NCBI GenBank assembly: GCA_025057905.1
Contig: JANWUX010000001.1
Location: forward strand, 270,155-334,154
DNA from: Patescibacteria group bacterium
Lineage (GTDB): Bacteria > Patescibacteriota > Microgenomatia > UBA1406 > GWC2-37-13
Direction: 5' to 3'
DNA length: 64,000 nucleotides
Program-made: the position numbers and the translations under genes
The notes under the pieces: generated by a model
Told to the model about the DNA's origin: nothing
Database searches by the model: none
The model's input: the letters and a program-made list of their open reading frames with translations, nothing else
Shown here: positions 1 through 64,000 of the stretch, piece after piece
Layout of the letters: each line of letters opens with the position of its first letter
Position numbering within the stretch: position 1 is the first letter of the stretch

Positions 1-2
1 CA

Positions 3-794
3 GGTTTGGTCTCTATTAATGGCTTTCTTAACTACTTAGAAACAAAACCTCAGATAATTGTTTATTTCAAACCAGAGACCCCAGAAGAGCTAATCTTCAA
101 AATTAGAGATGAGCTCTCTCAATCAGGTAAAATTTCCTCAATTAGATATATTTCCCAGAAAGAAGCATTCGACATTTACAAAAGAGCTAACAAAGATAAT
201 CCTCTGCTTTTAGAGATGGTCTCGGCTGATATTCTCCCCCCGTCTCTTGAAATATCAGCCACAAAACCTTTTTTCTTACCTGAGATCGCTGAGTTTCTCA
301 AAAGACAATCATCTGTTGATGAAGTTCAATTTCAAAAAGACATTCTTGATGAAATTCTTAAGTTTACTAACACTGCTAGGAGAGTTAGTTTAGTCTTTTT
401 TGGGTATTTGATCTTGATGGCTGTTGTCGTCTTAAGCACCTCAATTTCTTTAAAAATTGCTCTGAGAAAAGAAGAGATCGAAATTCTAAACCTTATCGGA
501 GCAAGTCGAGGTTATATAATCAAACCATATCTTCTCGAGAGTGTTTTCTTGGGAATCTTGGCTGCATCATTCTCATTTTTACTTTTTCTTGGGCTTATTA
601 TTTCAATAAACCCATTTTTGAGAGATTATCTCTCAGGGATTGCCGAACTAGCGGTGGAAATTGGAACACTAAAACTGGTTATTTGGCCTTTAAACCCTGT
701 TTTTTTCAGTTATCTATTTCTTGTTGTTATTGTCTTTGGAACATTAATTGGAATTGTTTCTTCTCTGTTAGCAAGCGTGAAGTATTTTAAGTAA
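3..794 (+). CDS. ftsX: Cell-division ABC transporter permease FtsX (5' partial)
   Basis: FtsX is the membrane half of FtsEX, which sits at the septum and activates peptidoglycan hydrolases. The visible part has an extracellular loop region (about residues 15-120), then three hydrophobic segments near 128-152, 178-202 and 230-257, matching the C-terminal FtsX fold; the motif 'EIEILNLIGASRGYI' after the first of these is typical of the family. The reading frame is open to the window edge, so the TTG at 6 is unlikely to be the true start; the N-terminal cytoplasmic tail and first helix, and probably ftsE, lie upstream. The next gene, 16 bp downstream, encodes a coiled-coil hydrolase, which fits the usual FtsEX-hydrolase pairing. 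Confidence 0.9.
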   Translation, partial: GLVSINGFLNYLETKPQIIVYFKPETPEELIFKIRDELSQSGKISSIRYISQKEAFDIYKRANKDNPLLLEMVSADILPPSLEISATKPFFLPEIAEFLKRQSSVDEVQFQKDILDEILKFTNTARRVSLVFFGYLILMAVVVLSTSISLKIALRKEEIEILNLIGASRGYIIKPYLLESVFLGILAASFSFLLFLGLIISINPFLRDYLSGIAELAVEIGTLKLVIWPLNPVFFSYLFLVVIVFGTLIGIVSSLLASVKYFK

Positions 795-810
795 AAAATC
801 CTTAAATAAC

Positions 811-2010
811 ATGATAATTTTATTTCTTTTTTTCATTTTCATTTCGTTTTCTTCTCGCTCAATCATTGCTATTGAATGCAACGAATCAGCAGCTCTGAAT
901 TGTAATTTAAACAAGAACTGCACTCAGGTTATTGAGACGTGCAGAAAACAACAGGAGAAAGACAACAAACTAATATACGATGCTGAAGCTCAAATAAGAA
1001 TGATTATCTCTCAGTACGATCTTGCAGTAGCAGAGTATCGACAAACCGAACAAAAAGTGATTGATTTAGAGAGAGAAATTGAGATTCTTGATTCACGAAT
1101 CGAGAAACTTGATAACTCACTTACCGCTCTTTCTCAAAGATTTCTCACTAAAGTACTGGAAAGTTACAAACAAAAAGATCTCGACGTAATTGGATTTGTC
1201 TTCTATTCAAGTAATTTAAGTGAGCTTGTTAACAAAGCCAAGTATATAAAAATAGAAAGAAACAACAATCAGCGTTTACTCATTCAGGTTCAGCAAGCAA
1301 AAAAAAATTTTGAAATTCAAAAACAACTTCGAGATGAAAAAAGAGCTGAACTTGTGACTCTCAAGGAAATCTTAAAGAAAAGACAAGCAGAACTTCAGGA
1401 ACAAAAGAGGAAAAAAGACAGAGAACTTGCCTATTATCGAAACAATCTAGCTGAAATCAAAAGAATTTTAGAGATTGCCAGACAGCAAATCGCCAGTTTT
1501 AAAGCTTTCTCTGCTCAAGCAAAGGCTGATATTATTTCTCCCAATCAGTTCGGGGCCGGCTCTGATGGCAATTATTACTCTCAGAGAGATTCCCGTTGGG
1601 CCAATCTTAAAATTGGTGATTCAGATGAAAGTATTCTCGATGTTGGATGTCTGGTAACTTCAGTGGCAATGTTTGCTAAAAAATTTGGATCGAGCTTAAC
1701 TCCAGCCGACATCGCTTCGGAGAAAGATAGATTTTTCGGAAGAACTGCTTATATGAAATTACCGTGGAAAGGTGTTGCTGGTAAAGTTTTTGTTAATTTA
1801 GGAAATAATCAAGAGGTAATTAATGAAGAATTAAGAAGAGGAAATTTTGTCATTGTCGGTGTTGGTAGCTGTTACCTTGGAGGAAGTCACTTCGTCGTGT
1901 TAATAAGAAAAGATGAAAATAATTACATAATGCATGATCCAATTTACGGTCCAGATCTTAATTTTAGCAACTATTATTCGAATATTTGCTCAGCCGGAAC
2001 TTTCAGATAA
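811..2010 (+). CDS. Secreted coiled-coil C39-like cysteine peptidase, probable FtsEX-activated hydrolase
   Basis: The protein (399 aa) has a signal peptide (hydrophobic residues 2-20), a short Cys-rich stretch with five cysteines around residues 23-45, a long charged coiled coil (about 50-235) and a C-terminal peptidase domain (about 255-399). That domain has the Peptidase_C39_2 pattern: Cys in 'DVGCLVTSVAM', His in 'GGSHFVVL' and Asp in 'MHDPIYG'. The plan, a coiled coil followed by a cell-wall hydrolase next to ftsX, matches EnvC (LytM domain) and PcsB (CHAP domain), which FtsEX activates. Here the catalytic domain is of a different family. Peptidoglycan cleavage by it is inferred from context. 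The Cys cluster suggests disulfides formed outside the cell. Confidence 0.8.
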   Translation: MIILFLFFIFISFSSRSIIAIECNESAALNCNLNKNCTQVIETCRKQQEKDNKLIYDAEAQIRMIISQYDLAVAEYRQTEQKVIDLEREIEILDSRIEKLDNSLTALSQRFLTKVLESYKQKDLDVIGFVFYSSNLSELVNKAKYIKIERNNNQRLLIQVQQAKKNFEIQKQLRDEKRAELVTLKEILKKRQAELQEQKRKKDRELAYYRNNLAEIKRILEIARQQIASFKAFSAQAKADIISPNQFGAGSDGNYYSQRDSRWANLKIGDSDESILDVGCLVTSVAMFAKKFGSSLTPADIASEKDRFFGRTAYMKLPWKGVAGKVFVNLGNNQEVINEELRRGNFVIVGVGSCYLGGSHFVVLIRKDENNYIMHDPIYGPDLNFSNYYSNICSAGTFR

Positions 2011-2128
2011 ATCTAGTAAAAAGCTTAATCTAATTTCTTTTCTCTGTTGGTTATATCCAGTAGACAAATTTTTTTGATCGAATAAAAATTGATCAATAAA
2101 AAAGTGGCTGCCTGGTGTTGGTTTTTTA

Positions 2129-3529
2129 ATGTTTTTCATTTTTTTCTCTCTGAATCCAATTTTTGGCCAGTCGAGGGTTCTAATCAATGAAGTGTTACTC
2201 GAGCCTCAGCCTCAGCAGATAGAATTAATCAACCTGGGTACAGAAAGTGCCAATATAATTAATTGGACAATCGACGATGACGGTGGTTCGGCCTCGGTGT
2301 ACACAATTACCAATCAATTAACTCTTGAACCAAACAATTGTTTAGTTTTTTCTTCAAATTTCTATCTTAATCTTCGATCAAGCGACAGTGTCAGATTGTT
2401 TAATGACAGAAATTTTATTGTTAACTCTTTTTCCTACCGAGCTGGCCCCGGAGTTGGAATTTCTTTCCAAAGACTTCCTGATGGTGAGAATTCTTGGTCA
2501 ACCGGCAGTGCCACTCTTGGCTTGTTTAACCTGTTAAAAACTTCATGTCAAAGAACCGCGACAACTCCCTCACCAAACTTAACACCAACACCACCGCAGG
2601 TGTTAGAGATAATTCCCACTGACACACCCTCACCAACCCCCTCTTTTTCTTTTCTAATACCCTCACCTCAAATAACTCTCAATCTTTATCAACACCAAAC
2701 AGCGACGCCAACATTCTCAACTGAGTTCTTCTACAACCTCATCTTTATCTCTGAAGCAATGGTTAATCAAAAATCAAATGAAAAAGAATGAGTGGAGATT
2801 TTTAATAACAATGACTTTCAAGTTCAGCTGAGAAATTGGTATCTCGATGATATTGAAAATGGCGGTTCTTCCCCGAAGAGTTTTTCTATCGATATCCCTG
2901 CCAAAAGCTACCGTGTTATCCTTCTTAGTAATTCAATCTTTAACAACTCAAGTGACTCAATCAGACTTTTAAACCCAAGAAGAGAAGTTGAAGATAGCTT
3001 TGAATATACTTACTAACAGGAAAACAAAACCTGGGGCAGGGTTAGTTTTGAGACCGACATTTTTTGCCTTCAGGAGCCTTCAGCAGGTGAAATAAATAAT
3101 CCTTGTCTTGAATCTTTTTCAAATGCTGACCAGTCACAAAAAAATGAAAAATTAGTCCTTCAGCAAAAAGAAACAATATTAGCCGAAAGCTTTCAAATTA
3201 ATGATTCAGTTGGTTCTTCTCGGATTTTTGGAATCAATAGTTAACAAAGAATTTCTCCCTCAAATTCCAGACTACAAATCACTTCTCAAAGAGTTTCTCG
3301 GTTATATCTTGACAATCTTCCCAAAAAACAAATTAATGACCAACTCGGTAATGTTCTTGGTGTCACAACCACTGAAGAACCAACGGTTAAACCAAAGGAT
3401 TTAGGAATTTTTTTTCTGGTTAACTCAGCTTTCATTTCTTTTTTGACAGGTGGATCAGTGGTAATTAAAATAAACTCAAATAATGAGAAGATTAAAAGAT
3501 TTATTTCATTACTTATTTACTCCCAATGA
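2129..3529 (+). pseudogene. Lamin-tail-domain surface protein interrupted by three in-frame stops
   Basis: One reading frame runs from ATG 2129 to TGA 3527 with no frameshift but with in-frame stops at 2789 (TGA), 3014 (TAA) and 3242 (TAA). Joined up, it reads as an exported protein: short hydrophobic N-terminus, a lamin-tail domain ('RVLINEVLLEPQPQQIELIN'), a Pro/Thr/Ser-rich linker, a second lamin-tail domain ('VEIFNNNDFQVQLRNWYLDD'), a charged linker and a C-terminal hydrophobic segment ('FFLVNSAFISFLTG'). The first stop stands where lamin-tail domains normally have Trp (E-W-V-E). The three separate ORF-track entries are pieces of this frame. It overlaps the next gene by 47 bp. Similar domains occur in surface proteins of unknown role. 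Confidence 0.75.
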
Positions 3530-4364
3530 AAAAAATAACTATGTCGCCAGAAGTCTTCATCTTGATTTTCTCTTCGTTTACCTAGGAATCGCCATTGTTC
3601 TGATTCTTATAACCAAACAAGTAGAGATAAGTAATATCCTTGGCTTTGCTACCGATATTAGCGCCAAAAAACTTTTTGAGCTAACAAACGAAGAACGGCG
3701 AAAACACAATCTTGCTCCTCTTCAATACAACGAAAAACTGGCCAAGGCAGCTTATGACAAGGCTCAGCATATGTTTTCTAAGAATTACTGGTCGCATTAC
3801 GGACCAGATGGTAGTGCCCCATGGGATTTTATCTTAAAAAATAACTATCATTATGAGTTTGCCGGGGAAAATTTAGCTAAAAATTTTCTCTTCAGTGAAG
3901 GGGTAATCTCTGCCTGGATGAAATCGCCAACCCATCGAGAAAATATTCTAAAAAAAGAATATCAAGATGTCGGTTTTGCCGTTGTTAACGGTGTTTTGAA
4001 TGGTGAAGAAACAACTTTGGTCGTTCAAATGTTTGGAGCCCCGGCTGAAAAAGAGTTACTTTTGTCAACAAGAGTTGTAAATGAATCAGAGCTAAAAATC
4101 GAAGCGAATAATGAAAGAAATTTATCAATAAGAAAGAATTATTCAATAGAAGCAAGTAACCAAAGAAGCATCAGTTACTCCCGGATTATTTTTAACACCG
4201 AGATTATCTTTCTGGCCTTTTTGATCATGGTTTTGATTCTTGATTTCTATTTTGCTGAAAAGCTCGGGATAATAAGAGTCAAGGGCAATAATCTCAGTCA
4301 TTTTATTTTTATACTCTTCATAATCGCTAGTTTTACCATTATCTCTAAAGGAAAGGTACTCTAA
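3483..4364 (+). CDS. CAP (SCP/PR1)-domain membrane protein
   Basis: A 293-aa protein with one N-terminal transmembrane helix (about residues 28-46), an extracellular CAP domain (about 62-190; 'LTNEERRKHNLAPLQYNEKL', 'SHYGPDGSAP', 'GENLAKNF', 'SPTHRENIL', 'VGFAVV') and two C-terminal helices (about 238-256 and 272-288). The CAP residues His in 'WSHYG', Glu in 'AGENL' and His in 'THREN' are present. Bacterial CAP proteins are secreted or surface proteins of mostly unknown function. The start lies inside the end of the preceding pseudogene frame; the stop overlaps the next ATG (TAATG), so the two are probably co-translated. Confidence 0.85.
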   Translation: MRRLKDLFHYLFTPNEKNNYVARSLHLDFLFVYLGIAIVLILITKQVEISNILGFATDISAKKLFELTNEERRKHNLAPLQYNEKLAKAAYDKAQHMFSKNYWSHYGPDGSAPWDFILKNNYHYEFAGENLAKNFLFSEGVISAWMKSPTHRENILKKEYQDVGFAVVNGVLNGEETTLVVQMFGAPAEKELLLSTRVVNESELKIEANNERNLSIRKNYSIEASNQRSISYSRIIFNTEIIFLAFLIMVLILDFYFAEKLGIIRVKGNNLSHFIFILFIIASFTIISKGKVL

Positions 4365-4660
4365 TGAAAACTACTCTAATGAAAACTTTAGTCGGACAAG
4401 TAATCAAAGAACTAAAGAGAAACAGTCTCGATTACTTGATTTTAGTTCTTGGTGGATTTATCTTCTTAATCTTTTTAAGCCTCTTCCAAGGGGAAAGACT
4501 GATAAACTTTTTAATTATCGTTGCCTTTGCTGGCTTTTACATTCTCTGGGGGATTTATCACCACTCAAAAAAAGACTTTGTTAAAGGAAAAATTCTGATA
4601 GAATATATCTTAATTGCCTTTACAGTTTTATTTTTATTAAAAATAATTCTTGTCAAATGA
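4364..4660 (+). CDS. Small three-helix membrane protein, unknown function
   Basis: A 98-aa protein with three hydrophobic segments (about residues 24-40, 48-64 and 79-96) and a basic N-terminus. I do not recognise a family. It overlaps the CAP gene before it by one base (TAATG) and the nucleotidyltransferase after it by four bases (ATGA), so it sits in a translationally coupled envelope operon. A second in-frame ATG at 4379 is an alternative start; the first is chosen because of the TAATG coupling. Confidence 0.65.
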   Translation: MKTTLMKTLVGQVIKELKRNSLDYLILVLGGFIFLIFLSLFQGERLINFLIIVAFAGFYILWGIYHHSKKDFVKGKILIEYILIAFTVLFLLKIILVK

Positions 4661-5397
4661 AAGGAATTATTCTTGCCGGTGGTTTAGCTACTCGATTGAG
4701 GCCGTTAACCTACGTCACGAATAAACATCTCCTTCCAATCTATGATAAACCAATGATTTATTATCCAATCCAGGCAATGAAAAAGGCTGGGATAACTGAC
4801 GTCTTAATCTCTACCTCACCCGATCACGCGGGTGATTTTGCTGAACTGCTAAAAGATGGAAGTGAGTTTGGGTTGAAGTTCTACTACTCAATTCAAAGCA
4901 ATCCAAAAGGTGGTATCGCCAATGCTATTGGTTTAGCCGAAAATTATGCCCGAGGAGAAAAAATCTTGGTTATTCTTGGTGACAATATCTTTGGCTTCAA
5001 TCTAAAAGATGATGTCGAAGAATTCAAGAAAAAGAAAGGCGGAGCGTTGATCTACGGAGTCCGAATCACTGAAGGCGATCTTCGGCAGTATGGAATTATT
5101 GAGATTGATGAAAAAAACAACGTTATTTCTATTGAAGAAAAACCAGAAACACCAAAATCAAATATTGTCCAAATTGGTATTTATATGTATGACGAGCGAG
5201 TTTTTGATTTTATAAAAAAATTGAAACCATCAAAAAGAGGTGAATTGGAAATTACCGATCTAAATAATCTCTATCTAAAAGAAGGACAACTTTCCTGCAA
5301 AATTATTGATTGGTGGATTGATGCTGGAACCTCTCATGATGAATTATTGAGAGCTAATAATTTGGTCTACGAAAAAATTAAGAACTATCAACTCTAA
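4657..5397 (+). CDS. rmlA: Sugar-phosphate nucleotidyltransferase, RmlA-like (short form)
   Basis: The protein makes an activated sugar nucleotide (most likely dTDP-glucose from glucose-1-phosphate and dTTP) for surface glycans. It starts with the nucleotide-binding motif 'GIILAGGLATRLRPLT', followed by 'HLLPIYDKPMIYYPI', 'LGDNIFG' (metal-binding Asp), 'EEKPETPKS' and 'DWWIDAGTSHD', all typical of glucose-1-phosphate thymidylyltransferases. At 246 aa it is shorter than RmlA (about 290 aa): it ends soon after the catalytic core and lacks the C-terminal allosteric helices, as in RffH/StrD-like short forms. Exact substrate is uncertain. No rmlBCD genes are in this window. Starts inside the previous stop (ATGA). 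Confidence 0.8.
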   Translation: MKGIILAGGLATRLRPLTYVTNKHLLPIYDKPMIYYPIQAMKKAGITDVLISTSPDHAGDFAELLKDGSEFGLKFYYSIQSNPKGGIANAIGLAENYARGEKILVILGDNIFGFNLKDDVEEFKKKKGGALIYGVRITEGDLRQYGIIEIDEKNNVISIEEKPETPKSNIVQIGIYMYDERVFDFIKKLKPSKRGELEITDLNNLYLKEGQLSCKIIDWWIDAGTSHDELLRANNLVYEKIKNYQL

Positions 5398-5399
5398 AA

Positions 5400-5693
5400 A
5401 TGGAAAATTCTCAATTACTTGTCATAATTCTTATCACAATCATCACTGTGTTAACAACCAGCGTTGGCATTCAATTAATATTCATTCTTAAAGAGATAAG
5501 AGGAGTAATAAGAAAAATTTCTCGTCTAGTAGAGGAAGAGATTGATCAAAAAAATGATGAGAGTAATCATCAGCAAAAAAAAGATAAACCGGAAACGGTA
5601 GCATTACCAAGACAATCAACTCTGCTTGGTCTTTTGAATCGAATAAGATTTTTTTACCGGCAAATTCAGAACGATCAAAAAAAGTTTTTTTAA
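5400..5693 (+). CDS. Small single-pass membrane protein with charged tail, unknown
   Basis: A 97-aa protein with an N-terminal transmembrane segment (about residues 7-30), a short amphipathic region ('RGVIRKISRLVEEEI'), a highly charged linker (about 48-68) and a hydrophobic/basic C-terminal end. It follows the nucleotidyltransferase stop by 2 bp. I do not recognise a family. Small proteins of this plan are often coiled-coil membrane anchors, but no function can be assigned. Confidence 0.55.
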   Translation: MENSQLLVIILITIITVLTTSVGIQLIFILKEIRGVIRKISRLVEEEIDQKNDESNHQQKKDKPETVALPRQSTLLGLLNRIRFFYRQIQNDQKKFF

Positions 5694-5703
5694 AAAAAAT
5701 CAT

Positions 5704-5732
5704 TTGACATAGACAATTTTATCGAGTATAAT
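5704..5732 (+). promoter_or_regulatory. Consensus promoter of the rpoBC-rpsL-rpsG-fusA operon
   Basis: TTGACA at 5704-5709 and TATAAT at 5727-5732 are separated by exactly 17 bp: a perfect housekeeping-sigma consensus. The predicted transcription start is near 5739, leaving a leader of about 80 nt before rpoB at 5821. There is no clear Shine-Dalgarno sequence; the ATG follows a 12-bp palindrome CTTTTATAAAAG. Confidence 0.85.
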
Positions 5733-5820
5733 TTCGAATCTAGTGGTTTTTTTACTTCATATCAAGAACTTTTTTCAATTTTCTTATTACTAAGCAGTAG
5801 AAAAAAAGCTTTTATAAAAG

Positions 5821-8800
5821 ATGCTTAAGATAAATCACGTGAAGGAAGAAACGATCTTTCTGTCAAAAAAAACCGACGATGAACTAATTAAATCAATCGA
5901 CCTCATTCAAGTTCAAAAAGATTCTTGGAAGAACTTCCTCAACGAGGACCTCAAAAAAATTCTTGAAGAGTTTTTTCCAATTGACGATTACACAGGTAAA
6001 AAGTTTACCTTGGGGCTTGAAGACTTGTACTTTGGTCAGCCTCGATATCCTCTTGAGCTTTGTCTAAAGAAAAAACTTACCTATGATGCCCCAGTTTACC
6101 TTAAACTAAAACTTATCAACAAAAAAAATAACTCCGAAAAAAAGCAGGATGTCTACTTCTTCAATCTACCAATAATGACTAGTCGTGGAACTTTTATAAT
6201 TAATGGAATTGAGCGGGCAATCATTAATCAGATCACTCGCTCGCCCGGCGTTTACTTTACTGCCGAAATTGATAAAACTACAGGTCTTACTCTGTTTAAT
6301 GCCGAAATCAGGCCTTATATCGGCGCCTGGGTGGACATCACGATAAACAAAAACAACATCATTGAAATGAAAATTAACAAAAAGAGAAAATTCATCGCCA
6401 CGGTTTTTGTAAAGGTTTTTGAAGACATTAGTAACCAAGAAATTCTTTCCTTATTTAGCGATCTCAAGAAGAATCTCGTCGAAAAATACATTATTCCAAC
6501 CCTGAAGAGGGATCCTGCAAGAAACAAAGAAGAAGCAATTTTAGAGGTTTACAAAAAAATAAAACCAGGTGAGCCTTTAGTTCTAGAAAATGCCTATGAA
6601 ACCGTAAACAATTTGTTTTTCAATCCGCAACGATATTCCCTGGCTGAAGTCGGCCGGTACAAGATCAACAAGAAACTAAATCTTAATTTGGAGATTAAGA
6701 AAGAAAATTTTGTCCTCACCAGGGAAGATATAATTCAGACGATAAAATATTTAGTCAATCTTAGTGACAATGTCGGCGAGTTTGATAATATTGACCACTT
6801 AGGTAATCGAAGACTTAGAACAGTTGGTGAACTGGTAGGAATGTACGGGATAAGAGTTGGAATGATTAAAGTAGTCAGAGAGATAAAAGAAAGAATGAGT
6901 TTGATCACCAGTGATGCTAACACTCATCCTTACCAAATAGTCAACTCTAAACCACTAATCTTAGCCATGAACTCATTTTTTAGAACAAGCCAGTTATCAA
7001 CAATTGTTGACCAGACTAATCCTCTTTCTGAGGTTGATAACTTGAGAAGAATTACCGTTGGCGGTCCAGGAGGTATTGAAAAAGAAAGAGCCTCTTTTTC
7101 AATCAGAGACATCTCTTCCTCTCAATACGGAAGAATCTGCCCGATAAGAAGTCCAGAAGGACCAAACATCGGTGTTGTCACATATATGTCTCTCTACGCT
7201 CGTGTCAACAAATATGGCTTCTTAGAGACACCTTATCGAAAAGTGATCAAAAAGAAAATCACCAACGAGATTGTCTATCTCCAAGCCGATGATGAGGAAA
7301 ATTACTATATCACCTCAAATGACGTCAACATTGAAAATAACGAGATAAAAGACGATGTTGTTGTTTGTCGATATAAAGGAGAAATCATTGAAGTTGAGGC
7401 TGATAAAGTAAATTTTGTCGATTTATCCCCAAGACAAGTCGTCGGTGCTTCGGCATCTCTAATCCCCTTTCTTCAAAATGATGACGCTTCTCGAGCTCTT
7501 ATGGGATCTCACATGCAATGTCAAGCTGTCCCGTTAATCAAACCTGAAGGACCAATTATCGGCACTGGTCTTGAAGAAAAAATCTCTGTTGCTTTAGGAA
7601 GAACGATTCTTGCTCCAGAAGATGGTCGAGTTGAGTACGTTGATGGCCAAAAAGTTGTTTTTAGAGGAAAAAGTGGGAAGATTTTTGAGTATCAACTTGA
7701 AAGGTTCAAAAGAACTAACAAAGATGTCTGTTTTGACCAAAGACCAATTGTCGAAAAAAATCAAAAAATTAAGAAAGGTGACGTAATAATTGACGGTCCA
7801 TCAACCGATAAAGGCAGGCTTGCCCTGGGAAGAAATTTACTCGTCGCTTATACCTCTCTTAATGGTCTTGGATATGAAGATGGTTTTGTTATCTCAGAAA
7901 GATTAGTAAAGGAAGATATTTTAACATCCATCACAATGGAAGAGTTTATCGCTGATGTAGTTGATACTAAACTTGGTCCAGAAGAACTTACCCGAGATAT
8001 TCCTAATGTCAGAGAAGAAATTCTGGCTAATCTTGACAAAAATGGCCTGGTTAATATCGGCACTGAAGTAAAGAGTAGTGACATTCTTGTGGGAAAAGTT
8101 GCTCCAAAAGGAGAAAAAGAGCTCACCGCTGAAGAAAGACTCCTTAGAGCTATCTTTGGAGAAAAAGCTAAGGATGTAAAAGATACCTCTTTAAGAGTTC
8201 CCTATGGTAAAAGAGGGACAGTTGTTGATATCGAGATTATTGATGCCAAAAGAGATCCAAATGAACTTGAGCCAAACGTGATGAAAAGAATCATAATAAC
8301 CACCGCCCAGCTAAGAAAAATCACTGTTGGCGATAAACTGGCTGGTCGTCACGGCAATAAAGGGGTTATCTCCAAGATCTTGCCTGAGTGGGAGATGCCC
8401 TACTTGGAAAATGGCACACCGGTTGATGTCATCTTATCTCCTCTATCAATTCTTTCGCGGATGAATCTTGGCCAGTTATTCGAGGTTCTTTTTGGGATTA
8501 TTGCTAAAAAAAACAATCAAAGATTCTGTATTCCTGTTTTTGAAAAAATAAAAGAAGAGTTAATTGTCGAATCTTTAAAAAAAGTTGGTTTCTCTGTCGA
8601 TGGCAAAGTATCTCTTTATGATGGTCAGACGGGTCAGCCATTCGAAAGAAAAGTCCTTGTAGGTTATTCATACGTTATGAAATTGATTCATATGGTCGAA
8701 GATAAATTTCATGCCAGATCCGTTGGCCCCTATTCTCTCGTAACTCAGCAACCTTTAGGGGGAAAATCACAACTTGGAGGTCAAAGATCTGGTGAAATGG

Positions 8801-9006
8801 AGGTCTGGGCCCTCGAAGCACATCGGGTCCCATACACTCTTCAAGAGATGCTTACAATAAAAAGCGATGATGTGAGAGGGAGAATTAAGGCCTTTGAATC
8901 GATCATCAAAGGCGTAGACATTCCTCAATCATTCATCCCAGAATCATTCAACGTTCTATTGAAAGAATTAAACGCGCTGGGGTTATCAATTGACTTTGTT
9001 AAATAA
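5821..9006 (+). CDS. rpoB: DNA-directed RNA polymerase subunit beta
   Basis: The catalytic beta subunit, 1061 aa, much shorter than E. coli RpoB (1342 aa) because the lineage-specific insertions are absent. Landmarks: 'TSRGTFIINGIERAIINQ' (protrusion), the rifampicin region 'FFRTSQLSTIVDQTNPLSE', 'CPIRSPEGPNIG', 'GSHMQCQAVPL', 'GRHGNKGVISKILP', and the C-terminal 'QQPLGGKSQLGGQRSGEME'. Two classical rifampicin-contact positions differ from E. coli (His526 is Asn, Ser531 is Thr). The stop overlaps the rpoC start (TAATG). No ribosomal protein genes L10 or L7/L12 precede it, unlike the arrangement in many bacteria. Confidence 0.98.
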   Translation: MLKINHVKEETIFLSKKTDDELIKSIDLIQVQKDSWKNFLNEDLKKILEEFFPIDDYTGKKFTLGLEDLYFGQPRYPLELCLKKKLTYDAPVYLKLKLINKKNNSEKKQDVYFFNLPIMTSRGTFIINGIERAIINQITRSPGVYFTAEIDKTTGLTLFNAEIRPYIGAWVDITINKNNIIEMKINKKRKFIATVFVKVFEDISNQEILSLFSDLKKNLVEKYIIPTLKRDPARNKEEAILEVYKKIKPGEPLVLENAYETVNNLFFNPQRYSLAEVGRYKINKKLNLNLEIKKENFVLTREDIIQTIKYLVNLSDNVGEFDNIDHLGNRRLRTVGELVGMYGIRVGMIKVVREIKERMSLITSDANTHPYQIVNSKPLILAMNSFFRTSQLSTIVDQTNPLSEVDNLRRITVGGPGGIEKERASFSIRDISSSQYGRICPIRSPEGPNIGVVTYMSLYARVNKYGFLETPYRKVIKKKITNEIVYLQADDEENYYITSNDVNIENNEIKDDVVVCRYKGEIIEVEADKVNFVDLSPRQVVGASASLIPFLQNDDASRALMGSHMQCQAVPLIKPEGPIIGTGLEEKISVALGRTILAPEDGRVEYVDGQKVVFRGKSGKIFEYQLERFKRTNKDVCFDQRPIVEKNQKIKKGDVIIDGPSTDKGRLALGRNLLVAYTSLNGLGYEDGFVISERLVKEDILTSITMEEFIADVVDTKLGPEELTRDIPNVREEILANLDKNGLVNIGTEVKSSDILVGKVAPKGEKELTAEERLLRAIFGEKAKDVKDTSLRVPYGKRGTVVDIEIIDAKRDPNELEPNVMKRIIITTAQLRKITVGDKLAGRHGNKGVISKILPEWEMPYLENGTPVDVILSPLSILSRMNLGQLFEVLFGIIAKKNNQRFCIPVFEKIKEELIVESLKKVGFSVDGKVSLYDGQTGQPFERKVLVGYSYVMKLIHMVEDKFHARSVGPYSLVTQQPLGGKSQLGGQRSGEMEVWALEAHRVPYTLQEMLTIKSDDVRGRIKAFESIIKGVDIPQSFIPESFNVLLKELNALGLSIDFVK

Positions 9007-12000
9007 TGATAGAGAATTTAAACATCGTCGACTTTTATGGTCTAAGAATCAGACTATCATCACCGGAAGACATTCTAAAATCCTCTCATGGTGAGATAAC
9101 CAAACCTGAGACAATTAACTATCGAACCTTCAAACCAGAAAAAGACGGTCTTTTTGATGAAAGAATCTTTGGACCGACTAAGGATTATGAATGTTATTGT
9201 GGCAAGTACAAAAGAATAAAATACAAAGGAATCATCTGCGACCGATGTGGTGTTGAGATTACGACTTCAGCAGTAAGAAGAGAGAGAATGGGCCACATAA
9301 AACTGGCCACCCCAATAGCTCACATTTGGTATTTTAAAGGTTCTTCCTCAATTCTCAGTCTGATCTTAAACATTCCGTCCCAATCTCTGGAAAGAATCAT
9401 TTATTACGCCCTTTATATTGTTAGAAAAGTTGATAAAGAAAAACAGCAAAAGGCTCTTAAAGTTATAGAAGAAGATCAAAAAGAAGTGCTTAAAAAAATT
9501 GAAGACGAGCAAAAAAAAGTAATCGAAAGAAATAATCTTGAGTTTGAAAATGAAATTAACCAATTAAAAGGAAAAATTTCTAAAAAAGAGCAGTGGGAAA
9601 TCGCCAGACAAGAAATTGAGTTTAAAAAAAGAGAACGACTAACAGCTCTAACAAATGAGTATCTTGAAAAGAAAAACAGAAAAAGTGCCTTTTTTGAAAG
9701 GATTACAAAAATCGTGAAAGCGATAAGACCTAATGACACCCTAGAAGAAGAAGATTTTCTTTATCTTAAAGAAAAAGGTATCGATGACTTTCTTTCGGTA
9801 GGAATGGGTTCAGAAACAATTTACGAAATTCTCTCCTCAATAGATCTGGAAAAAGAATACGCCGAATGTCTAAAACATCTTGCAAACGCTCGTGGGGAAA
9901 AACGAAGTAAGCTAATAAAAAGAGCCAGGATCATCGAATCTTTCCTAAAGGCAAAAATTGAGCCAAAATGGATGATTTTAACTGTTTTACCAGTAATTCC
10001 TCCAGATCTTCGGCCTGTTGTTCAGCTTCCGGGCGGTAAGTTCGCCACCAGCGATCTCAATGATTTCTACCGAAGAGTAATAAATCGAAATAATCGATTA
10101 AAGCAATTAATTGATTTAGGCGCGCCAATGATAATCTTGCGAAATGAAAAAAGAATGTTACAAGAAGCGGTTGATGCCTTGATTGATCTTCAAAAATCAA
10201 GAGGAAAAACCAGAACTACTGGTGCTGCCTCTAAAGTTCAAAAATCTTTGTCTGATATCCTAAGAGGAAAACAAGGTAGATTTAGACAAAATCTTCTTGG
10301 GAAACGTGTTGATTACTCTGGTCGATCAACGATAATTGTTGGTCCAGATCTAAAACTTGATCAAGTTGGTATTCCAAAAGAGATGGCGCTTGAGCTTTTT
10401 AGACCTTTTCTTCTTCATGAAATAATTGTCAGAGGTCTTGCTCCTAACATTAAGAGTGCTAAAGTCTTTCTTGAAAAAAAAGAATCAGTGATTTACTCAA
10501 TTCTTGAAGAGATTACCAAAGATCATCCAGTCCTACTTAATCGAGCCCCAACTCTTCACAAACTCTCAATCCTTGCCTTTTATCCAGTTTTAACTGATGA
10601 TTATGCCATAAAGCTTCATCCGACAGTTTGTGCAGGTTACAATGCTGACTTTGACGGTGATGCCATGGGAGTTTTTGTCCCTCTTTCCAAAAGATCAATT
10701 GAAGAAGTAAAAACAAGAATGCTCCCTTACTACAATCTTTTAAAACCAGCTGATGGTTCACCGATTGTCCTTCCAAACAAGGAAATGGCTCTTGGCTGTT
10801 ACTATTTAACAACAATTGACAAAAACTTAATCAACAAAAAAGATGAGGAATTGAATTTTTTTGCTACAAAAAACGAAGCCTATCGGTTCTTTCAGATTGA
10901 AAAGATAAAACTCAGAGAACCAATTCTGGTCAAAATCGAAGACAGAGTGATAAAAACAACTGTTGGTAGGATTATCTTTAATAATTCTTTGCCTGAAAAT
11001 TTTTCTCCCTTCATTAATCAAGATATAAAAGCAAGCGATCTCAAAAACATCATTACAAGAGCAATCAAACTCTACGACGAAAAAACTGTCGGTGAGTTAA
11101 TTGATCGACTTAAAGAAATTGGCTTTTGGGCAGCAACAATTGCTGGTGGTTTATCAGTATCAATCTTTGATTGTCAAATTATCAAAGAAAAAGATGAAAT
11201 CATAAAAGAAAAAGAAAAAGAGATAAAAAAAATAAACAAAAATTACCTAAAAGGACTTCTGACTTTAGAGGAAAAAAAGAGATACTCTAATAAAATTTGG
11301 ATCGAAACAACTGAGCTGTTAGCTCAAAAAACTTGGGAACAGCTTGAAGAAGAAAATCCAGTGAAGATGATAATTAATTCAGGAGGAGCCAGAGCTTCAA
11401 AAGAACAACTTAAACAACTCTCGGCAATCAAAGGTCTTGTCGTTGATCCGCTAGGAAAAATCATCGAGGTACCAACTAAATCCAACTACCGAGAAGGATT
11501 ATCAATATTTGAGTATGTTATCTCAGCTCGAGGAGCCAGAAAAGGACTAATTGACTCAGCCTTAAAAACAGCTGATGCTGGATATCTAACTAGACGATTG
11601 GTTGATGTGGCTCATGACATGATCATTAGAGAGACAGACTGTGGAACTGAGGAAGGACTTGAGATTCAAAACTCAGGTGAGAGAGGTGAAAAGTTCAAGG
11701 ATCGAATTAGTGGTCGATTCATTGCTCAAGATGTCATCAACGAAAAAGGGGAAATCATCGTTAAGAAAGGTGATCTTGTCACTGAAGAAATTGCTGATAC
11801 CATCATCAAAAATAAGATTAACAAGGTCGTTGTTTACTCCCCCTTATATTGTCAATCTCCTTTCGGTCTTTGCCAAAAATGCTATGGTACTGACCTATCA
11901 AATAACAAAGTAGTCGAGATTGGAACACCAGTCGGTGTCATTGCTGCCCAATCAATCGGTGAACCAGGTACCCAACTGACAATGAGAGTTAGACACTTTG

Positions 12001-12779
12001 GTGGTATTGTTATCTCTGATGTGACACAAGGACTTCCACGAGTAGAAGAACTGTTTGAAACCAGAACTCCAAAAATCGTTTCCCCTATCTCCGAAATCAG
12101 AGGAAAAGTCTCGATTCAAGAAGATACTCAAAGAGATTTATACCTTGTAAAAATAACATCAGTTGACAATAGCAAAGAACAACAATTCACCATTCCTAAA
12201 ACACAAAAATTAAAAGTTAAGAATGGCGATTTGATCATTGAAGGAACACCACTATCTGAAGGTTATCTAAATATAAATGATCTTTTAGCAATTAAAGGCC
12301 TTAGATTCGCTCAGCTTTATCTTCTGAATGAAATCCAGAAGGTCTATGAATCTCAAGGAATTGTTATCCACGATAAGCATTTTGAAACAATTATCAGAAA
12401 AATGAGTGATAAAGTGATTATCGAAGATGAAGGTGATACTTCTTTCATAAAAGATGAGATTGTTTCCAAAATTAGATTTCAAGAGGAGAATAAAAAAGTA
12501 TTATCGAAAGGAGGAAAACCAGCAACAGGAAAAATATCAATTTTGGGAATTTCAAAAGCTGCTATTCATACTGATTCTTGGTTATCATCAGCCTCCTTTG
12601 AACAAACCACAAATGTTCTAAGTATTGCTGCCACCAAGGGTCAAGTAGATTATTTATTGGGTCTAAAAGAAAATGTTATAATAGGAAGATTAATACCGGT
12701 TACACAAGAATTGGTGGAGAAGTATTATTCGAAATTCCTCAGAAGATATGCCGACGATAAATCAATTAGTGAGAGATAA
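9006..12779 (+). CDS. rpoC: DNA-directed RNA polymerase subunit beta'
   Basis: 1257 aa. The N-terminal zinc site is '[19 protein letters not shown]'; the catalytic loop is '[11 protein letters not shown]' with all three metal-binding Asp residues, although the flanking residues differ from the usual NADFDGDQMAV. The second zinc site lies near '[13 protein letters not shown]'; '[16 protein letters not shown]' marks the trigger loop/bridge region. A charged coiled coil of about 80 residues (near 140-220) is inserted after the zinc region, as in actinobacterial and chloroflexal beta'. The 3' end overlaps rpsL by 32 bp. Confidence 0.98.
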
Positions 12780-13164
12780 GAGAAAAAAGAAAGTCAAAAA
12801 ATCAAAGAGTGTAGCTTTGAAGCTAAATTACAATGCCATAAAAAGAAAATATACAAAAACAAACAATCCCTTAAGAAGAGGCGTTTGTACTATTGTTAGG
12901 ACAATGACTCCTAAAAAACCTAACTCCGCTTTAAGAAAAGTTGCCAGAGTTAGGTTATCAAATAAGATGGAAGTCACTGCTTACATACCCGGGATAGGTC
13001 ACAATTTAGCTGAACACTCAATTGTTCTAGTAAAAGGAGGAAGAGTGAAGGACTTGCCTGGAGTTAAGTATCACATCGTCAGAGGAAAATACGATACTGC
13101 TGGAGTCGAAAATCGAAAAACCTCAAGATCAAAGTACGGCACTAAGTTTCCAAAGCAGGCCTGA
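12748..13164 (+). CDS. rpsL: 30S ribosomal protein S12
   Basis: 138 aa. It begins '[18 protein letters not shown]', the canonical S12 N-terminus, so the start at 12748 inside rpoC is secure and gives a 32-bp overlap with the rpoC 3' end in another frame. The decoding-centre segment '[17 protein letters not shown]' has the two lysines whose mutation gives streptomycin resistance, and '[11 protein letters not shown]' holds the usual beta-methylthiolated Asp region with Leu-Pro. A slightly longer C-terminus than E. coli. Part of the rpoBC-rpsL-rpsG-fusA operon. Confidence 0.98.
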
Positions 13165-13181
13165 AAATCATTACTTTTCTT

Positions 13182-13655
13182 ATGCCTCGTCGATACTACA
13201 AGAAAATCAAAGTAAAGCCAGATAAAGTGTATCAAAGTTTTGAAGTCGCCAAGTTAATCAATTACGTTATGAAGGATGGGAAAAAAAGTTTAGCGGAGAA
13301 AATCGTTTACAGAGCTTTTGATGAAATAAAAATACGAGGAAAAGACCCTTTACAAGTCTTATATCAGTCAATCGAAAACACCTCTCCTCAGATGGAAGTT
13401 AGACCAAGAAGGCTCGGAGGAGCTTCCTATCTGGTACCAATGGAGGTAAGAAAAGAAAGAAGATTGTTTCTCTCTCTTAATTGGATTATTGAGGCAGCTA
13501 AAAGTCGTTCAAATAAGGAATATCATCACTTTTACGAGAAATTAGCGGCCGAGTTGCTCGATGCTGCTAACAATCAAGGTCAAGCTGTTAATAAAAAACA
13601 ACAAACAGAAGCTCTTGCAGAGAAAAACAAGGCCTTTTCCCACTTACGATGGTGA
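13182..13655 (+). CDS. rpsG: 30S ribosomal protein S7
   Basis: 157 aa, standard length. Recognisable by 'MPRRYYKKI', 'KLINYVMKDGKKSLAEKIVY', 'PQMEVRPRRLGGASYLVP' and the C-terminal 'NKAFSHLRW'. S7 nucleates assembly of the 30S head. It lies 17 bp after rpsL and has no Shine-Dalgarno sequence; the ATG is preceded by TTTTCTT, the same pyrimidine-rich run seen before fusA and the gene at 22489. Confidence 0.97.
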   Translation: MPRRYYKKIKVKPDKVYQSFEVAKLINYVMKDGKKSLAEKIVYRAFDEIKIRGKDPLQVLYQSIENTSPQMEVRPRRLGGASYLVPMEVRKERRLFLSLNWIIEAAKSRSNKEYHHFYEKLAAELLDAANNQGQAVNKKQQTEALAEKNKAFSHLRW

Positions 13656-13676
13656 AAAAGTTGTAGTATTTCTCTT

Positions 13677-15779
13677 ATGCCTCAATCGATTATCACCAAA
13701 AATCGTGTTGTCCCAATCGACAAAATCAGGAATATCGGCATAATTGCCCATATCGACTCGGGCAAGACAACCACAACTGAGAGAATTTTGTTTTACACAG
13801 GCCGGACCTATAAGCTTGGCGATATCGACGAAGGGACAACTCAGATGGACTGGATGCCTCAAGAAAAAGAACGGGGAATCACAATTGTCTCTGCCGCCAC
13901 GACCACTTTTTGGAGATCAGTAAGAATCAACATCATCGATACTCCAGGTCATGTCGATTTCACTGCCGAAGTCGAAAGATCTCTAAGGGTTCTTGATGGC
14001 GGAGTGGTTATCTTTGACGCTGAAGAAGGAGTTCAGTCTCAATCGGAGACAGTTTGGCGTCAAGCCGACAAATACCGAGTTCCGCGAATATGTTTTATCA
14101 ATAAAATGGATAAATTAGGTGCTGAATTTGAAGGAACGGTTCGAGAGATTGAAGAACGACTCGGCGCAAATCCCGTGATTATGACCTTTCCTATTGGCAA
14201 AGAACAAGATTTCAAAGGAGTGGTAGATATCCTATCTCTAAAAGCTAAATACTGGGATAAAGATCCGCTAGGAATTGAGTACTCAGAATCCGAGATCATT
14301 CCAGAAGATCTAAAAGAAAAAGTTTTAGAACTAAGAGCAAAACTAGTGGAAAAAATCGTTGAAAATGACGATATTCTTCTGAACAAGTATCTCAATGGAG
14401 AAGAAATTTCCATTGATGAACTCAAGATATCTCTAAGAAAATCGGTGGTAAACTATAAACTCATTCCTGTTTATTGCGGCAGTTCATTAAGGAATAAAGG
14501 CGTTCAACCTGTTCTTGATGCCATTGTTGATTATCTTCCCTCACCAGCGGACTTAAAAGAAATAAAGGGACTTAATCCAAAAACTAACACCGAAGAAAAA
14601 AGAAAGCTTGTCAATGAAGAAAAATTCTCGGCTCTAGCCTTCAAAATTCAACTTGATCCTCACGTAGGTAAACTGGCATATACGAGAATTTACTCAGGCG
14701 TTTTAGAGTCAGGGACTTACGTCTACAACGTTAGCCGAGGAAAAAAAGAAAGAGTTAGTCGAATTCTTCTTATGCATGCAAACAATCGCGAAGAGATTGA
14801 TAAGGCCTATGCTGGTGAAATTGTGGCTTTGGTTGGCCCAAAAGAGACACGAACCGGCGATACCTTAGCAGATGAAAACTTTCCCATCATTCTGGAGAAA
14901 ATTATTTTTCCTGAACCAGTAATTTCTTTAGCCATTGAGCCTAAAACGAAAGCTGATCAGGAAAGATTATCTTACTGCCTTCAACGACTAACTGAAGAAG
15001 ATCCAACTTTTAAAGTAAAAATTAATCAAGAAACAGGGCAAACAATCATTTCGGGGATGGGTGAGCTTCACTTGGAAATCTTAGTTGATCGAATGAAAAG
15101 AGAGATGGGAATGAACGTCAAAGTTGGCAAACCCCAAGTTGCTTATAAAGAAACAATTACAAAGACTGTTGAGGGGATTGAAGGCAAGTATATCCGACAA
15201 ACCGGTGGTCATGGTCAATATGGTCATTGCGTCATTAAAATTGAGCCTCTAGGCCGTGGTGAGGGTTTTAAATTCGTCAACAAAATAAAAGGAGGGGTTA
15301 TTCCAGCCGAATTCATCCCAGCTGTTGAAAAAGGAATTATTGAGGCGATGGAAAAGGGCGCTTTACTTGGTTATCCAATCACCGATATTCAAGTTACTCT
15401 TTATGATGGTAGTTACCACGAAGTCGATTCGTCTGACATTGCCTTTAAAATTGCTGGTTCAATCGCCCTTCAAGAAGGGGTAAAAAAAGCTAATTTGTCT
15501 CTCCTTGAACCGATAATGAAACTGGAGATTACCATCCCCGAAGAGTTTATGGGTGTCGTCATTGGCGATATTTCCTCAAAAAGAGGCAAGATCATGGGAA
15601 CAGAAAAAAAGAGTAAGTCAGTGATAATCAAAGCCTTGGCTCCATTAGCCGAACTTTCTGGATATGCTACCAATCTTAGATCACTCACTGAAGGCAGAGG
15701 TATTTTCTATATGGAGCCTTCTCATTATGAAGAAGTCCCTCAACATATCATTGCTTCAATGTTAAAAAACAGTTCTTAA
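13677..15779 (+). CDS. fusA: Elongation factor G
   Basis: 700 aa, full length. GTPase motifs are G1 '[13 protein letters not shown]' (Ser where Ala is more common), G2/G3 'RGITI' and 'DTPGHVDF', and G4 'NKMDK'. Domain II, the 'EDPTFKV' domain III, the '[11 protein letters not shown]' domain IV start and the C-terminal '[16 protein letters not shown]' are present. It catalyses translocation and, with RRF, ribosome recycling. Last gene of the operon; its stop is separated by a single base from the convergent recF stop, leaving no room for a dedicated terminator. Confidence 0.98.
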
Positions 15780-15780
15780 A

Positions 15781-16818
15781 TTAGAGATAGATATAGTTAA
15801 CTTCCTTAATGTTTTTAATTACTTCAGTTGATGTCGCCACTGATTGGTAATTTTCAATGACTGGAAAGATGATTCTTTTATTTTCCTCGTCAAACTCAGA
15901 AAAGATATCATCCATAAGAATAATTGGCTTTTTTTTTGTTTTTTCTTCAAGATATTTTATCTCATTCATTTTCAGCCAGAAGAGTGCCAATCTCTGTTCA
16001 CTTCTTGAGCCAAATCGATGGATGCTTTTCTTGTCTGTATGAGAAATTAAAAAAATTTCGAAGTCATCCCGCTGAGGACCAACAAGGGTTTTCTTCTGAT
16101 CTAAGCTTATTTCAAAAGATTTTTTTAAAGACTCATTACTAATTTCATTTTTCTTGTACTCAATCTTAAAAAAATTCCCCGCTAATTCTTGATTCTGATT
16201 GAGGTAATTAGTATACTCTGCTCTTTTTTGAGTCAAGTAACTACCTTGTTTTATCAGGTAATCATCCCAGAAACTTAATTCCTTTTTGAGCCTTTCAAAA
16301 TTGAGATTTGACTCAAGAACTTTATTTCTTCTCTTGATTCCATTTTCGTAGTTGATTAATTTTTTTCGATATTCGTCATCAACGAAGCTGATAAATTTAT
16401 CAAAATAATCTCTTCTAAGACTAGGAGAACCGGTTATTAAAGTTAATTGATTCGGAGAAAAGAGAACTGTTTTTATCAACTCTTTGATATAAGCAAAGAA
16501 TTTTTTTTCAGCTTTTTCAATATGAAACCTTTTGATTGTTTTTTTATTATCAGCCTTAAGGCTGACAGAAAAAGATAATAAATCTTTACCGATCAAAAAC
16601 TCTCCCACTACTAACATCTGGCTCTGACTAAATCTTATCAGTTCTTCTTCTTTTTGTTCTCGGAAGCCAAAGCCATTGATTAAGAAGTAAATTGCCTCCA
16701 GAATATTAGTTTTACCTTTTGAGTTTTTTCCAACAATAAGATTGGCTTTTTTGCCAAAATTAACTTCCTTCAAAGAGAAATTTCTGAAATTGACTAATCT
16801 TAACTTTCGCAGAATCAT
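15781..16818 (-). CDS. recF: DNA replication and repair protein RecF
   Basis: About 345 aa. An SMC-like ATPase that loads RecA at gaps. It begins 'MILRKLRLVNFRNF', the family N-terminus, so the ATG at 16818 is preferred to the upstream TTG. Walker A is 'VGKNSKGKTNILEAIYF', the signature region is 'FGSRSEQRLALFWLK', and Walker B is 'KPIILMDDIFSEFDEENK'. It lies 23 bp after the UMP kinase fusion on the same strand, rather than near dnaA/dnaN as in many bacteria. Confidence 0.92.
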   Translation of the reverse strand: MILRKLRLVNFRNFSLKEVNFGKKANLIVGKNSKGKTNILEAIYFLINGFGFREQKEEELIRFSQSQMLVVGEFLIGKDLLSFSVSLKADNKKTIKRFHIEKAEKKFFAYIKELIKTVLFSPNQLTLITGSPSLRRDYFDKFISFVDDEYRKKLINYENGIKRRNKVLESNLNFERLKKELSFWDDYLIKQGSYLTQKRAEYTNYLNQNQELAGNFFKIEYKKNEISNESLKKSFEISLDQKKTLVGPQRDDFEIFLISHTDKKSIHRFGSRSEQRLALFWLKMNEIKYLEEKTKKKPIILMDDIFSEFDEENKRIIFPVIENYQSVATSTEVIKNIKEVNYIYL

Positions 16819-16841
16819 GAAAAGCAAGAGTAGCTCAGTAA

Positions 16842-18170
16842 TTATTTTTTCTTAAGAACAATCTTAGTCTCAGAAAAAGAAAGAAGACTAATTTTTTTTC
16901 TCAAGATAGACACTTGATCACTAAAATCAGAAAAAATTTTCTCCCATTGTCTTCGGTAGAAAAAAGAGATATCAGAAAAATCTCTCTTATTAAAAAGCTG
17001 ATAAAGAAGACTCTCTTTCGTGAAAATTCTATGAACTATGTATTTTCTCGAAACCCGAATACTTTCTTTGATTGTTTTCCTTATCTTGTCGTATTCAAGT
17101 TTTTCTAGCAGATTATGACTGTAAACTAAATCAAATTCATTGTCCTTGAAAGGTAAACGAGTAGCTTCGGCTATTAAAAGATAAGGCTTGATTTCTTTCT
17201 CTGCCAATTCATAAGCTTTCTTTGAAAAATCAATTCCTCTAGCATCAACACCAAACATTCGAAGGTACTTAACGATTTTTCCTAAACCACACCCAAGTTC
17301 CAAAGAGCTTTTTGGTTTAAAACTAAGCTTATAATTCAAAGCGTTAAGAGAACTGAAAAATTCATAAACTAATTTGCCGATTCCTGAATCTGGCTTAATT
17401 AGTTTGTGGACATCCTTGTTGCCAAAATAATACTCCCGATCATAATAACTCGAGTCAATCCGAAAAGGAGTGATGACAGTCCCTTTAAAAGACTTTCCTT
17501 CAATTATTTTTTCTAAATTATTGAAGTTATGTCCAGAGGTAACAATCACCGTCAGACCAAGTCTTTTGGCAAGTGGCGTGGCAATTGGATCAAAAGGTGC
17601 GTTTAGTCCTGGACGCCACTCAGTGCCGATGATTTTTTCAACTTCGTCCCAGGTAATTTTATTAATGATTTTCGCCTCTGGATACTTTTTGGGATCCTTG
17701 TCGTATATACCCTCAACATTAGAAAGATTAATCACGAGATTCGCCCGAAAATCTCGCGCCAGTATGACAGCATCATAGTCAGTCGACCAGCCAGGTTTCC
17801 AACCGGCACCAATAGCTACTGGTTCTTTCCAATTGCTAAGCTTCTTATCGTAATTAGTGATTATTCGAGGATGAGCGATATCTTGAAAAATGGTTCGAAG
17901 AAGATGAGCATTAAACCGAGTCGCATGGATTCCAAGCCAATCAAGATCTTCGTCATTGATATTCCCAATAACTGTTCGACCTGCTTCTTGATAATGGCGA
18001 GCGATTTTTCCGCCGCCGGCAATGAGAATAAACCTTCGACCTTTCGCTACTTGAGCTCGAATAAAGTGATTTAAATTAGCGAGGAATTTGGTATCAATAC
18101 CACCATTGGGAACGATTAAACTTCCACCAACGGAGATAACAATCGGTGGATCTTTTTTGTTAAAAAACAT
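16842..18170 (-). CDS. UMP kinase-like amino-acid kinase fused to a SAM-dependent methyltransferase
   Basis: The N-terminal half (about residues 1-235 from the chosen start) is an amino-acid-kinase fold of the archaeal UMP kinase type: 'VISVGGSLIVPNGGIDTKF', 'ILIAGGGKIARHYQEAG', 'DYDAVILA', 'NLSNVEGIYDKDPKKYP' and 'PGLNAPFDPIATPLAKRL'. UMP kinase makes UDP from UMP. The C-terminal half (about 255-440) is a class I methyltransferase: motif I 'SLELGCGLGKIVKYL', acidic 'ARGIDFSKKA', 'EATRLPFKDNEFDLVYSHN'. The two halves share one frame with no stop. The ORF track start at 18230 overlaps the gene before; ATG 18170 ('MFFNKKDPPIVISVGG') is more likely. The methyl acceptor is unknown. Confidence 0.8.
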   Translation of the reverse strand: MFFNKKDPPIVISVGGSLIVPNGGIDTKFLANLNHFIRAQVAKGRRFILIAGGGKIARHYQEAGRTVIGNINDEDLDWLGIHATRFNAHLLRTIFQDIAHPRIITNYDKKLSNWKEPVAIGAGWKPGWSTDYDAVILARDFRANLVINLSNVEGIYDKDPKKYPEAKIINKITWDEVEKIIGTEWRPGLNAPFDPIATPLAKRLGLTVIVTSGHNFNNLEKIIEGKSFKGTVITPFRIDSSYYDREYYFGNKDVHKLIKPDSGIGKLVYEFFSSLNALNYKLSFKPKSSLELGCGLGKIVKYLRMFGVDARGIDFSKKAYELAEKEIKPYLLIAEATRLPFKDNEFDLVYSHNLLEKLEYDKIRKTIKESIRVSRKYIVHRIFTKESLLYQLFNKRDFSDISFFYRRQWEKIFSDFSDQVSILRKKISLLSFSETKIVLKKK

Positions 18171-18204
18171 TTGCAAGAAATTATATAAAAAAAACCAAGT
18201 TTGT

Positions 18205-18540
18205 TCAAATGATCCCTCCTTGAAGACCAAAAATAAAAGAGATAAATCTAACTAGAAGATAGGATAATAGTAAAAGAAAAAAACCGACTAGTCCGCTAGT
18301 AATCTTGGCCCTGGCCGCCTTGAGCTTTTCTGGATTACCTTGAGAAAGAAGAAGATCATAACCTCCCCAGATTAAAACAAAAAGGAGAATGACACCAGCC
18401 AAAGGAATTAAAAATTGAAGGATTCTATTTATCACATCGGCCAGTCTGATTCTGTCGGGTTGAACACCAGGAATCTGAAGAGGTCCCTGAATTCTTTGAC
18501 CACCTACATTGATTTGCTGACTAATAAGTAACCTAATCAT
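18205..18540 (-). CDS. VirB2/TrbC-like two-helix membrane protein
   Basis: 111 aa with two hydrophobic segments (about residues 38-62 and 83-105) joined by the loop 'GNPEKLKAARAKITSGLVG'. This plan, a short tail then two helices around a charged 'G.PEK...A..KI...L.G' loop, is that of small VirB2/TrbC-type pilin-like proteins common in CPR genomes. Two relatives lie at 34164 and 34467 in this window with the same loop ('GDKPEILKKAQAIIIYAFVG' and 'GGEKEKIAKAQSKITNALIG'). No other type IV secretion genes are adjacent, so a pilus role is only a possibility. It lies between clpC and the UMP kinase fusion on one strand. Confidence 0.65.
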   Translation of the reverse strand: MIRLLISQQINVGGQRIQGPLQIPGVQPDRIRLADVINRILQFLIPLAGVILLFVLIWGGYDLLLSQGNPEKLKAARAKITSGLVGFFLLLLSYLLVRFISFIFGLQGGII

Positions 18541-18555
18541 TAGGTCTTTTGCTCT

Positions 18556-21474
18556 TTAATGATATCGATTAGAATCTCTCAAGATCAAGATCTCCTTGCT
18601 AGCGCACTTTGGACAGATAACCGTTGAGTTTTTTATCTCTTCTTGACTAAACTCGAAATAACACTTTCTACAGCAGTAATCTCTTACATTCCCAAAATTT
18701 ACTTTATTTCTATCTATATCAAAGATAAACTCACCTTTTTTTGCTCTAATTGAAACTAGACTTCCCTTTTCTATCTTCCCAGTAACGATTAAGTTTGACA
18801 GAGGATCTTCAACATATCTTTGGATCGTTCTTTTAAGGGGCCTTGCTCCATAAACCGGATCGAATCCAAGTTGAACTAATGTCTCAATGACTTCTTCGTC
18901 ATAACTCAGGCCTATCTCCTGTTCCTCCAAAAGCTTATTGAGACGCTTTAATTGGAGATTGACAATTTTCTTGACCTCATTGAGTCCCAAAGCATCAAAA
19001 ATGATTATCTCATCAAAGCGGTTTACTAACTCAGGCCTAAAATACTTCAATAACTCAGCTATAACTTTCTCTCTTATTTTTTCTCTTGTCCCTGTATCTG
19101 GAGATGAATTCTCGTTTTTTTTATTTTGAGCTGAGGAAATTTCTTTGTAAACTAAATCAGAGGCGATATTTGAGGTACAAATAATCACCGCATTTTTAAA
19201 GGAAATTACTCGGCCCTTGTTATCAGTCAGCCGACCATCATCAAGAATTTGAAGAAGAATATTAAAAACATCTCGATGAGCTTTCTCGATCTCATCAAAA
19301 AGAACGACGCAGTAGGGTCGCCTTCTGACTGCCTCAGTTAACTTCCCTCCTTCTTCATAACCAACATACCCCGGTGGAGCGCCAAGAAGTTTTGCTACTT
19401 CATGTTTTTCCATGTATTCAGTCATATCTAGTCTTATCATCGCCTCTTCACTACCAAAAAGAATTTCAGCTAAAACTTTAGCTAACTCTGTCTTGCCTAC
19501 TCCCGTTGGCCCCAAGAAAACAAAGCTACCAATTGGTCTTGATGGATGCTTCAATCCAGCACGGCCTCGTCTAATTGCTTGAGCAATCGCCGTCACCGCT
19601 CTTTCTTGATTGACAAATCTATCCTTGATAATCTCTTCAAGTCGAGAAAGCCGAGTCATTTCCGAGGAGGTAATTCTTGAAACTGGGATTCCAGTCCAGC
19701 GAGAGACAATGTCACGAATCAACTCTTCGGTTACCACCGTTGTTGTTTGAGCTTTTCTTAACTGATAATCTTCTTGTTTTTCTCTTAATCTAGTCATTAA
19801 ATCATCGATTTTTGAAGTTAAAATCCTCAATTTAACTTGATCCTTTCTTTTTTGAGCCTCAGTTTTTTCTTGATTGAGTTCTTTCAATCTTGACTCAAGA
19901 GATCGAATTTCTTCTGGCAAAGAAATAAGAGGTAGTCTGACAGCTGAAGCTGCTTCATCGATTAAATCCACGGCTTTGTCCGGCAGAAATCTATCACCAA
20001 TGTATCTTTTTGAGAGTTTGACAGCCGCTTCAATCGCCTCTTGGGAAATCTTCACTCGATGAAAAGCCTCGTATCGGTCTTTAATTGCCTGAAGCATTTT
20101 GATTGTCTGATCTTCGGTTGGTTCGGGAACCATGACTGGTTGAAACCTTCTTTCTAGCGCCGGATCTTTCTCGATATACTTTCGATACTCAGTGATGGTG
20201 GTGGCGCCAATTATCTGAAGCTCACCCCGAGCCAATGGGGGTTTCAAAAAACTTGAAACGTCAAGAGTTCCCTCTCCGGAAGCACCAGCGCCAACGATAT
20301 TGTGAATTTCATCAATAAAGAGAATTATCTGGCCATTTGAGGCTTTAATCTGCTCTATTAACTCTTTCATTCTTTCTTCAAACTCGCCTCGGTAGGAAGC
20401 GCCGGCAAGAATACTCATTAAATCAAGCTGAAGGATTCTTTTATTGAGAAGAGATTCAGGAACTTCTTTGTTGATAATTTTCTGAGCTAGTCCCTCAACA
20501 ATTGCTGTTTTTCCAACTCCAGCTTCGCCGATTAAACAAGGATTGTTTTTGGTTCGCCTTGAAAGAATATGAATCACTCTTTCAATAGTTGGTGCTCTCT
20601 CTACAACTGGATCAAGAAGACCCTGAGCTGCTTTATTAGTCAGATCAACTGTAAATTCTTGAAGAATTCTCTTTTTCTTTTGAGCTTTGATCTCCTCATC
20701 TGTCATTAAACCTTCTTTTTTGCCGGTGATCTTTTTGTTTAGATCTTCTTTCTTGAGGCCAAGCTTTGACAGAATTCTTGCTCCAAGCCCCTCTCCCTCA
20801 TTGTATAAAGACAGAAGAATATGTTCTGGAGCGATAAATTCAAAACCAAGTTTTCTGGCAATAGTAAGAGAATCATTGATAATTCTTTTTAACCTTGGTG
20901 AAATCTGAGGTGGTTTTTCATAACTTCCTCTTCTAAATATTTTTGCTAGTTCTTCCTGAATCAATTGAGGAGAAATCTTTAACTCTAAAAAAAGATTGTA
21001 AATTTCTTGATCGTTAATTAATCCAAAAAGAAGATGCTCACTGTCGATGTATTCATTTTTTAATTCCCGCGCTTTTAGTTGCGCCACCATGATTACTCGA
21101 TTTGATCGAGAAGTCAAGTGAGTCATCAAATCAATCTCTTTAACTGAAGAGGAGGTTTGATTGATAACTGTCTCTTGATGCTTGTTTTGATCTTTTTTGA
21201 TCCATTGATTATTTTTTTTCTGTGGATCGGTTGCCTGATGATTGCTTACCTGGTTGAAATTGTGTGTTGGTTTTACTTGTGGCTGAGACTGACTTTGAAA
21301 CTGTAACATCTTTTTGGAAGCCAAAATAGGTGGTTTTTGAGTTTGGTTTGTCTCTTGATTTCGCTGATGATCGAGGGGATAATTACTTTGATTTTGAATC
21401 TTTGAGAGAGTATCTATGTCTGGTTTTTTTTCTGAAGCGACTCTCTTGCTTAAAAAATCAAAAAAATTTGACAT
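18556..21474 (-). CDS. clpC: ClpC-type AAA+ unfoldase with Gln-rich N-tail and C-terminal zinc ribbon
   Basis: 972 aa, longer than usual ClpC (about 810-850). Order: a Gln/Asn/Lys-rich low-complexity tail (about 1-105), a Clp repeat domain (about 110-250, 'IDSEHLLFGLIND', 'FIAPEHILLSLY'), AAA-1 with Walker A 'GEAGVGKT', a short coiled-coil middle domain (about 505-570), AAA-2 with Walker A 'GPTGVGKT' and the '[13 protein letters not shown]' pore loop, and a C-terminal extension with a zinc-ribbon pattern, 'CCRKC' then 'CPKC' 20 residues before the end. ClpC unfolds substrates for ClpP; no clpP is in the window. The ribbon and tail are not usual for the family and may bind adaptors or substrates. 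Start is 9 bp from the divergent gene. Confidence 0.9.
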   Translation of the reverse strand: MSNFFDFLSKRVASEKKPDIDTLSKIQNQSNYPLDHQRNQETNQTQKPPILASKKMLQFQSQSQPQVKPTHNFNQVSNHQATDPQKKNNQWIKKDQNKHQETVINQTSSSVKEIDLMTHLTSRSNRVIMVAQLKARELKNEYIDSEHLLFGLINDQEIYNLFLELKISPQLIQEELAKIFRRGSYEKPPQISPRLKRIINDSLTIARKLGFEFIAPEHILLSLYNEGEGLGARILSKLGLKKEDLNKKITGKKEGLMTDEEIKAQKKKRILQEFTVDLTNKAAQGLLDPVVERAPTIERVIHILSRRTKNNPCLIGEAGVGKTAIVEGLAQKIINKEVPESLLNKRILQLDLMSILAGASYRGEFEERMKELIEQIKASNGQIILFIDEIHNIVGAGASGEGTLDVSSFLKPPLARGELQIIGATTITEYRKYIEKDPALERRFQPVMVPEPTEDQTIKMLQAIKDRYEAFHRVKISQEAIEAAVKLSKRYIGDRFLPDKAVDLIDEAASAVRLPLISLPEEIRSLESRLKELNQEKTEAQKRKDQVKLRILTSKIDDLMTRLREKQEDYQLRKAQTTTVVTEELIRDIVSRWTGIPVSRITSSEMTRLSRLEEIIKDRFVNQERAVTAIAQAIRRGRAGLKHPSRPIGSFVFLGPTGVGKTELAKVLAEILFGSEEAMIRLDMTEYMEKHEVAKLLGAPPGYVGYEEGGKLTEAVRRRPYCVVLFDEIEKAHRDVFNILLQILDDGRLTDNKGRVISFKNAVIICTSNIASDLVYKEISSAQNKKNENSSPDTGTREKIREKVIAELLKYFRPELVNRFDEIIIFDALGLNEVKKIVNLQLKRLNKLLEEQEIGLSYDEEVIETLVQLGFDPVYGARPLKRTIQRYVEDPLSNLIVTGKIEKGSLVSIRAKKGEFIFDIDRNKVNFGNVRDYCCRKCYFEFSQEEIKNSTVICPKCASKEILILRDSNRYH

Positions 21475-21509
21475 AATCAGATTATGGCGAAAAAGAGATT
21501 TATTGTCAA
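21472..21509. promoter_or_regulatory. Palindromic divergent start region between clpC and the C39-like gene
   Basis: A perfect 15-bp palindrome, CATAATCAGATTATG (21472-21486), covers both start codons of the divergent pair. On the minus strand TTGACA (21509-21504) and CATAAT (21486-21481) are 17 bp apart, with the clpC ATG 6 nt after the -10, predicting a leaderless clpC mRNA. The plus strand has the mirror-image CATAAT 6 nt before the ATG at 21484, but no good -35. Confidence 0.55.
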
Positions 21510-22479
21510 CTTAGTTTTAATTATCTCGTCAACAATTACTTTTACTTATCTTTTTTTTCAGTCTTTTAAAATCAATAATTTCTTGTTAAAAAGTGAAGAA
21601 GACAAAAAAACTTTAAAGATCGGGGAAATTAAATTTACTCCAACAATAGCTACCCCTGCAGAATTATCCCCAACTTTTGATCCATTGAACTCCTCATCAA
21701 AAGAAAACAATCTCAATAACTCACACATTAACAGACTTTCTGAGGATAGTGACCTTTCTATAGAACAATCTAATTCTCCAGATATTCCTGGAAATGCTTT
21801 ATCAACAAGCGAAAGTCAATTCTCTTCTTTCATCACAGTATCACCGTTTGCAGCTTATTCTACACCTCAAATAATCATTGCTGAAGCTAAAATCTCTACA
21901 GAGTCATCTGAGGTGATTTTTAAGCCTAAAAACGAGAAATTTCTCTACTATTCCCAAATTGGTAACAGATTTCCTTTAAGTAGAGGAAGAGGAGGCTGCA
22001 CTATTCATGATGCCGGTTGCGGACCGACAACTGTCGCTATGATTATTTCTAATTTAAAAAATAAAGTCACTCCAGAAGAAGTTGTGAATCATTTTTTTCA
22101 AAAAGGATACTACATCGGTTGTAAAGGAACATATTATGATGCAAATATCAAAACACTTGAATCTTTTGAAATAAGAACTGAGCCATATCAGGCAAAGAAA
22201 GAAAGAGATTATATTCAAATTGACGAAAATACTAAAAACGACATCAGACAGTATATAAGAGCGGGAGTAACCCTTTTTGCCTTGGCAAATTTTCAAGGCA
22301 AAGAAAGGCCAATAGGTCATTATTTTTGGATAGTTGGAATAGATAAAGAAGGAAATTTCCTAACCTTAGACCCGTATTATGCCTTCGATAGACGGACAAA
22401 GAGTTTTTTAGTACCCTTAAATATGAAAAACACCAGACTTGTAGGTTTTAGGCATTTAACTTTAGTATTTCCAAATTAA
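21484..22479 (+). CDS. Membrane-anchored C39-like cysteine peptidase
   Basis: 331 aa: an N-terminal signal anchor (about residues 7-27), a Ser/Thr/Pro-rich low-complexity region (about 30-150), then a Peptidase_C39_2-like domain (about 155-325). Catalytic residues visible are Cys in 'DAGCGPTTVAMIISNL', His in 'GHYFWIVGID' and Asp in 'LTLDPYYAFD'. A preceding 'GGCTIHDAGCG' gives two nearby cysteines. The domain faces outward by topology. Substrate is unknown; this is a second C39-like exoprotein besides the FtsX-linked one. It is followed 10 bp later by another anchored protein. Confidence 0.75.
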   Translation: MAKKRFIVNLVLIISSTITFTYLFFQSFKINNFLLKSEEDKKTLKIGEIKFTPTIATPAELSPTFDPLNSSSKENNLNNSHINRLSEDSDLSIEQSNSPDIPGNALSTSESQFSSFITVSPFAAYSTPQIIIAEAKISTESSEVIFKPKNEKFLYYSQIGNRFPLSRGRGGCTIHDAGCGPTTVAMIISNLKNKVTPEEVVNHFFQKGYYIGCKGTYYDANIKTLESFEIRTEPYQAKKERDYIQIDENTKNDIRQYIRAGVTLFALANFQGKERPIGHYFWIVGIDKEGNFLTLDPYYAFDRRTKSFLVPLNMKNTRLVGFRHLTLVFPN

Positions 22480-22488
22480 AATTTTCTT

Positions 22489-22953
22489 ATGACTAAAGGA
22501 ATAAACAAAAAAAATTTTCTGCTTATCTCAATTTTCCTATTCTTTTTAATAATTTTTCTCTCATTATTTTGGTTTTTCATGACAATCAGTAAAAATCATT
22601 CAACAAAAAAAAATATTCCTTTTAGTGACCAAGAAAAAAATAATCGCTTTCTAGAATCAAAAAAAATTACTCAAAGCCCCACCCCTGATCTGCCTCCGGT
22701 AAGATTTACTGGAGCCAGTGAAGAACCACTCGACATCCCTCAAGAAACGATTGATTACTTAAATGAAAAAAACAACTTAATGAAAAAACTTCCTCTAAAA
22801 ACTGATTATTTTCTCATAGACTTTGACTATTCTGCAAACAGATTTACCATCACCTATTTTGAGCCTAAATCAACCTCAAGAGAAACCTTTAAATCCTGGC
22901 TTTTGCAGAATTACCAAAAATTGAAGTTGGAGGATTTTATCGAAAAAAATTAA
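22489..22953 (+). CDS. Membrane-anchored protein, unknown function
   Basis: 154 aa: an N-terminal transmembrane helix (about residues 9-32), a polar linker with 'SPTPDLPPVRFTGASEEP', and a small C-terminal domain (about 90-154; 'LKTDYFLIDFDYSANRFTITY', then 'FKSWLLQNYQKLKLEDF'). I recognise no named family; the C-terminal domain looks like a small alpha/beta fold placed outside the membrane. Probably co-transcribed with the C39-like peptidase. The ATG is preceded by TTTTCTT rather than a Shine-Dalgarno. Confidence 0.6.
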   Translation: MTKGINKKNFLLISIFLFFLIIFLSLFWFFMTISKNHSTKKNIPFSDQEKNNRFLESKKITQSPTPDLPPVRFTGASEEPLDIPQETIDYLNEKNNLMKKLPLKTDYFLIDFDYSANRFTITYFEPKSTSRETFKSWLLQNYQKLKLEDFIEKN

Positions 22954-23108
22954 AATAAAGCTCTTGGGTCAAAACTAAGTTCAGATAAAACCAAAACAGT
23001 TCATAAATGAAAGAATTTTATCTTAATTCTATCGTTTATCATTGAAGAGAAAAACACTCTTTTAGGTGAAGCAAAAAAGTAAGGTGATTTTAGATTTAAA
23101 TTCAAATA

Positions 23109-23924
23109 TCATCGATTCAAAAAATGAGTAAGTTTTATATTTTGGGCTAAATTAAGAATAGAGAAAATATTCCAATACAAAGATAGACCAATCGGAAAAC
23201 TATAGGAAAACCAGCCAATTAGAATCGGCATCAAAATCTTCATCTGAAGATTAATAATTTTTTGAAAATCTTCCTGAGATTTTTGAGAAGAATTTTCTTT
23301 TTCAGGAACTTGAACAGATTGCTGATTTGTTTTGTTTACTGACATCAATTTAAACTGAAGATATTGAATCAGTCCAGTAATTATCGGAATTAAAAGATAA
23401 AACCAGATTCCTGATTTTTGAGGAGACAATACCAGATTAAATCCAAGAAAGTAAGGGTCAATTAGCTCTACCTTTAAAAAAGGAAAATAGACTAATTTAT
23501 TTATCTTCTCAACAACACTCTGGTCATTAAATAGAAAAAAAACAAGAACATTGTAAAGACCAATAAAAAAGGGCAACTGAATTAGAGGAATAAGACAACC
23601 TAATCCTGGATTTACTCCGACTTCTCGATAGAGTTTTAGTTGTTCAGCTTGAAGCCGAGCTTTGTCGTTTTTGTATTTTTTTTGAATTTTTTCCAGTTTA
23701 GGTCTTAACTCAACTAATTTTTCAGCTATTTTTTTTTGTTTTCGGTTAAGAGGGAAAATTAAAAAACTGACAAAGATCGTCAAACCAATAATGGCAAAAC
23801 CCAAAGGCCCTGGGAATTTGAAGAAAGAAAAAAAGTGATAGAAAAACAAGAGAAGATTCAAAATTGGGATAACAAAAAGAACGTCAAAAAAACTTGAAGG
23901 ATTGATCGTTGGCGGATTTGTCAT
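23109..23924 (-). CDS. yidC: Membrane protein insertase YidC
   Basis: 271 aa, the short YidC/Oxa1 form without the large periplasmic domain. It shows an N-terminal helix, the core 'PLGFAIIGLTIFVSFLIFPLN' segment, the cytoplasmic coiled-coil hairpin 'LRPKLEKIQKKYKNDKARLQ', 'GCLIPLIQLPFFIGLYNVL', and C-terminal helices ending in 'IGLSLYWNIFSILNLAQ'. It inserts membrane proteins with or without SecYEG. It follows rpmH by 44 bp; the usual rnpA gene between them is missing, and yidD lies far away at 52144. Confidence 0.9.
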   Translation of the reverse strand: MTNPPTINPSSFFDVLFVIPILNLLLFFYHFFSFFKFPGPLGFAIIGLTIFVSFLIFPLNRKQKKIAEKLVELRPKLEKIQKKYKNDKARLQAEQLKLYREVGVNPGLGCLIPLIQLPFFIGLYNVLVFFLFNDQSVVEKINKLVYFPFLKVELIDPYFLGFNLVLSPQKSGIWFYLLIPIITGLIQYLQFKLMSVNKTNQQSVQVPEKENSSQKSQEDFQKIINLQMKILMPILIGWFSYSFPIGLSLYWNIFSILNLAQNIKLTHFLNR

Positions 23925-23968
23925 CTGGAAAACCTGAGGCCTAAATCTCGCTAACTAATTCTGAATCA

Positions 23969-24103
23969 CTAAACCGTCAGCTTTTTTCTACCCTTTTGTC
24001 GTCTTCTCTTAATCACGGCCCGACCGCTTTTTGTACTCATTCTTTTTAAAAAACCGTGTTTTCGCTTAGGTTTGAGCTTTTTAGGTTGCCAAGTTCGCTT
24101 CAT
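23969..24103 (-). CDS. rpmH: 50S ribosomal protein L34
   Basis: A 44-aa gene not in the ORF track. It reads '[20 protein letters not shown]' followed by '[20 protein letters not shown]', the canonical L34 sequence. Its ATG overlaps the valS stop by 4 bp (ATGA), so the two are translationally coupled. Downstream comes yidC directly. Confidence 0.96.
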
Positions 24104-26247
24104 TCTTTTTTGAAAATTTTTAACCTTGATCTGAGAATTGATTTTTTTTCGCCGTGGAAAAACTTCCAGACAACTTCAGTAACAAAAGGCAAAAAAGGAT
24201 GCAACATCAGCAGACACTCTAGATAGATTTTTTTCAAAGCCTCTAAAGCAACGATATTACCACTAATAATTTTTTTTTTCAATTGTTCTAGATATACATC
24301 GGCTAAACGATGCCATAAAAAGCTATACAATAAACCAAAAGCTTGGGAAAAACGATAGCCATCCATAAAACGAAAATATTTAGCCCGATTTTTTCTAAAT
24401 TCATTCTCTAAATTAATGAGGATTTGATCAACATCTTGATTGAATTCTTGTTGTTTTAAATTCCCAACTTGATTTAGGTAAATAAACCTGCCAATGTTCC
24501 AAATCTTATTGCAAAAATTTCTCATGGTAATTACTTTTTCTTCAGAAAAAAAGACATCCGATCCTGCACCAACCTCAAAAACCAGTGCCCCTCTCAAAGC
24601 ATCAGCTCCATACTTGTCAATCATTTCCATCGGATTGATAACATTTCCTTTGCTTTTACTCATTTTTTGACCTGATTTATCTCTTACTAGTCCATGAAGG
24701 TAAACAACTTTAAAAGGCTCTTTGTCGGTGTAAAAAATACCTAGCATGATCATTCTTGCCACCCACCAAGGCAAAATATCATAACCTGTTTCCATGACTG
24801 AGGTGGGATAAAAATATTTGAATAGTCCTAAAGTTTTTAAAGTTGCGTATGGCCACTGAGCTGAAGAAAACCAAGTATCAAAAGTATCGGTATCTTCTAT
24901 AAGGGTACACTGACCACAAACCTGACACTTCTTTGGCTTTTCTAATGAAACAAACCATCTATTAGAATTTTCTTTCAAGCTTAACTGGCATTGATAGGCA
25001 GGAATTTTTATCCCCCAGACAAGCTGGCGAGAGATATTCCAGTCTTTAAAATTTTCCAGCCACCAGAGAACGATTTTTTTAAATCTCCTGGGGATAATCT
25101 TAATTTTCTCTTCCTCAACGAACTTCTTGGCTTTTGCTGTTAGAGGTTTTACTCGAACAAACCACTGCTCCTTGGGCAGAGGCTCAAGGATCTTACCGCA
25201 TTTATAGCAGGTAGCTATTCGGTGATGATAATTCTCATCTATTTTTTCTATCAAATTTCTATCTTTGAGTTTCTGAACGACCAACTTTCTTGCCTTGAAA
25301 ATGGAAAGACCTTCAAACTCATCAGTATGCTTGTTCAAACGCCCGTCGAAATCGAAGACTCTGATTAAGGGGAGATTATGTTTCTTACCAATCTCAAAGT
25401 CTTTGAAGTCGTGTGCCGGTGTTATCTTGACTACTCCAGTGCCGAAATCAGGATCAACAAAATCATCACCAATAACTCTAACTCTTCTTTCAACAAAAGG
25501 AATAATTACCTCCTGACTGATTAGATCATGGTAGCGCCTATCTTTTGGATTAACAGCTACAGCCACATCACCAAAGAGAGTTTCTGGTCTAGTTGTAGCA
25601 ACGGTTAGATAATCATCTTTCCTACTAGCAAATGAGTATCTTATGTAATAAAGTCTTGTCACTTCTTCCTTGTATACGACTTCCAAATCAGAAAAAGATG
25701 TTCCACAGCCTACACAGTAATTAATTAGTTTTTCATCTCGATAAACCAGCCCCTTATCAAATAGTTTCTTGAAAGTTTCGTAGACAATTTTGACAATGTC
25801 TTCATCCAGAGTAAATTTTTTCTTTGACCAGGCAAGCGCAAATCCAAGTCGCCTTAGTTGATTTTCCATCCGACTTTTGTTTTCAATCACAAATTCCCAG
25901 ATCATCCGGTATAGAGTCTCGGAATCAAAGTCAAACCGACTTTTTCCCTGTTTTTTAAGGTGCTTCTCGAAAACAAATTGGGTTTCAAAACCAGCATGAT
26001 CTGCACCAGGTAGCCACAAAACTTGATCACCAAGTAAAAGGTGATAGCGAATCATAATATCTTCATAAACATACATCGCATGACCAAGATGAAGATCAGC
26101 ATTAGCATTCGGTGGCGGAAGAATAATTGAAAAATATTTTTTTTTCTTCTTTTTTAATCTTACAGGGTCAATCTCAAAAAGTCGATTTCTAACCCAGTCT
26201 TCATATATTTGATTTTCAAACTTAGCTGGTTGATAGTTCTTGTCCAT
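24100..26247 (-). CDS. valS: Valine--tRNA ligase (shortened C-terminus)
   Basis: About 715 aa. Class I synthetase motifs: HIGH-type '[17 protein letters not shown]', editing domain '[19 protein letters not shown]', '[20 protein letters not shown]', and KMSKS in '[17 protein letters not shown]'. It ends soon after the anticodon-binding domain and lacks the C-terminal coiled coil that makes most bacterial ValS about 880 aa. The ORF-track start at 26289 coincides with the divergent gene; '[18 protein letters not shown]' at 26247 is the normal N-terminus. Stop overlaps rpmH. Confidence 0.93.
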
Positions 26248-26269
26248 AGAGAATTGTTCAAGCCTTATT

Positions 26270-26279
26270 ATTATATAAT
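26270..26279. promoter_or_regulatory. Symmetrical -10 element shared by valS and the DUF2298 gene
   Basis: ATTATATAAT gives TATAAT on both strands between divergent genes: on the plus strand it ends 9 nt before the DUF2298 ATG (26289), on the minus strand 22 nt before the valS ATG (26247). No strong -35 box is seen on either side. The identical decamer recurs at 37401 and 43092. Confidence 0.5.
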
Positions 26280-26288
26280 AGAAACTCA

Positions 26289-28475
26289 ATGGAATGGCTT
26301 GTTGTTGCTGTTTCTTGGTATCTCTATCTTCTTTTAATTGGTCTTTTATTCTTTCCTCTCACCTCGATGATCTTTCGACGTTTTTCTTTCGACATGGGTT
26401 ATCCTTTTGCCAAAACCATAGGCATTCTTTTAACTTCTTATCTTATTTATGTTCTATCTTCGCTTAAAATTCTTCCCTTTTCTCGAGTTAGTCTTTTTTT
26501 CATCATTGGTTTATTTTCAATCGCTAATTTTTTACTAATATTTCTTAAACGATTTTCACTAACTCAAAAAAATCTCTTCATCATCATTGGGGAGGAAATT
26601 TTTTTCCTAACATCATTTCTTTTCTGGACTTACATAAGAGGTCAAGAACCATCAATTCACTCCTTAGAAAAATTCATGGATTTTGGCTTCATAAACTCAA
26701 TTCTCAGAACTAACCATTTTCCGCCTTTAGACATGTGGTACTCATTTGAAAAAATAAACTATTATTACTTTGGCCATCTAACTGGCTCAATACTTATAAA
26801 ACTAACTAATGTCCTTCCTGCGGTTGGTTATAATCTAATTCTTTCCAGTCTTTTCGCTCTTGGAGTTACTCAATCATTTTCAATTGTTGCAAATGTCATA
26901 AAAGTACTCTCATCTAGGATAAAAATTTTTTCTCTAACCATCTTTGGCCTCTTGGGTGCTTTTTTAGTTAATCTGGGAGGAAATCTTCACACGATCTACA
27001 TCTTCACTGAGGGTTATCAAATCGGTGAGAATATTAAACCGCCACCGTTCTGGCAGATTCTTTCTGGGTTCAATCCCTCCAGTTACTTTTATCCAAACGC
27101 CACCCGATTCATTCCTTACACTATTCATGAGTTTCCTTCTTATTCTTATGTAGTGGCTGATCTTCATGCTCACGTATTTGATATTCCCTTTGTTTTGTTA
27201 ACGATCGCCCTCTTGTTTATGGCTATATTAAATCTCCCGTTTCGTTATCAGATCAGGTTGCTTATTTCAACTAGGAAAGTACCTTTCTCCTCTTTCGTGA
27301 GAAAAATCGATGGATCAGTGATTTTTTTTTCAACTATTCTTGGTTTTCTCGTTGCCGTTCATTACATGACTAATGCTTCTGATGGCCCTATTTATTTTCT
27401 TCTTTCGTTAATTATCTTTTTGATTATTTATGGACTTAGCACTAAATTTTTTGTTTTCTTTACTATTTTCTCTCTTTCCTTTCTCCTCTTTTCTTATCCT
27501 TTTTCCTCTCATTTTTCTCCATTTATTTCTGGTATTGGCGTTAACTGTCCACCAGATTTTCTTGCTAGATTAGAGAGACTTGGACCACTAATCTTTGAGG
27601 TTGATAAGTGCCAAGTTTCACCTCTATGGATGCTTTTCGTTATCTGGGGATTTTTTTGGATTAGTTTTTTTCTATTTCTTCTTTCTTTAAAAAGCGTAGA
27701 GATTAAAAACAAATCTTCAAAAAAAATCATTAACTTCCTAATTGTGATTTTTTCCTTTGGTAATTTATTAATTTTTATCCCGGAATTTTTTTATGTGAAA
27801 GATATTTATCCGAATCATTTTCGAGCAAATACGATGTTCAAACTTGGGTATCAGGCCTTCATTCTGATGAGTTTGGCAAGTTCAATTGTTTTTTTCTTTC
27901 TTAAACACCAAAAAAATCGCCTTCTCTCATCCGTTTATGTCTTATTTCTGTTTTTTGTGGCCATCTACCCATTATTTGCCATTCCTTCATACTACGGAGA
28001 TTTAAACAAAACACCCCAACTTGATGGCTCAGTTTTCTTGAAGAAACTTTACGCTGAAGATAAAGAAATCATTGACTGGTTAAATAAAAATGTTCAAGGC
28101 CAACCGTTGGTTCTTGAAGCTCAAGGAGATTCATACACCGATTATCAGCGAATCTCGGCTCACACTGGCTTGCCAACGATCGCCGGCTGGTTTGTCCATC
28201 AGTGGCTTTGGCGAGGTAGTCCAGATTTTGTCAATAAGAGAATTCCCGACATAGTCAGTATTTACCAATCACCAGACATTGATCTAACAAAAAAACTTCT
28301 AAAAAAATACCAAGTGACCTACGTCATTATCTCCTCTCTCGAACGAAAAAGATATCCAAATCTAAATGAAGAAAAATTCAGGATTATCGGAAATTTAGTC
28401 TTTCAGTCAAAAAATAAACTTGGGACTATTTACAAAGTTAAACAAACTCATCTATCAAGTCAAACAAGAAACTGA
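26289..28475 (+). CDS. DUF2298 polytopic membrane protein (Chlor_Arch_YYY family)
   Basis: 728 aa with about 14 or more hydrophobic segments. The first luminal/extracellular loop has the family hallmarks 'DMWYSFEKINYYYFGHLTGS' and 'SYSYVVADLHAHVFDIPF', and a soluble C-terminal part (about 600-728) has 'TAGWFVHQWLWRG'-like and 'YVIISSLERKRYPN' strands. These motifs identify DUF2298 proteins, known from Chloroflexi, archaea and CPR; they resemble GT-C type polyprenyl-linked glycosyltransferases, but function is unproven. It is followed by a hairpin/T-tract, suggesting a single-gene transcript. Confidence 0.8.
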   Translation: MEWLVVAVSWYLYLLLIGLLFFPLTSMIFRRFSFDMGYPFAKTIGILLTSYLIYVLSSLKILPFSRVSLFFIIGLFSIANFLLIFLKRFSLTQKNLFIIIGEEIFFLTSFLFWTYIRGQEPSIHSLEKFMDFGFINSILRTNHFPPLDMWYSFEKINYYYFGHLTGSILIKLTNVLPAVGYNLILSSLFALGVTQSFSIVANVIKVLSSRIKIFSLTIFGLLGAFLVNLGGNLHTIYIFTEGYQIGENIKPPPFWQILSGFNPSSYFYPNATRFIPYTIHEFPSYSYVVADLHAHVFDIPFVLLTIALLFMAILNLPFRYQIRLLISTRKVPFSSFVRKIDGSVIFFSTILGFLVAVHYMTNASDGPIYFLLSLIIFLIIYGLSTKFFVFFTIFSLSFLLFSYPFSSHFSPFISGIGVNCPPDFLARLERLGPLIFEVDKCQVSPLWMLFVIWGFFWISFFLFLLSLKSVEIKNKSSKKIINFLIVIFSFGNLLIFIPEFFYVKDIYPNHFRANTMFKLGYQAFILMSLASSIVFFFLKHQKNRLLSSVYVLFLFFVAIYPLFAIPSYYGDLNKTPQLDGSVFLKKLYAEDKEIIDWLNKNVQGQPLVLEAQGDSYTDYQRISAHTGLPTIAGWFVHQWLWRGSPDFVNKRIPDIVSIYQSPDIDLTKKLLKKYQVTYVIISSLERKRYPNLNEEKFRIIGNLVFQSKNKLGTIYKVKQTHLSSQTRN

Positions 28476-28482
28476 AAGATAT

Positions 28483-28573
28483 TTGACAACGGAAAAAAAA
28501 TTTGCTACCCTTGAATTTAGGGGCATTACTACTCGTCGAATAAACCCACTCGAGCGGTAGTGATGCTCTTTTT
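28483..28573 (+). terminator. Promoter-like boxes plus hairpin and T-tract: terminator or short RNA
   Basis: After the DUF2298 stop, TTGACA (28483-28488) and TACCCT (28506-28511) stand 17 bp apart. About 20 nt further, GCATTACTAC pairs with GTAGTGATGC (about 28532-28567, one G-U pair) and is followed by TCTTTTTTT. Read simply, this is the rho-independent terminator of the upstream gene; if the promoter is used, it would yield an independent RNA of about 55-60 nt made almost entirely of this hairpin. Confidence 0.55.
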
Positions 28574-28729
28574 TTATATCCGATAAAGAGTTAGAGGAAT
28601 TCTTAATTTCTTCTTTCTTATCTTCTCAAACTGATTAGCTGTGAAAGATATAAACTCTTCCCTACGGTTTAACTGAGTTTTTCTGGCCTCTAGAAACTTT
28701 TTTTTTAAAAAAATTAAAAGATCAATCAT
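28574..28729 (-). CDS. Small basic protein, 51 aa, unknown (absent from ORF track)
   Basis: The minus strand encodes 'MIDLLIFLKKKFLEARKTQL' continuing to 'KKLRIPLTLYRI', 51 aa, rich in Lys/Arg, with an amphipathic helical middle. It has its own near-perfect promoter (TTGACA, 17 bp, TATTAT) and the ATG lies 11 nt after the -10. The strong, correctly spaced promoter and lack of stops support a real gene. I do not recognise a named family. Its stop abuts the hairpin at 28532-28567. Confidence 0.6.
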   Translation of the reverse strand: MIDLLIFLKKKFLEARKTQLNRREEFISFTANQFEKIRKKKLRIPLTLYRI

Positions 28730-28740
28730 AAGGTAAATGA

Positions 28741-28769
28741 ATAATAGACAAAAAGATATGATTTGTCAA
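28741..28769 (-). promoter_or_regulatory. Near-consensus promoter for the 51-aa gene
   Basis: On the minus strand TTGACA (28769-28764) and TATTAT (28746-28741) are separated by 17 bp. The predicted start is about 5 nt before the ATG at 28729, so the leader would be almost absent. Confidence 0.7.
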
Positions 28770-28790
28770 GACCTATAATTTTTTTTTTAT

Positions 28791-28814
28791 ATTCTATAAG
28801 ATATCCTATAGAAT
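28791..28814. repeat. Perfect inverted repeat, operator-like
   Basis: ATTCTATA-AGATATCC-TATAGAAT: two perfect 8-bp arms around an 8-bp centre. It lies just upstream of the -35 of the 51-aa gene (minus strand) and about 100 bp before the EEP gene (plus strand). A T-tract on one side would also allow a weak AT-rich terminator, but the arms have little GC. A transcription-factor site is possible. Confidence 0.4.
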
Positions 28815-28917
28815 AAAAAGTTTAATTTAGGTATTCATATCAATCTTTATGTAATTATCCAAATAGTGTGGATAACTTAAAGGTTTTTTTTAGATTGGTT
28901 AGTTATATAATTAAGAA

Positions 28918-29700
28918 ATGGCTTTGTCTGTTCTCACTTTTAATACTTTTTTTAATCGTGGATTTTTTGAGGTTGAAAAAGTGATCGATAAATTCAACCC
29001 TGATATTCTCTGTCTGCAAGAATTTTTGATTGATGAAAAAAACATAAAGAAAATTGAGGCAAAGAATTACTCTTTAGCTGATTACCACAATTCATTTATT
29101 AAAAGTGGAAGAATTTATGGTGTTATCACTTTTTATAAAAAAAATAGACTTAGACTAAAGGCAACTGAGTTCGTTGAACCAAAAAACAATCCTAGTGAAT
29201 ATCTTTTTAATCTCATTAAAATATTTTTTAAGAACAAAAACCAACCAAAGACAATTCTAAAAACGACTCTCATAGAAAAAGAAACCAAAAAAGAAGTTGA
29301 TATTTACAATCTTCACCTTTTTATTGTTGGTTCAAATCTAGCCAGAGTCTCAACCTTAAAAAAAATCATCAAAGAAAAAAGCCAAAAGAATAAGAGAGTT
29401 ATTATTTGTGGAGACTTTAATTACTACCCAATCCAAAGAAAGAAACTTGAGGTTATGATGAATGATTTTAATTTTAAAGAAGCGACAAAAAATATTTCTC
29501 AAACTATCAACCCTAACAAAAAAGGAGCTATGAAAGAGTACTCATTTCTTCAGAAGTTGTTCTTTCCTATCTTTAAACTCTTTGAAAAAACTCTTAAAAT
29601 TGATTATGTTTTTTATAAAAACTTAACTCACATAAAAACTCTCAGAATAGAAAATCACTTTTCTGATCATTACCCAATTATTTCTTTTTTCAAGATATAA
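28918..29700 (+). CDS. Endonuclease/exonuclease/phosphatase (EEP) family protein
   Basis: 260 aa. The EEP metal-dependent hydrolase fold is shown by 'SVLTFNTFF' (Asn), 'DILCLQEF' (catalytic Glu), 'VIICGDFNYYP' (Asp and Asn), and 'IDYVFYKN' with 'ENHFSDHYPIISF' (C-terminal Asp-His). Members cleave phosphodiester or phosphate-ester bonds in nucleic acids, inositides or other substrates; which one applies here is not visible. No signal peptide. A TATAAT box ends 6 nt before the ATG, predicting a leaderless mRNA. The end overlaps the convergent glycosyltransferase by 11 bp. Confidence 0.82.
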   Translation: MALSVLTFNTFFNRGFFEVEKVIDKFNPDILCLQEFLIDEKNIKKIEAKNYSLADYHNSFIKSGRIYGVITFYKKNRLRLKATEFVEPKNNPSEYLFNLIKIFFKNKNQPKTILKTTLIEKETKKEVDIYNLHLFIVGSNLARVSTLKKIIKEKSQKNKRVIICGDFNYYPIQRKKLEVMMNDFNFKEATKNISQTINPNKKGAMKEYSFLQKLFFPIFKLFEKTLKIDYVFYKNLTHIKTLRIENHFSDHYPIISFFKI

Positions 29701-30517
29701 GTGATAAAATTTTTCTTAAGGTTTTCTTTATTTGGCTTAAGAAAAGGAAATTCTTTATTTGATTATATCCACTTTTTTTATTGTAGTACTGCCCTCCCAT
29801 CTCATATTCAAAGATTTTTTCATTAATTTCTTGATTAAGAAAGAGTCTTCTAGTAGTGGCAATTAAATATTTATAGAAAAAACTTATTTTTCCTTCCTTA
29901 CGCATTCTTCTGAGAGAAAAAACGACTTTCGGATTTTTTATGAACTTTACTCTTACCCCATAATCATTAACCCTGTTAACAAATTCATGATCTTCCGAGA
30001 TAAAAACATCTTCATTGAAACCTCCAACTAAATTAAAAAAACTTCTTTCAACAATCATCGTCCCTCCCAAAGAGAATTTCTTGGGAAGCACTTGAGAAAA
30101 CTCAACTAGGATGTTGACTAGATCAAAAAGTGGTTTGTAATTGGATTCTGTTTTTTCTGGTTTAAGGTAAGGAATGAAAACTAATCCCTTGGTTTTTTTA
30201 ATTTGTTTTTCTAGTCTTTCCAAAAATAAAGGAGGTATTCGGTTATCGGCATCAAGAAAAATTAAATAATCACCCTTTGCTTTCTTGGCTCCATAGTTTC
30301 TTTGGGAGGAAACATGTCTTTTCTTTATTTGAAAAAAATGAATTTGAGATAGTTTTTTTTTGTAATCTTTGATTATCTCATGAGTTTTATCAGAAGAAAA
30401 AGCATCAATTATCAAAACCTCAAAAGGTTTTGGATATTTTTCTCTCAGAATATCATTCAAAAGATGAGGTAAAAATCTCTCTTCATTCAAAGTGGGAATA
30501 ATGATTGAGAAAAACAT
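29690..30517 (-). CDS. Family 2 glycosyltransferase
   Basis: 275 aa, GT-A fold: 'FSIIIPTLNEERFLPHLL' at the N-terminus, 'EVLIIDAFSSDKTHEII', the metal-binding 'LIFLDADNRIP', and an acidic 'ISEDHEFVNRV' acceptor-site motif. A hydrophobic segment is absent, so it is a cytoplasmic or membrane-associated enzyme. Sugar donor and acceptor are unknown. It is divergent from another GT2 gene 38 bp away. Confidence 0.85.
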   Translation of the reverse strand: MFFSIIIPTLNEERFLPHLLNDILREKYPKPFEVLIIDAFSSDKTHEIIKDYKKKLSQIHFFQIKKRHVSSQRNYGAKKAKGDYLIFLDADNRIPPLFLERLEKQIKKTKGLVFIPYLKPEKTESNYKPLFDLVNILVEFSQVLPKKFSLGGTMIVERSFFNLVGGFNEDVFISEDHEFVNRVNDYGVRVKFIKNPKVVFSLRRMRKEGKISFFYKYLIATTRRLFLNQEINEKIFEYEMGGQYYNKKSGYNQIKNFLFLSQIKKTLRKILSLIS

Positions 30518-30542
30518 TTTTTTGCTTAGAGTGTGAGTAAAT

Positions 30543-30548
30543 TATAAT
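30543..30548 (+). promoter_or_regulatory. -10 element between divergent glycosyltransferase genes
   Basis: TATAAT at 30543-30548 ends 7 nt before the ATG at 30556. It is part of the symmetrical ATTATAAT, so the minus strand also carries TATAAT towards the gene at 30517. TTGCTT upstream may be a weak -35 for the plus strand. Confidence 0.5.
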
Positions 30549-30555
30549 AGACAAA

Positions 30556-31284
30556 ATGACTGTCTCTGTGATTGTTCCGGTTTATAACGAAGAAAAATAC
30601 ATCGATAAGGCTCTAAAAAGTATTCTTAATCAACTAGATAAGCCAGATGAGGTTATTGTCGTGGATAATAATTCAACCGACAAAAGCATCGCCATTGCTA
30701 AACAATATCAAAAAAGGCTTCCCCTAAGAATTATTGAAGAGAAAAATCAAGGAATATGCCAGGCAAGACATCGAGGTTTCAATGAGGCAAAAGGTGATAT
30801 CTTAATAAAACTTGATGCTGATGCGATAATAGAAAAAGATTGGATAAAAAAAGCAAAAGAGATCTTTTTTAAATTTCAAAATGTTGTCGGTTACTCAAGT
30901 AAATTTTTATTTTACGACCTTAGATTATTAAAAAAAACAAGTCTTCCATCGTCTGCTTACCAATCTTTTTTCAAATTGTTCTTTAGACATTACATTCTCA
31001 TTGGCCCTTGCTTTGCTATTCGAAAATCTGTCTGGGATATAGTTAAGAATAAAGTTTGTCTAGATAGTAAAAAAATTCATGAAGACATTGACTTGTCCTT
31101 TCACATCATAAAATATGGCAAAATTTATCTTGATAAAACATCTCTCGTTTACATCTCAGGCAGAAGAGAGAAGACTAATCCCTACTCCTTTTTTGTCGAA
31201 TATCCAATTATGCTAGTAAGGACAATTATTCTTCATAAATTTCAAATAAGCACGATAAAAAAATCTAATCATAACTTTATCTAA
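30556..31284 (+). CDS. Family 2 glycosyltransferase
   Basis: 242 aa, GT-A fold: 'SVIVPVYNEEKYIDKAL', 'DEVIVVDNNSTDKSIAIAK', 'NQGICQARHRGFNEAKGD', the DxD motif in 'LIKLDADAIIEKDW', and 'HEDIDLSFHIIKYG' as the acidic acceptor-site motif. Predicted to transfer a sugar in surface polysaccharide or glycolipid synthesis; specificity unknown. The 3' end overlaps the convergent DNA ligase by 8 bp. Confidence 0.87.
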   Translation: MTVSVIVPVYNEEKYIDKALKSILNQLDKPDEVIVVDNNSTDKSIAIAKQYQKRLPLRIIEEKNQGICQARHRGFNEAKGDILIKLDADAIIEKDWIKKAKEIFFKFQNVVGYSSKFLFYDLRLLKKTSLPSSAYQSFFKLFFRHYILIGPCFAIRKSVWDIVKNKVCLDSKKIHEDIDLSFHIIKYGKIYLDKTSLVYISGRREKTNPYSFFVEYPIMLVRTIILHKFQISTIKKSNHNFI

Positions 31285-33025
31285 ATATCTTTAGGATTTC
31301 TTCTTTTTTAGTGGTCTCGGTGAATTTTTTATCCTCGCGAAATCTCTCTAACCGAGGAAAACGCAAAGCCAGTCCAGCAGTATGAATTGGTGACTTGGTG
31401 ACACCATCGGATCTAATTTCAACGACTATTTTTGGTTCAATCCAAAAGTCACAGCTCATCTCCTCACTCACCAGATAATTTTTTGGTTTTTTTTCTAGAT
31501 GATGTTTCGAGAGTTTATCCTTAAGGTTTCGCCACTCGTCATCACTTAAACCTGTGCCTATCTTAGCAAGAGTCAAAAACTGATCACTTTTTTCGTCGTA
31601 TATACCAACTAAAAAAGCACCAATTCCAAAATCTGATCGTTTTCCTTTACCTAGATCATAGCCAAGAATGACACAATCGACGGTATCGATAGCTTTTTGG
31701 GAATAACTCTTTTTGTATTTTATCCAATTCCATTCTCTAGAACCTGGTTTGTAAACACCCATTATCTTTTTTGCCATGAGCCCCTCAAGATTTTTTTTAA
31801 TCGCTGAGTCAAAAAAATTATCAATCTCTTCTTCGCTTCTGGCAATTCCCTTTGTTGTCACTAAGACTATATCTCTCTGAGGATCATTGGAAGTGATTAT
31901 TGATTTTTCAAGTTCTTTTCTTCTTTCAATGAATGACCGATCTAAAAAACTGAGATGATTCTTATAAAGCAACTCGAAGACGAACAATCGAAGAGGAATT
32001 TTCATTGATACCTCGGCGATTCCATATTTCCTTTTTCTTTGAACCGTTTCTTGGAAAGGCAAGAATCTTTTTAGATCTGGATCATAACCAACTGCCTCAC
32101 CTTCAAAAATTAATTCTTGAGCGCTAATTTGTTTTTTTATTGCTTCAATGAGATCAGGAAACATAAAAGTCACCTCTTCGAGACTTCTTGAGAAAATCTT
32201 GATCTTTTTGTCAGAATCATTGCTTGTTTGACTTGTTTTTTGGTAGTGAATTTGAAGTCTAAAACCATCAAATTTAGGTTCAACAACACACTCACCAATC
32301 TTGTCGATAATCTCTTTGGCCGAAGAAAGTCTTTCTGCTTTCATCATGATAATCGGAATAAACAATTTTGGCTTTATGTTCATAATCGAATCCAAATCTT
32401 TTTTTTTGGCGAGTTTCCCTAAGTAACCAAGATTAGGCCTAACATGATATGCCTTTTCAACCGATTCCCTTAAGCTTTTATCGCCACAAATTAACCATGA
32501 AAAGGCGTCAAGAATTGTCATCTCTGAAAAACCCATTCTGAAGTTGCCTGTCGGAATTCTCACTAAAAAACGAGCTGATAGGGGATCGGACTCTCTAATC
32601 ATTTCAGAGAGAAGATTAATTTTCTCCTCTTGACTTCCCTCTCCTTTCAAAGATGCTATTCTGTAAAAATTTTTGTAAACCTCAGTGATTGTTTGAACAT
32701 TCTCATAAAATGGTCGATGCTGATGCTGAGTCTTCAGTTTTTCCACTGTTTCACCTAGATCACCTGTCTTTTTATATTCCTGATCAAGGTAATCTTTTTT
32801 GACATTTAAAGCCTTGATTGTCGCTTTGAAAACTAACTTTTCTGAAACACCAAACTCAAGCGACTCATATTCAGGAACAACTCTCCCTTGAAGAAGATAG
32901 ACTACTTTATCAATCTCTTCTTCAGACAAACGCGCAAAAAGCTCAGTGAGAAGACTAGTAATTTTTAGTCTTGAAGAAGTTTTGGTTATTTGATCAAGAT
33001 ATTTCGCTAATTCAGAAAAATTCAT
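31277..33025 (-). CDS. lig: ATP-dependent DNA ligase (archaeal/eukaryal LigI type)
   Basis: 582 aa. An N-terminal DNA-binding domain (about 1-215) is followed by the nucleotidyltransferase core with adenylation motif I 'VEPKFDGFRLQIHYQ' (Lys-x-Asp-Gly), 'IFEGEAVGYDPDLKRFLPFQ' (motif III region), 'EGLMAKKIMGVYKPGSREWN', 'WIKYKKSY' (motif V) and an OB-fold domain with 'DFWIEPKIVVEI' and 'GLALRFPRL'. It seals nicks using ATP. The replicative ligase of most bacteria is the NAD-dependent LigA; the length and domain order here are those of archaeal Dnl1. Whether LigA also exists outside the window is unknown. Confidence 0.93.
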   Translation of the reverse strand: MNFSELAKYLDQITKTSSRLKITSLLTELFARLSEEEIDKVVYLLQGRVVPEYESLEFGVSEKLVFKATIKALNVKKDYLDQEYKKTGDLGETVEKLKTQHQHRPFYENVQTITEVYKNFYRIASLKGEGSQEEKINLLSEMIRESDPLSARFLVRIPTGNFRMGFSEMTILDAFSWLICGDKSLRESVEKAYHVRPNLGYLGKLAKKKDLDSIMNIKPKLFIPIIMMKAERLSSAKEIIDKIGECVVEPKFDGFRLQIHYQKTSQTSNDSDKKIKIFSRSLEEVTFMFPDLIEAIKKQISAQELIFEGEAVGYDPDLKRFLPFQETVQRKRKYGIAEVSMKIPLRLFVFELLYKNHLSFLDRSFIERRKELEKSIITSNDPQRDIVLVTTKGIARSEEEIDNFFDSAIKKNLEGLMAKKIMGVYKPGSREWNWIKYKKSYSQKAIDTVDCVILGYDLGKGKRSDFGIGAFLVGIYDEKSDQFLTLAKIGTGLSDDEWRNLKDKLSKHHLEKKPKNYLVSEEMSCDFWIEPKIVVEIRSDGVTKSPIHTAGLALRFPRLERFREDKKFTETTKKEEILKIFR

Positions 33026-33039
33026 AAATACCAGTTAAG

Positions 33040-34080
33040 TTATACCCTAACATATCTTGCAGATTTTGTGCTCCCAATCTTTTTAACCAAACCTTTTTTT
33101 ATCAACTCCTTTAGATCTCGAAGGATTGTGTCTTCAGAATAATCTGGAAATATCTCTCTAAAAGTTTGGTTTTGAATGTAACCAACTTCCTGGATATACT
33201 CAAGAAGTTTCATTTGTCTCTCAGTGAGAAATATCTGCTGACCACCAAATTTCTCCTTTAGATTTACATCCTTTGAGATCTTTAAGATTTTTTCCTTTAT
33301 CTTATTAAACTCAACTGCCGCACCAAAGGTAAAATACTCCAGCCAACTTGTTAGATCACCAGCTGAGGCTTTTTGAAGATTATGATAGTAAGAAGCTGCA
33401 TCCTTATCATAATATTCTTCCAGAGAAAAGAATCTTCTAATGTCGTAACCTCCTAAAAAAAGAATCAAGGTGGCTAAAACTCGTGCAACTCGACCATTAC
33501 CATCAACAAAAGGATGAATTCTGACAAGTTCGTGATGAGCTAAGCCGGCTTTGATAACCGGGTGAATATCGTTATTACCTTTATTTAACCAGTAAACAAA
33601 CTCTCTCATCAAAAATGGAACCTCAATTGGCGGAGGCGGCCGGAAGGTCACCTCACCCGTAAGTGAATTTCTTATCACAACTTGCTTTTGACGATATTCT
33701 CCTAGCTGATCTTCAGGTAAAATTTTATTAACAATTATTCGATGAAGCTTCTTAATTAGTTGCTCAGTGATTTTGTCAATTTTCTTTTTGGCTTCTTCAT
33801 CTATAAAATCAATCACCTTTCGATAATTAATGATCTCTTGAATATCTCGAGGTCGACCAATGACCTCTTTGCCAGCCAAGATATTTTTGGCATCGTCTTT
33901 CTCCAGAGGATTGCCTTCAAGATGAGTGCCATGATAAACGGAACGGATGATTGCGTCTTCTTTAAACTTTTTCTCCCATAAGGGTAATAGAGGTGAATGT
34001 TGAATGACTTCTTCCGCCGCCTCGATTTTGCTGATATTGACAAGAATTTTGTTTGTTATAGTATACTGCGGATTAAACAT
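33040..34080 (-). CDS. fic: Fic-domain protein (class II architecture) with C-terminal winged helix
   Basis: About 346 aa. 'MFNPQYTITNKILVNISKIE' is the normal N-terminus of this group, so the ATG at 34080 is preferred to the track start. 'GTHLEGNPL' sits where class II proteins have their inhibitory-helix motif. The Fic core has 'GEYRQKQVVIRNSLTGEVTF' and the catalytic 'HPFVDGNGRVARVL', complete. The C-terminal 65 residues form a winged-helix ('FLTERQMKLLEYIQ', 'DTILRDLKELIKKGLV'). Fic enzymes usually AMPylate target proteins; target unknown. No antitoxin is adjacent, and the self-inhibitory motif makes one unnecessary. Confidence 0.9.
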   Translation of the reverse strand: MFNPQYTITNKILVNISKIEAAEEVIQHSPLLPLWEKKFKEDAIIRSVYHGTHLEGNPLEKDDAKNILAGKEVIGRPRDIQEIINYRKVIDFIDEEAKKKIDKITEQLIKKLHRIIVNKILPEDQLGEYRQKQVVIRNSLTGEVTFRPPPPIEVPFLMREFVYWLNKGNNDIHPVIKAGLAHHELVRIHPFVDGNGRVARVLATLILFLGGYDIRRFFSLEEYYDKDAASYYHNLQKASAGDLTSWLEYFTFGAAVEFNKIKEKILKISKDVNLKEKFGGQQIFLTERQMKLLEYIQEVGYIQNQTFREIFPDYSEDTILRDLKELIKKGLVKKIGSTKSARYVRV

Positions 34081-34128
34081 CAAATTTATATTATAAAAAA
34101 TGAAATGAATTGTCCTCATATCTCTGGT

Positions 34129-34157
34129 TTGATATCCGAATGAATTTTTTTTATATT
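34129..34157 (+). promoter_or_regulatory. Promoter of the VirB2-like gene pair, leaderless geometry
   Basis: TTGATA (34129-34134) and TATATT (34152-34157) are 17 bp apart, and the ATG at 34164 follows the -10 by 6 nt, so the mRNA would start at or next to the start codon. Confidence 0.6.
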
Positions 34158-34163
34158 TAAGAT

Positions 34164-34457
34164 ATGGTTTACGGACTTTCAATTGATCCAACAACTTTTC
34201 CACCAGCAAGAATTTCTTCTATCTCAACTTTAGTCAATGTTTTTTTGCCACTATTGGTGACAGGCGCAGCTTTCTTATTTCTGGTGATGGCTTTTTACGG
34301 AGCTTTTTTATATCTGACAAACGGTGACAAGCCAGAGATCCTAAAAAAAGCGCAAGCAATCATAATCTACGCTTTTGTTGGTTTACTAATTGTTGTCTCA
34401 AGTTTTGTGCTCGTCAACATCATTAGTCGAATTTTAGGTGTCAGTAGATCAATATAA
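34164..34457 (+). CDS. VirB2/TrbC-like two-helix membrane protein
   Basis: 97 aa. Two hydrophobic segments (about residues 25-52 and 68-92) flank the loop 'NGDKPEILKKAQAIIIYAFV', the same plan as the proteins at 18205 and 34467. Such small two-helix proteins resemble VirB2/TrbC pilin subunits. It is followed 9 bp later by a paralogue, suggesting a two-subunit unit. No VirB4-like ATPase is nearby, so the role is open. Confidence 0.65.
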   Translation: MVYGLSIDPTTFPPARISSISTLVNVFLPLLVTGAAFLFLVMAFYGAFLYLTNGDKPEILKKAQAIIIYAFVGLLIVVSSFVLVNIISRILGVSRSI

Positions 34458-34466
34458 GAGAAAAAT

Positions 34467-34853
34467 ATGAAAATTCCTCTCAGTCAAAATCAAAGAAAGG
34501 ACATAAACGAAATTTTTGGTCAGATAAGTCCACCAGACTCAATGAGAATCGGTGTCGATGATCCAATACTTGGTGTTAGTCGATTGATCTCTTTTGGAAT
34601 TTTATTTTTTATCACAGTAGCAGGATTCGTTCTCTTGCTATTTCTTCTCTGGGGAGCTTTCGATTGGATTACTTCAGGAGGTGAAAAGGAAAAAATTGCC
34701 AAAGCTCAGAGCAAAATTACTAACGCTCTCATCGGTATTGTTCTCGTTTTTGTTGTTTTAACAATCTTCAACGTCGTTGCTGGCAACATTTTAGGAATAA
34801 TTAACATTGGGCCAGATGGCAACTGGACAATCAAAATTCCGACTCTTAGATAG
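34467..34853 (+). CDS. VirB2/TrbC-like two-helix membrane protein
   Basis: 128 aa. A polar N-terminal tail (about 1-45, 'GVDDPILGVSRLISFG') precedes two transmembrane helices (about 47-68 and 88-112) separated by 'TSGGEKEKIAKAQSKITNAL'; a short extracellular-like end 'GPDGNWTIKIPTLR' follows. Longer at both ends than its neighbour at 34164. Convergent with the next gene with 12 bp between stops. Confidence 0.65.
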   Translation: MKIPLSQNQRKDINEIFGQISPPDSMRIGVDDPILGVSRLISFGILFFITVAGFVLLLFLLWGAFDWITSGGEKEKIAKAQSKITNALIGIVLVFVVLTIFNVVAGNILGIINIGPDGNWTIKIPTLR

Positions 34854-34865
34854 TTAAGACATTCT

Positions 34866-36605
34866 CTATTTTTTGGATTGATAAATTTTGTGATTCAAAA
34901 TAAGAAAGATTCTGTTATCATAGACAAAGAAATTTTTTGCTTGACCAATCAGCGGAGAGTTGAATTGCTGAAGATAATCGCCTTTCTTTGATAACAAGAA
35001 GATTGCTTCCCTCCTCTTATCTAGAAGATAGATTTTCTCTAAATCTTTGTTTGTAAATATCTCATCGAAGCTAAATTCCTTTACTGGTAGATTAATATTA
35101 AATTCTTGCTTATTTCCTGATGTGTACTTTAATATTTTTGTTTTTTGTAAAAGATAAATTGAGCCATCAATAGCAAACGAATTCACATTGGACAAATCAA
35201 TGGCCTCGCCTCTGTTGAAATAAGATCTTTTATTGGAAAAACCTGTAGCCGTTTTGAGATATTTCCAAATCTCATCTTTTTTTCTGTCAAGAAGATAAAG
35301 ATTTTTATTATAAAGATCAACTCGAATAATTTCGCCCCAATCTTCATTCTTGATGACAAGTCTTAATGGTAACTTAAAATTTTGGCTTTGATAAATTCCT
35401 TCATCTTTAATGAGAAGAAATAAATTTTCCTCATCACCCACTATTAAGTCAACCTGAGAAATTTTCTCAGAGGTTATTTTCTCAAGTGATTTTTTTCTAA
35501 GGAACAATTTGTATATCGACCGATTCTTCTTGTCAAGAAGAAATAAAAATCCATTGTCTAGATATCCCTTATCGATCGAAGCATCTTTGTTATCGATTGA
35601 CAAATCAAAGAATTCTTCAAAAGCAATATTTTCTTTTCTAAAGAAATCATCTTCAGTCTTTTTGACTAACTTCTCAAGCTCATTTATCTTCTTATTATTG
35701 TTCCCAGACTTTTTCACCTCAATCTTTATTTTTTCCAATTCATCTTTTGTTTGATCAAGCAAAATAGAAGCCCTTTCCGGATTCAAGAAAACCACCTCCT
35801 GAGCTAACTCAAGTTTTTGAGTAATCAATTCGGAAGCTTGATTAATTCTTTTTTCAAGAAGATGATAATTCCTTCTTCTAACACTGGTAATTGTCGTCCA
35901 GATTAGTCCAAAAAGGATGACCAAAGCGAAAGTGAAGGTTAAGAGTTTTTTCCTCTTGCTTATTAAATTTTTAATAATGAAATAAAAATTAAGACCAGTT
36001 ATTCCTGTAAGTTTTAGATCAGTAAAAAAATCAAAATCTCTTTTTATATCAGTAATCTTGACGATAAAAAGACCCTCTTGTTGTGACTCTAGAAGAGGAT
36101 GAAAAACTTCACCATTATCAAAGTTGTCTATTTTTTTCAAGATTTTCTCTTTAAAAACCAAAAAATTACCAAGGAAATCAATGAAGGTCGAAGTCGTAAA
36201 AATAAAAAAATCATCTTTGTGTATTTTTCCGTGACCAAACTGATCCTTTTCAACAACCAAACCAAACTGATCATCTCTCTTAATGAAGATTTTTCCCTTA
36301 TTGGATGTTTTTAGATAAAAAACATCCCCTTTAAGATAGCCTCCGGCAAGGGAAACCCTTGCAGATATCTCTCTTTCTTTTAGAAGAGAATTAATACTCT
36401 TTTCTAGACGAAGAAAATATTTAAGAAAATCTTTTTTAGGAATATTACTCAGTCTTTTTTTAACCTCAAAAAAAAATTGATCTCTTTCTTTATCTTTCAA
36501 GACTATTTCTTCAATTTCAAAAAAAACAAAAAAATTATCTCGAGAAAAGAAGAAGCAATTTTCTCCTAATTGAGAGTAGACTGTCTTAAGTAAAAACTTC
36601 GTCAT
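34866..36605 (-). CDS. Membrane protein: soluble N-domain, TM, coiled coil, propeller-like C-domain
   Basis: 579 aa, no named family recognised. Residues 1-215 are a soluble domain rich in beta-strand patterns; one transmembrane helix lies at about 222-240 ('LTFTFALVILFGLIWTTIT'); a coiled coil follows (about 250-325, 'LEKIKIEVKKSGNNNKKINE'); the rest has repeated blade-like units, 'FLLDKKNRSIYKLFL', 'YLLDRKKDEIWKYL' and 'YLLDKRREAIFLL', which suggest a beta-propeller outside the cell. The N-domain could be a degenerate PP2C-like phosphatase, but I cannot see the metal-binding Asp residues. It forms a minus-strand run with the two membrane proteins upstream. Confidence 0.6.
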   Translation of the reverse strand: MTKFLLKTVYSQLGENCFFFSRDNFFVFFEIEEIVLKDKERDQFFFEVKKRLSNIPKKDFLKYFLRLEKSINSLLKEREISARVSLAGGYLKGDVFYLKTSNKGKIFIKRDDQFGLVVEKDQFGHGKIHKDDFFIFTTSTFIDFLGNFLVFKEKILKKIDNFDNGEVFHPLLESQQEGLFIVKITDIKRDFDFFTDLKLTGITGLNFYFIIKNLISKRKKLLTFTFALVILFGLIWTTITSVRRRNYHLLEKRINQASELITQKLELAQEVVFLNPERASILLDQTKDELEKIKIEVKKSGNNNKKINELEKLVKKTEDDFFRKENIAFEEFFDLSIDNKDASIDKGYLDNGFLFLLDKKNRSIYKLFLRKKSLEKITSEKISQVDLIVGDEENLFLLIKDEGIYQSQNFKLPLRLVIKNEDWGEIIRVDLYNKNLYLLDRKKDEIWKYLKTATGFSNKRSYFNRGEAIDLSNVNSFAIDGSIYLLQKTKILKYTSGNKQEFNINLPVKEFSFDEIFTNKDLEKIYLLDKRREAIFLLSKKGDYLQQFNSPLIGQAKNFFVYDNRIFLILNHKIYQSKK

Positions 36606-36608
36606 CTT

Positions 36609-36851
36609 TCAAATCAAAAACAAAGAAGAGACTAACAAGATAAAACCAAGAAAAATTTGAATCGAAGAAAAAAGAAGGATTAAATGATTAAATCTATCAT
36701 CAACCAGAGTCTCAGTCATTATTTTTATTTGCCTTGAAGCCACAGTGGCATAAAGAACGTAGATTATTGACAAGATAATTAGTCCTATTTTCAAGAAAAA
36801 ATCAAAAATCTCTCTAAATGAGGGTAATTCTGGGAGATTTAAATTATTCAT
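36609..36851 (-). CDS. Small two-helix membrane protein, unknown
   Basis: 80 aa with two hydrophobic segments (about residues 17-37 and 56-79) and a short polar loop. Its ATG overlaps the stop of the bPH gene (4 bp), and it ends 3 bp before the propeller gene start, so the three are a tight operon. Function unknown; a partner subunit for one of its neighbours is plausible. Confidence 0.55.
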   Translation of the reverse strand: MNNLNLPELPSFREIFDFFLKIGLIILSIIYVLYATVASRQIKIMTETLVDDRFNHLILLFSSIQIFLGFILLVSSLFLI

Positions 36852-37393
36852 TTTTTCTTTATTAAACTATTAATTGTAGAGATAACAAAAGAAGGGTAGG
36901 GAACGTCATGAAACTCAATATAATTTTCAACTCCGGCTGTTTGAATATAGATAGAACCGTAATCAAAAAAAGAGCCAAAATAACCGCCGCTCTTTATTGT
37001 CATATCTTCAATGTTTTCCAAATGAGCCGTGCTTATTTCTCTGTACAAAAAACCATTGAAATCAATATCGACTAATCTTTTGTTAGTTAATATTCCAACA
37101 TTAAAATACCAGTTAATCAAGTTTATCCAGACATAGGTAAAAATATAGACAACTGCAAAAATATTAATCAGCCAGATTTGATTTCCTCTTAAGAAATTCC
37201 CAGCAAAGAAATTAAACACAACAAGAACGCAAATGAGTAAAAGAGTATTAAAAATCCAACCAAGTTGAGTAAATGGATGAGCTCTAAGAAGAAGAATAAC
37301 TTCTTCTCCTTCTTCACGGGTATCAAATTTAATTTTTGGGTAAGTTAAAAAAGCAAACAACAATTTGCTTTCTGAAGCTTTCTTGCCTTTCAT
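36848..37393 (-). CDS. Bacterial PH-domain membrane protein (DUF304/YdbS-like)
   Basis: 181 aa: a cytoplasmic N-terminus, two transmembrane helices (about residues 45-65 and 73-97), then a bacterial PH-like domain ('YFNVGILTNKRLVDIDFNGF', 'ISTAHLENIEDMTIKSGG', 'DYGSIYIQTAG'). The 'LTNKRLVDID' pattern is the hallmark of the bPH2 family. Function of these proteins is mostly unknown. First gene of a three-gene minus-strand operon. A minus-strand TATAAT ends 7 nt before the ATG and overlaps the -10 of the divergent 5S rRNA. Confidence 0.7.
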   Translation of the reverse strand: MKGKKASESKLLFAFLTYPKIKFDTREEGEEVILLLRAHPFTQLGWIFNTLLLICVLVVFNFFAGNFLRGNQIWLINIFAVVYIFTYVWINLINWYFNVGILTNKRLVDIDFNGFLYREISTAHLENIEDMTIKSGGYFGSFFDYGSIYIQTAGVENYIEFHDVPYPSFVISTINSLIKKK

Positions 37394-37400
37394 TTTTTTT

Positions 37401-37410
37401 ATTATATAAT
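37401..37410. promoter_or_regulatory. Symmetrical -10 element between bPH gene and 5S rRNA
   Basis: ATTATATAAT carries TATAAT on both strands. Plus-strand TATAAT (37405-37410) with TTGCCT 16 bp upstream would start 5S precursor transcription; minus-strand TATAAT lies 7 nt before the bPH ATG at 37393. Confidence 0.5.
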
Positions 37411-37415
37411 AGGAG

Positions 37416-37543
37416 TAAGTCCTGGTTATTGGAGCGACTTGGAACCACCCTTAACCATCCCGAACAAGGAAGTGAAACAAGTCAGCGCCGATGATACTTC
37501 CCGAGCTATTCGGGGGGGAAAGTAGGTCATAGCCAGGACTTAC
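37416..37543 (+). rRNA. rrf: 5S ribosomal RNA (isolated)
   Basis: The sequence has the 5S fold: a terminal helix TAAGTCCTGG/CCAGGACTTA, the conserved loop region 'CCATCCCGAACAAGGAAGTG' and the 'GATGATACTTCCCGAGC' arm followed by 'GGGGAAAGTAGGTC'. About 120 nt mature length; exact ends depend on processing. There is no 16S or 23S rRNA on either side; flanking genes encode membrane proteins, so this copy has its own promoter. Confidence 0.9.
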
Positions 37544-37556
37544 TTTTAAGATCAAA

Positions 37557-38060
37557 CTATTTGTTTATCTTTTGACAGTTTTTGAGAAAATCCCCAAAAG
37601 AAAGATTTACTAACCCTGATTCAGGAGACGCCTTATCTCGATCAATTTCAGGAAATAATTTAAATAAATCTTCAAGTTGAATAAAACTTGTCAAGAAAAA
37701 ATTTTCCACAAGAGGCAGAAGATAGGAAAGATCGTATCTCTGAGAAGTATTATTAATTAAGTTCTTTATCTCAAGATTGATTTTTTTATCTCTTAGTTCT
37801 ATTTTGTATTCTTCATTTTCAAGCCTGTATCGACAAAGCCAGTGAGTGTTAAAATCAAAGTTAAACCTTTCTCTATCTGCTGACGGTGAAGAATCTTTTT
37901 GACTAAAAAGAGATGGTAAAATGCTAACAGAGGGAGTAGCTTTTGTTTGGAGATTATTTTCAAATTCCTTTTTATTTGATCTTGTTAAAAGAGCAAAAAT
38001 TATAATCACAACTGACAAAAAAATTGCCCCCTTAGAAAAATAGTAAAAGAAATTGTTCAC
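37557..38060 (-). CDS. Membrane-anchored protein, unknown function
   Basis: 167 aa with an N-terminal transmembrane helix (about residues 8-26), a Ser/Pro-rich linker (about 40-65) and a C-terminal extracellular region (about 70-167) with two cysteines, 'THWLCRYRLENEEYKIELRD' and 'FLKNCQKINK', which could form a disulfide. No family recognised. It ends 13 bp after the 5S gene on the opposite strand. Confidence 0.55.
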   Translation of the reverse strand: MNNFFYYFSKGAIFLSVVIIIFALLTRSNKKEFENNLQTKATPSVSILPSLFSQKDSSPSADRERFNFDFNTHWLCRYRLENEEYKIELRDKKINLEIKNLINNTSQRYDLSYLLPLVENFFLTSFIQLEDLFKLFPEIDRDKASPESGLVNLSFGDFLKNCQKINK

Positions 38061-38117
38061 AAAGAAATTTTAACAAAATAGCCAATCTCAAAATTTTTGG
38101 TAGAATTTTAACCAATG

Positions 38118-38188
38118 TGGGGGGTGGTGTAATGGTAACACACTTGCCTTTGGAGCAAGGTATCTAGGTTCGAGTCCTAGCCCCCCAA
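38118..38188 (+). tRNA. tRNA-Gln (UUG)
   Basis: Cloverleaf with acceptor TGGGGGG/CCCCCCA plus discriminator A, D-arm 'GTGTAATGGTAACAC', anticodon stem CTTGC/GCAAG with loop CTTTGGA (anticodon TTG), and T-arm CTAGG-TTCGAGT-CCTAG. 71 nt; CCA is not encoded. TAGAAT at 38101 is a possible -10. Confidence 0.95.
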
Positions 38189-38347
38189 CAAAAAAACACA
38201 AAAAGACAGGAATTCAAAAAAGCTAAAAGTTAAAAATTTTTATCAGAAGATGATTTTCTTGTCATTTACCAAGGGATTACTTAAATAGATTTGTGATGTT
38301 AATGGAGAAATTCTACTTTTTCAAATTTTCTCTGAATTATTTCTGCT

Positions 38348-38653
38348 TTAATTATTTTTTTTCTCTATCTTTTTAAATTCTTGTTTTATTTCTTTTTTCT
38401 TTTTTTTGAAATCATCTTTTAGATGAGTTATCGTAGGCATTATTTTTTTCTTATATTCATCTTTCATCTCTTTTCTTAACTCTTTCTTTTCTTCTTTTAT
38501 CTTATTTCTTATCTCTTCTTTTTTTATTTGAAACTGATTCTTCATTTCTCTTAGAGTTGGCTTGACAAGATCTTTTTTCTGATTTGAAAAATTAGCACTT
38601 ACTGAATTTGTAAATAAAATAAAAAGTATCAAGATGAGTAAATTTTTAAGCAT
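38348..38653 (-). CDS. Secreted Lys/Glu-rich helical protein, unknown
   Basis: 101 aa. A clear signal peptide ('MLKNLLILILFILFTNSVSA') is followed by about 80 residues that are almost all charged and helix-forming ('KKEEIRNKIKEEKKELRKEM'), predicted as one long charged helix or coiled coil. No conserved domain recognised. Low-complexity proteins of this kind may associate with the envelope or nucleic acids, but no function can be assigned. Confidence 0.55.
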   Translation of the reverse strand: MLKNLLILILFILFTNSVSANFSNQKKDLVKPTLREMKNQFQIKKEEIRNKIKEEKKELRKEMKDEYKKKIMPTITHLKDDFKKKKKEIKQEFKKIEKKNN

Positions 38654-38778
38654 AAGTAATGGGATAAATTTTAATTAAGACCATTATACAAAGATAAAAT
38701 TTTTAAAGTCAAGATGGTGTTCCAATAAGTGTTTATATACTTGATAAAATTAATTATTTTTCAACTGAAAAAACATAG

Positions 38779-39651
38779 ATGAAGCAAGGAAAAGTAATTA
38801 TTCTTGGGCGGCCAAATGTCGGTAAATCGACCTTTCTAAATAATGTTATTGGCCAAAAAGTAGCCATTACCTCTCCTAAACCACAAACGACGCGTTTCCC
38901 AATAAGAGCTTTATATCAAGACGAGAGAGGTAAAATCATTTTTATTGATACTCCTGGAGTAATGAAAAAAACTGAGGATTATCTCTCAGAAAATATAAAT
39001 AAAAAAACACTCCAGGCACTCCAAGAAGAGGTTGATATTGTTATTTATATGATTGATCATACTAGAAAGAGGGATTTTGAAGAAGCCAGAGTCTTGGGAA
39101 TTGTTCGGCAAATCAAAAAACCAAAAATTTTGGTGATTAACAAAATCGACATTACCCAGAAAACTTACAAAGCTCAATATGAATTTTTAAAAGAGGAATT
39201 TTCTCTCTCCTTTGAGATCTCAGCTCTAAAAAAGCTTCACATTAAACCTCTTCTTGACAAGATTTTTGAAATGTTACCTAAAGTAACAGATCACAATGAA
39301 TACCAAATAAACAATCAAACTTCCTATCTCCTTCTAAACATTGACTCAAAAACCTTTGTTGCTGAGCTGATTCGAGAAAAAATCTTTTTGATGACTGGCG
39401 AGGAAGTTCCTTACACAACAACTGTCGTCGTTGATGAAATCACAGAGAGGGAAAATGGAATTTTGTACATTAAAGCAAGAATTCTTACAACTCAAGACCG
39501 CTACAAAAAAATGCTTATCGGCAAGGCTGGTCGAAAGATTAAAGAAATAGGCTCGTACGCTAGAAAAGAACTTACACTAGCAACCAATAGAAAAATTTAT
39601 CTCGATCTTAAAATTGAGACCGATCCTCATTGGCAAGAAATATACGCATGA
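38779..39651 (+). CDS. era: GTPase Era
   Basis: 290 aa. GTPase motifs: G1 'GRPNVGKSTFLN', G2 'TTRFPIRALY', G3 'DTPGVMKK', G4 'NKID'. The C-terminal KH domain carries 'RILTTQDRYKKMLIGKAGRK'. Era binds the 3' end of 16S rRNA and assists 30S maturation. The anti-Shine-Dalgarno region is its binding site, of interest here because several genes lack Shine-Dalgarno sequences. Monocistronic by context. Confidence 0.95.
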   Translation: MKQGKVIILGRPNVGKSTFLNNVIGQKVAITSPKPQTTRFPIRALYQDERGKIIFIDTPGVMKKTEDYLSENINKKTLQALQEEVDIVIYMIDHTRKRDFEEARVLGIVRQIKKPKILVINKIDITQKTYKAQYEFLKEEFSLSFEISALKKLHIKPLLDKIFEMLPKVTDHNEYQINNQTSYLLLNIDSKTFVAELIREKIFLMTGEEVPYTTTVVVDEITERENGILYIKARILTTQDRYKKMLIGKAGRKIKEIGSYARKELTLATNRKIYLDLKIETDPHWQEIYA

Positions 39652-39831
39652 ATGGATCTATAAATCTTAGATTTTGGCTTCTTTATGGAATTAATTTTTT
39701 CTAATCCGCAATCTTCTTGGCTCAATTCAGTTATCTCCTTTTAGCAAATTTATAAAAATCTCTTTTTTTCCTAAAATTTTCTGATCCAGCTTAGAATGAA
39801 TTTTTTCTTCGTTTAAGAGAGTATCCTATCC

Positions 39832-40041
39832 CTATTTTTTGTCAAACTTACAAGTATTAATTCCAAAAGATGTATAAAAACCACAAATACCGATCAGAGC
39901 AGTTATGATCATGATCAATCCTAAACCAAGAAAAAACCATCTGAGAGTCGAGTCTATCAAAATAGAAATTAAGATTATTATCGACCCTAGGATGATTCTT
40001 ATTTTCCGGTCAAGCTTTCCTATATTTTTCTTAAGTTTCAT
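39832..40041 (-). CDS. DUF2892 (YgaP-like) small membrane protein
   Basis: About 69 aa from 'MKLKKNIGKLDRKIRIILGS', the normal N-terminus of the DUF2892 family, so the ATG at 40041 is preferred to 40104. Two transmembrane helices (about residues 14-31 and 36-55) are followed by 'GFYTSFGINTCKF' (family pattern G.Y..lGi.TC). Such domains occur alone or fused to rhodanese; function is not well defined. Confidence 0.75.
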   Translation of the reverse strand: MKLKKNIGKLDRKIRIILGSIIILISILIDSTLRWFFLGLGLIMIITALIGICGFYTSFGINTCKFDKK

Positions 40042-40130
40042 GATAAAAGAAAAGTTTACAGATTCGGTTTTTATTTTTGCAGAATTCTTAAATTTAAAAC
40101 TCAATTGTATTTTACTACTCTAATAAAATT

Positions 40131-40153
40131 AAAAAACATCTCTAAGGAGATGT
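40131..40153 (-). terminator. Rho-independent terminator after the MurL-like gene
   Basis: On the minus strand ACATCTC-CTTA-GAGATGT (40153-40136) forms a perfect 7-bp stem with a 4-nt loop and runs into TTTTTT. It starts 8 bp after the stop codon at 40161. Confidence 0.8.
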
Positions 40154-40160
40154 CAGTCTT

Positions 40161-41537
40161 TTATTCAATAAATTTGATTAAATCTTTCTTAACTCTATCA
40201 CTTTCTTTCTCGAGAATTTTCAAGGTTTTCTTTCGAAGGGAAGATGGTAGAGTATAAGAAGAATAGATGCCAAAATAGTTCTCAAAAAGAGCCTTTTTTT
40301 TCAACTCCACCTGTTCAAGATACTGACACTTAAATCTTTCTATCAGCTCACCAACCACTCCCCGCTTGTAAGCTAGATAAAAAGCCAGAAGTTGCTCATC
40401 TTTCCCTAAACCACTGGCTCCGTAAGCTCCTTTTATTGTCTTTTGATCGAAAATAACAAAATACTTCGCTTTGTCTTGAACGAGCATATTCTCACTGAAC
40501 CCAATCCTCTTTGGATCAATTCCTAAGGCTTTAAGAAAAATATAGATTCGAGCGCACTTTTCACAGACACCACACCATCGCTTATTCTTTGCTTCTTCCC
40601 TTTCAGAAAAGCACGACATCTGGAATCTCCCGATTTCTGGATACCGGTGATGGAGGATGTAAATAATTAAGATTTCATTAATTGGCTCAACTAGGCTGCC
40701 AATATGAGTTTTTATTGAAAAAATCTGAGGAATGTTTTGAAGAAGTTGCATTCCCGAAACGCTTTGTTCAAAAACAGGATTAACGTAATAATTCTCTTTG
40801 TCTTTGAGATTGAAGTTACAGCTGTATTCATTACCGAAAAAAAGATACTTTGCTTGATAGTAGAAATAATAAGGCACTAAAACGAAGGCATATTGAGAAA
40901 GGATAATATCCCATCCCCAACCTATATCTTCGGGCTGTCGAAGTTTTCCAATGGAAAGAGGAAAAAAATCAATCTCTTCGCCTATTTGACGATAAAACTC
41001 TTTGGCGAGTTTTCTTTTATGTTTATTTTCAAAAATGCTTTGAGGCTCTTCAATGAAAAATGGAATTACTTTTACTCCAAACTCATTTAAGAAAGCATAG
41101 GTAAGTAAGCTTTCTTTGCCAAAAGAAAAAAGTAAAATCGCTCTCTCTTTTAGTCTTCTTTTCATCTTTTTTCCTAGATAAGAAGAGTTAATCGCCTTAA
41201 ATTTTGTCTGAAAGTTAACGTTGTAAAATGTTTTGAGAAGTTCCGAAGTGACAAGGTCAGGCTTTTCGAAGATATTCATTGGCAAGGAAAAAAACAACAT
41301 TTTGAAGAACAAGGGTTCAATTGGCGGGTGAGAAAAATGATAGATAATGTCTTTCTTTTCTATGAAGGGTAACTGCCAGGTACTTATGTAAGCAAGACTG
41401 TCAGCAAATAGCTTATGAAGGGATTTTGGAAATTTCTCCCAAACATAAGTCGGATAATTGACGATAAATGACTTGTTTTTTATTTTTATCTCAACACCAG
41501 CCTTCTTTATCTTCCTATAAACATGAATAAAGCTCAT
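40161..41537 (-). CDS. PP-loop-like protein resembling MurL (UDP-MurNAc-L-Ala-L-Glu epimerase)
   Basis: 458 aa, soluble. The mid-region has an ATP-pyrophosphatase-like P-loop 'AILLFSFGKESLLTYAFL', followed by 'FFGNEYSCNF' and a cysteine-rich element 'SCFSEREEAKNKRWCGVCEK' that continues 'CARIYIFLKALG'. The combination of a GKxS loop and an 'RWCG.C.KC' cluster is reminiscent of MurL, which epimerises the L-Glu residue of UDP-MurNAc-L-Ala-L-Glu in species that lack MurI. The assignment is from memory of motif patterns. Another PP-loop enzyme (tRNA thiolation or amidotransferase-like) is the alternative. Followed by a strong terminator. Confidence 0.5.
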   Translation of the reverse strand: MSFIHVYRKIKKAGVEIKIKNKSFIVNYPTYVWEKFPKSLHKLFADSLAYISTWQLPFIEKKDIIYHFSHPPIEPLFFKMLFFSLPMNIFEKPDLVTSELLKTFYNVNFQTKFKAINSSYLGKKMKRRLKERAILLFSFGKESLLTYAFLNEFGVKVIPFFIEEPQSIFENKHKRKLAKEFYRQIGEEIDFFPLSIGKLRQPEDIGWGWDIILSQYAFVLVPYYFYYQAKYLFFGNEYSCNFNLKDKENYYVNPVFEQSVSGMQLLQNIPQIFSIKTHIGSLVEPINEILIIYILHHRYPEIGRFQMSCFSEREEAKNKRWCGVCEKCARIYIFLKALGIDPKRIGFSENMLVQDKAKYFVIFDQKTIKGAYGASGLGKDEQLLAFYLAYKRGVVGELIERFKCQYLEQVELKKKALFENYFGIYSSYTLPSSLRKKTLKILEKESDRVKKDLIKFIE

Positions 41538-41582
41538 TTTAAGTGATAAATAGTCTCCATCAGAAATCTAGGATTATTCAAG

Positions 41583-41653
41583 AGCGGGATACGGGAGTCG
41601 AACCCGTCTTTTCACCTTGGGATGGTGACGTTAGACCGCTTAACTAATCCCGC
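41583..41653 (-). tRNA. tRNA-Gly (CCC)
   Basis: Minus-strand cloverleaf: acceptor GCGGGAT/ATCCCGC, D-arm 'GTTAAGCGGTCTAAC', anticodon stem TCACC/GGTGA with loop ATCCCAA (anticodon CCC), T-arm 'ACGGGTTCGACTCCCGT', discriminator T. Its first 14 nt (41640-41653) are also the last codons and stop of gltX on the same strand. CCA not encoded. Confidence 0.93.
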
Positions 41654-43070
41654 AAGCTTCAATCCTTTTTAAAGACTCTTCTTTTCCCAAGATCACAAGC
41701 GACTCACTAATCGGTGGTGATACCTTTTTGCCAGTAATTAGAACTCTTAAAATCATAAAGATCTCGCCTGTGTTCAATTGATTTGATTTTGCTAGCTCTG
41801 TCATTTTTCGAGAAATTATTTCAGATTTCCAATCTGATATTGATTTTAACTCATGAAAAATTTTCTTTAATAACTCTTTTTTGTCTGACAGATCTAGTTC
41901 GTACTCTTTAGGCCTAGAGAAAAAAAATTGACAGTAATCCCCATAATCAGAAAGTTTTTTTATTCTTTCTTTGATAAGAGGTATGGTCTTTTCTATCAAT
42001 GGTTCAGGTAGGTTTTTGTTTTGGTAATTCTTAAAAAAATCAAGAATCATTGATTTGATTTGATTTGAAGAAAGTTTTCTAATGTACTCGCCGCTCATCC
42101 ACTCCAACTTCACCGGATCAAAAACTGGGGCAGTCTTTTGGATATCTCTTAAGTCAAAAACACTTACATACTCTTCTAGAGAAAAAATTTCTTTTCCGCT
42201 TGGATGACTCCAGCCCATTAAAGAAAGGTAATTTAATAAGGCCTCTGGTATTATTCCTTGTTGAAGATAGAAAGATACCCAGACTGGATTATTTCTTTTT
42301 GAAAGTTTTGATCGATCAGGATTTCTTAAAAGAGGTACATGAGCAAAAAAAGGCAATGACCAACTGAAAGCTTGATAAAGAATGATGTGTTTCGGAGTTG
42401 AAGACAACCATTCTTCCCCTCTAATTACGTAGTTAATTTTCATTAGATGATCATCAACTACCACTGCCAGATGATAAGTTGGGAAACCATCAGATTTGAT
42501 TAGAATCTGGTCATCAAGATCATCGCTCTTGAAAACAATCCTGCCTCTGACAAGATCATTGATAAAAATTTCTTGATTTGAGGGAACTTTTAACCGAATC
42601 ACATAGGGTATTCCCGTTTTTATTTTTTTTGTGACAGTTTCTTGATTAATCAAACAGTGTCGGTCATATCGAGGTGGCTTTTTCTTTGAGAGTTGTTCTT
42701 TTCTGATTTTATCCAGTCTTTCTGGTGCGCAGATGCAATAATAAGCAAAATTTTTCTTAATGAGAATTTGAGCGTAATGATGATAAATTTCAAGTCTTTC
42801 TGATTGCCGGTAAGGACCAAAAGGACCACCAACCAGAGGCGATTCATCAGCAGATAAGCCAATTAATTTTAATGTTTTTAGAATTCTTGTTTCTGCACCT
42901 TTGACGACTCTTTTTCTGTCTGTGTCTTCAATTCTCACAATAAACTTTCCGCTGTGTTTTTTTGCCCAAGCATAGTTCATCAAAGCAACAGCAACTGAGC
43001 CAACATGAAGATCGTAGCCTGTTGGCGAAGGAGCAATTCTTGTTCTGACCTCTTTTTGATTTTGAGTCAT
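41640..43070 (-). CDS. gltX: Glutamate--tRNA ligase
   Basis: About 476 aa from 'MTQNQKEVRTRIAPSPTG'; the ORF-track start upstream adds an unrelated extension across the promoter. HIGH-type motif 'PSPTGYDLHVGSVAVAL', 'FIVRIEDTDRKR', 'YVIRGEEWLSSTPKHI' and KMSKS-type 'KLSKRNN' are present. With no GlnRS seen, it may be non-discriminating and charge tRNA-Gln too, but this cannot be decided here. The last four codons and the stop lie inside the 5' end of tRNA-Gly. Confidence 0.93.
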   Translation of the reverse strand: MTQNQKEVRTRIAPSPTGYDLHVGSVAVALMNYAWAKKHSGKFIVRIEDTDRKRVVKGAETRILKTLKLIGLSADESPLVGGPFGPYRQSERLEIYHHYAQILIKKNFAYYCICAPERLDKIRKEQLSKKKPPRYDRHCLINQETVTKKIKTGIPYVIRLKVPSNQEIFINDLVRGRIVFKSDDLDDQILIKSDGFPTYHLAVVVDDHLMKINYVIRGEEWLSSTPKHIILYQAFSWSLPFFAHVPLLRNPDRSKLSKRNNPVWVSFYLQQGIIPEALLNYLSLMGWSHPSGKEIFSLEEYVSVFDLRDIQKTAPVFDPVKLEWMSGEYIRKLSSNQIKSMILDFFKNYQNKNLPEPLIEKTIPLIKERIKKLSDYGDYCQFFFSRPKEYELDLSDKKELLKKIFHELKSISDWKSEIISRKMTELAKSNQLNTGEIFMILRVLITGKKVSPPISESLVILGKEESLKRIEACGIS

Positions 43071-43091
43071 AAAAGCCTTAATTTCACTAAA

Positions 43092-43101
43092 ATTATATAA
43101 T
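43092..43101. promoter_or_regulatory. Symmetrical -10 element between gltX and the NUDIX gene
   Basis: ATTATATAAT, identical to the elements at 26270 and 37401. Plus-strand TATAAT (43096-43101) lies 10 nt before ATG 43112; minus-strand TATAAT (43097-43092) lies 21 nt before the gltX ATG. The GTG at 43103 is too close to this -10 to be used. Confidence 0.5.
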
Positions 43102-43111
43102 AGTGACAAAA

Positions 43112-43675
43112 ATGAACCTTTCACAACTTCTAAACTTTTGTCCTAATTGTCAAAAAAAACTTATCAAGAAAGAAAATTTGTTTTTTTGCTCCGCATGCCC
43201 ATTTTATCTTTACCAAAATCCAATTCCCACCAATGGATTAATTATTTACAATCAAAAAAAAGAAGTTCTTCTAGTAAAGAGAAAATTTCCCCCAAAGAAA
43301 AATTTCTGGGATGTTGCTGGTGGATTTGTAAACTTATGTGAAAACCTTGAACAATCATTGGTAAGAGAAGTAAAAGAAGAATTAAACATCTCAATTGATG
43401 AGAAAAAAATTCGTTATCTAACCTCAGTTAGCGATCTTTATCTTTACCAAAAGATAAGAAACAAAACTCTTTGCAGTCTTTTTGTTTATCAGCTCAATGA
43501 TAATTTTCTTAAAAAACTAAAACCTACCGATGACGTAGCTGAGGCTCGCTGGTTTTCCAGAGAGTCATTACCATGGAAAAAAATTGCCTTTGCGGGTGTG
43601 AAAAAAGGTCTAGAACTATTTTTTAGCTCGGTAAAGAATCCTGAAAAAACCAAAAAAAGCATAGCTGACAGGTAA
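43112..43675 (+). CDS. NUDIX hydrolase with N-terminal zinc ribbon
   Basis: About 187 aa. A small zinc ribbon ('FCPNCQKKL' and 'FFCSACPFY') precedes the NUDIX domain with a complete box, 'GGFVNLCENLEQSLVREVKE' followed by 'ELNI'. The ribbon plus NUDIX plan resembles NudC-like or ADP-ribose/NADH pyrophosphatase relatives; the substrate is unclear. The ATG at 43112 is chosen over the track GTG at 43103 because of the promoter position. The 3' end overlaps the convergent gldG-like gene by 60 bp. Confidence 0.85.
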   Translation: MNLSQLLNFCPNCQKKLIKKENLFFCSACPFYLYQNPIPTNGLIIYNQKKEVLLVKRKFPPKKNFWDVAGGFVNLCENLEQSLVREVKEELNISIDEKKIRYLTSVSDLYLYQKIRNKTLCSLFVYQLNDNFLKKLKPTDDVAEARWFSRESLPWKKIAFAGVKKGLELFFSSVKNPEKTKKSIADR

Positions 43676-45121
43676 AAGCAGAATCAAAGTATATTTGATT
43701 AAATTTCTTAAATTACCATTTTCAATCGTTGGCAATTGGTAAAAACTAACGATTCGTTGGCGAATCCCAGAGAGTATACCTTCGGCAGCCATCTCATTGA
43801 CAAGATTAAGAGCAAAGTTTAGATTGTCATTCTGACCCAAAAATCTGTCGAAAACTAATCTTGAAGAAGGAATAACAACAATCTTTAGTCGATTATCTTT
43901 TTTTATGGCAGTTATCAGATCTTTAGTTTGAAACTTATCTCGCTCTGGGGCATTTATACTATTTGGATCAATAAAGTAAGCTGATTCAGTCGTATATCTC
44001 CTTGCCCAAGATTGAGTCACTGACTTGACTAAGATTTCAGAGTCAAAATCTTTACTTTTGGTTAAATTAACCGAAGAAACCCAGGGGAAGACAAGAGTGT
44101 TGACATTGGTAAATAGGTTATGACTTCGGTTGAAATTATTGGTTCTAATCCAATACTGGTAATTAGTGATGAATTGAAAATTAGCTGAGCCAAAATTAAC
44201 CAACTCAGAAGCTAGAGACAAAACTAAATCTTCGTTAATTTTTGTTCCCCACTTTTTTTCTAAATACTGGCTGAGACCGCTTTCAGCTCTTTGAGCAATC
44301 AAAGCTTGATCGTTTATCCATAGACCATCAACAAAAAAAATCGCCCGGCCAAAATCTTGATTAAGATATTTATCGATCTTTTCAAGCTCTTCACTTGAAT
44401 ATTTTTTTTGATTTGTATCGAAGATAAGGACAAGTTTGTAATCTTGAGAAAGTTCTTTCACCTTCTGATCATCTTCAAGAACTAAAAGCTCAAGTTGATA
44501 CTGGTCCTCAAGAAGTTTTTTGAAAGAACTCAACTGATCCTCTGATGAATCAGAAAAACTAATTTCCTCTTTAGCACCAATAATTCCAATTTTTTCTTTC
44601 TTATCTTTTATGATTTTGTATATTGATGAACTGATCTCATATTCAAGAGTAGCTAAATCGGCCACCCGGGGAATAATCTCTTTCTTATCTCCTTGTTCAA
44701 CAGAAAGACCAAAGTAAACTTTTTTTACCTGATAGCTGTCCGTCTCCAACTGAGAATACTGAAGTTCAGGAATACCTAACTTTTGAACTTCTTCTTGTAC
44801 TTGAGAATCATTCTGTGGATCAAGAATTTTAACCTTTACCTTTTTTGAAGAGTTTTCATATTCTCTTAAAAAATCTCTAACTTCATTCTTAAAAGGAACT
44901 AATCTTGTTGGTAAATTAGACGAAACAAAAAACTTTATCTGAATTTCTTTGTTGATTTTCCTAAGGATTTTTTTCGTTGACTCAGAGAGACTATAAGCCT
45001 GCCCAGTTGAAAAATCAATCTTCCAATTAACAAAGCTTAAAAAGTAATTCAAGACTACTATACCCAAAATCAAAAAAAGGTAAAGAAATTTTTGGATGAG
45101 TTTTCTTATTTTTTGTCTCAT
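43616..45121 (-). CDS. GldG-like ABC-transporter auxiliary membrane protein
   Basis: 501 aa: N-terminal transmembrane helix (about residues 11-28), a large extracellular domain with the 'IQIKFFVSSNLPTR' and 'VKILDPQNDS' strands typical of GldG/ABC_transp_aux, and a C-terminal helix (about 478-496). In Bacteroidetes GldG works with GldA and GldF; in other bacteria homologous three-gene sets have unknown exported substrates. It is last in a minus-strand ATPase-permease-GldG operon, 5 bp after the permease. Confidence 0.85.
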   Translation of the reverse strand: MRQKIRKLIQKFLYLFLILGIVVLNYFLSFVNWKIDFSTGQAYSLSESTKKILRKINKEIQIKFFVSSNLPTRLVPFKNEVRDFLREYENSSKKVKVKILDPQNDSQVQEEVQKLGIPELQYSQLETDSYQVKKVYFGLSVEQGDKKEIIPRVADLATLEYEISSSIYKIIKDKKEKIGIIGAKEEISFSDSSEDQLSSFKKLLEDQYQLELLVLEDDQKVKELSQDYKLVLIFDTNQKKYSSEELEKIDKYLNQDFGRAIFFVDGLWINDQALIAQRAESGLSQYLEKKWGTKINEDLVLSLASELVNFGSANFQFITNYQYWIRTNNFNRSHNLFTNVNTLVFPWVSSVNLTKSKDFDSEILVKSVTQSWARRYTTESAYFIDPNSINAPERDKFQTKDLITAIKKDNRLKIVVIPSSRLVFDRFLGQNDNLNFALNLVNEMAAEGILSGIRQRIVSFYQLPTIENGNLRNLIKYTLILLLPVSYAFFGFFRILYRAKK

Positions 45122-45126
45122 CAGAA

Positions 45127-45828
45127 TTAATTTCTCGACATTATCTTCCTTAAAGACAATGATAAAAATAAGAAAATAAAACTCAGAAAATAAACCAGAG
45201 AACTAAGACGAATAACCCCTTTTGAAAAACTATCTAAGTGGTAGATCGGTGCAAAAATGATTATTTGATCAAGAATAAATCTAGGGATGACTGAACTTAT
45301 GAAATCTGTTGACATAACAACTAAAAAAAAATTAATTATCACTCCAAGCAAAAAAACAATGATCTGATTTGGCGAAAAAAGAGAAAGATAAAGGTTGATT
45401 GAGATAAACAGTGCCGCAAGAAGAATTTGACCTAAATAAGCAATAAAAAGTTCAAGAAAATTCAACTGAGAAAAAAAAGTAATAAAAAACAAGATACCAC
45501 AGGTTAAAACTAAACCAATCGAAAACATTCCTAAAATGGAAAAGAATTTTGCCAAAAGAATCTCTCTTTCTTTTACCGGTAACGTAAGCAAAACCTCATA
45601 AGTGCCGACTCTCTTTTCTTCGCTAAAAGCTCTCATTGTCAGAGCGGGAATATAGATCATATTGAACCAAGGAAGAAGATAAAAAAAAGGTCTTAATGAG
45701 AAAGTTGAACTAATGAAAAGATCTCTTATGAAAAAGAAGTTTACAAAAACTGAAAATAACACGACCGTAATATACCCAAATGGATTATTGAGATAGTGAC
45801 CCATCTCCTTTAGGAGAAGATGCCTCAT
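45127..45828 (-). CDS. ABC transporter permease, GldF/ABC-2 type
   Basis: 233 aa with six hydrophobic segments. The motif 'MRAFSEEKRVGTYEVLLTLP' followed by 'VKEREILLAKF' is the ABC-2/GldF coupling region. Starts 2 bp after the ATPase gene and precedes the GldG-like gene, so the three form one exporter. Confidence 0.87.
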   Translation of the reverse strand: MRHLLLKEMGHYLNNPFGYITVVLFSVFVNFFFIRDLFISSTFSLRPFFYLLPWFNMIYIPALTMRAFSEEKRVGTYEVLLTLPVKEREILLAKFFSILGMFSIGLVLTCGILFFITFFSQLNFLELFIAYLGQILLAALFISINLYLSLFSPNQIIVFLLGVIINFFLVVMSTDFISSVIPRFILDQIIIFAPIYHLDSFSKGVIRLSSLVYFLSFIFLFLSLSLRKIMSRN

Positions 45829-45830
45829 CT

Positions 45831-46514
45831 TTAGTTTTTTATTAGTTTCTTAAATAACTTACTAATGTTTCCCTTTCCTTTGGGCTTTTTGCCATCATAA
45901 ACAATCTTGCCTTTGTTAATGATAATCAATCTATCGGAGATGTCTTCAGCCTCAGAGAGAATATGAGTAGAAAAAATGACAATTTTGTTCCTGGAGAGTT
46001 TCTTAATTAATACTTTGATCTTTTCCTGCTCTAGAGGATCAAGACCGGAGGTTGGCTCATCGAGAATAAGAATTTTTGGTTCACCCAGTAGAGCTCCAGC
46101 CAAACCAACTCGTTGCCTAAATCCCCGAGAGAGAGTGTCAATTTTTTGATTTAAAACATCGGTTAAGCCGACTTGAGTAATAATCTCCTCTTGATTCCCG
46201 GCTCTTTTTATCTTTGCCGAGAAATTAAGATATTCACAAACTTTCATATCGCCATAGAGAGGATTATTCTCCGGTAAATAGCCGATTTTTCTGAGCACCT
46301 TTATTCTTTCCCTAAAGGGACTCACTGAATCAACAAGAACCACTCCCGATGAGGGTTTGAGAAAGCCTAGGATTAATCTCATAGTAGTCGTTTTCCCAGC
46401 TCCATTTGGCCCAAGAAAACCGATAATCTCCCCTGTTTTAGCTTCAAAAGAGATGTTATCAACTGCAACTTTTTTTTGGCCGAAGATCTTGGTTAGATTA
46501 GAGACAAAGAGCAT
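45831..46514 (-). CDS. ABC transporter ATP-binding protein, GldA-like
   Basis: 227 aa. Walker A 'GFLGPNGAGKTTTMRLI', Q-loop 'GYLPENNPLYG', signature 'LSRGFRQRVGLAGALLGEPK', Walker B 'ILILDEPTSGLDP', switch His in 'IVIFSTHILSEAE'. The signature starts LSRGF rather than LSGGQ, as in related GldA/CcmA-type ATPases. Energises the adjacent permease. Confidence 0.93.
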   Translation of the reverse strand: MLFVSNLTKIFGQKKVAVDNISFEAKTGEIIGFLGPNGAGKTTTMRLILGFLKPSSGVVLVDSVSPFRERIKVLRKIGYLPENNPLYGDMKVCEYLNFSAKIKRAGNQEEIITQVGLTDVLNQKIDTLSRGFRQRVGLAGALLGEPKILILDEPTSGLDPLEQEKIKVLIKKLSRNKIVIFSTHILSEAEDISDRLIIINKGKIVYDGKKPKGKGNISKLFKKLIKN

Positions 46515-46548
46515 AGTCTCTCATTAAAATCTAAAATCTCATTCTAGC

Positions 46549-46580
46549 AAAAAAAACTCTTGAGGGTATGGCGCTATACC
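46549..46580 (-). terminator. Possible terminator after superoxide dismutase
   Basis: On the minus strand GGTAT-AGCGCC-ATACC (46580-46565) forms a hairpin and, after CTCAAGAG, runs into eight T residues. The gap between stem and T-tract makes this weak. Confidence 0.35.
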
Positions 46581-46588
46581 AAAAATCT

Positions 46589-47209
46589 TTACGCTGAAAA
46601 AAGGAATAGTCTTTGAAAATTTGTTTCTATTTCTTGCCAGTTAATACTCTCAAAAAAAGCCTCGATATATTGTCCTCGATTAGTGCCAAAATCAATGAAA
46701 TAAGCATGTTCGTAAACATCAAGGGCCAAGATTGGTTTGGCAAACCAAATGGGAAAAGTATTTTGAGCATCTCCTAAATAGTTAAAGAGCCTTTTTTCTT
46801 TTTCATTCCAAGCGGTCCAAACCCACCCTCGGCTGGCTAAACCCGTTGTTTTGAGATCTTTTTTGAAATTCTCAAAGGAGCCAAAATCTTTTTTAATCTG
46901 ATCCATGAGCTTCCCTTCAAAGAGTTGACCATCGCTACCCAAATGACCAAAGTAAAGCTCATGGTTAACAATACCTCCCCAAGCGAAAGAAAGTTCTAGT
47001 TTTAATTCACGAATCAATGAATAAGTTTGATTCGCTTGAGAGTAATCATTTTCACTTAGTTGGGCTAGTTTTTCCTGAATCTCGTTGTATTTGTTAATGT
47101 AGCCATGATATAGTTTTAAATGCTCTTCAATTGTTCTTTTTGAGATTTTGGCCATCTGAAATATTTTCTCGGAGAAGCTTTTTGGTTGAAGTTTATAGTT
47201 AATTATCAT
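46589..47209 (-). CDS. sodA: Superoxide dismutase, Fe/Mn family
   Basis: 206 aa. Metal ligands visible: His in 'EEHLKLYHGYINKYN', His in 'IVNHELYFGHL', and Asp and His in 'ALDVYEHAYFIDFG'. 'SRGWVWTAWNEKEKRLF' is the standard core, and 'FIDFGTNRGQYIEAFF' the dimer-region signature (usually YQNxRxxY). Converts superoxide to H2O2 and O2, so the cell meets oxygen at times. Metal preference cannot be told. No catalase is in the window. Confidence 0.92.
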   Translation of the reverse strand: MIINYKLQPKSFSEKIFQMAKISKRTIEEHLKLYHGYINKYNEIQEKLAQLSENDYSQANQTYSLIRELKLELSFAWGGIVNHELYFGHLGSDGQLFEGKLMDQIKKDFGSFENFKKDLKTTGLASRGWVWTAWNEKEKRLFNYLGDAQNTFPIWFAKPILALDVYEHAYFIDFGTNRGQYIEAFFESINWQEIETNFQRLFLFSA

Positions 47210-47473
47210 CTTCTAACCTAATTTCTTTATGATAAGAAAGTTTAAAAAACCATAACTAAATTGTCAATAGATCAAAAGAAGAGTATTATTTTCATAATTT
47301 AAAACTTAAAACAGCAACTTTCAAGACGAAAATCTTTTTTGGTAAATCTAATTTATTTAATGACTTTACGATGACTTTATGACTTTGATCAGAGATTAGT
47401 TGAATAGATTAATAAAAATATTTTGATTAAGATGATTTTCTCTAAATTTCTTTAAAATTTATTTTTTTGTCGT

Positions 47474-47824
47474 ATGAAAAAGTCAAAATCAAAACCTATT
47501 AAAAAAATAAAATCCTTATTTGGCTATTATTACAAAAAACTCGAGGATATTGACCTTCAATGGAAAGAGCAACGAGAATTTGGTTCGATCTTAATTCTTT
47601 CTTTGGTTGAAGAAGTAGGAGAGATGGCTCGAGCTTACCTAGCAAAACATGGGAAAAAACCAACTAATCTGGCCGCTCAGAATGATGAAAGTTATGAGCA
47701 GGAACTTGGAGATATATTAGTTGCTATTCTTCGTTTCGCTAGGATAAAAAATATCAATCTTCATAAAAGAATTCTTTACTCAATCAACAAAATTAAAAGA
47801 AGAGTTAGAAAGCCTAACCTTTAG
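47474..47824 (+). CDS. MazG-like nucleotide pyrophosphohydrolase
   Basis: 116 aa, all-helical. 'ILSLVEEVGEMARAYLAKHG' has the E-x-x-E-x-x-E metal-binding pattern and 'YEQELGDILVAILRFARIKN' the second E-x-x-D half. Such small MazG/dUTPase-like enzymes hydrolyse non-canonical or excess NTPs. A basic N-terminus of about 15 residues ('KKSKSKPIKKIKS') precedes the domain. The stop region overlaps the convergent gene by 11 bp. Confidence 0.8.
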   Translation: MKKSKSKPIKKIKSLFGYYYKKLEDIDLQWKEQREFGSILILSLVEEVGEMARAYLAKHGKKPTNLAAQNDESYEQELGDILVAILRFARIKNINLHKRILYSINKIKRRVRKPNL

Positions 47825-48515
47825 TTGAAGGTAGCTGTTTGGTTTCACTTAAAATTCTTAAAAAACCTACCAAAGGTGGATACAGTCCCACCTCAAGAGC
47901 TATATTTATTTGAGGAAATTCTTTTGAGAAAGAATTCGATCCATAAGTTTGGGAGCCAAAACCACTTTCTTGGCCTTTTGATCTATTACTTAACTCTTCA
48001 AGACCACCAATCTTCAAACAGCCATCGTCAGATAATTCGTAAACAACAGAAACAGACTGATTTTGCCATGGACTGAATTCCGTAATGGATTTTTTATCCA
48101 AAAAAACTGCTATTCTTCCCATAAATTCTCCAGCTATCGTGTTAAGCTTTTCGGCAAGTTCAACTGTTAATGGTTGATGTTTTAACTCCGTTATTGAAAA
48201 TTCATTAAGAGGTTTGCCATTAATTCTTAGCTGGGAAATTTTTTTCTGAAATTCGTTAGCTAACTTCTTGATTTCTATATTATCTCTTAACTTATTCCAG
48301 TTCTTTTTTAAATCATTAAAATCTTGCCATCGTTTCAATAACTCTGGAGGTATACTTTTTAAATATCTGAGAAAATCTTCCCTAATTTGATTATCTGGAG
48401 GGTAGTCACTTAAAAGAACAACTCCCGAAAGACGAAAAGGTGCACCCAAATCTGGATTAAAAAAAACTCGCGTGAATCTATTGTTTTTTACTTCTGTTTC
48501 TTGACCTTCTATCAT
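47814..48515 (-). CDS. Hypothetical protein, unknown function
   Basis: 233 aa, soluble, no signal peptide or transmembrane helix. The middle is helical and charged (about residues 45-105); the C-terminal part has 'VSVVYELSDDGCLKIGGLEE' and ends in a Gly/Pro-rich tail. I recognise no family. It follows trmD by 12 bp on the same strand and is probably co-transcribed. Confidence 0.5.
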   Translation of the reverse strand: MIEGQETEVKNNRFTRVFFNPDLGAPFRLSGVVLLSDYPPDNQIREDFLRYLKSIPPELLKRWQDFNDLKKNWNKLRDNIEIKKLANEFQKKISQLRINGKPLNEFSITELKHQPLTVELAEKLNTIAGEFMGRIAVFLDKKSITEFSPWQNQSVSVVYELSDDGCLKIGGLEELSNRSKGQESGFGSQTYGSNSFSKEFPQINIALEVGLYPPLVGFLRILSETKQLPSTKG

Positions 48516-48527
48516 TCTTAAGTAAAA

Positions 48528-49289
48528 CTATGAGAATTTTACCAAATCTGGCCTTTTTATTAAAGTAATCTCCAGAGATTTTTTCAGACGCCATCTCTCT
48601 ATCTCTCGATGATTTCCTGAGAGGAGAACTTTTGGAACTTTTAGATTTTTGTAGACGCGTGGTCGGGTGTATTGAGGATGCTCAAGTAGTTTTATTTTTT
48701 TTATACTTCTATCTTTCAGTTTTTTCAAGAAATCATTTTCCCCAATAACTTTGATCAAATAGTCGACTTCATATTCAGAGAAGCTTTCTTTATCAACCGC
48801 CTCTTTCTCCAGGACACCGGGGATAAGTCTTGTTACCGAATCAAGTACTGCTAGAGCCACCACCTCTCCGCCAGTCATAATAAAATCACCAAGAGAAATC
48901 TCCTCGTCAACAAACTTTTTCACTCGCTCATCAACTCCTTCATAATGACCACAGATAATCACTAACTGTTTTAGTTTAGAGTATTCAAGAGCTTTTTCTT
49001 GAGAATATATTGATCCTTGAGGAGTAGTAAGAATAACTCTTCTTGTTTTTTTTTCTTGATTGAGATTCAAAGTCATTAATGCTCTATTAATTACATCAAC
49101 TCTCAAAATCATTCCCTTCCCGCCTCCATAAACTCGATCATCTACTGACCCTCGTTTATCATAAGAAAAATTCCTCAGATCTATTAAATTAATTTTTATT
49201 AAATTTTTTTCTGTAGCCTTTTTGATGATTCTTTGAGAGAAAAAAAAGGAAAAAATTTGAGGAAAAAGGCTAAGAATGAAAAAGGTCAT
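48528..49289 (-). CDS. trmD: tRNA (guanine-N1-)-methyltransferase TrmD
   Basis: 253 aa. Makes m1G37 in tRNAs to prevent +1 frameshifting. Hallmarks: 'DDRVYGGGKGMILRVDVI', the SAM-binding knot 'VIICGHYEGVDERVKKFV', 'EISLGDFIMTGGEVVALAVL' and 'HPQYTRPRVYKNLKVPKVLL' with 'LSGNHREIERWR'. Start 'MTFFILSLFPQIF' fits the family. Not accompanied by rimM or rplS here. Confidence 0.95.
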   Translation of the reverse strand: MTFFILSLFPQIFSFFFSQRIIKKATEKNLIKINLIDLRNFSYDKRGSVDDRVYGGGKGMILRVDVINRALMTLNLNQEKKTRRVILTTPQGSIYSQEKALEYSKLKQLVIICGHYEGVDERVKKFVDEEISLGDFIMTGGEVVALAVLDSVTRLIPGVLEKEAVDKESFSEYEVDYLIKVIGENDFLKKLKDRSIKKIKLLEHPQYTRPRVYKNLKVPKVLLSGNHREIERWRLKKSLEITLIKRPDLVKFS

Positions 49290-49365
49290 AAGAATGACAA
49301 TAATTTTACTTTTTCATATTTGCTGATATAATTCTATCACTGAAATTTCGATTTTACACATAAAT

Positions 49366-49438
49366 GGGCCCGTAGCTCAACTGGCAGAGCAACAGCCTTT
49401 TAAGCTGTTGGTTCCGAGTTCGAGTCTCGGCGGGCTCA
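49366..49438 (+). tRNA. tRNA-Lys (UUU)
   Basis: Cloverleaf: acceptor GGGCCCG/CGGGCTC plus discriminator A, D-arm 'GCTCAACTGGCAGAGC', anticodon stem ACAGC/GCTGT with loop CTTTTAA (anticodon TTT), T-arm CCGAG-TTCGAGT-CTCGG. A TATAAT at 49327 lies about 34 nt upstream with TTTACT 16 bp before it. CCA not encoded. Confidence 0.95.
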
Positions 49439-49580
49439 CAATAAAAAATCAAAAAAGAAACAGAATTCCTGTTTGCGATGCTTTCGTGAACTGTGCCACA
49501 AGCAATAGTTTAAGAAGAAATTAAATCCTCTCGAAAAAGATACATATGCAAGTTAAAACTACGAAGGTGAAACTAAAGCA

Positions 49581-49724
49581 ATGACTTTAGAAATAGATCT
49601 TGATGAAGGGTTAAAAAATGAAAAAGAAAACTCAATTAATCTAGAATTAATAATTAGAAGAGTTTTATCTGAAGATTTAAAAATATCTAGACAACCACAA
49701 AAAAAGAATAAAAAGAGCGTGTGA
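49581..49724 (+). CDS. Possible 47-aa small protein
   Basis: An ORF below the track length limit, 'MTLEIDLDEGLKNEKENSIN' to 'RQPQKKNKKSV', with an acidic N-terminus and basic C-terminus. No promoter or Shine-Dalgarno is clear, and it lies in a decayed region, so it may be a gene remnant or chance. Confidence 0.25.
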   Translation: MTLEIDLDEGLKNEKENSINLELIIRRVLSEDLKISRQPQKKNKKSV

Positions 49725-49766
49725 AAATTTTTCCCCAGTATTACCTCTTAATATAAATTCAAATCT

Positions 49767-50735
49767 CTAAAATAACCCAATATACTTAGATGAGAAATTT
49801 AAATTTTTTTGGACAAAAGTCTCAATGTTTAAGATAAAAAACATCTCTAATAGAATTTTAATCTTTAAATTTTTCCTAGTCTGCCATGCACTCTTTACAA
49901 TACGGCTCTCACCTCTTTTCCGTCTTTCTGAAGCTATTTTCATCCAATCTTCTGGCACTAAAATTCCTTGCTTCATTGAACATCCTGGAGAAAGACAATG
50001 TAGTCCTAAAGTATTGTTTAGTTTGTCAATTCACCTTTGTCTGTAAGGTAGACCTAAAACATGACCCATCTCATGATAAATCAAAGTTTTTAAAGTTTCT
50101 TCTCTTAGATCAGTTTCTACTTGTTCAAATCTATTAAAGGAAATTACCGCTCCAAGATCTCCTTGTGCCAGCCCACTAGAAACCCTGCACCTAATCTGAA
50201 TAAATCTTTATTGGTAAAAATGACAAACCAATGAGGAATTATTAATTGAACTGGGAGAGGATAAAAATAAGATTGCTAAAAAAATCTGTGCAGTTAATTT
50301 TTTGTTCTTTTGGATCAAAGTATCTTTCAAGGAGAAGTGGTAAATTTGGAATTATAGAATTATTTGTCCTTAATAAAAAATCACATTGTTCTCTGTTAAA
50401 AATCATATCTCTTGAATAAAAATTCTCAATTAAATTAGACGTAAAAATGAAACCATTTTTACTTATTTGTCTGAAGAAAATAATTTTTGATGGATCAAAA
50501 CCAAGTTCGTTATATAATTCTCTGAAAGTATTTTCAACAAAAGATACTTGTTTTAGTCCAATTTTTCATCAAAAAAAAAGTAGGCAACACAAACTTGCGT
50601 TCTTCTGGATTTACAATACTGACGTATCTTTCGATATTACCTCAAAGAGAAAGAGATCCTGCAACGAGATGATCAACTTTTTTTCCCACTATCACTGAGA
50701 TTCTTTCATTATAATGTCTTAGAATTTCAGGCATG
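49767..50735 (-). pseudogene. Decayed archaemetzincin-like zinc metalloprotease
   Basis: The minus strand holds pieces of one protein in several frames. From ATG 50735: 'MPEILRHYNERISVIVGKKV', a TGA after about 30 codons, a frame change into a stretch of about 90 open codons ('VENTFRELYNELGFDPSKII'), another change to 'HWFVIFTNKDLFRLGAGF', another to 'SSGLAQGDLGAVISFNRFE', then 'TLIYHEMGHVLGLPYRQR', an in-frame TGA, and 'LGLHCLSPGCSMKQG'. HExxHxxGxx and the following Cys/Met motif are the archaemetzincin zinc-site pattern. At least three frameshifts and two stops mean it is not functional as read. No other gene is seen in this 1.4-kb stretch. Confidence 0.7.
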
Positions 50736-50925
50736 TATATTGTAACATAAAATACTATAAGATTAAATAGCTAATAAAACGATAATCTAAATGATTTTCT
50801 CTTCTTATTAAAAAAGTAGATAACTCTTGTCTCATATTAATGAAAAAAATTAACCTAATCTTACCTTTGAATGATTCAAAAAAAATGAGTCTAATCTTGT
50901 CTTAGGTTGAATTTTGAAGAGGAAT

Positions 50926-51459
50926 ATGAAAATTTTTATTGGACTAGGTAATCCTGGAAAAAAATATCAAAAAAATCGACATAACGTTGGTAAGTTGTTC
51001 ATTCATTATTTAATTAATGAATTAACTAATCTCAAAGAAGTAAAATTAAAAAATAATAACAAAATAATTGCAAAAATTTTTTTGACTGATGATTTAATTT
51101 TTGTTAGATCAGAAGAATTTATGAACTTATCTGGAAAATTAGTCAGTCAAGTAATTAACAATTTCAAATTAAGCACTAAAAATCTATACATTGTCCACGA
51201 TGATTTAGATATACCTCTAGGAAAATTTAAATTTCATTTTGCCGAAGGCCCTAAGCTTCACAAAGGAATAAAATCAGTTGAAGAATCATTAAGAACAAAA
51301 GATTTCTGGCGGATAAGAATAGGAATTGACAACAGAAAAAAAGAGGCCTGGATTAAGGGCGAAATTTATGTTTTAGAAAACTTTCTGCCGGAAGAAAAAC
51401 AAGTCCTCCAAAATCAGGTCTTTCCAAAAATCTTTGGAAAAATCAAAAAACAACTATAG
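50926..51459 (+). CDS. pth: Peptidyl-tRNA hydrolase
   Basis: About 177 aa. 'MKIFIGLGNPGKKYQKNRHN' with catalytic His in 'RHNVG', 'EFMNLSGKLV' and 'YIVHDDLDIPLGKFKF' (catalytic Asp region) identify Pth. The usual GGHNGL segment is 'GPKLHKGIKS' here, a variant. It frees tRNA from peptidyl-tRNA that drops off ribosomes. ATG 50926 is preceded by GAAGAGG, one of the few good Shine-Dalgarno sequences in the window, so the track TTG start is rejected. Followed by rsmI after 2 bp. Confidence 0.9.
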   Translation: MKIFIGLGNPGKKYQKNRHNVGKLFIHYLINELTNLKEVKLKNNNKIIAKIFLTDDLIFVRSEEFMNLSGKLVSQVINNFKLSTKNLYIVHDDLDIPLGKFKFHFAEGPKLHKGIKSVEESLRTKDFWRIRIGIDNRKKEAWIKGEIYVLENFLPEEKQVLQNQVFPKIFGKIKKQL

Positions 51460-51461
51460 AT

Positions 51462-52151
51462 ATGCTCTATCTAGTCTCCACACCCATAGGCAACCTAAAG
51501 GATATCACTCTTCGAGCTTTGGATGTTCTCAGAAACGTTGATGAGATAATCTGCGAATCTTCCAAAATGGCCTTAAAACTTCTCAATTACTATCAAATAA
51601 AAAAACCCCTAACTCATTTATCGGAAGAAAACCAAGGAGAAAAAACCCGAATAATTTTAAGAAAACTAAAGAAGGGAAAAAAACTCGCTCTGATATCTGA
51701 CGCAGGAACACCGATCCTCTCTGATCCAGGACAGTTTTTAATCAAGATAGCCCTTAAAGAAAACATCAAGATCTCGCCAATTCCTGGGGCATCAGCAGTG
51801 CTATCAGCCCTGATTTGCTCTGGAATGCCAACTCAACCCTTTTTATTTCTAGGTTTTTTACCGAAACGTCGTTCCGAAAAAGAGAAAATATTCAACCAAA
51901 TAAGGAAAATAAAGATCAGTAAAGATTATCCAACTATCGTCTTTTACGAATCAACTAGAAGATTAATTGATACATTAGAAATTGCTATGAGAACCTCAAA
52001 CGATAAAGCAAAAATTTCAATTTGTCGAGAGATGACAAAAATTCATGAAGAGTTTATTCGCGGCTCTGCCGGAGAAATTTTAGAAAAATTAAAAGACAGA
52101 GATAATAAGATTAAAGGAGAAATAACCGTTGTCTTAAAATTCGATGACTAA
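51462..52151 (+). CDS. rsmI: 16S rRNA (cytidine1402-2'-O)-methyltransferase RsmI
   Basis: 229 aa. Tetrapyrrole-methylase fold: '[18 protein letters not shown]', '[12 protein letters not shown]', '[19 protein letters not shown]', '[20 protein letters not shown]' and '[12 protein letters not shown]'. RsmI tunes decoding fidelity at the P site. Shorter than E. coli RsmI (286 aa) because the C-terminal extension is missing. The stop overlaps yidD by 8 bp. Confidence 0.93.
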
Positions 52152-52416
52152 CTTAAAAACAAATCGATCACATCCGTTAAAGACAAAAGTGATTCTATCA
52201 TTGATCAGATTTTATCAAAATACTAAGATCTTTCATGGAGCGATTCTTTGTCAATTTTTTTTATCAGATAAAATCTGTCGGTTCACGCCATCTTGCTCAG
52301 AATATACCTATCAAGCAGTTGAAAAATACGGAGTCATCAAAGGATTGCTTCTCGGACTCAAAAGAGTCTTGCGTTGTCATCCCTTTAGCCGAGGTGGATT
52401 TGATCCTGTGAAGTAA
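52144..52416 (+). CDS. yidD: Membrane protein insertion efficiency factor YidD
   Basis: 90 aa. '[20 protein letters not shown]', '[20 protein letters not shown]' and '[11 protein letters not shown]' are diagnostic of YidD, including the three conserved cysteines (C.F.PSCS and RC). YidD helps YidC-dependent insertion. It is normally next to rnpA and yidC but here lies about 28 kb from yidC. Overlaps rsmI by 8 bp. Confidence 0.93.
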
Positions 52417-52420
52417 TAAA

Positions 52421-52447
52421 TTAGCAAATACTTGACAAGCCTGCTAA
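52421..52447. promoter_or_regulatory. CIRCE-like HrcA operator at the clpB promoter
   Basis: TTAGCA-N15-TGCTAA spans exactly 27 bp, the length of CIRCE (TTAGCACTC-N9-GAGTGCTAA), with the outer 6 bp of each arm matching the consensus. It surrounds the -35 box of the clpB promoter, where HrcA binding would block RNA polymerase. The inner three bases of each arm do not match. HrcA itself is not in the window. Confidence 0.6.
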
Positions 52448-52460
52448 ATCAGAGTAACAT
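52432..52460 (+). promoter_or_regulatory. clpB promoter, leaderless geometry
   Basis: TTGACA (52432-52437) and TAACAT (52455-52460) are 17 bp apart; the clpB ATG (52467) follows the -10 by 6 nt, so transcription should begin at or next to the start codon. The -35 lies in the centre of the CIRCE-like palindrome. Confidence 0.75.
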
Positions 52461-52466
52461 TTATTC

Positions 52467-54599
52467 ATGGATTTCCAATATCAAACTCCAGAGGGCCGAG
52501 AAAACGTCTTAGAAAAATACACTATTAATCTGACCGAAAAAGCCAGAAATGGTCGGCTTGATCCGGTAATAGGTCGAGATGAAGAGATTAGAAGAATTAT
52601 TCAGATCCTTTCACGTCGAACAAAGAACAACCCGATTCTTCTTGGCGATCCTGGAGTCGGAAAGACAGCTATTGTCGAGGGGCTTGCTCAAAGAATTGTT
52701 GACTGCGATGTACCTGATGTTCTAAAAACAAAAGAAATTATCGTTCTTGATCTAGCTGGTCTTATTGCCGGCTCGGCGTTTCGAGGCGAGTTTGAAAACC
52801 GATTGAAAAGATTAACTGATGAGATAAAAAAACACGATAGCAAATACATTCTTTTCATAGATGAGATTCACACGCTCGTCGGAGCCGGAGCAGCAGAAGG
52901 TGCCGTCGATGCTTCAAATATTCTAAAACCAGCCCTGGCTCGAGGCGAGCTTCGAACTATTGGTGCAACAACCGTCAAGGAATATCGTCAGTTTATTGAG
53001 AAAGACGCCGCTTTTGAAAGAAGGTTTCAACCAATTTTGGTTGATGAACCAACACCTGAAGACACCTTGACAATCCTTCGGGGAATCAAGGAAAAATACG
53101 AACTTCATCATGGAATAAAAATTACAGATGATGCTTTAATTTCTGCGGTTAATCTCTCGGTTAGATACATCAATGATAGATTCCTGCCTGACAAGGCGAT
53201 TGATTTAGTGGATGAGGCAGCCGCAGCGGTCAAAATTGAAATTGATTCAATGCCTGCTTTTCTTGATCAGATAAAAAGAAAAAAAATTCAAATTGAGATT
53301 GAGCTTCAAGCTCTAAAAAAGGAAAAAGGCCTAGAAACAAGAAAAAAAACTCTCATGGAGGAGAAAGAAAAACTTGAAAAAGAGTTTGAAGAGCTGAGAA
53401 GAAAATGGGAAGAACAAAAAACCCTTGTCGAAAAAATTCAAAAACTTAAACTCAAACTTGACGGTTTTCGTCTAGAGCTTGAAAAAGCTGAGAGAGAATT
53501 TCTACTTGATCGGGCGGCCGAGTTGAAGTATGGCCAGATTCCTCATATTGAGAGACAGTTGCAAGAAGAAGAAAAAAAATGGCAATCAATCCCGGCCGAA
53601 GAAAAAATTCTCAAAGAAGCCGTCACAGAAGAAGATATAGCTCGAATTGTGGCTCGCTGGACAGGAATTCCCGTCGAAAAACTTCTTAAAAGTGAAATTG
53701 AAAAACTAGTCAATTTAGAGATTGAGCTGAAAAAAAGAGTTGTCGGGCAGGATAGAGCTCTGGAAAAGATTGCTAGAGCAATAAGGCGCTCTCGGGCAGG
53801 GCTTGCAGAAGAAAACCGACCAATTGCTTGCTTTCTTTTCCTTGGTCCAACCGGTGTGGGAAAAACCGAAACCGCCAAAGCTCTTTCTGCAATTCTTTTT
53901 AATGATGAGAAATCGATTATCCGAATTGATATGAGTGAGTACCAGGAAGCTCACACAGTTGCTAGATTGATTGGTGCCCCACCCGGTTATGTGGGCTATG
54001 AAGAAGGAGGCCAACTAACTGAGGCGGTAAGACGAAAGCCTTACTCGATTGTTCTATTTGATGAAGTTGAAAAGGCTCATCCTCAAATTTTCAACATTTT
54101 TCTTCAGATTTTCGATGACGGCCGATTAACCGATGGTAAAGGTAAAACGATTGATTTTAAAAACACAATTATTATTCTGACATCAAATCTTGGTAGCGAA
54201 GTTTTTCTAGAAAACAAATTATCTTCCCAAGAAAAAGAAAAAAAAGTCTTGGAGACAGTTAGAAAATTTTTCAAACCTGAGCTTATTAATCGTCTTGATG
54301 CCATAATAATCTACAATCCCCTGAGTAAAGAAATGATGGGAAAAATCATTGAAATTCAAATTGAAAAATTAAAGCAAAAACTTAAGAAGCAAAAGGTTGA
54401 AATTGAGATTGACGAGAACGTAAAAAAATATCTCCTTGAGGTTGGTTTTGATAGGGTCTATGGCGCTCGACCTCTTACGAGAACGATTAACGAGCTGATT
54501 GTTGATGAGTTGTCTCTCAAACTAATTGAAGGAAAAATCAAGTCAGGAGAAAAAATCAAAGTTGTTATCGAATCCGGAAAATTTAAGTTCATTAACTAG
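52467..54599 (+). CDS. clpB: ClpB-type disaggregase lacking the N-domain
   Basis: 710 aa, compared with about 860 for standard ClpB: the N-terminal Clp repeat domain is absent and the protein begins just before AAA-1 ('[20 protein letters not shown]'). AAA-1 Walker A '[15 protein letters not shown]' and '[13 protein letters not shown]'; a coiled-coil M-domain (about 265-380, '[20 protein letters not shown]'), AAA-2 Walker A '[14 protein letters not shown]', pore loop '[13 protein letters not shown]' and sensor 'ILTSNLGSE'. No IGL/F-type ClpP-binding loop is apparent. ClpB rescues aggregated proteins with DnaK, which fits heat-shock control by the CIRCE-like site. Confidence 0.92.
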
Positions 54600-55002
54600 T
54601 CTCCTTCATCAATTCCTCGCAAAGTCGATTAGCAGTCTGATTCATCAAATCCTCAGAATACTTTCTTGGTGGCGGAGCAATTGACAGTTCATCAGAAGTT
54701 CGCGGTAAAACATGGATATGTGCGTGAGCAATCTCTAAACCGTGAGTAAAATAGTTAACAAACTCTGGTTTTAGAACTTTAATCATTGCCTGAGTGATTT
54801 GGTAAACCACCTGCCAATACTTACAAACGGGCTCAACTTCATAAACCCACCGATAATGCTTTTTTGGAATTACAAGAGTATGCCCTAAAACCCGAGGATT
54901 AATATCCAAGAAAGCTAAAAACTTATCATTTTCAAAAACTTTATAACAAGAAAGAGAACCGTTAGCAATCTTGCAGAAAACGCACTGAGTTTGTTTTTTC
55001 AC
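54592..55002 (-). CDS. HIT-family hydrolase
   Basis: 136 aa. A zinc-binding N-terminus 'CVFCKIANGS' is followed by 'FLAFLDINPRVLGHTLVIPK', and the histidine triad is 'EIAHAHIHVLPR'. HIT proteins hydrolyse nucleoside phosphoramidates or dinucleotides. The start is GTG at 55002. It lies 12 bp after the aldolase gene on the same strand and overlaps the convergent clpB end by 8 bp. Confidence 0.9.
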   Translation of the reverse strand: MKKQTQCVFCKIANGSLSCYKVFENDKFLAFLDINPRVLGHTLVIPKKHYRWVYEVEPVCKYWQVVYQITQAMIKVLKPEFVNYFTHGLEIAHAHIHVLPRTSDELSIAPPPRKYSEDLMNQTANRLCEELMKETS

Positions 55003-55014
55003 TTTTTAGGATTC

Positions 55015-56001
55015 TTAACTGCAAGCTGCGGAAACCTTTTGACAGCGCTCAAAAAAAAGTTTCTGAGCCTCTTTTACATTTTCAGGTTTACCACTCCAGG
55101 CTTTCAAAGCTTCTTGTTGGAGAGCTCTACCATAAGAGAAACTCAATCGCCAAGGAACTTTGTTTTTGTAACGATGATTCATTTCCTTTAAGTAAGTGGT
55201 TGCCTCTTCTGGGCCCAGACCACCAGAGAGAAAAACAATTCCCGGCACTTCAGGAGGGACTGTTTCTCTAAAAACCTTAATAGTTCTGTTCACGATTTCT
55301 TCAATTAATGGCTGATGAGAATTATTCTTTCCTGCTAAAACCATGTTTGGTTTAAGAAGAATTCCAGAAAGATCAACTTTGAACTTTGTTAGCCACTCAA
55401 AGACTGTCTCCAGAACCTCTTCAGTTGCTTTTTCACTAACTTCAATGTTATGATCTCCCTCTAGAACTAAGACTTCCGGTTCGACGATCGGCATCAAACC
55501 AGCTCGTTGAGTCATGAGAGCATACTGAGCCAAACCAATAGCATTTGCGACTAGCACTGTTTTTGAGGGAAAACTTTTTCCGACTTTATACACCGCCCGC
55601 CACTTAGCAAAAACTGCCCCCATAAGTTTGTATTCTTTATATCTTGTCTCAAGCCGATCGAGACCTAGAGTAAAAGTCTCTTCGCCCTCATTGAACTTGT
55701 AAGTTCCCTCATCAGTTTTTATTCCGATGAGAATTCCTTTTACTTTCAAAATATCACTGATCATTTTGCCGTTAGGTAATGGATGACGAAGAGTTTCGTC
55801 GTACAAGATAATACCAGAGATGTAATTTTCAATCCCTTCAGTCTCCACCATAATCTGGCGCCAAAGAGATCGATTTTCCAAAGTTGACTCGACACCAACT
55901 GCGGCTAGGCGCTTCGTCATCGTTTTTAAACTCTCATCGGCCGCTAGTATTCCTTTGTTATCGTCGATAAGTTTTCTGGCAATTTCCTGCAGTTGGTTCA
56001 T
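55015..56001 (-). CDS. fba: Fructose-bisphosphate aldolase, class I
   Basis: About 328 aa from 'MNQLQEIARKLIDDNKGILA'; the longer track start runs through the promoter. Class I (Schiff-base) signature: 'ADESLKTMTKRL', 'GILIGIKTDEG', 'PIVEPEVLVLEGDHNIE' and the Schiff-base Lys in 'GILLKPNMVLAG'; 'GIVFLSGGLGPEEATTYL' is also characteristic. Splits FBP into DHAP and G3P or runs in reverse. Class I eukaryotic-type aldolase is less common in bacteria than class II. Divergent from the FBPase gene through a shared palindrome. Confidence 0.95.
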   Translation of the reverse strand: MNQLQEIARKLIDDNKGILAADESLKTMTKRLAAVGVESTLENRSLWRQIMVETEGIENYISGIILYDETLRHPLPNGKMISDILKVKGILIGIKTDEGTYKFNEGEETFTLGLDRLETRYKEYKLMGAVFAKWRAVYKVGKSFPSKTVLVANAIGLAQYALMTQRAGLMPIVEPEVLVLEGDHNIEVSEKATEEVLETVFEWLTKFKVDLSGILLKPNMVLAGKNNSHQPLIEEIVNRTIKVFRETVPPEVPGIVFLSGGLGPEEATTYLKEMNHRYKNKVPWRLSFSYGRALQQEALKAWSGKPENVKEAQKLFFERCQKVSAACS

Positions 56002-56046
56002 ATTGAGGTTTGGATATCTTAATAGAAATTTTTTAAGTTTAATAAC

Positions 56047-56064
56047 TTGACAAAACTTTGTCAA
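56047..56064. promoter_or_regulatory. Perfect palindrome carrying divergent -35 boxes (aldolase/FBPase)
   Basis: TTGACAAA-AC-TTTGTCAA, an 18-bp perfect inverted repeat, lies between the class I aldolase (minus) and FBPase (plus) starts. Each arm is a consensus -35 (TTGACA) pointing outward or inward: on the minus strand TTGACA has TAAACT 17 bp downstream; on the plus strand the -10 is poorer (AAAAAT or AATATT). It may be an operator, a shared promoter, or both. Confidence 0.6.
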
Positions 56065-56083
56065 TGATGAAAAATATTAGCTC

Positions 56084-57028
56084 GTGGATAGAAATTTAGC
56101 TTTGGAATTTGTCCGAGTAACTGAATCAGCAGCCATTGAGGCGGCTAAATGGATTGGTCTAGGTGACAAAAAAAAAGCTGATGAAGCAGCTGTTAGAGCG
56201 ATGAGAGACAGATTTAATCAGATAAATTTTAAAGGAAGAGTCGTCATCGGCGAGGGAGAGAAAGATGAAGCGCCAATGCTTTATCAAGGAGAGATCGTTG
56301 GTAAAGCTCAAGAGCCTGTGATGGATCTAGCTGTTGATCCCCTTGAATGCACTGAAAGCGTTGCTTGGGGCCGATACAACGCTCTATCTGTCATTGCTGC
56401 AGGAAAAAAAAATTCTCTTCTTAAAGCCCCAGATACTTACATGGAGAAACTCGCTGTTGGCAAGCAAGCAGCAAAAGTAATTGATCTTGAGGAGCCAATG
56501 AAAGAAAATCTCACAAAGATCGCAAAAAAACTCGAAAAAAAAATTAGCGAATTGACAGTGATGATTTTGGATCGAGAACGTCATCAGTCGCTAATAAGAG
56601 AAATCAGATCAATAGGGGCCAGAATTCGATTAATTACTGATGGTGATGTCGCTGCGTGCATCGCCACCTGCCTACCTGACAGTGGTGTCGATGTCTATGC
56701 TGGAATTGGTGGTTCAACTGAGGCAGTCCTAGCTGCCGTGGCGATGAAAATTATGGGTGGAGAGATTCTCTGTCGATTTAAACCAAGAAATGATCAAGAG
56801 GCAAAAAAAATCAAAGAAAGTGGGATTAGTAACCTAAAAAAAATCTTTTCCAGTGAAGAATTAGCAAAAGGAAAAGAACTCTCTTTTACGGCTACCGGGG
56901 TGATCGACGGTCCCCTTCTCGAAGGTGTGAGATTTGAGAAAGATCGAATCGTGACTCACTCCATGGTAATCCGAGGCGTCTCCGGGACAATTAGATACAT
57001 AAAAACTTATCATCATTATTATCAATGA
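56084..57028 (+). CDS. glpX: Fructose-1,6-bisphosphatase class II (GlpX type)
   Basis: 314 aa, GTG start. 'LEFVRVTESAAIEAAKWIGL', 'VVIGEGEKDEAPMLYQGEIV', 'DLAVDPLECTESVAWGRYNA', 'LSVIAAG' and 'IGGSTEAVLAAVAMKIMGGE' are GlpX hallmarks; the metal-binding Asp/Glu residues lie in 'GEGEKDEA' and 'VDPLE'. Converts FBP to F6P, the gluconeogenic step opposite aldolase. 12 bp upstream of gap, so probably transcribed with gap and pgk. Confidence 0.95.
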   Translation: MDRNLALEFVRVTESAAIEAAKWIGLGDKKKADEAAVRAMRDRFNQINFKGRVVIGEGEKDEAPMLYQGEIVGKAQEPVMDLAVDPLECTESVAWGRYNALSVIAAGKKNSLLKAPDTYMEKLAVGKQAAKVIDLEEPMKENLTKIAKKLEKKISELTVMILDRERHQSLIREIRSIGARIRLITDGDVAACIATCLPDSGVDVYAGIGGSTEAVLAAVAMKIMGGEILCRFKPRNDQEAKKIKESGISNLKKIFSSEELAKGKELSFTATGVIDGPLLEGVRFEKDRIVTHSMVIRGVSGTIRYIKTYHHYYQ

Positions 57029-57040
57029 TTCATTTTCCTT

Positions 57041-58048
57041 GTGATGCCTAAGATTGGAGTTAACGGCTTTGGACGAATTGGTCGAGCTTTTACCCGAATC
57101 GCCCTCCAGCGAAATCTTGATATTGTCCTAATCAACACAAGAAAAACATCCAATTCGATGATTCGTTATCTGCTTCAGTATGACTCAGTTTACAGACGCT
57201 TCGAGATGGAAGTCAAAGAAGAAAAGGATGGGATTTCTGTCGAAGGAAAGAAAATTTTTACCTCACAATCTCCTGAACCAGAAGGTATTCCATGGGAAAA
57301 TTACGATGTAGAGATTGTCATCGATGCTACTGGCGCTTTTACCACTAAAGCTGATCTCGTTAGACACCTTCGAGGTAAAGTTAAAAAGGTAATTCTAACC
57401 ACACCTGCTAAAGACAAGGAGACTCTCTTTGTTGTTCTTGGCGTTAATGATCAAACTTTTGATTTCAAAAATAACTCAATTATTTCCATGGCTTCCTGCA
57501 CAACAAACTGCGCGGCGCCGATGTTTAAGATCCTTGACGACTATTTTGGAGTTAAGCACGGCTTTCTGACCACAGCTCATGCCGTCACCGCCAGCCAGAG
57601 TATGTTGGATGATGCTAACAAAAAAGCAGATCGGTCGCGAGCCGCCATGATTAATATCATACCCTCAACCACCGGGGCAGCTGAGGGGGTAAGTCGAGTC
57701 ATTCCTTCTCTTAAAAGAAAAGTCGATGGAATATCATTTCGAGTACCGGTACCCACAGGCTCCATCACTGACATTGTAGCTGTTGTAAATAAAAAAACTA
57801 GCTCAGACGAAGTTAATCAACTTTTTCTGGAGGCCTCAAAAAGCTCTCTCAAAGGTATCATTGGTTATGCAGAAGATATTCTTGTCTCTTCCGACATCAT
57901 TGGTTCCTCTTATTCTTGTTTATTCGACCCTCACTACACCAAAGTGATTGATGGAAATTTAATTAAGATTCTAGGCTGGTATGACAACGAGTGGGGTTAC
58001 TCAACAAGACTTGTTGATCTCGTTGAAAAACTTACTGCTTATCTCTGA
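57041..58048 (+). CDS. gap: Glyceraldehyde-3-phosphate dehydrogenase
   Basis: 335 aa. NAD-binding 'GVNGFGRIGRAFTRIAL', active-site 'SMASCTTNCAAPMFKIL' with catalytic Cys, 'TAHAVTASQSMLDDA' with catalytic His region (His in 'TTAHAVT'), 'AAEGVSRVIPSLKRK' and 'WYDNEWGYSTRLVDL'. Adenine-ribose contact 'LINTRKTSNSMI' lacks the common Asp after the second strand (INTR), which may relax NAD/NADP choice. Start may be GTG 57041 or ATG 57044. Confidence 0.96.
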   Translation: MMPKIGVNGFGRIGRAFTRIALQRNLDIVLINTRKTSNSMIRYLLQYDSVYRRFEMEVKEEKDGISVEGKKIFTSQSPEPEGIPWENYDVEIVIDATGAFTTKADLVRHLRGKVKKVILTTPAKDKETLFVVLGVNDQTFDFKNNSIISMASCTTNCAAPMFKILDDYFGVKHGFLTTAHAVTASQSMLDDANKKADRSRAAMINIIPSTTGAAEGVSRVIPSLKRKVDGISFRVPVPTGSITDIVAVVNKKTSSDEVNQLFLEASKSSLKGIIGYAEDILVSSDIIGSSYSCLFDPHYTKVIDGNLIKILGWYDNEWGYSTRLVDLVEKLTAYL

Positions 58049-58063
58049 AAATTTTTCTTGTAG

Positions 58064-59245
58064 ATGAAAAAAGTCATCTTTATCGATGAAACGGAAATAA
58101 AGAACAAAAGAGTTCTTCTGCGAGTTGACTTCAACGTCTCTTTAAATCCAAACTTCACTATTGCCAATGACGAAAGGATTAGACAAACGTTACCGACAAT
58201 CAATTATCTTCTCCCAAAAAATAATCGGCTTATTCTTGTCTCTCATCTTGGTCGACCCAAACAGTATGAAGAAGCTCTCTCACTAAAAATCATTGTTAAT
58301 CAACTAAAAAAATATCTGCCCCAAACAGAAATCTCTCTAGTAAAAACTATCGAAGAGATTCATTTCAAAAACGAACCAATTGTTGTTTTGGAAAATATTC
58401 GTTTTTTTCCTGAAGAAAAAAACTATTCAACTCTTTTTGCAAAGAAACTTGCCTCAGTGGCGGATGTCTATGTTAACGATGCTTTTGGAGTTTGTCATCG
58501 AACCGACACCTCTGTCATTGGCCCACCCCTTTTTCTGCCAGCTTTCGGTGGCTTACTTCTAAAAAAAGAAGTAACAATGCTTGATAAAGTGATAAAAAAC
58601 CCAAGGCGGCCAATGTTAGCAATCATTGGTGGCGCCAAGGTCTCAACAAAAATTGGCCTACTAGAAAAACTTTCTCAACTTGTTGATTATCTAGTAATTG
58701 GCGGGGCGATGGCGAACACTTTCTTAGCAACTAAAAATTTATCAATCGGCAAAAGCGTTTATGAATATGACTTAATAGAGATGGCTCATCGATTCCTATC
58801 TAAAGCAATAACTCAAAAACCATATATCCTTTTACCCAAAGATGTTTTAGTGGCCAAGACAAAAGAAAGTAAAGAAACCCAAACAGTCAAAGTCGACAAG
58901 ATTCCTCCAGATCACTCAATTTTTGATCTTGGTCCAGAAACCCTCGCTGAAATAGGTAATATCATTGCTAAAGCCAGGATGATTGTCTGGAATGGCCCAG
59001 TAGGCTACTTTGAAAATCCAGTTTTTAGAAACGGCACTGATTTCATCTACTACTCAATCACTCAAAATCAGAAAGCAATCTCAATTGTAGGTGGTGGCGA
59101 TACCCTATCGGCAATCTCAAAAAAAGAGTATCTTAATAAGATTACTCATCTGTCAACGGGCGGTGGAGCAATGCTTGAATATATTGAAAAAAGTACTCTC
59201 CCCGGGATTGAAGCCCTAAAAAAATCCATCAATCACTCTCAATAA
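58064..59245 (+). CDS. pgk: Phosphoglycerate kinase
   Basis: 393 aa. 'KRVLLRVDFNVSLN' (substrate loop), 'LILVSHLGRPKQY', 'VVLENIRFFPEE', 'DVYVNDAFGVCHRTDTSVIG', 'LAIIGGAKVSTKIGLLEKL', 'LVIGGAMANTFLA' and 'IVGGGDTLSAISK' with 'STGGGAMLEY'. Makes ATP from 1,3-BPG and ADP, or the reverse in gluconeogenesis. Follows gap by 15 bp. The end overlaps the convergent DUF192 gene by 17 bp. Confidence 0.97.
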   Translation: MKKVIFIDETEIKNKRVLLRVDFNVSLNPNFTIANDERIRQTLPTINYLLPKNNRLILVSHLGRPKQYEEALSLKIIVNQLKKYLPQTEISLVKTIEEIHFKNEPIVVLENIRFFPEEKNYSTLFAKKLASVADVYVNDAFGVCHRTDTSVIGPPLFLPAFGGLLLKKEVTMLDKVIKNPRRPMLAIIGGAKVSTKIGLLEKLSQLVDYLVIGGAMANTFLATKNLSIGKSVYEYDLIEMAHRFLSKAITQKPYILLPKDVLVAKTKESKETQTVKVDKIPPDHSIFDLGPETLAEIGNIIAKARMIVWNGPVGYFENPVFRNGTDFIYYSITQNQKAISIVGGGDTLSAISKKEYLNKITHLSTGGGAMLEYIEKSTLPGIEALKKSINHSQ

Positions 59246-59648
59246 TTTCCACCACTTTATTCACCTTCTCTTTTGACCTAACAGAGTAGATATTTTTTGT
59301 CTTAAGAATACTTGGAAGTGAATCCTGGCCAACTACTTGATTATCTTTCAGCCAGTAAATTTTTAGATCAAGATAGGTATCCTTGTTCCAGAAAACCCGG
59401 TAATCATAGTCAGGGAAAATAAAAATCATTCCATCAGCGCCTTTTAAGTCCTCTTTTTTTTTATAGTTCATCAGACCTTTCTGCCATTGTTCAGGAGTAG
59501 CTGCCGTCAAAAGTCGATAAACCCGGCCATCGATTTTTAAATAGTAAAAATTCTCTCTTTTTAATCTCTGATCAAAAAATAAAAAAACTCCTACCAAGGT
59601 TACTATGATAATAACAACCACCAAAAAAACAAAACGGCACTTTGTCAT
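59229..59648 (-). CDS. DUF192 protein, membrane-anchored
   Basis: 139 aa: an N-terminal transmembrane helix (about residues 7-26), then a DUF192 domain: 'YRLLTAATPEQWQKGLMNYK', 'ADGMIFIFPDYDYRVFWNKD', 'LDLKIYWLKDNQVVG'. The family pattern (qGLM...l...GMlFvF....r.FWMkn) is met. Function of DUF192 is not established; the domain faces outward here. Confidence 0.85.
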   Translation of the reverse strand: MTKCRFVFLVVVIIIVTLVGVFLFFDQRLKRENFYYLKIDGRVYRLLTAATPEQWQKGLMNYKKKEDLKGADGMIFIFPDYDYRVFWNKDTYLDLKIYWLKDNQVVGQDSLPSILKTKNIYSVRSKEKVNKVVEIIESD

Positions 59649-59676
59649 CTAAATTTGATAAAATTTTAAATTATCT

Positions 59677-59751
59677 CGGAGCGTAGTTCAGATGGTTTAG
59701 AACGTGCGCTTTGGGAGCGCAAGGTCGTGGGTTCAAGTCCCACCGCTCCGA
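59677..59751 (+). tRNA. tRNA-Pro (UGG)
   Basis: Cloverleaf: acceptor CGGAGCG/CGCTCCG plus discriminator A, D-arm 'GTTCAGATGGTTTAGAAC', anticodon stem TGCGC/GCGCA with loop TTTGGGA (anticodon TGG), T-arm GTGGG-TTCAAGT-CCCAC. 75 nt. The last 19 nt overlap the 3' end of the triosephosphate isomerase frame on the opposite strand. Confidence 0.95.
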
Positions 59752-60392
59752 CTGAAAGGTTGGACAAGCTCTAAAAGTTTTTTTTTGGGATTTTTAGCCT
59801 TGACAAAAGCTGAAGAGAGAATGACGCCACTTGCTCCAAGTAATAAAGCCGCCGCGACGTCTTTACTCCTTGTTATTCCAGCTCCAATAATTAGTGGCCG
59901 ATGAATCTTTTTAACTAAAAACCTTATCGTATCTTTCTCCTGGTCAATCATCGGCATTCCAGAGGCAATGAACTCTTCTTTCTCATAACCAAGATAATCA
60001 GGTTGATACCCGTCAACTCGAATCGCTAAAATAGGTGTGTCAGTCAAAACTAGCGTTCTCAATGAATACTCTTTGGCTTTCTCGATTGTTTTCTTAATCT
60101 CAAGTTTGGAAAGTTTGTGCTCCGAATGATTAATCACGACTCCTTCAGCGCCAGCTTGTTTAACTGAATAAGGCGAGAGCCAACCAAAGTGCCTCCCTGG
60201 ATCAATTGGATCGATGTGCTGAGCCCAGACTATAAGACCTAGTTCTCTTTTGATTCGATAAATATCAGTTGCCTGAGCCACAGGAATAACCTTCACTTTT
60301 GTTTTTTCGATTATTTCTTTCACTCCTGAGAGAAGTTTTATTGCCTCGTCACCAGTAGCTTCCTTGTAGGTTTTTAAAGACAGAAAAATCAT
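59733..60392 (-). CDS. tpiA: Triosephosphate isomerase, archaeal-like
   Basis: About 219 aa from 'MIFLSLKTYKEATGDEAIKL' (catalytic Lys in LKTY). The short length and the 'WAQHIDPIDPGRHFGWLSPY', 'VVINHSEHKLSKLEI' (catalytic His), 'LGYEKEEFIASGMP' (catalytic Glu) and 'PLIIGAGITRSKDVAAALLL' motifs match archaeal TIM rather than the 250-aa bacterial form. Interconverts DHAP and G3P. The last six or so codons cross antisense through tRNA-Pro. Near fba, gap and pgk, it completes the triose-phosphate set. Confidence 0.9.
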   Translation of the reverse strand: MIFLSLKTYKEATGDEAIKLLSGVKEIIEKTKVKVIPVAQATDIYRIKRELGLIVWAQHIDPIDPGRHFGWLSPYSVKQAGAEGVVINHSEHKLSKLEIKKTIEKAKEYSLRTLVLTDTPILAIRVDGYQPDYLGYEKEEFIASGMPMIDQEKDTIRFLVKKIHRPLIIGAGITRSKDVAAALLLGASGVILSSAFVKAKNPKKKLLELVQPFSRSGGT

Positions 60393-60415
60393 AAGATTGA
60401 AACTCCGATTAGCGT

Positions 60416-60961
60416 TTATTCTCGACAACAGTCAATAGCTTTCTTGACGATCTGTCCAAGCTTCTCAAAGATAGAAATCTTTTTTTCTTTTTTTTCTTTT
60501 TTGTCTAAAAAAATAATTGACTCCTCATCTTTTTCTTTTCTTTTGAAATTAACTAAATTAATCATCTTTAGATTTATTCCCCAAAACAAACTGTAAAGTG
60601 AATAAGCTTTGTTAAAAAAATCCAACGCCATCTCTCTTTTATTGTTGCTGAGATATTTTGTCCCCACTTCAATCAATCTCATTGATGAGGCAAGAAGATG
60701 TTTTGAGATACACCAATTTTCTCCCTCGGAATTTTTGACCAGTCTTCTTAAAAGAACTTTTCTTATCTCTCTAATTTGATTTAGAAGATCAAGATAAACT
60801 TCTTTTTTAGTTTTGGCATAAGTGAAGAAAAAGTGTTCTTCAAGAGAAATAAGATTCATAACGGCCAAGGACAAGTCTTCGTCGGAAGATAGATCAAGAT
60901 TATTCTCTTTCTCTAATCTTTTTATCTTCTCTAAAAATTCGTTAATTTCATTATCACTCAT
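60416..60961 (-). CDS. Hypothetical helical protein, unknown
   Basis: 181 aa, soluble, highly charged and all-helical, with a Lys/Glu-rich C-terminal part ('DKKEKKEKKISIFEKLGQIV') and final 'DCCRE'. The N-terminal half ('LSLEEHFFFTYAKTKKEVYL') looks like a helical bundle. No family recognised. Its ATG overlaps the end of the CPIC membrane protein by 4 bp and its end comes 23 bp before TIM, so it belongs to the redox operon by position. Confidence 0.55.
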   Translation of the reverse strand: MSDNEINEFLEKIKRLEKENNLDLSSDEDLSLAVMNLISLEEHFFFTYAKTKKEVYLDLLNQIREIRKVLLRRLVKNSEGENWCISKHLLASSMRLIEVGTKYLSNNKREMALDFFNKAYSLYSLFWGINLKMINLVNFKRKEKDEESIIFLDKKEKKEKKISIFEKLGQIVKKAIDCCRE

Positions 60962-61494
60962 ATGATAAAAAATAAAAATAAACTAATAACTGAGATAAAT
61001 AAAACTGGAACTATCACCTTCTGATAGTAAAAGAGAGGCTTTTGATGATTAAGTTTTCGAATTAGTTTATCGGTAATCACTCCAAAAGTGAAAGTAACTA
61101 AGCCAAGAATAGTTCCAAAAATTATTTTGTCGATCCCTAAGAATTTATTTTCTAAAACACTCGCTCTTTTATTAATGATTAAAAACGGAATTGTCGATAA
61201 CAAGAAAGTAAAAAAGGAAAAAAACTCTCTAAAAAACGGCCTGAGAAACTTCTTTTTCGCCATCCATTGAGAAAACCAAAAACTCAACGAAGCGACTAAA
61301 CCACCAAGCCAGATTCCGGTAATCAAATCATCAACTCCAAAAATTCTTGCCAGCTGGAATCCTGATCCAACAGCAAGCGTACAGATTGGACAAACGGCCA
61401 TTGAATATTTAAGCTTTGGTAAAGAAAACATAAAAAAAATTAGTAAAAAAAAGCCTAGCAAGAAGAGTTTTAATCTTTCTATCAAAGAGATCAT
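60958..61494 (-). CDS. Polytopic membrane protein with a CPIC motif
   Basis: 178 aa with about five hydrophobic segments (about residues 8-27, 55-75, 90-108, 125-143 and 160-178). Near the outer end of the first segment is 'MAVCPICTLAVGSGFQLARI', a CxxC pair at the membrane surface. I do not know a named family. Placed between a CPHC thioredoxin-like protein and a charged helical protein and 4 bp from both, it may be a membrane redox relay (thiol/disulfide) or a metal carrier. Confidence 0.6.
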   Translation of the reverse strand: MISLIERLKLFLLGFFLLIFFMFSLPKLKYSMAVCPICTLAVGSGFQLARIFGVDDLITGIWLGGLVASLSFWFSQWMAKKKFLRPFFREFFSFFTFLLSTIPFLIINKRASVLENKFLGIDKIIFGTILGLVTFTFGVITDKLIRKLNHQKPLFYYQKVIVPVLFISVISLFLFFII

Positions 61495-61497
61495 GTT

Positions 61498-61926
61498 TTA
61501 TCTTGTTTTTGTCGGTTTAGGGGTCAAGTTTTGAAGTTTAACTTCTATCTCCTTAATAACTTGAGGTGTACCAATAAAACATTGACCATTAATATAAAGA
61601 AAAGGGACACCAATTGATGATTGATTGAGGCCACAGTTTCGGGCAACTCGAATTAATTCTTCTGCATTAGCTCGATTCCGCCAAACTTCTTTTTTTTCAA
61701 GGTTAATTTTTTTTTCTATATTGTTTTTTGCTAACCACTCTTCAACGTCTCGACAATGAGGGCAACCTTCACCGTAGTAGTAAATGATTTTTTCTTTTGA
61801 AGGCAATTCTACTTGAGTTAGTTTTTGATTATTCTTCTGAGATGAATTTATCAGAATGTAAGCGAAAATTATAATGATCAAAGACAAAACTAAAAGCGTC
61901 AGAAATAGTCTTTTTTCCATAATCAA
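61498..61926 (-). CDS. Membrane-anchored thioredoxin-fold protein (CPHC)
   Basis: 142 aa: N-terminal transmembrane helix (about residues 8-27), then a small thioredoxin/glutaredoxin fold with active site 'YYYGEGCPHCRDVEEWL', the cis-Pro in 'SIGVPFLYINGQCFIG' and two extra Cys. CPHC is the DsbA-type active site. With DsbB next to it (4-bp overlap), it is the likely thiol oxidase for exported proteins. Domain faces outward by topology. Confidence 0.85.
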   Translation of the reverse strand: MIMEKRLFLTLLVLSLIIIIFAYILINSSQKNNQKLTQVELPSKEKIIYYYGEGCPHCRDVEEWLAKNNIEKKINLEKKEVWRNRANAEELIRVARNCGLNQSSIGVPFLYINGQCFIGTPQVIKEIEVKLQNLTPKPTKTR

Positions 61927-62480
61927 GAAAATTTTCGTTCAAAACTCCTTATTCTTTTTTGAGAAAGAAGAGAAAAAAATGAGGTAAGGATTATCAAAAA
62001 AAAGGCAGTCATAGCCATGAAAGGAATTGAAATAAAACCAAAGTCAAAACTCATTGGAAAAAAACAACTCTCTTGAGAATTTACTAGACCACAACTAATT
62101 TTTTCAAATATTCCAATTTGGGCCAGGTAATGAAAAAGAGCAATCAAAAAGCCAATTAATGAAAGAAAAAAGTGATAATAATAACCTTTATCATCATTAG
62201 TAATGATGGCTAAAAAGCTAATTAAGGTTTGAGGGTACATAAAAACTCTTTGATACCAACAAATATGGCAAACAGGCCACTTTAAAACCTCAGAAAAAGA
62301 AAGACTACCAAATAAGGCTAAGAAACTTGTTAAAAATATAAACTGATAGCCAAATTTTTTAAATACATCAAGAAGGCTCTTTCTCGTTCTTCTAAACAAC
62401 AAGAGTAAGATAAACGCCCCCAAGATCAAAAGAGCAATAAGATTAAGGTAAACAAAAAAAGGATAAATTAATTTTTCCAC
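61923..62480 (-). CDS. dsbB: Disulfide bond formation protein DsbB/BdbC
   Basis: 185 aa with five hydrophobic segments (an extra one before the usual four). The DsbB motif 'LKWPVCHICWYQRVFMYPQT' gives the quinone-linked CxxC; the second Cys pair is 'KISCGLVNSQESCFF'. It reoxidises the DsbA-like partner and passes electrons to quinone or another acceptor. First gene of the minus-strand redox operon dsbB-trx-CPIC-181aa-tpi. Confidence 0.92.
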   Translation of the reverse strand: MEKLIYPFFVYLNLIALLILGAFILLLLFRRTRKSLLDVFKKFGYQFIFLTSFLALFGSLSFSEVLKWPVCHICWYQRVFMYPQTLISFLAIITNDDKGYYYHFFLSLIGFLIALFHYLAQIGIFEKISCGLVNSQESCFFPMSFDFGFISIPFMAMTAFFLIILTSFFSLLSQKRIRSFERKFS

Positions 62481-62652
62481 AAATTATTCTTTATGGCTAA
62501 TTTTAATCTCTGTCTTTTCTCAAAATTTCTATAAAAAAGTCTTCTCTATTTTTCCTCTTGGAAGGTTAAAGTTAAAAACATGCCTTGTTTTTAAAACAAA
62601 TTATAAACAAAATAACACTTGTCTTTAGGTCAAAATTAATTAGTCATTTGAT

Positions 62653-63645
62653 TTAAACCAAGTTTATTGGAGAATGGTTTAAAAAGGCTTGAATATTTTC
62701 AATAGTAGTCTTTGTGATTCTTTCTAAGGCCTCCTTGGTGTTAAAGGCATTATGAGGAGTTATGATTACTTTGGGGTGATTGACCAAGACATGATTTAAG
62801 ACGATAGTTTTTAGATCCACATCTTTTCGGTATATCTTTGTTAGAATTTCTGTCTCTTCAGCAAGGTCTTTTTCCTCCTCTAGAACATCAAGACCAACTC
62901 CCTCGAGAATTCCTTTTTCTAGTCCAAGAAGTATAGCCTCAGTGTCAACGATCGAACCTCGAGCGGTGTTAATGAGATAAGCACCTTTTTTAAATTTTAA
63001 AATGTTATTTTTATTTATAAAATGATGAGTTTCTGGATTATAGGGAAGATGAAGAGAGACAATGTCACTTTGTGAAATTAATGTTTGTAGATCGACATAG
63101 TCAAAATTATATTTCTCTCTTAATTCCTGCCTGTGAGTTCGGCTGAATACCAAAATTTTCATCCTAAACCCAAGGGCAATCTTTAGCACCTCAAGGCCAA
63201 TTTTTCCAAGACCAACAATTCCAAGAGTTTTGCCATATAAATCAATCCCTCTTATATTATCATGATTGAAATCAAAATGCTTTGCCTGATTGATTGATTG
63301 ATAGATCTTCCTAGTCAAAGCTAAAATTAAAGCAAAAGTGTGCTCAGCCACGGTTCGTGATCCATATTCAGGTACATTACTCACTTTGATACCCCTCTCT
63401 CGACAGTAGTTAACATCAATATGGTCATAACCAGTTGAACGAGTCGTGATAAATTTCAAATTTGGCATTTTCTCGAGAACATTTTTATCCAATTGAGAGT
63501 AAACAAAAGAAGAGATTATTTCTGAAGCTTGATAGTAAGAGACATTTTCTAAACCTATTTTTTCCTCAGTAAGATGTGCTTCGGGAAAATTTTTAGTTAG
63601 TGACTCTTTCTCCCATGAAGCAACCTCAAAAAAGATTATTTTCAT
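62653..63645 (-). CDS. D-2-hydroxyacid dehydrogenase, D-lactate dehydrogenase-like
   Basis: About 330 aa from 'MKIIFFEVASWEKESLTKNF'. NAD-binding 'LGIVGLGKIGLEVLKIALGF', catalytic Arg in 'INTARGSIVDTEAILLGL', Glu in 'GVGLDVLEEEKDL' and His in 'VIITPHNAFNTKEAL'. Overall pattern is that of D-lactate dehydrogenase (LdhA) relatives; it would reduce pyruvate to D-lactate and regenerate NAD for glycolysis. Other 2-hydroxyacids are possible. Follows the P-type ATPase gene by 25 bp. Confidence 0.87.
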   Translation of the reverse strand: MKIIFFEVASWEKESLTKNFPEAHLTEEKIGLENVSYYQASEIISSFVYSQLDKNVLEKMPNLKFITTRSTGYDHIDVNYCRERGIKVSNVPEYGSRTVAEHTFALILALTRKIYQSINQAKHFDFNHDNIRGIDLYGKTLGIVGLGKIGLEVLKIALGFRMKILVFSRTHRQELREKYNFDYVDLQTLISQSDIVSLHLPYNPETHHFINKNNILKFKKGAYLINTARGSIVDTEAILLGLEKGILEGVGLDVLEEEKDLAEETEILTKIYRKDVDLKTIVLNHVLVNHPKVIITPHNAFNTKEALERITKTTIENIQAFLNHSPINLV

Positions 63646-63670
63646 TGATTCTCTTTTTATATTTATTTTA

Positions 63671-64000
63671 CTAATAATACCCAAAACGCTTTTTGTAAAA
63701 AACTTTAACCATCTGAGCCAAAGTGATGTAACTCAATAAAATCAAAATGAGAATTGGCCAGTAAGACAAAGGCAATTTAGCAAACCCAAAGAAACTTGCA
63801 AAGGGAGAATTAACGAGAAAAACACCTAAACTAACGACAAAAATTGTCATTAAGGTTAATGGTAAACTAGCCCTTGTTTGAATAAATGGAATTTTATCAC
63901 TTCTGATCACATGGACAATCAATGTTTGAGTTGCAAGTGATTCAATAAACCATCCAGTTTGAAACATCGCCTGATTTGACCAAGTGTTGAAAACATAAAG
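63671..64000 (-). CDS. P-type ATPase, Mg2+-transporting MgtA-like (C-terminal end only)
   Basis: The reading frame is open to the window edge, so only the last 109 residues are present. 'FQTGWFIESLATQTLIVHVI', 'RSDKIPFIQTRASLPLTLMT' and 'SYWPILILILLSYITLAQMV' are the C-terminal helices of MgtA/MgtB-type magnesium ATPases. Catalytic domains lie outside the window, so transport specificity cannot be checked. Confidence 0.85.
   Translation of the reverse strand, partial: LYVFNTWSNQAMFQTGWFIESLATQTLIVHVIRSDKIPFIQTRASLPLTLMTIFVVSLGVFLVNSPFASFFGFAKLPLSYWPILILILLSYITLAQMVKVFYKKRFGYY

Follow-up and report, generated by a model that had tools for sequence, protein, structure and literature searches.

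UMP kinase is a housekeeping enzyme that usually occurs as a bare single domain. In the window, that is, the whole stretch of 64,000 nucleotides of DNA analysed here, one gene on the minus strand (positions 16842–18170) joins an archaeal-type UMP kinase to a class I methyltransferase, and the question arises what the second domain does and whether its reaction is tied to that of the first. An initial annotation had placed the pair correctly at these positions, omitting the strand, and had named no function that it knew to be described for it; no description of such a pairing was found in the literature searched. The fusion is real, conserved and specific to its lineage. It adds an accessory methyltransferase to what is most likely the housekeeping UMP kinase, and it represents a new domain architecture built from known enzymes, the parts of which are ordinary.

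Architecture of the fusion gene and its locus

The reading frame runs uninterrupted from an ATG at position 18170 to a stop codon at positions 16842–16844 and encodes 442 amino acids. An in-frame TTG further upstream (position 18230) is an unlikely alternative start, because the homologues align from the ATG. Residues 10–212 were assigned to the Pfam family AA_kinase (6.3e-27) and residues 290–375 to Methyltransf_11 (1e-14), both above the curated cut-off. Together with a match to TIGR02076 and the open frame, these assignments confirmed that an archaeal-type UMP kinase and a class I methyltransferase are encoded in one frame. The predicted model of the whole fusion had a mean pLDDT of 83 and a pTM of 0.70, and the methyltransferase half modelled alone (AlphaFold2) a pLDDT of 84 and a pTM of 0.84.

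A gene for a RecF-like ATPase (15781–16827, minus strand; SMC_N/AAA Pfam hits) is located directly downstream, and a type IV secretion pilin-like gene (18205–18540, minus strand; PF18895), syntenic in many relatives, directly upstream. The recF-like gene directly follows the kinase, fused or not, in most of the compared loci of the order and also in other families of the class, and within the order the pilin-like gene and clpC usually lie ahead of the kinase. In genomes of the same order without the methyltransferase, the stop codon of the kinase gene commonly overlaps the start of the recF-like gene by 4 bases. Given these shared neighbours, the locus is therefore the same with or without the methyltransferase domain. 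No split pair, with kinase and methyltransferase as neighbouring genes, was found around the stand-alone kinases examined.

Distribution of the fusion

Full-length fusions were detected in 38 of the 72 genomes of the window's own family (the window's genome counted), in six more genomes from two sister families of the order and in three genomes of other families in the class (G091, G100 and G261). Intact copies are thus present in 47 genomes, and two more (G103 and G080) carry damaged ones. The homologues are 45–75% identical over their full length, the nearest named records being Patescibacteria group bacterium KatS3mg092 and a Candidatus Microgenomates bacterium. Outside the class, a phylum-wide sample of 380 genomes yielded no fusion, the hits there being stand-alone kinases or separate methyltransferases. 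The search for the same domain order in related Patescibacteria, proposed in the initial annotation, was thus successful. Its concern that relatives might carry the halves separately and that the fusion might be a sequencing error did not hold: since the 47 intact fusions stem from separate genomes, with full-length homologues conserved in the family, the sister families and the class, chance fusion and sequencing error were rejected, and a sequencing or assembly artefact is vanishingly improbable, damage having been seen in two relatives (a frameshift in G103 and an in-frame deletion in G080) and none in the window copy.

On contig C20 of G103 (L127, 5992–7979), a stand-alone archaeal-type kinase that is 44% identical to the window's kinase lies directly before the frameshifted fusion, a tandem that may reflect either a division of labour or assembly damage. 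In G080 (L132, contig C60, 6992–8200), the deletion comprises about 37 residues and takes out the SAM motif, but the kinase hardly differs from the one in G081. This copy may have been caught in the course of losing its methyltransferase, or it may be misassembled.

The kinase half

The archaeal-type UMP kinase domain comprises residues 10–235 (17466–18143, minus strand). It scored 192.2 bits against TIGR02076 (pyrH_arch; curated cut-off 158.05), compared with 61 bits against the bacterial pyrH profile, whose cut-off is 244. Among solved structures, the closest were the UMP kinase of P. furiosus in a PDB sequence search (2bmu/2ji5, 1e-28) and that of S. solfataricus by Foldseek (2j4j, TM-score 0.90). 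Residues G15, G16, R58, D77, T130, D131 and D159 are invariant in 48 sequences and Y156 is conserved in at least 90% of them. G52–G54 are also present, and the Gly-loop and contact residues as a whole are invariant or at least 90% conserved. The residues described as contacting the nucleotide, R49, Y146 and D149 in pfUMPK and D77 in ecUMPK, match the conserved R58, Y156, D159 and D77 of the fusion (roles per PMC12404492). The active site of the kinase is intact.

The initial annotation had called for a check that a separate pyrH exists and had suggested that the kinase may act as a ligand sensor. Neither point was borne out. No separate bacterial pyrH was found in the window's genome (92% complete), whose only two amino acid kinases are that of the fusion and an isopentenyl-phosphate-kinase-like gene; the kinase half, as the only recognisable UMP kinase of the genome, is therefore most likely the working enzyme and not merely a sensor. 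Across the order, 13 of 80 genomes contain a bacterial pyrH (12 above the cut-off and one fragment), and in only two of these 13 is it accompanied by the archaeal-type gene (Fisher p=2e-6, kinship of the genomes uncorrected). Both the status as sole UMP kinase and the near-exclusion with bacterial pyrH support a role as UMP kinase, most likely the housekeeping enzyme of the organism.

Several observations were made on related genes. Bacterial pyrH and the fusion are found together in two genomes of the order (G035 and G081). In G103, the genes upstream of the locus read as pyrE, pyrF, prs and pyrK, names that were taken from sequence reading. The isopentenyl-phosphate-kinase-like gene of the window's genome, for which the profile confirms AA_kinase only and the name is a sequence reading, is located beside uppS (L002, 1432–2235; C2: 54792–55508), an arrangement that hints at an alternative isoprenoid route. 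No cytidylate kinase above the Pfam cut-off was detected in the whole genome (G000), which gave a single partial match of 31 residues, leaving CMP phosphorylation without a recognised enzyme unless the gene falls in the missing 8%. The spirochaete Borrelia recurrentis (L073, 4992–5681) carries an archaeal-type UMP kinase that is 41% identical to the window's kinase half.

The methyltransferase half

The class I SAM methyltransferase domain (residues 236–442; 16845–17465, minus strand) was recognised by its Methyltransf_11 match, its AlphaFold2 model and Foldseek hits to class I methyltransferases such as 1ve3. It contains four motifs, all on the minus strand: an N-terminal lid, YYDREYYFG (17421–17447; family consensus FYDREYYxG), SAM-binding motif I, SLELGCGLG (17280–17306), a post-β5 pocket motif, HRIFTKES (17010–17033; family consensus HKIYTxEN), and a further pocket motif, DFSDIS (16965–16982; family consensus DFSHVS). 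P286, G293 and G297 occur in 47 of 48 aligned rows, the exception being the deletion in L132; H380, T384 and S399 are present in all 48, D397 in 47 and S402 in 46. In the METHYLTRANSFERASE half, motif I (GCGxG), the lid, H380, T384, S399 and W409 show little or no variation among the 48 copies. The model and Foldseek agree on a Rossmann-like fold with a motif I SAM site (G293, C294, G295 and G297), and the presence of the SAM motif speaks against the possibility, raised earlier, that this half lacks SAM binding. Residues after strand β5 line the acceptor pocket in the class I fold, and H380, T384, S399 and W409, to judge by their post-β5 position, presumably do so here.

In the closest pairs, dN/dS was 0.04–0.17 for the methyltransferase half and 0.02–0.10 for the kinase, with dS often near saturation. 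The methyltransferase half evolves about 1.7-fold faster in dN, and about 2.4-fold faster in the window's own genus. It is under purifying selection, looser than that on the kinase, which is consistent with SAM binding and methyl transfer. For the family, the dN/dS values and invariant motifs led us to reject a degenerate methyltransferase; this rejection is less firm for the window copy. Relative to the family, this copy carries the changes K381R, N387S and R276N, and it sits on a long branch of the methyltransferase tree (0.53, compared with 0.06–0.09 for its sisters), being the fastest-evolving among them. Its activity is therefore less certain than that of the family and may be weakened or changed.

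No named methyltransferase family matched above its curated cut-off, and the PDB fold searches did not narrow the substrate. A substitute for thymidylate synthase is unlikely, as ThyA is present (307 bits); ThyX is absent from the window's genome.

Gain and loss of the methyltransferase domain

The kinase-domain tree (89 rows) needs six changes between the fused and the unfused state, with five required by its starred branches. More than one change is needed in each of 200 bootstrap trees. The fused clade includes unfused kinases from the window's own family, and the state counts on this tree alone do not separate gains from losses. In the methyltransferase tree, a branch (support 98/93; present in 99% of bootstrap trees) separates all 48 fused copies from six unfused relatives; no unfused member of the fused clade was found in the genomes searched. 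The simplest reading is a single fusion followed by several losses of the methyltransferase, with the kinase kept. On this view, a single fusion event would have taken place in the interval between the kinase and the recF-like gene downstream of it, and several lineages would later have deleted the methyltransferase. That all fused methyltransferases group in one clade argues against independent fusions in several families. In f42 and f24, the domain may have been transferred between lineages.

Unfused relatives and the acceptor

Among 373 genomes of the class, fused copies scored at least 242 bits and the best of the remaining matches about 124; the unfused relatives considered here lie at about 110–128 bits. 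In one of the six unfused relatives (L193, 4582–6612), the methyltransferase is fused to a GT4 glycosyltransferase and adjoins genes that read, from their sequence, as Wzm/Wzt-type ABC export genes. In L194, a glycosyltransferase-like sequence lies upstream in the frame of the methyltransferase, which adjoins a GT2 gene, and in L195 the methyltransferase overlaps the 3' end of a GT4 gene. The other three (L192, L249 and L250) lie in no clear glycan operon, with a GT2-like gene about 4 kb away in L249. Three of the six nearest unfused relatives, at about 110–120 bits, are thus linked to glycosyltransferases, and the context of the three others is unclear. L193 and L195 share with the fused copies the lid (FYN+DYF), the GCxxG motif and the D-x-[ST]-H-x-[ST] loop, the D-x-[ST]-H part of which is common to fused copies and unfused relatives; they differ in being attached to or beside GT4, in scoring about 110–120 bits against the fused profile and in falling outside the fused clade. 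At the fusion locus itself, no glycan gene cluster was found, the neighbours being the recF-like gene, the pilin-like gene and clpC. By association, the glycosyltransferase-linked kin tentatively favour a sugar or glycan acceptor.

Possible functions of the fusion

We give about an even chance to a bifunctional protein in which a housekeeping UMP kinase is combined with an accessory glycan-type methyltransferase. The N-terminal half would be a working UMP kinase (UMP + ATP → UDP + ADP) of the archaeal, UTP-inhibited, hexameric type, and the C-terminal half a catalytically competent class I SAM methyltransferase from a family that is elsewhere linked to glycosyltransferases; its most likely reaction would be the O-methylation of a sugar or glycan-type acceptor. 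Both activities would be expected in vitro. The kinase hexamer would display six methyltransferase domains, and the two half-reactions would probably be independent, without channelling; two independent activities on one hexamer are the most likely state.

Rather unlikely is a coupled enzyme in which the hexamer and its methyltransferases make a methylated uridine nucleotide or UDP-sugar, or tie surface-glycan methylation to the UMP/UDP pool. Similarly, it is unlikely that the substrate of the methyltransferase is a nucleotide or nucleotide sugar that the kinase makes or that derives from its product (UMP, UDP or UDP-sugar), with channelling or coupling in one path. Consecutive pathway steps are often joined in fusions, the methyltransferase clade was not encountered without the kinase, and WbdD shows that a kinase–methyltransferase can methylate the phosphate that it installs (PMC3482155); against this, the kinase locus is otherwise unchanged after loss of the domain, the unfused kin are partly glycosyltransferase-linked and the genome has a normal ThyA, so that there is no missing thymidylate step to fill. 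The initial annotation had considered that phosphorylation might be coupled directly to the methylation of nucleotides, sugar-nucleotides or RNA, an idea for which no positive support was found. The closest unfused relatives suggest glycan decoration, and the methyltransferase is dispensable, having been lost repeatedly.

It is improbable that the methyltransferase-like half mainly regulates the kinase as a sensor of SAM or another ligand, replacing a missing allosteric control. Archaeal UMP kinases have been reported to lack allosteric control (PMC12847342), and fusions that join an amino acid kinase to a regulatory or enzymatic module are common, NAGS/K (PMC3236213) being an example, but the conserved residues of the presumed pocket (H380, T384, S399 and W409) argue for catalysis, and close relatives manage without the domain. 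To the same degree improbable is a neutral fusion, in which the stop codon between two active enzymes of an operon disappeared and the link confers no advantage: the several losses and the faster evolution of the methyltransferase half would fit it, whereas the retention of the fusion in one clade across several families of the class and the failure to find any unfused member of that clade among the genomes searched do not. That the UMP kinase carries an attached tRNA or rRNA methyltransferase is very unlikely, given that no RNA-binding domain was found in the fusion, no RNA methyltransferase family scored above its curated cut-off and no RNA-modification neighbours were recognised at the fusion loci, even though the half bears weak likeness to small-molecule and RNA methyltransferases alike, its top hits being generic.

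Comparison with known systems

With the archaeal-type UMP kinases (PyrH; P. furiosus 2BMU and S. solfataricus 2J4J), the first half of the bifunctional protein shares the whole domain, the active site, the fold and the housekeeping role. Known members are single-domain proteins (about 225 amino acids), to which the fusion adds a C-terminal methyltransferase; the single-domain state, from which it departs, is usual rather than defining, because stand-alone orthologues occupy the same locus. In NAGS/K, P5CS and aspartokinase-homoserine dehydrogenase, the amino acid kinase fold is likewise fused to a second enzyme, but the partners there share one pathway. We know of no methyltransferase partner in amino-acid-kinase fusions. 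WbdD of E. coli O9a likewise combines a kinase with a class I methyltransferase in a single polypeptide (PMC3482155), and one unfused relative of the fused methyltransferase adjoins apparent ABC-type glycan export genes. WbdD differs in its eukaryote-like kinase, its reversed domain order and its action on glycan ends, the two kinases not being homologous (PMC3482155). Membership in the WbdD type was rejected, as the fusion kinase is of the amino acid kinase family and not a eukaryote-like kinase with a coiled coil (PMC3482155).

Implications

A lineage with reduced genomes keeps its UMP kinase joined, in most members, to a methyltransferase that is under selection and apparently active. Coupling of the two reactions, if true, would point to a so far undescribed branch of chemistry, on nucleotides or surface sugars, in uncultured epibionts and provide a lineage-specific link between pyrimidines and methylation. 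If the reactions are uncoupled, the fusion would still mark its lineage and offer a clean natural experiment: orthologues with and without the methyltransferase occupy one locus within one genus, so that the function of the extra domain is directly testable.
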